Source: a virus
Virus record (IMG/VR): IMGVR_UViG_3300018080_000460
Span: 1-29,796 of that record
Direction: 5' to 3' (one strand)
Length of the DNA stretch: 29,796 bases
Shown: piece after piece, positions 1 through 29,796 of the stretch
Layout of the letters: every line of letters begins with the position of its first letter
Position numbering within the stretch: position 1 is the stretch's first letter
Made by a program: the position numbers and the translations under genes
The notes under the pieces: model-generated
Database searches by the model: none
What the model was told of the DNA's origin: nothing
Seen by the model: the letters and a program-made list of their open reading frames with translations, nothing else

Positions 1-1
1 G

Positions 2-268
2 ATGAAGTTTTTAACATTTGAAGAGATAAGAAATACGGAAAGATATGGAGATTGTAATGAAGTTAATTATGATTTAATATTTGAGGATATACAAGCAAAT
101 ATATTAAAAAAATACAAAAGAAAGAAGCCAAAGAAATATCCATTATGTATTTGTGGGCATTGTAAGTCAGATCATAAACGAATAGGAATTGGTGAATGTA
201 TTTGGTTCAACTGTAAATGTAAGAAATACAAAAGCGAACAATCTGCTTATAAGGAGGGTGATTTTTGA
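2..268 (+). CDS. Small Cys/His-rich putative zinc-binding protein (88 aa)
   Basis: The protein has a basic Lys/Arg-rich middle (about residues 36-46) followed by a compact cysteine/histidine cluster: C-x-C-G-H-C-x4-H, then a second half with C-x5-C-x-C near residues 66-73. This spacing suggests a small zinc-binding fold; such proteins are common in the early regions of tailed viruses and usually have no known function. The ATG is at the extreme left edge, so the true start could lie upstream, although the protein looks complete. It ends in a TGATG overlap with the next gene, and a strong AAGGAGG for that gene lies inside its last codons, so the two are probably translationally coupled. The specific role is unknown. 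Confidence 0.6.
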   Translation: MKFLTFEEIRNTERYGDCNEVNYDLIFEDIQANILKKYKRKKPKKYPLCICGHCKSDHKRIGIGECIWFNCKCKKYKSEQSAYKEGDF

Positions 269-444
269 TGAAAATAACAAAAAGTGAACTTTATCATAAG
301 TTACATGATGAATTATATAAGGCTCTCCCTCAAGTAGCTCATGATTGTGATGTTAGTGTAAGTGAAGCTATTTGTGATAAGTTTGACAAAAGGTATGATG
401 ATTTCCATAAAAAAGCTTCTGAAATAATTGAGGTGTATTTTTGA
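268..444 (+). CDS. Hypothetical protein (58 aa)
   Basis: ATG at 268 shares its A with the upstream stop (TGATG) and follows a strong AAGGAGG at 251-257, which makes it a convincing short gene. The translation starts MKITKSELYH and is mostly helical and acidic/basic mixed with two cysteines (CDVSVSEAIC). No recognisable domain. It ends with another TGATG overlap into the next gene, so it belongs to the same translationally coupled string of small early genes. Function unknown. Confidence 0.6.
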   Translation: MKITKSELYHKLHDELYKALPQVAHDCDVSVSEAICDKFDKRYDDFHKKASEIIEVYF

Positions 445-644
445 TGAAGCAAAGAGCAAAGCTATTAATTGAGTTTCCAGAATGGAAGAATGTGGCGGAA
501 TTAAAGATGCAACTTGCAAAGGAGGGTTATATTGTTGAATCATTTGCAGTATTGAATATACTCAAAGGTTTTATAATTCCAGAGGATTTTATGTTTGAAG
601 AAGAAAAGGATAATGGCACAGCACCTAAAAGCATGAGGTCGTAA
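444..644 (+). CDS. Hypothetical protein (66 aa)
   Basis: The ATG at 444 overlaps the preceding stop by one base (TGATG). A TTG three bases upstream is in frame but ATG is preferred because of the coupling and the GAGG about ten bases upstream. The protein begins MKQRAKLLIE, is amphipathic in its first half (PEWKNVAELKMQLAKEGY resembles a helix-turn-helix-like or ribbon arrangement) and ends in an acidic tail. I do not recognise the family. It sits between an unknown gene and a C2H2 zinc-finger gene in the early cluster. Confidence 0.55.
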   Translation: MKQRAKLLIEFPEWKNVAELKMQLAKEGYIVESFAVLNILKGFIIPEDFMFEEEKDNGTAPKSMRS

Positions 645-647
645 AAA

Positions 648-788
648 ATGAACTGGATTTATACTTGTATGGAATGTAATTTTTCCACAACTAATCAAAG
701 GGAATTTAGGATGCATCAAAGAATACATGAGGTAGGAAAGATAAAGAAAAAACAAAGAGTTCATAATGGTAACACAAAGATCAACTAA
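648..788 (+). CDS. Single C2H2 zinc-finger protein (46 aa)
   Basis: The translation from ATG 648 contains YTCMEC, twelve residues, then HQRIH: C-x2-C-x12-H-x3-H with the conserved aromatic/hydrophobic positions of a classical C2H2 finger (about residues 6-27), followed by a basic tail (KIKKKQR). C2H2 fingers of this type are a known hallmark of small DNA-binding regulators in archaeal viruses and are rare in bacteriophages. A DNA-binding regulatory role is therefore likely, but the target is unknown. The 3' end overlaps the following reading frame if that gene starts at 766. No strong Shine-Dalgarno site is visible, but the preceding stop is only 3 bases upstream, which fits coupling. Confidence 0.7.
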   Translation: MNWIYTCMECNFSTTNQREFRMHQRIHEVGKIKKKQRVHNGNTKIN

Positions 789-813
789 GGAAACAAAAGA
801 GGAAAGTAATTCA

Positions 814-1098
814 ATGATTGCCCCAAGCAAAAGGATAAGGGAAAAAGCGATACAGATATTAGAGAAGAATGATATAATGCTAATAAGCGCCCAACTTGGG
901 AACCTACATTTTATTGTTAGATCTCAAAGTGATAATGGTTGGTATGATGTATTCAGGACAAAAGGCAACTGGAGCTGTTATACTACTGGGATTAAGAAAG
1001 TTAATGGAAAAGAAGAGAAGTTTGGAAGGGAATTCAGAGAACCTGGCAAAAGTGCATATATTCTTGCATGCAAGGAATGGTTGGAAGGTATAAAATGA
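814..1098 (+). CDS. Putative degenerate SWIM-like domain protein (94 aa)
   Basis: I chose ATG 814 because GAGGAAAG lies just upstream (799-806); an in-frame ATG at 766 would give 110 aa but has no ribosome-binding site and overlaps the zinc-finger gene by 23 bases. The core resembles the SWIM layout: an aromatic strand (GWYDVFRTKGNWSCY) and, after a variable insert, a helix SAYILACKEWL that corresponds to the C-K-H-I-x-A helix of SWIM zinc fingers. However, the second Cys and the Cys/His of the helix are replaced, so a zinc site is unlikely to be intact. SWIM domains bind DNA or protein. Assignment is tentative. The stop overlaps the next ATG (ATGA). Confidence 0.45.
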   Translation: MIAPSKRIREKAIQILEKNDIMLISAQLGNLHFIVRSQSDNGWYDVFRTKGNWSCYTTGIKKVNGKEEKFGREFREPGKSAYILACKEWLEGIK

Positions 1099-1469
1099 CA
1101 AAGAATTTAAAGAATAATGTTGCGGCTATAAGAAACATGAACAAGCTTCATCCAAGTTTCAATCTACAAAAGAATGTATTAAAGATTCATAATGCTGAGA
1201 TTGATTCTCCTCATTTTTTACATGAACTTGCAAAGTTCTTATTATTATGGGAAGCAAGATCAAATAATCATATTGTATATACTGAAGCAATATTTAATAA
1301 CATGTCCAGGGCTGATCTTTATTTGGCTGATATTGATGAAGCTTGGGAAGTAACTTTATCAGAAAAAGATAAAAGCAAGAAAGAAAAAGAACAGAAATAT
1401 CCATGCTCAGTTTATTTTTTCAGCGCAGCATATGTTATAAAAAACTGGCTAAAAAAGCTTAAATTATAG
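1095..1469 (+). CDS. Putative PD-(D/E)XK-like nuclease-fold protein (124 aa)
   Basis: Start at ATG 1095 is favoured by the ATGA overlap with the preceding stop and a GGAAGG eight bases upstream. The sequence shows a helix ending in LLLWEARSNNH, then RADLYLADIDEAWEV, then SEKDKSKKEKEQKYP. An early Glu, an Asp before a strand, a following Glu and a downstream Lys before a Tyr is the pattern seen in restriction-endonuclease-fold proteins of viruses (E...D...E-x-x...K..Y). The lysine that normally sits two residues after the acidic residue is Thr here, so catalysis is uncertain. Small early-region nucleases or resolvases of this size are common in viruses. An unrelated helical protein cannot be excluded. 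Confidence 0.4.
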   Translation: MTKNLKNNVAAIRNMNKLHPSFNLQKNVLKIHNAEIDSPHFLHELAKFLLLWEARSNNHIVYTEAIFNNMSRADLYLADIDEAWEVTLSEKDKSKKEKEQKYPCSVYFFSAAYVIKNWLKKLKL

Positions 1470-1506
1470 AAAGGTTTAAATAGATGGAATGGTGAGATGA
1501 TAAATA
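1468..1506 (+). promoter_or_regulatory. Archaeal BRE/TATA promoter (early type)
   Basis: GAAAGG (BRE-like, purine-rich) directly precedes TTTAAATA (1475-1482). The first base of the TATA box lies 32 bases before the ATG at 1507, the spacing expected for a leaderless or nearly leaderless archaeal transcript. A weak GGTGAG (1491-1496) also lies upstream of that ATG. The box differs from the late-gene promoters of this genome in both its TATA and upstream sequence. Confidence 0.6.
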
Positions 1507-1623
1507 ATGGGCAAAAAAGATGAGTTATCTATTAATTGGTTTGGATTAAAATTTGATGATCTTAATAATAATCAAAAAAAGATTATAGAAGAGATCCATA
1601 AAAAAAATGGCAATATGTCCTAA
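1507..1623 (+). CDS. Hypothetical micro-protein (38 aa)
   Basis: This short frame starts at the ATG positioned for leaderless transcription from the TATA box at 1475-1482, and begins MGKKDELSINWFGLKFDDLNN. It overlaps the following zinc-ribbon gene by 17 bases in another frame. There is no recognisable domain. The case for it being real is the promoter geometry and the overlap style typical of this gene cluster; its length is too short for strong coding evidence. Confidence 0.45.
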   Translation: MGKKDELSINWFGLKFDDLNNNQKKIIEEIHKKNGNMS

Positions 1624-1741
1624 CTGTAAAGGTTTCATGGAAAACAATAATAAGTTTTGTAGTTTGAAATGTAGCAAAGAATATTCACCTACTAAAGATA
1701 AGAACTTTGAAGAAGTTAAACAGGGTTCATGGCCAACCTAG
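1607..1741 (+). CDS. Small zinc-ribbon/zinc-hook-like protein (44 aa)
   Basis: Translation from ATG 1607 gives MAICPNCKGFMENNNKFC followed by SLKCSKEYS: C-x2-C ... C-x3-C, the arrangement of a treble-clef or zinc-ribbon knuckle such as those in CPxC..FCS..C viral and archaeal proteins. It overlaps the previous micro-gene by 17 bases. The stop codon (1739-1741) forms part of the first hairpin of the structured region that follows. Probably a DNA- or protein-binding micro-protein; exact role unknown. Confidence 0.55.
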   Translation: MAICPNCKGFMENNNKFCSLKCSKEYSPTKDKNFEEVKQGSWPT

Positions 1742-1861
1742 CCCAATAGTGGCACATCACCTCTTATTCGGGCTGTGGACCCTTATATTAAACACACATC
1801 TGGGATGGACGGTGTTGTCCCTACCGTAAAAGGGGCATTTTTTACTAGGGGAGTATGTATA
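1740..1861 (+). other. Structured untranslated region with several hairpins
   Basis: No gene is visible between the zinc-ribbon stop and ATG 1862. The stretch has dense self-complementarity: AGCCCAATA (1740-1748) pairs with TATT-C-GGGCT (1765-1774) with one bulged C and an inner GTG/CAC; GGGAT (1802-1806) can pair with GTCCC (1817-1821), or alternatively ACGGT (1809-1813) with ACCGT (1823-1827); GTAAAA (1826-1831) pairs with TTTTAC (1840-1845). The alternatives are mutually exclusive, as in a switchable leader. The Shine-Dalgarno of the next gene (GGGGAG, 1849-1854) lies just after the last hairpin. A regulatory leader or small RNA is possible; function unknown. Confidence 0.4.
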
Positions 1862-2065
1862 ATGTTATATGAAAAGGAAAAAAATCTGAAAATGTCTCAA
1901 CTTATTGAGAAAGCTTTTATTAATGATTCTGTTATTACATTAACTCAGGCAAAAAACCTGTTAAATGATTTTAGGGAAATAACCCAGGCAAGACGAATTG
2001 GTATGAATATTGATCATATTGATATAGATTTTCTTGATACAAGATTCCAAATAAAGGGGAGATAA
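1862..2065 (+). CDS. Hypothetical protein (67 aa)
   Basis: ATG 1862 follows GGGGAG (1849-1854) at normal distance; a GTG at 1775 is in frame but would read through the structured leader and is less likely. The protein begins MLYEKEKNLKMSQLIEKAF, is mostly alpha-helical, with ITLTQAKNLLNDFREITQARR resembling a dimerising helix, and ends in a short strand. No recognised family. The following DUF1508 gene starts two bases after its stop with GGGGAG inside its last codons, so they are co-translated. Confidence 0.55.
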   Translation: MLYEKEKNLKMSQLIEKAFINDSVITLTQAKNLLNDFREITQARRIGMNIDHIDIDFLDTRFQIKGR

Positions 2066-2067
2066 AA

Positions 2068-2238
2068 ATGTTATATCTAGAAGTTTACAAAGATGCAAAA
2101 GATGAGTGGAGATGGAATATTAGGGCCAAGAACGGCAACATAATGGCCGATTCAGGTGAAGGGTACACTAGAAGGGGTAATTGTATCAAAGCTGTAAATA
2201 GAATAATCAAAGAGAATAAGTTTGATTTAATACTGTGA
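2068..2238 (+). CDS. DUF1508/YegP-like small protein (56 aa)
   Basis: The translation from ATG 2068 shows the DUF1508 pattern almost in full: YKDAKDEWRWNIRAKNGNIMADSGEGYT, then a helix with NCIKAVNRIIKENK. Features are the strand W-R-W-x-I-x-A, the turn K-N-G-x-I-M-A, S-x-E-G-Y, and the following helix. Members are short (about 55 aa per repeat, often tandem in bacteria such as YegP), and this is a single repeat. Their biochemical role is not established. GGGGAG lies seven bases upstream of the ATG. The gene sits between two unknowns in the early cluster. Confidence 0.75.
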   Translation: MLYLEVYKDAKDEWRWNIRAKNGNIMADSGEGYTRRGNCIKAVNRIIKENKFDLIL

Positions 2239-2245
2239 GGGATGA

Positions 2246-2503
2246 ATGATTTTATGTAATTTAGGAAAAAAGGAGTTTGTAGCAAAACCCCTCAGAATAA
2301 GAAAGCAGAAGAAAGGGGAAATTCTTTTATTTACATTACCTGGTGCATCAGCATCTCAACTTAGAGATTTCAAAAAAAGATTAAAGAAAGAATTGGCTAA
2401 AGAGTCACCATTAATTGTAACAAACATAAAAGAAATAATTATTGGAAATAAAAAGAAGTGGAAATCAAATGTCAGAAATACCAAACCCAACAGAAGAAGT
2501 TAA
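2246..2503 (+). CDS. Hypothetical basic protein (85 aa)
   Basis: ATG 2246 follows GAGG (2237-2240). A further in-frame choice is not obvious. The protein is strongly basic, with a strand-rich N-terminus (KEFVAKPLRIRKQKKGEIL), the segment LPGASASQLRDFKKRLKKEL (helix) and a Lys/Arg tail (KKKWKSNVRNTKPNRR). Basic charge suggests nucleic-acid contact, but no family is recognised. Its 3' end overlaps the start of the methyltransferase by 35 bases in another frame. Confidence 0.55.
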   Translation: MILCNLGKKEFVAKPLRIRKQKKGEILLFTLPGASASQLRDFKKRLKKELAKESPLIVTNIKEIIIGNKKKWKSNVRNTKPNRRS

Positions 2504-3755
2504 GATGCCGGAAATAACAATGATTGGTATTGAGAAGATAAAAGAGTATCCTATTAATGCAAAAACACATCCAGAGAAGCAAATAAAGAAATTGGAAGCT
2601 TCAATAACTGAGTTCGGATTCAATGTTCCTGTGGTAATAGACAAGTTTTTCAATATCATAGCTGGGCATGGGAGAATACTTGCAGCAAGGAACTTAAAAA
2701 TACCAAAGATCCCATGTATCATGGCAGAACATTTAACAAAGGAGCAAGTTAGAGCATACAGGCTTGCAGATAACAAAACTGCTGAATCCGACTGGGATTT
2801 TGAATTACTTAAGGTTGAATTTGAGGAATTGAAACATTTAGGTGCTGATTTGGAATCTACTGGATTTGATATGAAAGAGATAAATCCATTGATTTCCGGT
2901 GGAAAAAGAGGTCTAAATGAAGCTGCAGAAGAAGAGTTTGTTGAAGTTAATGCTTATGAAAGAGCAAAAAGCAAGACTAAGATACAGAAAGGGGACGTTT
3001 ACCTTCTTGGAGATCATAGAATTATGTGTGGAGATAGTACTAAATCAGAAGATGTTGGAATATTAATGCAAGATGAGATTCCTATCCTTATGGTAACAGA
3101 TCCACCTTATGGTGTAAATTATGATCCAAAATGGAGAGATGAAGCTGATAAGAAAGGATTACTAGGTAACAATTACCCCTCAAGAGCAATGGGGGAAGTA
3201 CCAAATGATGATATAATAGACTGGTCAGCAGCATATAAGCTGTTTAAAGGCGATATATGTTATGTATGGCATGCAGGTAAACACACAAAAGAAGTCTCAG
3301 AAAGCTTGCAAAAGTCTCAATTTGAGATCATTAATCAAATAATCTGGGTAAAACCTCACTTTATTCTTTCAAGAGACGATTATCATTGGAAGCATGAACC
3401 TTGTTTATATTGCGTCAGGAAAGGGAAAAAGCATAATTGGCAAGGGGACAGGTCACAAACAACAGTATGGGAAATAGCTGGAATGAACTGTTTCGGTGGT
3501 TCAAAGAAGAAAGAGGATGAGATGACAGGGCATGGCACTCAGAAGCCATTAGAATGCATGAGAATACCGATTATCAATAACACTTTAGAGAAAGATCTGG
3601 TATATGATCCCTTTGGAGGATCCGGAACAACACTTATTGCATGCGAGAAAATGGACAGAAAATGCCGGATGATGGAGATAGATCCAGTATATTGCCAGGT
3701 AATAATCGATAGATGGGAGAAATATACATCACAAAAAGCAGCAAAACTCAATTAA
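2469..3755 (+). CDS. ParB-like domain fused to beta-class DNA (N4/N6) methyltransferase
   Basis: 428 aa from ATG 2469 (a TTG 27 bases upstream is in frame but weaker). Residues about 14-110 form a ParB/sulfiredoxin-type domain: an N-terminal strand-turn (KIKEYPINAKTHPEKQI), IAGHGR at 65-69 and LAxNK near 100. The remainder is an amino-methyltransferase: DPPY at 211-214 is catalytic motif IV, and DPFGGSGTT at 380-388 followed by MEID at 402-405 is the SAM-binding motif I. Motif IV before motif I is the beta-class order of N4-cytosine/N6-adenine methylases. HGTQKP at 355-360 is also typical. ParB-methylase fusions are common in tailed viruses and probably modify viral DNA against host nucleases; the fused ParB part may help target or regulate it. 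Position next to the terminase fits modification around packaging. Confidence 0.9.
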   Translation: MSEIPNPTEEVKMPEITMIGIEKIKEYPINAKTHPEKQIKKLEASITEFGFNVPVVIDKFFNIIAGHGRILAARNLKIPKIPCIMAEHLTKEQVRAYRLADNKTAESDWDFELLKVEFEELKHLGADLESTGFDMKEINPLISGGKRGLNEAAEEEFVEVNAYERAKSKTKIQKGDVYLLGDHRIMCGDSTKSEDVGILMQDEIPILMVTDPPYGVNYDPKWRDEADKKGLLGNNYPSRAMGEVPNDDIIDWSAAYKLFKGDICYVWHAGKHTKEVSESLQKSQFEIINQIIWVKPHFILSRDDYHWKHEPCLYCVRKGKKHNWQGDRSQTTVWEIAGMNCFGGSKKKEDEMTGHGTQKPLECMRIPIINNTLEKDLVYDPFGGSGTTLIACEKMDRKCRMMEIDPVYCQVIIDRWEKYTSQKAAKLN

Positions 3756-3766
3756 AAAGGATAAAA

Positions 3767-4135
3767 ATGACAAAAATAACAATTAAGAAATTCAAGAAAG
3801 CAGTTCTTGGAACTGGGGGAGTTATAACATTAATAGCTCAAAAGCTGGGGTGCGAAGTTGGAGCAATATACAAGTTCCTTAAAAGGCACCCTCTTATGAA
3901 AGAAGTACTGGATCATGAAGACAGTAGTGTAACAGATCTTGCTGAGAATAAGCTTATTAAGAAGATTGAGGAAGGGGACTGGAAAGCTATCAAGTTCAGG
4001 CTAGATCGGAGAAGCGATAAATATACACCTAAGCAAGAGATCACCAGTTCTGGAAGCCAGGAAATAAGAATAAGCTCTGAAGAAGCAGAAGAGCATATTG
4101 AGAAGTTTTTGAAGAAAGATAAGAAAGGAAATTAA
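3767..4135 (+). CDS. terS: Putative terminase small subunit (122 aa)
   Basis: ATG 3767 follows AAAAGG; an upstream in-frame start at 3713 would overlap the methylase and lacks a ribosome-binding site. Residues 1-45 look like a helix-turn-helix: KFKKAVLGTGGVITLIAQKLGCEVGAIYKFLKRHP, as in small terminases that recognise the packaging site. A long helical centre (about 45-80; SVTDLAENKLIKKIEEGDWKAIKFRLDRR) follows; the phrase with ENxLxxxIxxGDxxAxxFxL is frequent in phage terminase small subunits just before the large subunit gene. It sits one gene position upstream of the large subunit, separated only by an RNA-coding interval. A different small DNA-binding protein is possible, but context makes TerS most likely. 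Confidence 0.75.
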   Translation: MTKITIKKFKKAVLGTGGVITLIAQKLGCEVGAIYKFLKRHPLMKEVLDHEDSSVTDLAENKLIKKIEEGDWKAIKFRLDRRSDKYTPKQEITSSGSQEIRISSEEAEEHIEKFLKKDKKGN

Positions 4136-4210
4136 AGCAGCGTGGTGTAATCAGGTTAATACAGGCAGTTCATGGCCCCCAGATTTGTGGTTCAAATTCA
4201 CTCGCTGCTA
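4136..4210 (+). tRNA. tRNA-like gene, anticodon CAU (Met/Ile2-type), imperfect stems
   Basis: The 75-base stretch folds as a cloverleaf: a perfect 7-bp acceptor stem (AGCAGCG, 4136-4142 with CGCTGCT, 4203-4209) and discriminator A4210; U8 (4143); D arm GTGT/ATAC with A14, G18G19 and A21 in the loop; T loop TTCAAAT (4191-4197). The 7-base anticodon loop is TTCATGG (4169-4175), reading CAU. Odd points are two mismatched pairs in the anticodon stem (GGCAG against CCCCC) and a T-T mismatch plus a G-U pair in the T stem. No CCA is encoded, which is normal in archaea. It begins directly after the TerS stop. It may be a working viral tRNA, a decayed copy or a tRNA-derived signal. Confidence 0.6.
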
Positions 4211-4213
4211 TAA

Positions 4214-4294
4214 ATGCAGGATATTTGGGTGCTTGATTCAGTAATGGTCAAGTGGGTTCAGCGTTTACCTGTTTTCCACCCAATCCAGTTGCAT
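4214..4294 (+). ncRNA. Compact tRNA-like structured RNA candidate 1 (ends in TCCA)
   Basis: TTGGGTG (4225-4231) pairs perfectly with CACCCAA (4277-4283), a 7-bp acceptor-like stem followed by T-CCA (4284-4287). Inside it, directly after the first strand, CTTGA/TCAAG (4232-4236 with 4248-4252) makes a 5-bp hairpin with an 11-base loop; the second half holds CAG/CTG (4259-4261 with 4269-4271) around a 7-base loop. The main stem can be extended outward by GGAT/ATCC and ATGCA/TGCAT (4214-4222 with 4283-4294), with bulges. This is too short for a canonical tRNA and lacks a T loop. It shares its plan with the next element. Expression and function are unknown. Confidence 0.4.
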
Positions 4295-4309
4295 CATATT
4301 CATGGTAAT

Positions 4310-4372
4310 GGAGAGGGACAAGTTCTATTGTCTCGTCACACCCCTATACACCTGTGGACCTCTCCACCACCA
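4310..4372 (+). ncRNA. Compact tRNA-like structured RNA candidate 2 (ends in ACCACCA)
   Basis: GGAGAGG (4310-4316) pairs perfectly with CCTCTCC (4359-4365), followed by A and an encoded CCACCA (4367-4372). Directly inside, GACAA/TTGTC (4317-4321 with 4328-4332) forms a 5-bp hairpin with loop GTTCTA; a second arm is formed by GTCACA (4335-4340) with TGTGGAC (4353-4359), with one bulged G. The three-way junction matches the preceding element (7-bp closing stem, immediate 5-bp hairpin, second arm, CCA-like end). It lies between the tRNA-like gene and the large terminase start. A conserved structured RNA, a packaging-related signal or a leader element are all possible. Confidence 0.4.
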
Positions 4373-4374
4373 TG

Positions 4375-4385
4375 TTTTTAATATA
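4375..4385 (+). promoter_or_regulatory. Possible TATA box for the large terminase gene
   Basis: TTTTTAATATA lies 46 bases before the ATG at 4421; initiation about 26 bases after its centre would leave a leader of roughly 14 bases. No Shine-Dalgarno site is evident before the ATG (AAATACA), which fits initiation on a short or absent leader. An 11-codon frame (4393-4428) overlaps the terminase start. The box is weaker and different from the three shared late promoters. Confidence 0.3.
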
Positions 4386-4420
4386 GGACATTATGAAAAA
4401 ACAAAATATAGATAAATACA

Positions 4421-6967
4421 ATGGATAAATTAACAGATCAAGAATTAATTAAGGCATTCAAAGAGAGTTTAAAAGATAAAAAGCTAAAAGATTTCTTATA
4501 TCATTATTTTAAAAATCATTTTGAGCAGTTTTGTATGTTTGTTCTTCCTGAAGCTTTTACTTGCGGATTTACTGAATCGCATAGAATCATTGCCAAGAAG
4601 CTATTTTCAACAGAAAACTCAGCAGACGCCTTACCAAGGGGATGGGGGAAAGCTCAAAGTTTAGATTGTAATATATTGACTCCAAAAGGATGGATAAAAT
4701 TATCTGAATTGAAAGTTGGAGATGAAGTTATTGGTGGTGATGGAAATCCTACAAGAGTAAAATTTTTGCACCCAATAGAAAAAATGGATTTGTACACGGT
4801 TAAAACAAGAGATGGTAGAAAAACATTGTGTAATCTTGAACATTTGTGGAATGTTCAATGTCCTTCAAATACAAAAAATAGGATTGTAACTAAGACAACA
4901 AGGAAAATACTATCTAATTATAAGAGTGAAAGATTTGACAAAAGGAATGGAAAACACTATGTTGAATATAGGTGCTTCTTACCAACAGCAGAAGCAGTTA
5001 ATTATAAAGAAAAGAAATATGATATTGATCCATATACATTAGGTTGTTGGATTGGTGACGGAACTTCTGCAAACAGTAGTTTTACAACAGCAGATCCTGA
5101 AATATTGAGTTATATTGATTACCCAATTAAAAAACAAAAAGCAAAAATGAGATATACCATTCAAGGATTATTTCCTAGATTAAAGAAACTAAAACTTATA
5201 AAAAATAAACATATTCCTAGAAAATACTTATTTGGTTCAATAAAACAAAGAGAATCTTTATTACAAGGATTAGTAGATACTGATGGTCATATAAAAGATG
5301 GTGGGAATCTTTTTGTATTTTATACTAAATACAAATCTCTTGCATTGTCTTTTCTTGAACTTTTGAGGAGTTTAGGTGGTGCTGGAACAATTGGTGACAA
5401 ATTTACAATGTGTAATGGAAAACAATTTCATACTTATGCAGTTACATGTAGGGTTCCAGATAATATTATTCCATGTAGATTGAGAAGGAAAAGGAATAAA
5501 TGGCAAGGAAGTTTGAAAACAAGATCAGCAATTGTTGATATATCTTTTGAAAAACACGATTATGGTAGATGTATTACTGTTGAAAATCCAGAAGGCACAT
5601 ATATTACTGATGATTATATGCTTACTCATAATAGTACTGTTGTTGGTCAAGGATTCGTTATATACAACATTTTATACGAGCTTGAACCTTACATTGTTTA
5701 CACTTCACAAAACCATCAGAAATCAGTATCATTCCTGGAACCAGTTACTAGGGAACTCAAACGTAATATGATAATAAAGCACATATGGGGTAACCAAGAA
5801 ATAAGCAAAGGAAAAGATCAGGAATCTGGGAAAGATAGAGAGGACTGTTTTGATGTAAAAGGTAAAATAAGGATTCAGGCATTATCTTTCGAGAAGAATA
5901 TTAGGGGGTTGAAGTACAAGAATATAAGGCCAACACTTATAATCCTTGACGATATTGAAGATGATCAGAGGGTTTTAAATCCAGATTTAAGATACAAGGA
6001 TGCAAACAAATTAAATAAACAGATTATTCCAGCTATGGATATTAAAGGAAAGTATAAGATGATAGGTACGATTTTACATCTTGACAGTTTGCTAATGAAA
6101 AAGATCAGGTTGTTGGATGGTCATATATTCAAGGCTTGTCAGTTAGATGATCAAGGCAATATAATAGAAGGATCTATACTTTTCCCAGAGAGATACAGTA
6201 AACAGAAGCTTGAAGAAATAAAGATTGAGATAGGTTCTACAAGTTTCCAGTCTGAATATCTTAACAATCCAATTGATGATACTGCAAGCCTTATTAAAAG
6301 GGAATGGGTAACAGAATGTTTTGATAGTGAATTAAGTTTTGGAGAGGTTGGTAAATATGATTTCATGGTACAAGGGGTTGATTTTGCTTTTAGCGATAGG
6401 ATCACTGCTGATAAATCTGCGTTTGTTGGTATTGGCAAAAGAACTGAGGGGTATACGATTTTACACTGTAATACTAAAAAGGGCCTTTCAATTACTCAAC
6501 AATTTGATTATATTGAATATCTTTCAGGGATTCATAATTATGATGATAATGCTCTGGAAGAAAACTCTATAAGGTCAATGAGCAAAGAGCTTCTTATAGA
6601 TCAAGATACCGGAGAAAAGAAATGGAATTTCCCTTATACTTTGTTCTGGACAGGTGCATCTGATTCAGCTGCAAAAAAGAATTATGATGCTGAATTTGAA
6701 GGTAAACGTCACACAATAGGTAAGATCTCAATGATAAAACGTCTTGCAACACAGTTCGAAAATAGGCGGATCAGGATACCTTATAACACAGAAAAGGACA
6801 AAGAGATTGCTCATTCTATTATGGATGAGGTTTGCACATATGCTTTAAATGATGGTAAACTTGTTGAAGTTGGACCTCATGGTGATATACCTATAGCATT
6901 AGGTTTGGCTATTGAAAGAGCTGAGATGGAGAAGTTTGAAGTTGAGATGGGGGTTTTGGAAGTATGA
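4421..6967 (+). CDS. terL: Terminase large subunit containing an in-frame intein
   Basis: 848 aa precursor; removing residues 78-404 leaves a 521-aa TerL of normal length. The spliced join gives PRGWGK-ST, a complete Walker A (residues 72-77 joined to 405-406). Walker B follows as LIILDDIED (506-514), then the coupling motif MIGTILHLDS (547-556) and the conserved FQSEYLNNP (609-617). The C-terminal RNase H-like nuclease shows GVDFAFSD (652-659, Asp654), a further Asp664 and HGDIPIALG with Asp822. TerL is the ATPase-nuclease motor that packages DNA into proheads through the portal. It follows TerS and the RNA interval; the next gene overlaps by ATGA. Because the intein splits the P-loop, the motor cannot work until splicing has occurred. 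Confidence 0.96.
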   Translation: MDKLTDQELIKAFKESLKDKKLKDFLYHYFKNHFEQFCMFVLPEAFTCGFTESHRIIAKKLFSTENSADALPRGWGKAQSLDCNILTPKGWIKLSELKVGDEVIGGDGNPTRVKFLHPIEKMDLYTVKTRDGRKTLCNLEHLWNVQCPSNTKNRIVTKTTRKILSNYKSERFDKRNGKHYVEYRCFLPTAEAVNYKEKKYDIDPYTLGCWIGDGTSANSSFTTADPEILSYIDYPIKKQKAKMRYTIQGLFPRLKKLKLIKNKHIPRKYLFGSIKQRESLLQGLVDTDGHIKDGGNLFVFYTKYKSLALSFLELLRSLGGAGTIGDKFTMCNGKQFHTYAVTCRVPDNIIPCRLRRKRNKWQGSLKTRSAIVDISFEKHDYGRCITVENPEGTYITDDYMLTHNSTVVGQGFVIYNILYELEPYIVYTSQNHQKSVSFLEPVTRELKRNMIIKHIWGNQEISKGKDQESGKDREDCFDVKGKIRIQALSFEKNIRGLKYKNIRPTLIILDDIEDDQRVLNPDLRYKDANKLNKQIIPAMDIKGKYKMIGTILHLDSLLMKKIRLLDGHIFKACQLDDQGNIIEGSILFPERYSKQKLEEIKIEIGSTSFQSEYLNNPIDDTASLIKREWVTECFDSELSFGEVGKYDFMVQGVDFAFSDRITADKSAFVGIGKRTEGYTILHCNTKKGLSITQQFDYIEYLSGIHNYDDNALEENSIRSMSKELLIDQDTGEKKWNFPYTLFWTGASDSAAKKNYDAEFEGKRHTIGKISMIKRLATQFENRRIRIPYNTEKDKEIAHSIMDEVCTYALNDGKLVEVGPHGDIPIALGLAIERAEMEKFEVEMGVLEV
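4652..5632 (+). mobile_element. Intein (327 aa) with LAGLIDADG homing endonuclease, class 3-type motifs
   Basis: The insert begins at Ala78 (AQSLDCNILTPKGW; block A with LKVGDEV) and ends with LTHN before Ser405. Position 1 is Ala, not Cys/Ser/Thr, so classical class 1 splicing is excluded. The three residues that define class 3 inteins are all present: Trp143 two residues after the block B His141 (EHLW), Cys384 in block F (YGRCITVEN, where class 1 has Asp), and Thr402 directly before the terminal His403-Asn404. The endonuclease motifs are LGCWIGDG (207-214) and LQGLVDTDGH (281-290), with block D KNKHIP (261-266) between. Both LAGLIDADG acidic residues are kept, so homing activity is plausible. 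Splicing needs Ser405 as +1 nucleophile. Confidence 0.93.
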
Positions 6968-7113
6968 AAGACTGGAGCAAAAGGTTTAAAAGAACAAATC
7001 CGGACATTGTTTGTATTTGTCCTTCTTGTGGAAATAACATAAAAGAGGATCAGAACATTGAAGGTTACGAGAATACTTTCAAATGCAAATGCGGAAAATT
7101 CATAACAAAATAA
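6964..7113 (+). CDS. Small zinc-ribbon protein (49 aa)
   Basis: The ATG overlaps the TerL stop (ATGA), indicating coupling. The translation has CICPSCG and, after about 18 residues, CKCGKF: two cysteine knuckles (C-x-C-x2-C ... C-x-C) of a zinc ribbon. The N-terminus MKDWSKRFKR is basic. Such ribbons bind nucleic acid or protein; role unknown. The next ATG starts one base after the stop. Confidence 0.65.
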   Translation: MKDWSKRFKRTNPDIVCICPSCGNNIKEDQNIEGYENTFKCKCGKFITK

Positions 7114-7114
7114 A

Positions 7115-7366
7115 ATGGGAATAAGAGATGTTTTTGATTTCCTGGATAAACATGCTGGAACATTTTTTACTGCAAGTCAGATAAGGGATGCTTTAAAAGG
7201 AACTGTGCAGAAAGCAGTAATTTACAGAGCTCTCCAAAAAGTGATGTGCATGGACGAGTATGAAAAACAGATTGATATTGTTGACAGGGAATACAAGGAT
7301 AATTCATTATATATGCCCAAAACAAAATCGATAATAATGTATCGGAGGATTAAGAATGGAAGATGA
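7115..7366 (+). CDS. Winged helix-turn-helix protein (83 aa)
   Basis: The ATG lies one base after the previous stop. Residues about 5-50 look like a winged helix: a first helix (RDVFDFLDKHAG), TASQIRDALKG as helix 2, and QKAVIYRALQKVMCM as the recognition helix, followed by a charged C-terminal strand region ending in MYRRIKN. The phrase FFTASQIRDAL...KAVIYRALQKV is typical for MarR/PadR- or replication-initiator-like wHTH folds in archaea. It is likely a DNA-binding transcription regulator of the virus. It overlaps the following membrane-protein gene by 11 bases. Confidence 0.65.
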   Translation: MGIRDVFDFLDKHAGTFFTASQIRDALKGTVQKAVIYRALQKVMCMDEYEKQIDIVDREYKDNSLYMPKTKSIIMYRRIKNGR

Positions 7367-7718
7367 TGATCAATTAATAGTTGAATCAAAACATATGGTG
7401 TTAATAGTTGGAGTTGTATGCTTAGTTTTCGGAGCAATAATAGGATTTATGATTGCGGATTATAATCCTTTTGAACAGAACGCAGCAGATTATCTTGAAT
7501 ATCTTCTTAAATCTGATCATCCTTTAAGGACTGGGATTGTTACCCAGGAAACACCGATTTATCAAATAAAAGACTGGTATTTTGGATATGGGCTGGTAAG
7601 CAGATCACTTCTTGAACATACAGTTCACGAGGTTTGTTCAATGAACACTGAACCAAAAGATTATGATATACCTGATTGTTTTAAAAAATGTGAGGAGATG
7701 TGTTATGCCCAAGAATAA
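7356..7718 (+). CDS. Single-pass membrane protein (120 aa)
   Basis: After an acidic N-terminus (MEDDDQLIVESK) there is one clear transmembrane helix at about residues 14-35 (MVLIVGVVCLVFGAIIGFMI), then a soluble domain of about 85 residues with a Cys-rich end (VCSMN..., DCFKKCEEMC). The acidic N-terminus and the Cys-containing C-terminal part suggest an outside-facing C-terminal domain stabilised by disulfides. GGAGG-like ATCGGAGG lies upstream of the ATG. No family recognised; lysis, entry exclusion or envelope anchoring are all possible. Confidence 0.6.
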   Translation: MEDDDQLIVESKHMVLIVGVVCLVFGAIIGFMIADYNPFEQNAADYLEYLLKSDHPLRTGIVTQETPIYQIKDWYFGYGLVSRSLLEHTVHEVCSMNTEPKDYDIPDCFKKCEEMCYAQE

Positions 7719-8046
7719 AGTTGCAGAATATGTAGCAATGAAATTTTTTTATTTGAAATTGTGTGTTGATAGGGCCCATGCATATGTCCAGTTACCTTTA
7801 AATCTTTTTACTAATTTCAGTATTGCTGCAACATTTTTAAAGGTTTTCGGACTTCTTGAGCATTATATAATCTTGATACCCATTTTTATATTCCTTGCAT
7901 TTGCTACGATAATTATAGGTCATTTGGATATTAAATACCAGTTTGCTCATTTAGAAACATCAATAAGAAACAAAATCAATCCAGAACTAATGCATATTTA
8001 TGAATGTATTAGTGGAGGTAAGAATGGCAAAAAACCCAAGAAATAA
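7705..8046 (+). CDS. Two-helix membrane protein (113 aa)
   Basis: ATG 7705 follows GAGGAG (7692-7697) at good spacing; an in-frame ATG at 7663 would overlap the previous gene by 56 bases with no ribosome-binding site. Two hydrophobic helices are evident at about residues 30-51 and 53-73 (HYIILIPIFIFLAFATIIIGHL), followed by a helical, basic C-terminus (GGKNGKKPKK). The hairpin of two membrane helices and charged tail is holin-like in form, but the gene is far from any recognisable lysin, so function is not assigned. Confidence 0.55.
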   Translation: MPKNKVAEYVAMKFFYLKLCVDRAHAYVQLPLNLFTNFSIAATFLKVFGLLEHYIILIPIFIFLAFATIIIGHLDIKYQFAHLETSIRNKINPELMHIYECISGGKNGKKPKK

Positions 8047-8767
8047 TAAAAAAAAATGGAAATTTGGATGGTGGCATATAATAAAAAGAATATTCAAAGA
8101 AGAAAAGCAACCAAACCACGATGAGGTTATGAAGCAAAAAGACGAAGTTATGATGGAAAACATTTATGATGGTGACACAGTACATAAGACAGCAAAGAAA
8201 TTCCATAATATCCATTTCAAGTTTAAATATAGGTTTCTTGTGCCTCTCTTATTGCTTGGTGATAAGATACTTGGAAAATGTAAGACAAGAAAAATCCCAA
8301 ATAAACCTTGGAACAAGAATTATAAAATCTTTGATGAAGCTTTTGAAAAATCTCTTGACGATTGGTGTTATAAATTTTTAAGCCAGATATATGGTTGGTC
8401 CCCTAAGTATTCTGCTAAGTTTAGGAAAAATGATAGAGCCATAGTGTTACTAACTTCAATGAAAGAGTGGTTGTACACAATAACATTGACAGATACTGCT
8501 TACCGGGAATTGTTCAATATATTGATGCATAATATTGCTAAGAATATGTTAAAAAACCATAGTGATAATCCAGCACATGTTTTTTACAGATCAAAGAACT
8601 GTTATAATCCAATATATTTTAATATATGGAGGTTATTAGCTGATGGAACTGCAGAATTACAATTAGCAAAAGGGAGGGATCAATTATTAAAAAAACAAAA
8701 AGCCAAGAAGAGATCAAGTGCATGCGCTGTGGAAGATGCTGTCACTTCGAAATCAAAGGGCAAATAA
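8024..8767 (+). CDS. Hypothetical basic protein (247 aa)
   Basis: ATG 8024 follows GGAGG (8013-8017); an in-frame ATG at 8000 has no such site. The protein is very basic at both ends (MAKNPRNNKKKWK; KKQKAKKRSS) and rich in aromatic residues in the centre, with a hydrophobic patch RFLVPLLLLGDKIL at about 72-85, and helices around LTSMKEWLYTITLTDTAYRELF. It does not match any family I know. Its 3' end overlaps the next gene by 46 bases. Its position before the portal suggests a structural or DNA-associated role, which is only a guess. Confidence 0.55.
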   Translation: MAKNPRNNKKKWKFGWWHIIKRIFKEEKQPNHDEVMKQKDEVMMENIYDGDTVHKTAKKFHNIHFKFKYRFLVPLLLLGDKILGKCKTRKIPNKPWNKNYKIFDEAFEKSLDDWCYKFLSQIYGWSPKYSAKFRKNDRAIVLLTSMKEWLYTITLTDTAYRELFNILMHNIAKNMLKNHSDNPAHVFYRSKNCYNPIYFNIWRLLADGTAELQLAKGRDQLLKKQKAKKRSSACAVEDAVTSKSKGK

Positions 8768-8958
8768 AAAAGTGCAAATATCTTGTTAAACTTCCAAGTG
8801 GCAAGACACTATGTAGGATATACAAAACAAGATTGGGAAAAGTATTATTTCAGATAGATAAGGATAAGAGGGTAGTGTGTGTTGAAAGAGTAAATGTCAA
8901 TAAGCATTACAAAGGCTGTCCATACAATGAATTAATTAAGGAGGAAAAAAATGGTTGA
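8722..8958 (+). CDS. Cys-rich YkgJ-like metal-cluster protein (78 aa)
   Basis: The N-terminus reads MRCGRCCHFE followed by KKCKYL and TLCRIYKTRLG, then VVCVERV and KGCPYNE. C-x2-CC, then C-x-Y, then C-x-I-Y is the pattern of the YkgJ/FliB-type family proposed to bind zinc or an iron-sulfur cluster. At 78 aa it is close to the minimal core. The first 46 bases overlap the preceding gene, and its last codons contain the GGAGG for the next gene. Activity in the virus is unknown. Confidence 0.6.
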   Translation: MRCGRCCHFEIKGQIKKCKYLVKLPSGKTLCRIYKTRLGKVLFQIDKDKRVVCVERVNVNKHYKGCPYNELIKEEKNG

Positions 8959-9439
8959 AGAAAAAACACAACAAAAAGAAAAAACCACAATATTGGATCA
9001 TGCAAAAGAAACAGTAAGTAATCTAAAAAAGAATGCTAACTTGGATTTAATGAAACCAGTTATTGCTAGGTTAAGAAAAAGAGTCAAGGAGATTCAGAAA
9101 TTGTCTCAAGCAGTGCATACAAAGATACCTATTGGGAGAACTCATAGATGGTATACTGAAAGCCCGAAAATGTTTATTTGTGGCCTTGAAGCATCAATGA
9201 ATGGTAGTAATGTAGGTATTATAACTTATCAAGTATACAAGTCTGAAGTTGGTCCTGACGGTCAATTAAGGAAAAAGCTTTTTGTTACTGAAAAAGATGT
9301 TTATGATGAGCGCACAGGAGAAAAGAAAAAGATCCAAGTAAATGCAAGATACAAATTTGAAAAAGTTGTTGAAGAGACAATCGAATATAAGCGACCAATA
9401 AAAACAAAGGAGTATAAAGAAGATGACACAGAAATATGA
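8951..9439 (+). CDS. Hypothetical protein (162 aa)
   Basis: The ATG follows AAGGAGG (8939-8945) and overlaps the previous stop by 8 bases. Residues about 1-60 are helical and highly charged; from about 62 the sequence is strand-rich (THRWYTESPKMFICGLEASMNGSNVGIITYQVYKSE is one of the few hydrophobic parts) and ends in Lys/Glu-rich segments. I do not recognise it. It overlaps the next coiled-coil gene by 17 bases, so the two are likely partners made in similar amounts. Confidence 0.5.
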   Translation: MVEEKTQQKEKTTILDHAKETVSNLKKNANLDLMKPVIARLRKRVKEIQKLSQAVHTKIPIGRTHRWYTESPKMFICGLEASMNGSNVGIITYQVYKSEVGPDGQLRKKLFVTEKDVYDERTGEKKKIQVNARYKFEKVVEETIEYKRPIKTKEYKEDDTEI

Positions 9440-9914
9440 GATTAAACGGACATATGAGAAAAAGGATGACGTTGTAGTACTTAAGCAAACAACTGATCCT
9501 ATCAATCTCACACCAAAGGACATATTAACAAATCTATCAAGGAATAGGGCAGAAATAAATCAACTGAATGAAAAGATAACCCAGGCTGAAACAATGATTG
9601 TAAATTGTAGGTCTACTATTCCTGCTCTTAAGAGAACAATAACTGAATTAAGCAAATATGAGGTCTGGGCAAAAACTTCCCAGGAAAAGAAGTGCAAAGA
9701 AATAATTAATTCTATAAAAGATAAACACTTAAAAAAAGTTGAATCTGAATATAGAAATGATGACTCTTTGACAAAAGAACAGAATATTGCTCAAAGGTTC
9801 AGGATGTATCGGGAATACATATTAAGGGATGATAAGCTGGTAAAGGAGATTGTTCCAGACATTTCCAGAGATATGCTAGTGATAAATTGTGTTGTTGAAA
9901 ATCCTTGGAAATAA
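9423..9914 (+). CDS. Hypothetical coiled-coil protein (163 aa)
   Basis: The ATG at 9423 is inside the 3' end of the preceding gene. Residues about 35-85 show heptad-like hydrophobic spacing (NLSRNRAEINQLNEKITQAETMI), suggesting a coiled coil, followed by a longer helical region with many Lys/Glu and a hydrophobic end (MLVINCVVENPWK). No known family. Its TAA stop is embedded in the shared late-promoter block that drives the portal gene, so it closes the previous transcription unit. Confidence 0.5.
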   Translation: MTQKYEIKRTYEKKDDVVVLKQTTDPINLTPKDILTNLSRNRAEINQLNEKITQAETMIVNCRSTIPALKRTITELSKYEVWAKTSQEKKCKEIINSIKDKHLKKVESEYRNDDSLTKEQNIAQRFRMYREYILRDDKLVKEIVPDISRDMLVINCVVENPWK

Positions 9915-9951
9915 GTAGTATATAAATACTACTTACTTCAAATTTTCAATT
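9909..9951 (+). promoter_or_regulatory. Late-type archaeal promoter 1 (portal unit)
   Basis: A 22-base block starting AAATAAGTAGTATATAAAT (9909-9930) contains the TATA box TATATAAATA (9919-9928). Its first base is 33 bases before ATG 9952, so transcripts should be leaderless or nearly so; no Shine-Dalgarno is present. The same block recurs at 13960 and 24225. The stop codon of the preceding gene lies inside it. Confidence 0.8.
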
Positions 9952-11424
9952 ATGGGATTTGTGTATAACTTTTTAGAGAGAGCAAGGAAGTTATTTGATA
10001 ATACTCTTGATACTTATGGTTTTAATGCAACAAACACCCCTAAGGATGATCCAGCAGGAAAACTTTCTATTTATCCGGCATGGTTCTTTTCTGCTAAACT
10101 AGGCCAGCCAAGAAATATAAACACATTAGAGCTTAGGGATTTTGCAAAAAGTCCTTGGATTCAAATGGTTCTTAATACTATAAAAAAAGAAATCCTTACA
10201 ATTGACTGGGACGTTCTAAAAAAAGATGTTAAGGATGATGTTGACGTTTCTGGGTATATAAAAGAACTAAAATCTTTTTTTGAAGATATTAATTCAGAGC
10301 ATGAGACAATATCCGATATTAGCAGCCAGGCAATAACTGATGTTGGCGAGATTGATTCTGGCGTATGGCAGAAAGTGTTTACAAAAGATAGTTATGAGGA
10401 GAAAGATGTTACTTTGACAGATAATATTGGTAATGAGGTTGGGACAAATCGGATGATGATGTTAAAAGATTTTGGCAAAAGAGACATGATCGAAATACGT
10501 CCTGCAGATTCTTCCACTTTCCTTATTGATGTTGATAGATTCAGAAGGCTTAGATGGTATTGGCAATATTCTTTCAAAAACCCAATGCAAAACCCAATAG
10601 CTTTTGAGCCTGACGAAATTGTCTGGTTAATGATGAATCAGAAAACTTATTCAGTGTATGGATTTTCTCCAGTACAAGCAATACAACAAGTCCTAGAGGT
10701 CCTTATCCAGTCAACGCGCTGGAATAAGGACTTTTTTAAAAATAATGCAATACCTGATGGTATTGTAGGTCTTGAGAATGCTAATCCAGACAGCATGAAA
10801 AGATTCAAAACAATGTGGAATCAAGAAGCTAAAGGAAGACCGCATAAGCTCTTATTCCATAATACGAAAGTCAATTTTAGTTCTTTCAATCCTACAAGCA
10901 AAGACATGGAATGGCTGCAGGGTCAGAAATGGTATTTCCATTTAGTGTTTGCTGTTTTTGGAGTATCTCCTGCAGAGGCTGGGTTTTATGAAGATGTAAA
11001 CAGATCAGCGCAAGAAGGCCAAGAAAGGGTTACTGTCAAGAATGCAATAAAGCCTTACTTAAAAATGCTTGAGAATGCTATAAATAAATCAATCATTCCT
11101 GAATTTTTTCAAGAGGATGATCCACCAGTAAAGTTTGAGTTTAAGCCTGTGGATCATACTGAAGAACAGATTGAGCATACTCAGGCAATGGACCAGTTAG
11201 ATAGAGACGTTATAACTATTAATGAGATAAGACAGAAAAAAGGCATGGAACCTGTTGAATGGGGGGATGTACCATTATCTTCTCGAAACCAAGTTGAAAA
11301 TGTTGATATTAATTCTGATAATGATTCAGCAGAAATGAATAATGAAGAAACAAAATATTTACCTTACACAAAAGCATTTGAGGGGTTTATGAATGGTAGG
11401 AACACCGACAGCAGATCAACTTAA
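9952..11424 (+). CDS. HK97-type portal protein (490 aa)
   Basis: The length and sequence order fit a portal: an N-terminal region with SPWIQMVLNTIKKEILTIDW (about 67-86), the wing region with DMIEIRPADSSTFLIDVD, the crown/stem part LMMNQKTYSVYGFSPVQAIQQVLEVLIQSTRWNKDFFKN (typical Y-G-x-S-P portal motif) and a C-terminal acidic stretch. The portal dodecamer forms the DNA entry vertex, docks TerL and later carries the neck. Start at ATG 9952 is set by the TATA-box distance. The gene leads its own transcription unit and overlaps the next gene by 32 bases. Confidence 0.93.
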   Translation: MGFVYNFLERARKLFDNTLDTYGFNATNTPKDDPAGKLSIYPAWFFSAKLGQPRNINTLELRDFAKSPWIQMVLNTIKKEILTIDWDVLKKDVKDDVDVSGYIKELKSFFEDINSEHETISDISSQAITDVGEIDSGVWQKVFTKDSYEEKDVTLTDNIGNEVGTNRMMMLKDFGKRDMIEIRPADSSTFLIDVDRFRRLRWYWQYSFKNPMQNPIAFEPDEIVWLMMNQKTYSVYGFSPVQAIQQVLEVLIQSTRWNKDFFKNNAIPDGIVGLENANPDSMKRFKTMWNQEAKGRPHKLLFHNTKVNFSSFNPTSKDMEWLQGQKWYFHLVFAVFGVSPAEAGFYEDVNRSAQEGQERVTVKNAIKPYLKMLENAINKSIIPEFFQEDDPPVKFEFKPVDHTEEQIEHTQAMDQLDRDVITINEIRQKKGMEPVEWGDVPLSSRNQVENVDINSDNDSAEMNNEETKYLPYTKAFEGFMNGRNTDSRST

Positions 11425-11746
11425 TAATGTTAAGCAAGCCACAGTACAATGGTCTGCATCAGCTCACAGGGTGTTTTTAGTTGATAGTGCAGGATCAGCT
11501 ATAAAAATTAAACAATCAGAAGAGAATAGGTTGGGTTCTGAATGTAGTGGGGCCGATGGTGCAACAGAAAGAGTATTGACGCTTGTTAATACGGTAGAAA
11601 CAGCTGGCCCTGTGAGTGTGTGGGTTGAGAATCAATTAATTGCCCAATCTGATTTAACAGTAACTCATAAGACAGCATCAAGCACAATAAAGTTTGCTAT
11701 TGCTGTCAATAATACAGACACAATTAAGGTGCTTTATTATGAATAA
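11393..11746 (+). CDS. Small beta-rich virion-associated protein (117 aa)
   Basis: ATG 11393 follows GAGGGG at normal spacing inside the portal gene. The sequence is Ser/Thr/Val-rich and almost free of long helices (KQATVQWSASAHRVFLVDSAG, GPVSVWVENQLIAQSDLTVTH), as in an Ig-like or jelly-roll decoration domain. Its style resembles the small proteins encoded after the capsid gene (16143-17187). It overlaps the signal-peptide fibre gene that follows. A minor structural protein is likely, though there is no direct family match. Confidence 0.5.
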   Translation: MVGTPTADQLNNVKQATVQWSASAHRVFLVDSAGSAIKIKQSEENRLGSECSGADGATERVLTLVNTVETAGPVSVWVENQLIAQSDLTVTHKTASSTIKFAIAVNNTDTIKVLYYE

Positions 11747-12878
11747 GAATCTAATTTTAATCATTGGATTATTGATTGTTCCTTTAATTCTGGCCTCATA
11801 TAATAGGGAAGTTTATGATTATCAAGGATCATGGCTTAAAGAAAAAGTTAATTATTCAAAGTTTACTGCAAGAAACTTGTCAGGGAATTTAACTTGGACA
11901 GATTTATACTCTTTTCCTGTTGCTTGTCCAATGTATTATGCTATAACAGAAAATGGGGACAGTAATATTTGTTCTGATTATTGGGTAAATATCGATGGAG
12001 ATTCAATGACTGGCCCATTACTTATAAATAAAACAAATGTTGCAGGATTAAAAATACTAAATAACAGTTACCAGTTAAGCTTTGGAATAAATGAACTTGG
12101 CCATGGTAATACTGGTGGTTATATAGATTATCTTCAGCCTTCAGATCCAGCATATTTTTATACATATTTACAAGGAAAACAATCAACATTATTGTATAAT
12201 TTGAATGGGGGATTTAATTGGAGACTTTTCAATAATGAAACTCCTGGGAATTATGGTCAATTAACAATCGGAAATACTCCAAACCTTGGATATATTTATT
12301 TTCAATCAAACCATGTTGCAAGTGGGACAACATTACCTATGATTTTTGCAATTGATTCTGATGAGATTTTAAGGATTAATTCAGATGGACTAAAAATTAA
12401 TGGTGGTCTTAATCAAACAGGGGGTAATGCTACGATAAATAATATATATGGTGGGATGTTTTATAATAATCATACTGCTACAGAATTAAATTTTGCTTCT
12501 GATGGTGTTTATTATTCTTTATTCATGACAAACGCAACACACCTTAACGGTTTCACAGCCAACGGTATAGAATTTAACGGAAACTCAAATTTGACATGTA
12601 ATATTGCTGGATTGTATCAGGCATCTTTCATGGCTAGTGGTTCAGGCCAGAATAATTATGAATATTATACTAGTTTGTTTGTTAATCTTGAAAATCGAGA
12701 ACAATGTGAACATCGTAAAAAATTGACTTCGGGTGGAGACATTATAACACAGACAGGAACATGTTTTGTAGAGCTTGATGTTGGTGATGAAATTTCTGTG
12801 AGAACTGCCAATATAGGAAATACAGGCACAGGAAATTATTATTCATCAAATCTCAATCTTGTCAGGATTGGTGATTAA
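11739..12878 (+). CDS. Exported fibre-like protein with C1q/TNF-like C-terminus (379 aa)
   Basis: ATG 11739 follows AAGGTG; an upstream start at 11694 is not supported. Residues 1-20 are a clear signal peptide (MNKNLILIIGLLIVPLILAS). Next come sequon-rich segments, FPVACP...AITENG and DGDSMTGPLLIN (the DxMTG motif typical of tail fibres). The last 115 residues look like a C1q/TNF-type jelly roll: IAGLYQASFMASGSGQNN, then two cysteines, then FVELDVGDEISVRTANIG. Such domains bind surface ligands. A virion fibre does not need a signal peptide in ordinary tailed viruses, so this one may be displayed on, or secreted from, the infected cell, or be assembled there. It sits between portal and MuF genes. 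Confidence 0.65.
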   Translation: MNKNLILIIGLLIVPLILASYNREVYDYQGSWLKEKVNYSKFTARNLSGNLTWTDLYSFPVACPMYYAITENGDSNICSDYWVNIDGDSMTGPLLINKTNVAGLKILNNSYQLSFGINELGHGNTGGYIDYLQPSDPAYFYTYLQGKQSTLLYNLNGGFNWRLFNNETPGNYGQLTIGNTPNLGYIYFQSNHVASGTTLPMIFAIDSDEILRINSDGLKINGGLNQTGGNATINNIYGGMFYNNHTATELNFASDGVYYSLFMTNATHLNGFTANGIEFNGNSNLTCNIAGLYQASFMASGSGQNNYEYYTSLFVNLENREQCEHRKKLTSGGDIITQTGTCFVELDVGDEISVRTANIGNTGTGNYYSSNLNLVRIGD

Positions 12879-12882
12879 CAAA

Positions 12883-13959
12883 ATGTTAGAATTAGATTTT
12901 AATGAATATCAGAAAACCTTAAAGAAACAACAAGAAACTAAGTTTCCTAATCAGTATTTTTTTGAAGATGAAAAAAGTATAACTCTTATTTTCAAGACAG
13001 AGGAGTTATGGGAACACTTCACGGTAGTTTCTAAATCCAGCATTATAGAATTTTCTGAGATGTTTGATATTTCGCCAGATGATGCGATAAGAGATTTTAA
13101 AATCAATTATTGTACAAACTGTATAAAGCTTAGTTCAAACAAAGAATTCAAACCAGACATACTAAGCAAAACTAAAAATGATATTGTAGAACCTGGTGAT
13201 GACCTTATTGATGAATCTGTTGATTACGGTGATTTTTATAAAACTATTGTAAATAAATGGGAGAAAAAGATAGTCAATGCTATTGATGAGATTCCTGTGG
13301 AAAAAATATATAATCCAAGAACATTAAAGACTTTTGGTGAGTTCTTGAGAAAAATGATGAATAGCATAAATTCTGTTGTTTTTCTTAGTGCGGTTAAAAG
13401 ATATGTGAAACGTGGTTTAATGACTGGATTAGAGAGTGCAGAAGAAGAGCTTAACTTGGATATTGGTTATACTAGGCAATTTGATGATGTGGCCAAGAAA
13501 CTTCAACAAGAACAGATAGAAGGTTACACTATCCAAGGAGAAAAATGGCATGGGATAAAAGGAGCTACAAAAGAGCTTCAGTTCAAGATTCTTAAACAGA
13601 TTAAAGAAGATATGGATAATAAAGTAAGCAGGCAGGATATGCGAAAAAATATTAAAGAGATATTTCAAGGATCAACAACCGCCCAGGCTGAACGTATTGC
13701 AAGGACCGAAGTTACAAGATTTGTTAATCGTGGTAAACTTACAGCATACAAAGAATCAGGGATTGAAGGCAAAAAGTTATATTCTGCAGTTAATGATTCA
13801 AGGACAAGCGAGATTTGTAGGCGCCTTGATAGGAAATATGGTACTAAAGGCATCCCTCTGGATGATCCTTTTATTGACGATGTAACAAAAAAGTCAGGTT
13901 TATTTCCACCTTTTGCTCATCCAAATTGCAGATGTGTCATAAGATTCTCAGTTGATTAA
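12883..13959 (+). CDS. MuF/SPP1 gp7-type minor head protein (358 aa)
   Basis: The C-terminal 140 residues carry the family signature: QAERIARTEVTRFVNRGKL, AYKESG, then NDSRTSEICRRLDRKYG and PPFAHPNCRCVIRF. These proteins ride with the portal and are needed for head assembly or DNA ejection. The first 200 residues are helical and acidic without a further domain. The ATG at 12883 lies four bases after the fibre stop. The stop is followed immediately by the second late promoter, so the portal unit ends here. Confidence 0.92.
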   Translation: MLELDFNEYQKTLKKQQETKFPNQYFFEDEKSITLIFKTEELWEHFTVVSKSSIIEFSEMFDISPDDAIRDFKINYCTNCIKLSSNKEFKPDILSKTKNDIVEPGDDLIDESVDYGDFYKTIVNKWEKKIVNAIDEIPVEKIYNPRTLKTFGEFLRKMMNSINSVVFLSAVKRYVKRGLMTGLESAEEELNLDIGYTRQFDDVAKKLQQEQIEGYTIQGEKWHGIKGATKELQFKILKQIKEDMDNKVSRQDMRKNIKEIFQGSTTAQAERIARTEVTRFVNRGKLTAYKESGIEGKKLYSAVNDSRTSEICRRLDRKYGTKGIPLDDPFIDDVTKKSGLFPPFAHPNCRCVIRFSVD

Positions 13960-14002
13960 AAATAAGTAGTATATAAATACTTGTTGTTTCAAATTTTCCT
14001 AT
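13960..14002 (+). promoter_or_regulatory. Late-type archaeal promoter 2 (protease/capsid unit)
   Basis: The same 22-base block as at 9909 occurs at 13960-13981, with TATATAAATA at 13970-13979 and exactly 33 bases from TATA start to ATG 14003. Downstream bases also resemble copy 1 (TTCAAATTTTC before the ATG). No Shine-Dalgarno site, so the protease mRNA should be leaderless. Confidence 0.8.
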
Positions 14003-15061
14003 ATGCCAAAAAAAGTTGAAGATTGTGTAAAATCACTAATGGGTGATCCTGAATTTAAGCCACAGAAAGGTAAGACTAAAGAAGAAAGTGCTTATGCTGT
14101 TTGTCAAGCAAAATTCGGGAAAGATTGTGAATTAGATTCTACTGAAACATTATTAAAAAGCACCCATGAAATAACATTATGGCAGCCTGTTTTCAAATCT
14201 GCTGAGAATGGAAAATATATGGCTGTATTAAGTGATACAAGCATTGACCGTGACGGAGAGGTTGTTGGAGAAGATGCTTTAAAGAAAATAATGGAAAAAG
14301 ATGGACCGGAAGGTTATCTTGTCGGATTAATGGATCATGAGAATAAAATCCTTAATCAAGTCTGTGAATGGACAAATAAAAGGCTTGAAAAACAGGATGG
14401 TCATGTTGCTTTAATTGCGGAACCGAGATTTTTCGAATCAAATGATAATGCTCGGCAAATAAAAGGCATGCTTGATGAAGGTGCCAAGATGGGCATTTCA
14501 ATTGGTGCTATTGTAAAAGATAAAAAAGAAGAAAAGATCATGGGCAAATCTACAACAGTATATACTGATTTAGAATTGCTTGAAGCTTCTTTTGTTGCTA
14601 TTCCAAGCAATAGGCATGGCCAAGCCATGGCAGTTGCTAAAAGTTTTAATATAAAACAGGAGGTTGATAAAATGTCAGAAGATAAGACATTTACTCAAAA
14701 AGAGTATGATGCTGTTGTCTCGGAAAAATCCGATATTGAAAAGAAATTTGAAGAATTAGAAAAACAGCATCAGGAAACATTAAAAGAGCTTGAAAAACTC
14801 AAGAAAGAAGTTGAAGAGACAGAAGTAGCTGAAGAGACTGATAAGCCTGAAGAACCTAAAGTTCCTGCTGAAGAAAAGTCTGTTGATGTTATTGAAGCAG
14901 AAAAAAGAGCAGAAGCTGCTGAGGCAGAACTTGAGAAAGTCAAGAAAAGTCCATTTTACAAGGGTAATAATGAACTTATTGATGGGGCTGATAATTTATC
15001 AGCTGAAGAATTACAAAAAAAGATGGATTCTGGAGCAATTCCAGTAATAAGGAGGTATTGA
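14003..15061 (+). CDS. HK97-family prohead protease fused to scaffold (352 aa)
   Basis: Residues about 50-215 match the S78 prohead protease: SIDRDGEVV (80-88), GLMDHENK with the catalytic His112, MGISIGA with Ser166, and LLEASFVAIPSN (192-203). Residues about 225-320 form a long charged coiled coil (EKKFEELEKQHQETLKELEKL), the expected scaffolding domain ahead of the capsid gene. The N-terminal 40 residues hold a short Cys-containing motif (DCVKSLM...EESAYAVCQAKFG) found in front of several viral proteins. Protease and scaffold fused in one chain is a known arrangement. It drives prohead assembly and cleaves itself and capsid N-termini. It carries the GGAGG for the capsid gene at its 3' end. 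Confidence 0.92.
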   Translation: MPKKVEDCVKSLMGDPEFKPQKGKTKEESAYAVCQAKFGKDCELDSTETLLKSTHEITLWQPVFKSAENGKYMAVLSDTSIDRDGEVVGEDALKKIMEKDGPEGYLVGLMDHENKILNQVCEWTNKRLEKQDGHVALIAEPRFFESNDNARQIKGMLDEGAKMGISIGAIVKDKKEEKIMGKSTTVYTDLELLEASFVAIPSNRHGQAMAVAKSFNIKQEVDKMSEDKTFTQKEYDAVVSEKSDIEKKFEELEKQHQETLKELEKLKKEVEETEVAEETDKPEEPKVPAEEKSVDVIEAEKRAEAAEAELEKVKKSPFYKGNNELIDGADNLSAEELQKKMDSGAIPVIRRY

Positions 15062-15063
15062 AT

Positions 15064-16128
15064 ATGTTAGTACAGAAAGCAGGATTCCATGACAAGCCTC
15101 AGGATTTTGATGTTCAGAGATCCTTCGAAGATTCATTCGGGGAAACACTAAAAATTTCAAAGGATGAATTTGGCGGAGAGAGCGTCGAATATTTGAACCC
15201 ATGGAACAAGACAAACAAGCTTGGACTTATAAAATCTAATATGGTTCAGAAAGCGAGCATTGATACTCAGACAGGTGGCGTAGGCACTGCAGGAACAGCA
15301 CTTATTCCTGTTTATGTTGACCCATCAATTGTTGACAGAACAATAAGAATGACACCACTAAGAAACCTATTGCCAAGGAGAGCAATCAGGGGCCAGACAT
15401 ATGATTATATCCCTTTGACAGCAAAGGGCGGCGCTGCATGGTATGCAGAGAATGCTGCAATTTCTGATCAGATTGATACATATGATAGGGTTAGTGTGGC
15501 TGTTAAGTTCCTTTATGCTAAAGGAAGAGTTAGCGGTCCAGCCATTGCTTCAATGCGTGGGTTTATTGATCCAACACAGCTTGATCTATCTGTAAAGACT
15601 GCAAGCATTATGGAAGCTGAAGAAGACGCAATAATCAACGGTGACTCAAGCACAAACCCTGAAGAACCAAACGGTCTTATTCAGACAATCACAACAAACA
15701 CAACCTCAGTAAGCGGATTGCCAACCCTTGCACAGATAAGAGCAGAATTTGCTACTTCATTCAATGCAAACGGTAATGTCACACTTGCTGTTACTGACGC
15801 TTCAACTCATAACTACATCAAAGGATTGCTCCTTGATGTTCAGAGACAGGTTTCAAACCCAAGCATGGACATGCTAGGCTTTGGTATTCCTGGTGCTTTC
15901 GAGTTCGATGGTGTCCTTTTTATCAGAGACAGATTCATGCCAACAGGCGCAAGTGTTAAGAGAATATTATTTCTTGATACAAGATACATCTTTATGGCGG
16001 TTCTTCAGGATCTGACCTATGAAGAGAAAGCAAGCGAGAATGATTCAACAGTATACATCTTGAAAGAGTATGTGACCTTTGTAAACACATTCGAGGCAGC
16101 ACATACACAGATGACTACCATCACATAA
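15064..16128 (+). CDS. Major capsid protein, HK97 fold (354 aa)
   Basis: ATG 15064 lies seven bases after AAGGAGGT; a TTG six bases upstream is in frame but unlikely. The sequence shows the HK97 core: TGGVGTAGTALIPVYVDPSIV (about 72-92; close to the usual cleavage region), TPLRNLLPRRAIRGQTYDYIP (N-arm to E-loop), AENAAISDQIDTYDRVSVAVKFLYAKGRVSG (spine-helix entry), and the C-terminal LFLDTRYIFMAVLQDLTYEE. It forms the icosahedral head. Codon usage is more GC-rich in places (GCAAGCATT, GGCGCT) than the small early genes, fitting high expression. The first 60-70 residues may be removed by the protease. Confidence 0.95.
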   Translation: MLVQKAGFHDKPQDFDVQRSFEDSFGETLKISKDEFGGESVEYLNPWNKTNKLGLIKSNMVQKASIDTQTGGVGTAGTALIPVYVDPSIVDRTIRMTPLRNLLPRRAIRGQTYDYIPLTAKGGAAWYAENAAISDQIDTYDRVSVAVKFLYAKGRVSGPAIASMRGFIDPTQLDLSVKTASIMEAEEDAIINGDSSTNPEEPNGLIQTITTNTTSVSGLPTLAQIRAEFATSFNANGNVTLAVTDASTHNYIKGLLLDVQRQVSNPSMDMLGFGIPGAFEFDGVLFIRDRFMPTGASVKRILFLDTRYIFMAVLQDLTYEEKASENDSTVYILKEYVTFVNTFEAAHTQMTTIT

Positions 16129-16142
16129 GGAGGTAATGAAAA

Positions 16143-16433
16143 ATGTCAGCTACAGCAGTAGTAGAAGTTTTTAGACACATTGGAGTCGTTGGTGGGCTAA
16201 AAAAGCTAGTCATCAAAGGTAATGGTTCAACAAACACAGGTCATACAGTTGATCTTGGGACTGATTCAACAGACGCTAAAGGCGTCGTTATATCAGAAGT
16301 AACAGATGCGTATCATGTGGGTGCAACAGGCACAAGAGTTGATGCTTCCTGGGTAGCTTCCACAGGAATCGTAACTCTGGCGACTGTAGCTAGTGGTCCA
16401 GCAACAGTATACATCCATATTGAAGGTTATTAG
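16143..16433 (+). CDS. Small head (decoration/capsid-associated) protein A (96 aa)
   Basis: ATG 16143 follows GGAGGT. The protein is beta-rich and shares a clear pattern with the protein at 16752: T/SAxxExFRxIGxxGxLK, DxTDxKGxVISxV, TGIxTLxxxxxGPxxxxIxIxGY. Encoded directly after the capsid, small beta-rich proteins of this size are usually head decoration or cementing proteins. That role is an inference from position. The stop and the next Shine-Dalgarno are only a few bases apart. Confidence 0.6.
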   Translation: MSATAVVEVFRHIGVVGGLKKLVIKGNGSTNTGHTVDLGTDSTDAKGVVISEVTDAYHVGATGTRVDASWVASTGIVTLATVASGPATVYIHIEGY

Positions 16434-16445
16434 GTGGTGAATTAG

Positions 16446-16706
16446 ATGACCGCTGCAACTGTAACAAAACGGATTGATGTCCATAATCCTAATTTGGAAG
16501 TAGTTCAGTTGACCGTTAGTAGTGGCGAGACTTATACAAGTCAAAAATTTAGCAGGGTAACTTGCGCGTCCATTACACCAAACGAAGCAACAGCAACTGT
16601 TCCTATTGCAGGGACCACTGGCACAACAGGCGTTGTAACTGTCACATGGACAGGAGCATCAGATCTTAAGGCCACCTTGGTACTGTATGGCAATCTAGGG
16701 AATTAA
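16446..16706 (+). CDS. Small beta-rich head-associated protein B (86 aa)
   Basis: The ATG follows GGTGGTG. The sequence is Thr/Val-rich (VTKRIDVHNPNLEVVQLTVSSGETY and TVPIAGTTGTTGVVTVTWTGAS) without helices or charged clusters, and looks like an Ig-like or immunoglobulin-type decoration domain. It lies between the two related proteins at 16143 and 16752. An oligo-T stretch follows the stop. Function is inferred from location only. Confidence 0.55.
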   Translation: MTAATVTKRIDVHNPNLEVVQLTVSSGETYTSQKFSRVTCASITPNEATATVPIAGTTGTTGVVTVTWTGASDLKATLVLYGNLGN

Positions 16707-16707
16707 T

Positions 16708-16741
16708 TTTTCCTAATTTTTTATTTTTTTATAATATTTTG
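16708..16741 (+). terminator. Oligo-T rich putative archaeal terminator
   Basis: Three T-runs (TTTTT, TTTTTT, TTTTTTT) within 34 bases follow the stop at 16706, interrupted only by short A/C bases, without a strong hairpin. Archaeal RNA polymerase typically terminates at such oligo-T stretches. Partial termination here would lower expression of the fibre genes relative to capsid and protein A/B. Confidence 0.5.
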
Positions 16742-16751
16742 GAGGTTTAAA

Positions 16752-17030
16752 ATGACCGCAGTTACTGAACAATTCAGAAAAATCGGAATATGTGGGGATT
16801 TAAAGATAATCTCTATTAGGACCGACTCATCTGCTTCAAATGGAGACACTATTGATCTTAACACAGATATTACAGATGGGAAAGGCCGCGTTATATCTGA
16901 TGTTATTAATACGATAGTCCAAGGCTCTGATGGGTCCATAAAATCTGCGACTTTCGACTCAGATACAGGCATAATAACTCTTGAAGCAATAACTCCAGGA
17001 GTACAAAATATTACAATAATCGGATACTAG
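16752..17030 (+). CDS. Small head-associated protein A paralogue (92 aa)
   Basis: ATG 16752 follows GGAGG. It is a diverged copy of the protein at 16143: both carry EQFRKIGICGDLK/EVFRHIGVVGGLK, GDTIDLNTDITDGKGRVISDV/GHTVDLGTDSTDAKGVVISEV and end in IGY/EGY. A duplication that created two capsid-associated proteins is likely; each may sit at a different capsid site or compete for one. The following 48-aa gene begins ten bases after its stop with a strong AGGAGG. Confidence 0.6.
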   Translation: MTAVTEQFRKIGICGDLKIISIRTDSSASNGDTIDLNTDITDGKGRVISDVINTIVQGSDGSIKSATFDSDTGIITLEAITPGVQNITIIGY

Positions 17031-17040
17031 GAGGGTAAAA

Positions 17041-17187
17041 ATGACCGCAACTGTTGTAACTTTTCAAGCAGGAGACCTGGCTAATGCTACTGCTGCATTA
17101 TCAACTATGGGGATTGCCTCTAGTGATAAGGTTTTGGTATGGCAACAGAATAACCAGGTTGTTGTGTGTAAAGTTGTTACCCCATAA
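17041..17187 (+). CDS. Hypothetical micro-protein (48 aa)
   Basis: ATG 17041 follows AGGAGG (17030-17035), a strong ribosome-binding site. The protein begins MTATVVTFQAGDLANATAALS and has a beta-hairpin-like end with one Cys (VVVCKVVTP). It starts like its neighbours (MTA-), and lies between head proteins and a fibre gene. It probably is a small virion protein; no family recognised. Confidence 0.5.
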   Translation: MTATVVTFQAGDLANATAALSTMGIASSDKVLVWQQNNQVVVCKVVTP

Positions 17188-17202
17188 TAAGGTGATATTA
17201 CA

Positions 17203-18780
17203 ATGAAAAAAAGCATCATATACTCAATAATGATTATGTTTATAATTCTTACAGGTCTTGCTATAGCAGGAACAACAGCAGAATTTAACAAGATCACAGT
17301 AAGGAATTTAACAGTCCTTGACACTTTCAATGGTACAGGATCATCTTCATGGAACAATATTGATAATACAACGTTCCCTGCATCATGCCCGACTAACAGC
17401 GCTATTACAACTTTGAACACTACAACAACATGTACTGCGTACAATGACATTACTGGAGTATTAAATGTTACTAATGCTGGTACAGGCGACGGGCTATTCA
17501 TAGACCAGAACGGTGACGGTAGAGGATTATACATTGATTCAGAAGCTACAACAGAGGGAAATAATGGAATTAGAGTTGAAACTTTCGGAGCAACAGCTGC
17601 ATATTTTTTAAATACTGCAGTGGCTAGTGGTTCAGTTTGGCTTGCTAGAACATCAAACACAGGATCAAACGCAGCAACAAACTTATTCTATAGAAGTTTA
17701 ACAGCAGCAGCAACAGCAATACCAGTTGTTCAAATAGAACAAGACAATGCAGGGGATGATCAAACTGCATTACAAATCCAACAAGATGGATCAGGAGATG
17801 CAATCTATGTAGATCATAATAATGATACTGATAATGCACTACGTATTATTTCTGAATCAACAGATAGTACAATTTATATTAGTGGCGTACGAAATATAAG
17901 TAATTTTGAAGCTGTGTTAGAAATAGAAGCAACCAATCAACTTACAAATTCACAGGGGAGCTTAATAAGAGCATTATCATCAAATGACAATAGTGACCAT
18001 ACTCTAGTTTACATATTTGATAGTACTCAAGCATCTATCAATCCGACTATGGCTGTGGTTGTAGCTGACGTTAATAAATCTAGTGATGTACTTCAGATAG
18101 TTAATGCAGGAACAGGAGATGGAATATGGATTGATCAAAATGGCGATGGATATGCTTTACATATTGATTCAGAAGCAACAACAAAAGCTGGAATATATGT
18201 AGAATCTGGTGCTGCATTAGAAGGTTATTTTGATGGTGACGTAAATATATCAGGCACAGTCTATTATGGTGCAATTACAGCTAATTCACCTATACTTGAA
18301 ATGACACATGATCCATTTGTTGCAAAATGCACATTCGCATCAAATGGTGATTTTGTAGTATCTTACATAAAAGAATCTTTAGGTACTTATACCCAGACAA
18401 TTGAAAAGGTTGATAAAAACTCAAACAACTGGTGGCATAAGGACTGTTGGTCAAAATACCAGAAATTTCTAAAATACAATGACCTTAGGGAAGATCAATA
18501 TTATGCTGGACAAGTTGATGTTGAAGAATCGTATGAAGTTCCTATAACAAGAGATGAAGAACAATGTACAGAAAACTGTGCATGGGACGATCAAGTTAAT
18601 GACACTGTTTGTACTCAAGATTGTGTAACTGTCCAAGTTGAAGATACAGAAACAAGAACAAGGATAGTAAAACAGGACGATTACAAAACATACAGTCCAG
18701 ACGACATTTATTATGACTGGGGAACTAAAACTGCTAAGGTAAAGCCTGGAGTAGTAAAGACAAAGGTTGTGGAGATCTAA
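17203..18780 (+). CDS. Exported repeat-rich fibre-like protein (525 aa)
   Basis: Residues 1-23 are a signal peptide (MKKSIIYSIMIMFIILTGLAIAG). A FPASCPTNSAITT segment recalls secreted archaeal proteins. Residues about 85-350 are a beta-helix-like region with a direct repeat: NAGTGDGLFIDQNGDGRG (91-108) and NAGTGDGIWIDQNGDGYA (301-318), plus a degenerate copy in between. From about 380 to the end is a charged, Cys-containing part with WWHKDCW and two C-x3-C pairs (CTENCAW, CTQDCV), and Tyr-rich stretches. It may be a receptor-binding or surface protein. The following gene begins two bases after its stop. Confidence 0.6.
   Translation: MKKSIIYSIMIMFIILTGLAIAGTTAEFNKITVRNLTVLDTFNGTGSSSWNNIDNTTFPASCPTNSAITTLNTTTTCTAYNDITGVLNVTNAGTGDGLFIDQNGDGRGLYIDSEATTEGNNGIRVETFGATAAYFLNTAVASGSVWLARTSNTGSNAATNLFYRSLTAAATAIPVVQIEQDNAGDDQTALQIQQDGSGDAIYVDHNNDTDNALRIISESTDSTIYISGVRNISNFEAVLEIEATNQLTNSQGSLIRALSSNDNSDHTLVYIFDSTQASINPTMAVVVADVNKSSDVLQIVNAGTGDGIWIDQNGDGYALHIDSEATTKAGIYVESGAALEGYFDGDVNISGTVYYGAITANSPILEMTHDPFVAKCTFASNGDFVVSYIKESLGTYTQTIEKVDKNSNNWWHKDCWSKYQKFLKYNDLREDQYYAGQVDVEESYEVPITRDEEQCTENCAWDDQVNDTVCTQDCVTVQVEDTETRTRIVKQDDYKTYSPDDIYYDWGTKTAKVKPGVVKTKVVEI
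17473..18186 (+). repeat. Direct repeat pair inside the fibre-like gene
   Basis: Two 84-base copies (17473-17556 and 18103-18186) encode the near-identical segment NAGTGDG-x-x-IDQNGDG-x-x-L-x-IDSEATT. They are about 630 bases apart; third positions have diverged, so the duplication is old or kept by protein-level selection. A weaker copy (QIQQDGSGDAIYVDHNND) lies between them. Confidence 0.75.
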
Positions 18781-18782
18781 AA

Positions 18783-19109
18783 ATGGTAGAGAAAAAAACT
18801 ATTGGAATAAGTGCATTAGTAGTCCTATTGATGGGGTTAAGTTTTCTGGGAGGTACCCAACTAGGCGATGATGATCTATTTTACTGTGAAAGTAGGTCGT
18901 TAGTAATGCAATGCGAGAAAACCAGTAAATATTATGGGTTGCCTACTGGCAAATGTTGGAATTCAGACGTAGGAAACAAATTGTGCAGGTCAGGTTGGAT
19001 CGAAGTCGTAGATGATACAGAAGAAGATAATTCCGCAGTAGTGCTTCCAACACCATCAAAATCAAAGCAATACAAATGTTCAACACAAGGTTGCGTAGCA
19101 ATATCATAG
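18783..19109 (+). CDS. Membrane-anchored Cys-rich small protein (108 aa)
   Basis: Residues about 7-24 form an N-terminal hydrophobic helix (IGISALVVLLMGLSFLGG), a signal-anchor. Then come regularly placed cysteines: FYCESRS..MQCEKTS, KCWNSD, KLCRSGWIEVVDD and a final YKCSTQGC. The same layout (anchor, YxC, C..GxWI, final KC-x3-GC) recurs in the protein at 21576. It is probably exposed outside the cell and disulfide-stabilised. Location between exported fibre genes suggests it partners them. Function unknown. Confidence 0.55.
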   Translation: MVEKKTIGISALVVLLMGLSFLGGTQLGDDDLFYCESRSLVMQCEKTSKYYGLPTGKCWNSDVGNKLCRSGWIEVVDDTEEDNSAVVLPTPSKSKQYKCSTQGCVAIS

Positions 19110-19124
19110 GAGGTTTATAGAACA

Positions 19125-19403
19125 ATGTTATTCAAAAACATAAATAATACACAAAGTGTGAATATGAAGCTCCCTAGGGGTTGGATAACTATTCCTCCAG
19201 GGGAAACTGCTGATGTTCCTGGTCTTGCAGGCCAAAGACATCCTAATCTTAGACCTGTCATAGTAGATGGAGATCTAAACAATGATGGGGTTTTCGATAA
19301 GAAAGATGTTTCAAAAGCTGCAAAGACACTTGTGAAAGGCAGAAAAAAAACTACTAAGAAAAAAGCAACAAAAAAAAAGAAATCTTGGCTTAGTAAAAAA
19401 TAG
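19125..19403 (+). CDS. Protein with dockerin/EF-hand-like loop and Lys-rich tail (92 aa)
   Basis: ATG 19125 follows AGGAGG (19108-19113), 11 bases upstream. The N-terminal half is beta-rich with PRGWITIPPGETADVPGL. Residues about 48-62 read DGDLNNDGVFDKKDV, the D-x-N-x-D-G-x-x-D-x-x-D calcium loop of a dockerin/EF-hand repeat, followed by a short helix; normal dockerins have two such repeats, this has one. The last 25 residues are almost all Lys/Thr (KKTTKKKATKKKKS), as in DNA- or surface-binding tails. It may be a Ca-dependent linker in the virion or cell surface. The role is a guess. Confidence 0.5.
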   Translation: MLFKNINNTQSVNMKLPRGWITIPPGETADVPGLAGQRHPNLRPVIVDGDLNNDGVFDKKDVSKAAKTLVKGRKKTTKKKATKKKKSWLSKK

Positions 19404-19417
19404 CTTTGGAGGATACA

Positions 19418-21586
19418 ATGAAGGGATCAATTCCAGTTATATTTTTAATACTGTTCGCTTCATTAGTTTTCGCTGTTGATTTTGTTCCCCAAGGAGACAT
19501 AAATGGAAGGAACAGAAGAGTCATTAAGAATTTCACTAACATTTCTGGAATTAATGGAACTTTTGATACTATTTATCTAAGCGGTACTACTCTTATTTCT
19601 GATAACACAACATGGAATGAAACTTATGGGTATAGTTTGTTTCTAAACAGGTCAAGCGAGACTGATTATACAACAACATTCAATTCTTCTTATGACGCTA
19701 AGGTAACTGATAATCAAACTTGGAATGAAACCAGAGGAAACGGTTTATATTTGAATAGGACAAACGAGAATCTGTACACAACAACTTATAATTCAAGCTA
19801 TGATGCTAAGGTAACTGATAATCAGACTTGGAATCAGACTTTGGCGGATGGTCTATATGTTGATGTTGCTGGGGATACAATGACCGGTTCTCTCCAGATA
19901 AGATACGATGAGGCAATTCTAAGGATAAATTCAACAGGGTCAAGTAATTCCGCAGGCATTACAATCCAAGATTCAGACTCTGGCATTCCTTGGCTACTTT
20001 TCGAGCTTACAACCGGAAGGTTTTCTTTCACTAAAGGTTCATTTCAACCATTGGTCCTTGAGAATGACACCCTTCTTATAAACAAATCTGGATCTGAAGT
20101 TGCCGGATCAGCTTTTGAAATAGGCGGTACTGGATACCAAGGAACAAATGAGATCTGTGATCAGAGCAATAATTGTCTTTATGAAAATCTTACTCTAAAT
20201 GAAATAAGCACAAATCTTCTTAATTGGTCAGAAGATAAAGCGGATTATTGGAATACAAGCGTCCCATTCAATTTTGATGTCAATGTATCTTATATTGACA
20301 ATTTCGACATAAACTGCCCTTCAGGATATTACCAATCAGGCCTTAATGCCTCTAATGAAAGCATTGCATGCAGGCTTAATCTAGGCAACGTAACCTGGAA
20401 TGAGACTCTTGCAGATAGTTTATATGCACCAATATCCACAGTCACAGATAATCAAACCTGGAATGAGACAAGAGGAAACTCTATTTATTTAAGCAATACT
20501 GGGGATGATGCTACTGGAAAATACAATTTTACATCAGGCAACGTAAGTTTTGCAGATCTTTTATTTGTAGACAACACTGACAGTAATATTGGTATTGGTA
20601 CCGTCACACCAAGTGCAAAATTAGATATTCTGCAAACTAATGCTGCAAGAGGGATCTTTGTTGAAATGAACAATGATTCAGCTTCAGCAAACATAAAATT
20701 AACTCATACAAGTGAAGGAGCAGACACGAATTATATCTTGCTTATTGCTGGTGGTGATACTAACAGGAGGACAGCGTATTTTGATAGAGATTTAAATAGT
20801 ACAGTAACAAACACACCAGTTATTGAAATGGTACAAAATAACCCATCAGATAATCAAGACACATTAAAACTTCGACAGGACGGATCGGGAAATATTCAAT
20901 CATGGTACATAAACAGCACTGAAAAAGCTCATTTAAACATTTCTGGCGGTTTACAACTTGATGGCAGTATTTCAAAAGGAAGCGGTACATTTACTATTGA
21001 TCATCCTCTTGATCCAACGAATAAATTATTACAGCATTCTTTTGTAGAAAGTCCTGAAATGCGAAACATGTATTATGGTCAAAGTGTTACTAACAATGCA
21101 AAAAAGGCTATTATTATTTTGCCTGATTGGTTTGAAGCATTGAATGGAAAAAACAAAGAAGAATACAATTACCAATTTACTGGGATTGGCAAACTATGCA
21201 ACTTTTATGTAAGCTCTGAAATTGAAAATAACAAGTTCGAAGTTACAAGCGATTTATCTAATTGCAAGTTCAGTTGGACAGTTTCAGCAATACGTCATGA
21301 TGCTTTTGCAGAAAATAATCGTGTACAAGTTGAGGTTAATAAACAGCCTGCAGACCTTGATATTAAATATGAATTAAAAAACAGTACCAAGATTGTTGGA
21401 AATGAAAAGATAATAACAACATATAAAGTTCCAATAATGCCTCTTGTAAGCAGTAGAAGAAAAGGGACTTGTATTCATGAAGAATCATGCAATGGTATAG
21501 CATCTGATAAAATTATTAATTATCCAAAAGAACCAAAAAAAGTTTTCATAAAACAGGAAAAAGAGGTTTTGACTAATGGTTCTTAA
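19418..21586 (+). CDS. Large exported fibre-like protein with repeats (722 aa)
   Basis: ATG 19418 follows TTGGAGGA; a TTG at 19406 overlaps that site and is not used. Residues 1-19 are a signal peptide (MKGSIPVIFLILFASLVFA). Residues 62-148 hold tandem repeats built on DNQTWNETRGNxLYLNR, each with sequons; GDTMTG (152-157) is a fibre motif. Residues about 400-540 are beta-rich, and from about 530 a distinct domain begins: SGTFTIDHPLDPTNKLLQHS, then LPDWFEALNG, YVSSEIENNKFEV and a SWTVSAIRHDA. This resembles a C-terminal domain I know from many bacterial secreted or fibre proteins. Probably an adhesin or tail-fibre relative exported by the host. It overlaps the next gene by 11 bases. Confidence 0.65.
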   Translation: MKGSIPVIFLILFASLVFAVDFVPQGDINGRNRRVIKNFTNISGINGTFDTIYLSGTTLISDNTTWNETYGYSLFLNRSSETDYTTTFNSSYDAKVTDNQTWNETRGNGLYLNRTNENLYTTTYNSSYDAKVTDNQTWNQTLADGLYVDVAGDTMTGSLQIRYDEAILRINSTGSSNSAGITIQDSDSGIPWLLFELTTGRFSFTKGSFQPLVLENDTLLINKSGSEVAGSAFEIGGTGYQGTNEICDQSNNCLYENLTLNEISTNLLNWSEDKADYWNTSVPFNFDVNVSYIDNFDINCPSGYYQSGLNASNESIACRLNLGNVTWNETLADSLYAPISTVTDNQTWNETRGNSIYLSNTGDDATGKYNFTSGNVSFADLLFVDNTDSNIGIGTVTPSAKLDILQTNAARGIFVEMNNDSASANIKLTHTSEGADTNYILLIAGGDTNRRTAYFDRDLNSTVTNTPVIEMVQNNPSDNQDTLKLRQDGSGNIQSWYINSTEKAHLNISGGLQLDGSISKGSGTFTIDHPLDPTNKLLQHSFVESPEMRNMYYGQSVTNNAKKAIIILPDWFEALNGKNKEEYNYQFTGIGKLCNFYVSSEIENNKFEVTSDLSNCKFSWTVSAIRHDAFAENNRVQVEVNKQPADLDIKYELKNSTKIVGNEKIITTYKVPIMPLVSSRRKGTCIHEESCNGIASDKIINYPKEPKKVFIKQEKEVLTNGS
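19601..19861 (+). repeat. Tandem protein-coding repeats (DNQTWNET type)
   Basis: Two full units of 36 codons (residues 62-97 and 98-133) and a partial third (134-148) share D-N-x-T-W-N-E/Q-T, LxLNRxxExxYTTTxNSSYDAKVT. A lone further copy of the motif appears again near 20400-20480. The DNA of units 2 and 3 is nearly identical (AAGGTAACTGATAATCAAAC-like). Such repeats are common in surface proteins and can change copy number. Confidence 0.75.
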
Positions 21587-21968
21587 TAAAGAAACAAAAA
21601 ATAAGCTTATCACAGCAATTATTGCTATTGTTGTTTCCATGAGTATTTCAGTGACTCCTGGGATGTTTCAGAACGAATTATCTGATTATTATGTGTGTTC
21701 ACTTAATCTTGAAATAACCGAGTTTCCTGGGGGGATTTCAGGCACAGGATATTCAGGCTATCCTTATATAAACAGTCGTAAATCGGCTAAGAGATGCGGC
21801 ACAAGCGATAATAAGGGGGAATGGATAAAATTATCAAAATATGCAGAAGAAAACGGTATTGATCCTTACGATCTTATAGTGCCTAAAAAAAGAGTTGAAG
21901 TACCAAACACTAATAGTGAAAACAAATTAAAATGTGATATGAAGGGGTGTTGGTATGATAAGCTCTGA
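21576..21968 (+). CDS. Membrane-anchored Cys-rich protein, second copy type (130 aa)
   Basis: An N-terminal hydrophobic helix (about residues 11-28; LITAIIAIVVSMSISVTPG) is followed by a beta-rich domain with YYVCSLN, RCGTSDNKGEWIKL and a final KCDMKGCW. Anchor, YxC, C...G-x-W-I and terminal KC-x3-GC match the layout of the protein at 18783, so the two are probably distant paralogues. The 5' end overlaps the fibre gene by 11 bases; the 3' end overlaps the next membrane gene by 14. A surface accessory role is inferred. Confidence 0.55.
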   Translation: MVLNKETKNKLITAIIAIVVSMSISVTPGMFQNELSDYYVCSLNLEITEFPGGISGTGYSGYPYINSRKSAKRCGTSDNKGEWIKLSKYAEENGIDPYDLIVPKKRVEVPNTNSENKLKCDMKGCWYDKL

Positions 21969-22242
21969 TGGGAACGGATCATTCATAATTAAAAGGAATT
22001 TGGCAATAAGCATCATGATTATTACCGTTATTTCAGCTATATATTCAGTTGCTGCTTTTGCATCAAACCGGAGCAATGACATAAATTATTTAAAGGAAGA
22101 AGTTAAAGAGATTGCCATCATTGAGCAAAAAGTCAAAGATTGCGAAACAAAAACATTACTTATCGAGGATAGATTAGCAAGAATCCAACAAGACATCAAA
22201 GAAATAAAAGGCGACGTAAAAAGCCTGGTAAATAAAAAATGA
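21955..22242 (+). CDS. Membrane-anchored coiled-coil protein (95 aa)
   Basis: One transmembrane helix at about residues 16-37 (AISIMIITVISAIYSVAAFAS), then a long heptad-patterned helix (NYLKEEVKEIAIIEQKVKDCETKTLLIEDRLARIQQDIKEIKGDVKSLV). The form recalls holin-associated or XhlA-like coiled-coil membrane proteins, though those have their helix at the other end. A role in lysis or membrane attachment is possible. It overlaps neighbours on both sides (14 and 4 bases), so it is co-translated with the connector gene. Confidence 0.5.
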   Translation: MISSDGNGSFIIKRNLAISIMIITVISAIYSVAAFASNRSNDINYLKEEVKEIAIIEQKVKDCETKTLLIEDRLARIQQDIKEIKGDVKSLVNKK

Positions 22243-23831
22243 GCAATGTAGTTAAGCATGAGGAAATAACTGGAGCTGGTTTAACAGGATCAAGCGGAGA
22301 TACGAATAGAACATATACTCTTGCAAATACAGGCTCAATCACTGCAGGATTCCAGATAATTGTTGATCAGGCCATACTTCAGAATGGCGTTACTTTCACA
22401 AAATCAGGGGATGTAATAACTTTTCTTAGTGAGATTGAAGATAGCCAGAACATATCTCTTGATTATTTTATTGATGACACAACATCCTCTTCAACTACAT
22501 CAACATCAAACACTTATACTGATACCCTGAAAATAGTTCGGGCTTCTGGGATTGGAGTTGAAGTACAAAATGAGACGCTTGGTACTGGAGATGGTTCTGA
22601 GAATAGTTATGACGTGGCAAATGGAAATATTATAGATGATTCATATACTCTCAAGTTTGGAACATCAGGAAGCAATGAGCTTACTGAACTTACTGAGACA
22701 GATGATTATTCCATTGATCTTGATGGAGGTCTCATTGTACTTACCACTGCCGGAAAAACAAAAGTGAATGGTAAGGTTATTTATATAAGCTATATTCACA
22801 GCCCCAAGATAAGCGACACAATTCTTGCAACATATGTAGAAGCTGCATCACGGGAAGTTGATGATTTAACAGGGGATTATTGGGGTCCTGCAACAACAAC
22901 TGTTGAATATTTTGACGGTGAATTTGATACTTATCCAAGAACCGAAAGACCATATTCAGATGATTATGATCAGCCAGTCACAATAAATCTTAACAATAAA
23001 AGCATTTTAAGCATTCAGTCAGCATATGAAATCTTAAGAGGTATGAGCATATCAAAATCTTATAGGTATGATTCTGTAGCTGCAACTTACACAGATGTTA
23101 CATCAGATATGAATAGTCAGCAAGGTGACGCTTTTCAACCTTTCGCAGACACAACAGCTGCAGGGGATTATCTTTATATAGGGACATCTAACAAATTTCA
23201 TGAGCTTAACATTGTGCTGTTTACTGTTGGTGTAACTGCAGGAACAAACACTATTGAATATTATGACGGATCAAGCTGGACAGCTTTTACCCCAACAGAA
23301 AGTGCAACTGGCGTCCTAGATTTTGAAGCTTCAGGATCGCTTAGTTGGGACCCATTAGCTGGTTGGACAAAAACAAGCGTTAATTCAAGCAACAATTTTT
23401 ATTATATAAGGATTGCTGCAGGAGATGTATACACGACTGAGGCTAAAATAAGCACTTGTTATCCTGGCCAGGATTTTGTTATAAGTCAGGAAATTCCATT
23501 ATATCAAATTAATTGGAATTCAAATGGTCAGCTTTCATTTGGGACGAGAGATTTCCCTAACGGAATAAGAAACGTCAGAATATCTTATCAACATGGGTAT
23601 AGTACCACACCTGCATTAATAACTGAACTAGCATCACTTCTTGGAGCTATAAGAGCTTTTGTTCTTATTTCGGGTGGTTCATATGATGATGCTACAAGTT
23701 TCACTCTAGGAAGGAAGGCTGTTACAATTGGTGAAGCTTGGGTAAACATAAGAGAGGTAATTGACCAGGCAAAAAAGAGGGTAGAACAGATATTATTATC
23801 TGTTGGCAAGAAAATGTTAGTGGTGGGTTGA
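22239..23831 (+). CDS. Head-tail connector (adaptor) protein with inserted beta domains (530 aa)
   Basis: Residues about 192-225 (ISDTILATYVEAASREVDDLTGDYWGPATTTVEYFDG) and 460-525 (helical end LLGAIRAFVLISGG...IREVIDQAKKRVEQIL) together resemble the helical gp6/gp15-type adaptor that sits beneath the portal. The first 185 residues and the section at about 265-415 are Ig-like or jelly-roll inserts (TYTLANTGSITAGFQIIVDQ; DYLYIGTSNKFHELNIVLFTVGV), explaining why it is several times longer than usual adaptors. Position just before the stopper and neck genes supports the call. Insert domains could decorate the neck. Confidence 0.65.
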   Translation: MSNVVKHEEITGAGLTGSSGDTNRTYTLANTGSITAGFQIIVDQAILQNGVTFTKSGDVITFLSEIEDSQNISLDYFIDDTTSSSTTSTSNTYTDTLKIVRASGIGVEVQNETLGTGDGSENSYDVANGNIIDDSYTLKFGTSGSNELTELTETDDYSIDLDGGLIVLTTAGKTKVNGKVIYISYIHSPKISDTILATYVEAASREVDDLTGDYWGPATTTVEYFDGEFDTYPRTERPYSDDYDQPVTINLNNKSILSIQSAYEILRGMSISKSYRYDSVAATYTDVTSDMNSQQGDAFQPFADTTAAGDYLYIGTSNKFHELNIVLFTVGVTAGTNTIEYYDGSSWTAFTPTESATGVLDFEASGSLSWDPLAGWTKTSVNSSNNFYYIRIAAGDVYTTEAKISTCYPGQDFVISQEIPLYQINWNSNGQLSFGTRDFPNGIRNVRISYQHGYSTTPALITELASLLGAIRAFVLISGGSYDDATSFTLGRKAVTIGEAWVNIREVIDQAKKRVEQILLSVGKKMLVVG

Positions 23832-23832
23832 A

Positions 23833-24225
23833 ATGGTGACTGAGCGGGATCCATCAAGCTTTTCTGATTTGGAAAGACTTAAAGGAAAAGAATGTATAAG
23901 ATTTTTTGGCCGGACAGATATAACTCTTACTAATATAACAAAAACCACGGATTCAATGGGCAAACTTACTGCAACAAGTGAAACTACAAGCACAATAACT
24001 GGTGATCTTCAGTTTGTAACTGTCAAAGAAAAGCAGTATATTGATCTTGGTCTTGCTAAAATAGGTGATGGCGTGTTTTACACAAGCTATGAAGCAACAA
24101 TCAATGAGAATGATGAAATAACTATTGATAGTGTTGATTGGGTTCTTACAAGCCAAGTTGAAGGACCTCAGACAGATGGGAACACTATTTATCAGGCATG
24201 GATTGCAAAGAGAAAATCTCCATAA
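23833..24225 (+). CDS. Head-closure (stopper)-like protein (130 aa)
   Basis: The length and pattern fit gp16/FII-type closure proteins: a beta barrel with ITLTNITKTTDSMGKLTATSETTSTITGDLQFV, an acidic turn NENDEITIDSVDWVLTSQVEGP, and a short C-terminal strand. These bind below the adaptor and keep DNA in the head. The gene starts one base after the connector stop. Its stop is followed at once by the third late promoter. Confidence 0.65.
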   Translation: MVTERDPSSFSDLERLKGKECIRFFGRTDITLTNITKTTDSMGKLTATSETTSTITGDLQFVTVKEKQYIDLGLAKIGDGVFYTSYEATINENDEITIDSVDWVLTSQVEGPQTDGNTIYQAWIAKRKSP

Positions 24226-24265
24226 AATAAGTAGTATATAAATACTTGACTTCTAATTATCCCAT
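24225..24265 (+). promoter_or_regulatory. Late-type archaeal promoter 3 (neck/tail unit)
   Basis: The 22-base block at 24225-24246 is identical to those at 9909 and 13960, with TATATAAATA at 24235-24244 and 31 bases to ATG 24266. The preceding gene ends at its first base. No Shine-Dalgarno precedes the ATG, in keeping with a leaderless transcript. Confidence 0.8.
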
Positions 24266-24694
24266 ATGTTAAAGCTAAAGTTCAAACTTACTGATCTTAA
24301 TAAAGGAAAAAAAGACACTTTGCGAAGATCCGCATGGATTCTGTTCAAATCCATGTTGAAAATGGAAAAAATTGCTCAAGACTTAGCACCTGTTGATATT
24401 GGTCAATTGAGACAAAAAATCAGTTTAGATCCTATAGGGATAGCAACGGAGTATACTTTAACATCAGCTGCACCATACTCAGCGTCAATGGAATTTGGAA
24501 CAATACCATACTGGGTGCCTATTGCTCCACTCAAAGAATGGGCCAAAAGAAAATTAGGGGATGAGAATATAGCTTATGCTGTAAGAGCAAAGATTGCTCA
24601 GTCAGGAATAACTGCACACCCTTTTATGCGTCCTGCCAAATTTACCGTGGAATCTATTTGGGTTCCAATATATCGACAGCAAGCGTTTATATAA
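24266..24694 (+). CDS. HK97 gp10-like neck/tail-completion protein (142 aa)
   Basis: Contains the family pattern: KIAQDLAPVDIGQLRQKI, then YTLTSAAPYSASMEFGT and a C-terminal GITAHPFMRPAKFTVES. The AP-x-D-x-G-x-L-R and Y-A/S-x-x-x-E-F-G-T motifs are typical of gp10/gpZ-like tail completion proteins, which join head and tail. Placed between the stopper and the tail terminator, as in HK97-like gene order. It heads its transcription unit; the structured region follows its stop. Confidence 0.85.
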   Translation: MLKLKFKLTDLNKGKKDTLRRSAWILFKSMLKMEKIAQDLAPVDIGQLRQKISLDPIGIATEYTLTSAAPYSASMEFGTIPYWVPIAPLKEWAKRKLGDENIAYAVRAKIAQSGITAHPFMRPAKFTVESIWVPIYRQQAFI

Positions 24695-24695
24695 T

Positions 24696-24803
24696 ATTAA
24701 ACACGCTCCCCTGCTTGTGTTTAATTGTTGGAGGTTTTCTGGTTTTCCTCCAACTAAATTAGTGGCCAAGAGGCCTTAAAAACAGTTCCAAGAGGAACAT
24801 CAA
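24696..24803 (+). promoter_or_regulatory. Four-hairpin untranslated element with SD-sequestering hairpin
   Basis: Four perfect hairpins lie in 103 bases: ATTAAACAC/GTGTTTAAT (24696-24725, 9 bp); GTTGGAGG/CCTCCAAC (24727-24754, 8 bp); GGCC-AAGA-GGCC (24764-24775); GTTCC-AAGA-GGAAC (24785-24798). The last two share the core CCAAGAGG with an AAGA loop. The AGAGG of hairpin 4 is the only plausible Shine-Dalgarno for ATG 24804, so folding would hide it. This suggests a translational control element or protein-binding RNA. No canonical poly-T terminator follows any hairpin. Confidence 0.6.
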
Positions 24804-25499
24804 ATGACAGCATACTTAAATTCGGAAGATATTATCGTGGACTTTCTCAGAGTTAGACTTACAGATCCTAGGGCTAGAGCAGAAACAACAAACAGTGAGA
24901 ATTTTACAGCTTCAGTTTCTCAGACAACTTTTTCTTTGACAGCACCATCTGGGAATGTCCAGGCGGTGACCCTTGTTCAGGTTGATGGAACAGATCAAGT
25001 CAAATGGAAAGATTATTATATTGATTTTCAGAATCAAAAAGTTATTTTTTTCAATGGTTTGACAGGCGGAGAATCTGTTGATATTACATACAAATATGGC
25101 ACAACAAGCTGGATATATTCAGATGATCCTCAAGACTCACTTTCTGCGACATCATATCCAAGAATAAGTGTTAAAATAATCGGTGGCACAGGAGTTAGAC
25201 TCGGACAGTATGAAGCAGAAGTTGAAAGTTCAACATTATTTTCTGCGGATTTTTGGGCAAAAGAGCAGCAGTTTTTTACCATAAACAGCATAAAGTATGA
25301 GGGGCAAGATCTTGCAAGGTATTTAGCAAGCAAAGCCACAGAAGCTTTTGAATTATATATAAACGATCTTCACCCAATACTTTATAATTATTTGGTGACT
25401 CAAGTTCCGACAAATGTGCCACGTGATGATTCAAAACAAGCATTCCATACAGTGCTTACATTCAATATGAAAGGTCTTACTTTAGGGAGGAGATCATAA
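24804..25499 (+). CDS. Tail terminator-like protein with beta insert (231 aa)
   Basis: The first 25 residues (LNSEDIIVDFLRVRLTDP) and the section from about 110 (SYPRISVKIIGGTGVRLGQYEAEVES...INSIKYEGQDLARYLASKATEAFELYI) resemble tail-terminator/tail-tube-initiation proteins; residues about 30-108 look like an inserted Ig-like domain (FTASVSQTTFSLTAPSGNVQAV...). Location between neck and tail-tube genes supports the call. Start ATG 24804 is set by the AGAGG eight bases upstream, inside hairpin 4. The next gene follows with AAGGAGG after 5 bases. Confidence 0.6.
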   Translation: MTAYLNSEDIIVDFLRVRLTDPRARAETTNSENFTASVSQTTFSLTAPSGNVQAVTLVQVDGTDQVKWKDYYIDFQNQKVIFFNGLTGGESVDITYKYGTTSWIYSDDPQDSLSATSYPRISVKIIGGTGVRLGQYEAEVESSTLFSADFWAKEQQFFTINSIKYEGQDLARYLASKATEAFELYINDLHPILYNYLVTQVPTNVPRDDSKQAFHTVLTFNMKGLTLGRRS

Positions 25500-25520
25500 A
25501 TTTAAGGAGGATTGATTATT

Positions 25521-26492
25521 ATGACAGCAACAGAGTTTAATTTGGGGCTTCGGGAAAGATTTATTACAGTTAATGAGACAAGTTATGGAACTGGTGGTTC
25601 ATTAGCTAGTGCTCTTGTTATTGGAAAAAACATGAGAGTTACCCAAAGTTGGGCCCAAGGATTCCAAGAAACATTATCTGCAGGAAATGATAGAAGATAT
25701 ATTGATGCAAACGTTGCAGGACCATTACTATTGCCATATAATATTGAGTTTTATCCTGTAGATTGGAGATTTCTGAAATATGCTTTTGACATTACAAGCG
25801 AGACAGGATCAACTCCTACGACACATACTCTTGATGTTGGAAATACTTTACAATCTTTTAGAGCTGAATGGGCAAAACAAAATTCACAAGGTAATCAAGC
25901 ATTTATCACAACAGGTAATGTTGTTACTCAGATGGTGATTTCATTCCAGAAAGCAACAGGTGCAGGAAATGATGGTTTTGTTAATGTAAACCTTGGAGTT
26001 CTTGCACAAGATTATAGTAGTACAAGCTCTGTACAAGGAAGCATCTCATCCTTAACAGATGATCCTTTCCAGTACAGGATGGTTAAATTAACTCTTGCTA
26101 GTAATGAGATTGTTGAGGTTAATAATGGTGAAATGACAATACAACAAACAATAAATCCTAATGATTCTAGGTATGCAAATTCAACTCTTAACAGAAAGAT
26201 TGGCGAACCTATTCCCACAGTATTCAGGATTTTTGGAAGGTTCAATATAAATGTCAAAGATACAACATATTCAGATATTTGGGAATTAGCAGCAGATCTC
26301 ACTGGAACAAACAAGCTTGAGTTTATTAGGACATCTGGATCTGATGAAGCAGTGTGGACATTTACTGGGATGACAGTTAATCCTGCATCTATTGGTAACA
26401 CCAACATTGAAGGAGTTGATAATGTTGAATTTGTCTGGGTTGCTGAGACGGTACAAGTTGTAACAAAAGATGCAATAGCAAATTATGATTAA
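25521..26492 (+). CDS. Major tail (tube) protein (323 aa)
   Basis: ATG 25521 lies ten bases after AAGGAGG (25504-25510); a TTG at 25512 is too close to that site. The protein is beta-rich with no long helices, typical for tail tube: NLGLRERFITVNETSYGTGG at the start, GNVVTQMVISFQKATGAGNDGFVNVNLGVLAQDY in the middle, and the C-terminal GMTVNPASIGNTNIEGVDNVEFVWVAETV. It directly precedes the frameshifting chaperone and tape-measure genes, the standard position. Hundreds of copies would form the tube. Identity as tube protein is strong; length is at the large end. Confidence 0.85.
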   Translation: MTATEFNLGLRERFITVNETSYGTGGSLASALVIGKNMRVTQSWAQGFQETLSAGNDRRYIDANVAGPLLLPYNIEFYPVDWRFLKYAFDITSETGSTPTTHTLDVGNTLQSFRAEWAKQNSQGNQAFITTGNVVTQMVISFQKATGAGNDGFVNVNLGVLAQDYSSTSSVQGSISSLTDDPFQYRMVKLTLASNEIVEVNNGEMTIQQTINPNDSRYANSTLNRKIGEPIPTVFRIFGRFNINVKDTTYSDIWELAADLTGTNKLEFIRTSGSDEAVWTFTGMTVNPASIGNTNIEGVDNVEFVWVAETVQVVTKDAIANYD

Positions 26493-26512
26493 AGTTATAG
26501 GAGGGGAGTATA

Positions 26513-26878
26513 ATGAGTTTAAAAGACGACATAGTAAATGAGGGCGTAGTAGACCTAAATATTGATGGTAAGCCGGGGTTTAAGTATAAGCCTGTTACTG
26601 CAGGAGAAGAGAACGACTGGATACCACAATATATGGTAAAAAAAGGCGACCAATATGTCCAAGATTTTGCAATTATTAATAAATGCAAAATTCAAAATTT
26701 GGTAGGAGTACCATACACTAAAGAAGAAATCAAAGAATTTTTTAATATTGACAAAGACTGGAAAAACCTTACACACGAAGAAAAATGGAAAATTATCAGG
26801 AAACTAAAAACAGGTTTGTTTGATAAGATAATCAAAGCGATTAACAAAATAGATCAACCATCAAAAAAAAAAGATTAA
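26513..26878 (+). CDS. Tail assembly chaperone, unshifted form (121 aa)
   Basis: ATG 26513 follows AGGAGGGGAG. It begins MSLKDDIVNEGVVDLN and contains a conserved-looking PVTAGEENDWIPQYM, a helical part, and ends in ...DQPSKKKD just after a run of ten A. Proteins at this place (between tail tube and tape measure) are gpG-like chaperones that coat the tape measure during tail assembly. The unshifted product is the abundant form; a -1 shifted, longer product is described separately. Confidence 0.8.
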   Translation: MSLKDDIVNEGVVDLNIDGKPGFKYKPVTAGEENDWIPQYMVKKGDQYVQDFAIINKCKIQNLVGVPYTKEEIKEFFNIDKDWKNLTHEEKWKIIRKLKTGLFDKIIKAINKIDQPSKKKD

Positions 26879-27111
26879 TAGAGCTTATAAATAGATGCGA
26901 TCCAAAAACAAAAATAAAGTTTACTAAACATGAAATGTTTCTCTTACAAATGAGGGAAGCATGGAAATTAGGAATAAGCCCTAATGAGTTCCGGAAATGT
27001 TATGTTAAGGATCTATTTGACATATGGCAACTTAACACAGCGTTTGGTGACAAAGCTGAATCAGAAAAAAGGGTTCAAGAATTAATGCAACAAATGAAAG
27101 GTGCAATGTAA
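26513..27111 (+). CDS. Tail assembly chaperone, -1 frameshifted fusion (about 199 aa)
   Basis: In frame 0 the codons read TCA AAA AAA AAA GAT TAA; the A-run is at 26863-26872 and offers A-AAA-AAA slippery heptamers. A -1 slip yields KKK-RLIELINRCDPKTK and then continues 79 codons to the TAA at 27109, through HEMFLLQMREAWKLGISPNEFRKCY. The extension has no ATG with a ribosome-binding site (the first ATG, 26935, is unsupported), and ends one base before the tape-measure ATG. This is the classical gpG/gpGT layout of tailed viruses. The fusion adds the tape-measure-binding end to a minority of chaperone copies. Confidence 0.75.
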
Positions 27112-27936
27112 ATGGTTGAAATTGGACAATTACAAATAACAGGAAATTTGGACACAAGGGATATTGAAAAGGGTTTTGTTAGAATTGAAAGTCAGTTTGA
27201 TAGAGTTCAAACACAGGCTGAGTCTTCCCTTGGCACATTTAATAAGTTGGGATCTTCTGCAGCAAGATTTGGTAAATCTCTTGTTTTAATTGGAACTGCA
27301 GGCATTGGAGCATTAACAGCTCTTGCAACTAAAAGTCCAGTATTAGCACCAACTTTTGCAAGGTTACAATCCACTATGCTTAGATTAAGTAATACAGCTG
27401 GTCAAGTTTTAAAGCCTCTTTTTGAGACTTTTGCTAATGAGTTAATCCCTGCTATTGGCACAGCTATTCAAAATAACGAAGGAATAATAGGTAAATTTGT
27501 TAATGCAGCATCTATTGGATTAAGTGATTTAGCAAACCTGTTGTCTGGGAATTTACAACAAATAGAAAATTTAGAAGCCAAATTAGCAGGCGGTGCATTG
27601 GGTGCTTTCATTGGTGGTGCATTAGGTGGGCCTGGTGGAGCTATTGCTGGAGCTGGATTTGGTAGTATTGCAGGCGGTGCAATGGTACCTTCAGAAAATC
27701 AAGTAATGCAATCTGAACGTGATAGGTTTGGTGTTTTTGCAGAATCTGCTGCCATAATTAGAGAAATAAAAAGACAAACAAGAGAAGCTAAGACTGGATC
27801 AGACTTTGCTATTGCACAACTTGGTGGTTTGGGTGCTTTAGGATTTAATTCTGTGATAGACTTGATTCAGTTCATATTTGGGAGAGCTACAAGAAAAGAT
27901 ACTGAGATGGCATCTCCTTCGGGTGTTACAAGATGA
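27112..27936 (+). CDS. Short tape-measure protein (274 aa)
   Basis: It begins VEIGQLQITGNLDTRDIEKGFVRIESQFDRV (amphipathic N-terminus) and holds a glycine-zipper-like hydrophobic stretch around residues 160-195 (GGALGAFIGGALGGPGGAIAGAGFGSIAGG), typical of tape measures that enter the membrane during ejection. It follows the frameshifted chaperone, in the standard place. At 274 aa it is very short; since tail length is set by the helical part at roughly 0.15 nm per residue, the tail should be about 40 nm or less. The ATG immediately follows the chaperone stop. Confidence 0.8.
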   Translation: MVEIGQLQITGNLDTRDIEKGFVRIESQFDRVQTQAESSLGTFNKLGSSAARFGKSLVLIGTAGIGALTALATKSPVLAPTFARLQSTMLRLSNTAGQVLKPLFETFANELIPAIGTAIQNNEGIIGKFVNAASIGLSDLANLLSGNLQQIENLEAKLAGGALGAFIGGALGGPGGAIAGAGFGSIAGGAMVPSENQVMQSERDRFGVFAESAAIIREIKRQTREAKTGSDFAIAQLGGLGALGFNSVIDLIQFIFGRATRKDTEMASPSGVTR

Positions 27937-28724
27937 CTGCAAAAATTGAGAACTATGAGACATATAAAGGCACAATAAGTGCTGATACATTCACTTTCCC
28001 TCATAATCCTAACACTCTAACAATGGATACTGATCCATTTATTGATAGAAAGGACCTTCCATATGCTTTCACTTTTCTTGGTTGGAATAGAGGTATTAAA
28101 TCAAGACAAGTGATTGGTCTCAATGGACATTTCGATGGAACTACAAGGAATTCTGATTATCAAAACTTACAATTAAATTTCAATGATTTCAAACTAAAAA
28201 AATTGTATTTTGCTGCTGATAAATTTTATATTGGTAGAGGAGTAACAGTTCAGAAAACACCATCAGGAGTAAGACCGAATCATATAGATTATGTTGCAAC
28301 TTTCTTAAGTCCTTTCGGTATATTGTTTGATAATACTCAGAAATCTGGATTATCTAATTCCGCTGAAAAGAACGAAGGAAATGTTGAAACACCTATTGAA
28401 CAAATAACAGGATCTGTAACCAGTGGCCAAGTTGTGCATATTGAAGATAAGAATGGCAATGGAATTGAGTTTACTGCTAGTGCGACAGGAACCTTCACTT
28501 TATATTTAATCTATGTTACAACTTTCAATAATGATCAATATATTGTTGAGTATCTTTACGGTGAAATTGGCGGAACTAAACAAGTTCTTAAACAAGCTGA
28601 CACTTCAGGAAACATGCTCATAACATTACAATCTGACGAAAGTCTTAATACATTATTTACAGGAGGGACAATATCCAATATCACCCCAACTTTTAAGTTT
28701 AGGGATGGTCACACGTCAGAATAA
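27933..28724 (+). CDS. Distal tail-like protein (263 aa)
   Basis: The ATG overlaps the tape-measure stop by 4 bases (ATGA). The N-terminal half has YKGTISADTFTFPHNPNTLTMDTD and FTFLGWNRGIKSRQVIGLNGHFDG, as in baseplate proteins that bind the tube end (Dit/LysM-less adaptor types). The second half is a jelly-roll-like carbohydrate-binding-type domain (FTASATGTFTLYLIYVTTFNNDQYIVEYLYGEIGG). Position directly after the tape measure fits distal tail protein. The next gene follows after 2 bases. Confidence 0.6.
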   Translation: MTAKIENYETYKGTISADTFTFPHNPNTLTMDTDPFIDRKDLPYAFTFLGWNRGIKSRQVIGLNGHFDGTTRNSDYQNLQLNFNDFKLKKLYFAADKFYIGRGVTVQKTPSGVRPNHIDYVATFLSPFGILFDNTQKSGLSNSAEKNEGNVETPIEQITGSVTSGQVVHIEDKNGNGIEFTASATGTFTLYLIYVTTFNNDQYIVEYLYGEIGGTKQVLKQADTSGNMLITLQSDESLNTLFTGGTISNITPTFKFRDGHTSE

Positions 28725-28726
28725 AA

Positions 28727-29796
28727 ATGGGATTTGTTATTAATGTAGGTGATGCGACGGCGTTTCAAGTTGTTAAGATGAGTTATGAAAAGCCGCTCAA
28801 TGGCATTTCTACTTTTGAAATTGCAATAGATGGTGCAGATGCAACAGACAGGGGAGAGTTTGATACAGAAAAGGAAGTAGAGATATTTCATAATGGTACT
28901 TCTGACATGATTGGCGAAGTTCATTATAGATCAAACTTTCAAGGTGGTGGAGTAATTCTTAGAGGTTTTGGGAGAGAGTTTGAACTTGCTGAAGATCCTG
29001 CACCAACATCTGGAGATGATAGAAGAGTTTTTTCATCTACAAATGACCATACAATTATTGCCGCTTTAGTTTCTGGTAGTTCTCCTGCATGGACTGCAGA
29101 TGTATCAAACTCAACTTCTGCTTCTGTTGATTCATTTAGAATAACAAGGAGCATGAGCCGATGGAATGCTATAATTAATTTAATAAAACAATCAAATAAA
29201 GACATTTTGGTTGATCAAGAAAACAGGACTATTTATTTATATGATGATCTTGGAGATGCCAGCGTATTTAATTTTGTAGAAGGTATAAATGTTGGTGAGG
29301 TTGTTGAAGAAAAAACAAAACCAGAAGCTGCTAAAGTTGAAGTTTATGGGAAGGGTGATGGTGCAGAACAGATATTTGGGTCTTCAGGATCAGGCAATCC
29401 TGTAAAAAAAATCATTGATAGAAATGTGCTAACTACTAATGAGGCAAACACAAGGGCCGCTGCAGAATTAGCTTTGATAACTAACTCAATAATAAACCTT
29501 AGATTCAATGTTACAAATCCTAATCTATCTATTAATTTAGGTGATGACGGTGAATTGAATGCGCCATCTGCAGGCATTAGTGATGAAACTGTTGATGTTG
29601 TTAGAATAACAAGAGGATTAAATGAGTTGGGCACAGAAACACTTGATATTGAAGTAACTAACCCTAATCATCGTGTGGCAAGCAAAAACCAAGCACAGAC
29701 TGCTGCAGAACAGGCAGAGAATGCAGCCATGGCAAGAACAGGCATGCAAGGTAGCGGTAATCAGAACCTTTTTGGAAGCGGTATAAATGCAAAGAC
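28727..29796 (+). CDS. Baseplate hub / tail-associated protein, partial (at least 356 aa)
   Basis: An open frame from ATG 28727 runs off the right edge without a stop. It starts MGFVINVGDATAFQVVKMSYEKP, followed by a barrel-like segment (FDTEKEVEIFHNGTSDMIGEVHYRSNFQGG), NDHTIIAALVSG and RWNAIINLIKQSNKDILVDQENRTIYLYDD: the pattern of gp27/gpD-type hub proteins (barrel, insert, second barrel with EVVEEKTKPEAAKVEVYG and RITRGLNELGTETLDIEV). The end turns Ala/Gln-rich and helical (AEQAENAAMARTGM). It should form the central hub below the distal tail protein. The 3' end is missing, so any enzymatic C-terminus is unseen. Confidence 0.65.
   Translation, partial: MGFVINVGDATAFQVVKMSYEKPLNGISTFEIAIDGADATDRGEFDTEKEVEIFHNGTSDMIGEVHYRSNFQGGGVILRGFGREFELAEDPAPTSGDDRRVFSSTNDHTIIAALVSGSSPAWTADVSNSTSASVDSFRITRSMSRWNAIINLIKQSNKDILVDQENRTIYLYDDLGDASVFNFVEGINVGEVVEEKTKPEAAKVEVYGKGDGAEQIFGSSGSGNPVKKIIDRNVLTTNEANTRAAAELALITNSIINLRFNVTNPNLSINLGDDGELNAPSAGISDETVDVVRITRGLNELGTETLDIEVTNPNHRVASKNQAQTAAEQAENAAMARTGMQGSGNQNLFGSGINAK

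Follow-up and report, generated by a model that had tools for sequence, protein, structure and literature searches.

The gap between the genes for the small and large terminase subunits (terS and terL) of a virus in the IMG/VR collection contains a tRNA-like gene followed by two stem structures (hereafter E1 and E2), which raises the question of what RNAs these structures belong to. An earlier note on this DNA took them for compact tRNA-like RNAs ending in CCA and CCACCA. The DNA analysed (the window), an IMG/VR virus record 29,796 bases long, has the gene content of a tailed virus: a ParB-methyltransferase fusion, TerS, TerL with a LAGLIDADG intein, portal, and head and tail proteins. The features of the terminase region, all on the plus strand, are the following.

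3713-4135, plus: terS, terminase small subunit (PHROG 309 and 24579, E about 4e-5); the true start may be 3767
4136-4210, plus: tRNA-Met(CAT)-like gene, directly 3' of the terS stop codon (ARAGORN; Rfam RF00005, 31.1 bits, cut-off 29 bits)
4214-4294, plus: E1, canonical bulge-helix-bulge (BHB) element (motif scan, shuffles, folding)
4214-4218 and 4290-4294, plus: E1 outer helix H1, ATGCA/TGCAT, 5 bp
4219-4222 and 4283-4286, plus: E1 centre helix, GGAT/ATCC, 4 bp
4223-4225 and 4287-4289, plus: E1 bulges of 3 nt on opposite strands, 5' ATT and 3' AGT
4226-4231 and 4277-4282, plus: E1 inner helix H2, TGGGTG/CACCCA, 6 bp
4225-4288, plus: excised RNA of 64 nt, possibly circularised, as predicted from the archaeal endonuclease cut rule (PMC2738675)
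4301-4374, plus: E2 hairpin, 14 bp, CATGGT (4301-4306)/ACCATG (4369-4374) and TGGAGAGG (4309-4316)/CCTCTCCA (4359-4366)
4375-4379, plus: run of five T directly 3' of E2, from the sequence a possible archaeal terminator signal
4421-6967, plus: terL, terminase large subunit (PHROG 38, E 7.5e-49), with a LAGLIDADG intein at about 4646-5629 (PF05204)

Scans with the single TerL and TerS sequences gave no matches, and relatives were found only via alignments. The TerL alignment, run against 84,980 bacterial and archaeal genomes, retrieved a single relative (36%), in a Candidatus Woesearchaeota MAG; within the phylum of this MAG, a TerL relative is present in 7 of 371 genomes, that is, in six besides the MAG itself. 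Because, among the genomes searched, TerL relatives occur only in Woesearchaeota and its phylum, the host of the virus is probably a DPANN archaeon, with Woesearchaeota as the candidate. The tRNA genes of the MAG are rich in introns, which are carried by most of them (14-54 nt, with many BHB-like junctions), and about 3 of 17 encode the CCA end. With TerL alignments, we also gathered about 50 related viral contigs (denoted by L numbers), the nearest of which shows 72% identity in the C-terminal part. Inteins, called in the relatives from how long the TerL frame is and how it is split, occupy approximately the same TerL site in the window, L188, L192, L202, L208, and L215, whereas other relatives are without one; in the window, this site is near the Walker A motif. 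Elsewhere in the window, the intergenic stretch 24690-24805 contains four stem-loops, including GUUGGAGG..CCUCCAAC, and is strongly structured (z -3.73).

Both structures are in the sequence as the earlier note described them. E1 has a 7-bp stem (TTGGGTG 4225-4231/CACCCAA 4277-4283; 59 nt), a 5-bp hairpin (CTTGA/TCAAG) right after the 5' arm, and TCCA (4284-4287) after the stem; E2 has the stem GGAGAGG 4310-4316/CCTCTCC 4359-4365 (56 nt), the hairpin GACAA/TTGTC, and ACCACCA (4366-4372) after the stem. The closing stem of E2 stands, but with T4309 paired to A4366, the letter taken for the discriminator, it has 8 bp rather than 7. Gene calls, ARAGORN, and Rfam likewise bear out the placement of both elements between the tRNA-like gene and terL. 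That the shared plan exceeds chance was also borne out: dinucleotide shuffling of 4211-4420 produced two copies in none of 20,000 sequences and at least one copy in 23. These figures are optimistic because the plan, which in the shuffles included CCA, was defined after the sequence had been seen. Folded singly, neither 63-mer stands out (z -1.05 and -1.48); 4288-4380 folded with its flanks reaches z -3.04. The claim that did not survive is that of free CCA and CCACCA ends: both stems run outward through the supposed tails, to 4214/4294 in E1 (pair probabilities 0.73-0.94) and to 4301/4374 in E2 (0.51-1.0), and the CCA letters are paired, looped, or bulged within these longer helices. In E2, A4366 of ACCACCA is paired, the next two C's are in a loop, and the remaining letters belong to the outer helix. 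Both elements are real: structured, non-coding RNA elements that adjoin a tRNA gene. Protein-coding candidates were rejected: the 55-aa ORF at 4214-4381 scores -0.05 per codon, compared with 0.075 to 0.225 for the real genes of the virus, and has no convincing tblastn match, and the frame through E2 as well as the frame created by splicing E1 have the codon usage of non-coding sequence and lack convincing relatives.

By its published definition, the archaeal splice motif consists of a 4-bp helix between two 3-nt bulges (PMC4090602), in which the endonuclease cuts between bulge nucleotides 2 and 3 (PMC2738675). E1 has this canonical geometry and order, with all 15 of its pairs Watson-Crick, and the predicted 64-nt excised RNA almost coincides with the first of the tRNA-like RNAs of the earlier note. 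Because E1 has the exact shape at which archaeal introns are cut, the virus may borrow the tRNA-splicing enzyme of its host for the processing of its packaging transcript. The score of E1 was reached in 3 of 20,000 shuffles of the local gap and, when the whole window was shuffled, in 0 of 60. As a control on geometry, ten terS-terL gaps were scanned with 300 double-bulge geometries (centres of 2-7 bp, bulges of 1-5 nt, both chiralities), and the only strong loci were E1, which also reads with a 3-bp centre, and L009 152-307, both in the canonical 4/3/3 arrangement. Among 1,600 shuffled sets of ten gaps, at least one canonical gap appeared in 15 sets and at least two in none, compared with the two observed; all geometries together gave 1.7 strong matches per shuffled set, and BHB was one among several structure types considered post hoc. 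The two gaps are the only ones of the ten with a BHB, and the L009 motif is unrelated in sequence to E1.

Across approximately 423 kb of related loci, both strands included, the L009 motif ranks second and E1 third. First place goes to a canonical BHB-like helix in L192 (2987-3105, minus strand), in the TerL region (probable intein), which is perhaps due to chance. The BHB duplex energies are -16.0 kcal/mol for E1 and -15.2 kcal/mol for L009, next to -9.6 to -14.9 kcal/mol for the known BHB motifs of Haloferax volcanii (PMC7714728), which were perhaps computed differently. In the positive control, the tRNA junctions of the Woesearchaeota MAG, the best BHB score was 28.8, compared with 38 for E1. 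The energy model does not discriminate between the BHB fold of E1 (-22.0 kcal/mol) and the 7-bp register, which is the minimum free energy fold (-22.3 kcal/mol), and the centre helix has a probability of 0.27-0.48. Covariation in E1 is uncountable because no homologue was found in the 55 related loci. Splicing the flanks of E1 together gives no tRNA and no convincing protein. A BHB in E2 was rejected, with only a 3-bp centre and an energy about 9 kcal/mol worse than that of the best fold; also rejected was the occurrence in E1 of a U-rich motif shared by relatives (ACCTCTTTTTTCC), for which the alignment is not significant. Our working model, in which E1 is an archaeal BHB site processed by the splicing endonuclease EndA in a terS-terL transcript and E2 is a terL-proximal stem-loop, appears to us evenly poised between true and false.

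In E2, the two helices are separated by a 2x2 internal loop (AA/CC) and enclose two inner arms. In the sequence, the 14-bp stem is followed by the T5 run, as in an intrinsic terminator, but the loop exceeds the length that the terminator scanner allows. Gapped relatives carry strong stem-loops of unrelated sequence before terL, with 14 pairs in L096, 11 in L186, 16 in L193, and 8 in L089; their combined Fisher p is 1.3e-5, compared with 0.85 for control stretches, and the E2 stem by itself falls short of significance (p 0.18). E2 is probably the version of this recurrent class in the window and probably serves as a terminator, attenuator, or leader structure. In the pair L108 and L185, the hairpin is kept with two compensatory pair changes. 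At L108 1491-1549 and L185 468-524, this conserved hairpin has the loop CACCTCTTTTTTCC and is followed by the conserved stretch CGCCTCGCCTCCGT.AAGGGC, the CACCTC part of which we take to resemble the 3' end of 16S rRNA.

The terS-terL gap is a tRNA hotspot, a fixed site across related viruses: tRNA genes of differing identities lie in it in the window (4136-4210), L009 (384-457), L010 (3488-3569), and L088 (2702-2787). None of the four encodes CCA; those of L010 and L088 carry anticodon-loop insertions (introns) of 9 and 13 nt, respectively, and the genes are gained or lost from one relative to another. The tRNA-Met gene of the window is weak, with two mismatches in the anticodon stem and one in the T stem, and may be decaying or unusual. 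Several close relatives have a different gap or none, with terS and terL overlapping in L008, L218, L011, and L206; because several close relatives (L008 and L218) are gapless, E1 and E2 are dispensable to the virus group. A block of about 66 nt in the gap, GGTT..TACCTAAA..TGTTTGCCGAG.TGTG..CGA.TATCGGCT, is common to L088 (2630-2695), where it directly precedes the tRNA, and L096 (3411-3476), although their TerL sequences have diverged. Remnants of tRNA genes suspected by eye in L096 and L185 had no Rfam support.

This setting bears on two explanations that start from tRNA. One is that of the earlier note, namely, that E1 and E2 are compact tRNA-like RNAs, serving as mimics or as substrates for the CCA-adding enzyme. 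Their common plan, their place after a tRNA gene, and the CCA letters all fit, and by eye E1 parses as a T-armless tRNA; however, those letters are contained in longer helices, and the absence of encoded CCA from the viral gap tRNA genes, together with its low frequency in the MAG, speaks against tRNA mimics. A T arm is absent from both elements, and the earlier note itself had observed that T loops are lacking; Rfam gave no match to either, RF00005 not even at E 10, and ARAGORN gave none. Nor did the note's suggestion of a new RNA family fare better: covariance models of E1 and of E2 found no homologue in the 55 related loci, which by the note's own standard of refutation leaves a conserved family with these stems unsupported, a joint model of the two had zero consensus base pairs, and the exact 5' arm of E1 had two unrelated chance matches in viral contigs. 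Among known systems, mascRNA/menRNA and the CCACCA-tagged unstable tRNAs invoked by the note match its picture of a short tRNA-like RNA with CCACCA but receive CCA post-transcriptionally at a free 3' end, whereas the letters here are encoded in the genome and lie in helices. We consider this explanation quite unlikely. To the other, that turnover in the hotspot left E1 and E2 behind as remnants of tRNA genes or of tRNA introns, we attach an equally small probability: gap tRNA genes do recur and come and go among relatives, yet the flanks of E1 and E2 contain no recognisable D or T arm, and the stems are perfect, which those of decayed genes are not. A tRNA with one or two introns, or a circularly permuted one, was rejected since, by eye, the E1 circle lacks an acceptor or D arm; its loop, AUCCAGU, could pass as an anticodon loop (CCA).

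A simpler possibility is that E1, like E2, is a plain stem-loop, that is, a terminator, attenuator, or leader structure, and that its fit to the BHB is the coincidence of an imperfect hairpin. The recurrence of unrelated stem-loops 5' of terL, the T5 run after E2, and the compensated hairpin of L108 and L185 are all compatible with this reading, which we find somewhat doubtful given that, of the 300 geometries, E1 and L009 both matched precisely the canonical one. An element acting at the DNA level, such as a cos or pac site or a sequence bound by terminase, or else a packaging RNA would suit the position between terS and terL, and E2 is highly palindromic, such that its model also matches the minus strand; but with so many relatives gapless and their terS and terL overlapping, such a function is hardly to be believed.

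Under the BHB model, a single transcript would run from terS through tRNA-Met to terL, with the E1 BHB inside it. Cleavage by the host EndA 3' of positions 4224 and 4288 would release the 64-nt RNA, which the host ligase RtcB would then probably close into a circle; the RNA flanking E1 would be either joined or left separate. The outcome could be a reshaped terL leader or the uncoupling of terS, tRNA, and terL. For E1, we infer transcription, cleavage, and circularisation, as well as the purpose and any benefit, from the sequence.

The closest known counterpart is a BHB intron of 46 nt that H. volcanii carries in the 5' UTR of HVO_1309; it was found as a circular RNA and is cleaved by EndA in vitro (PMC7714728). 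Like E1 (64 nt), it is a short BHB-flanked insert in the untranslated leader of a gene; unlike E1, a predicted site in a viral terminase leader, it belongs to a cellular gene, with the circular RNA and cleavage demonstrated. E1 shares with archaeal pre-tRNA introns the 4-bp centre, the opposed 3-nt bulges, and the chirality but lacks the surrounding tRNA body. The cbf5 pre-mRNA introns of Crenarchaeota (PMC2738675) are also of the BHB type and lie outside tRNA and rRNA, but they are 16-44 nt long and interrupt codons, whereas the surroundings of E1 are non-coding. In the processing stems of archaeal pre-rRNA, a BHB site for EndA similarly separates parts of a polycistronic RNA, although the excised body is much larger than that of E1. 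Outside tRNA and rRNA, BHB introns have been described in only two archaeal genes, cbf5 and HVO_1309 (PMC7714728), and we found in the literature no description of BHB splicing in a non-coding region of a virus. The splicing enzymes of some DPANN archaea (ARMAN) have a broad substrate range (PMC12397907).

Tentatively, and with somewhat less than even confidence, we propose that this tailed virus, with Woesearchaeota as its probable host, has its packaging-gene transcript processed by the host tRNA-splicing endonuclease, which frees a 64-nt, probably circular RNA between terS and terL, and that the same happens in L009 from an unrelated sequence. If this is the case, recombinant enzyme would provide a cheap test for hosts that are not culturable, and viruses of DPANN archaea would recruit the tRNA-splicing machinery for late mRNA processing and make small, possibly circular RNAs.
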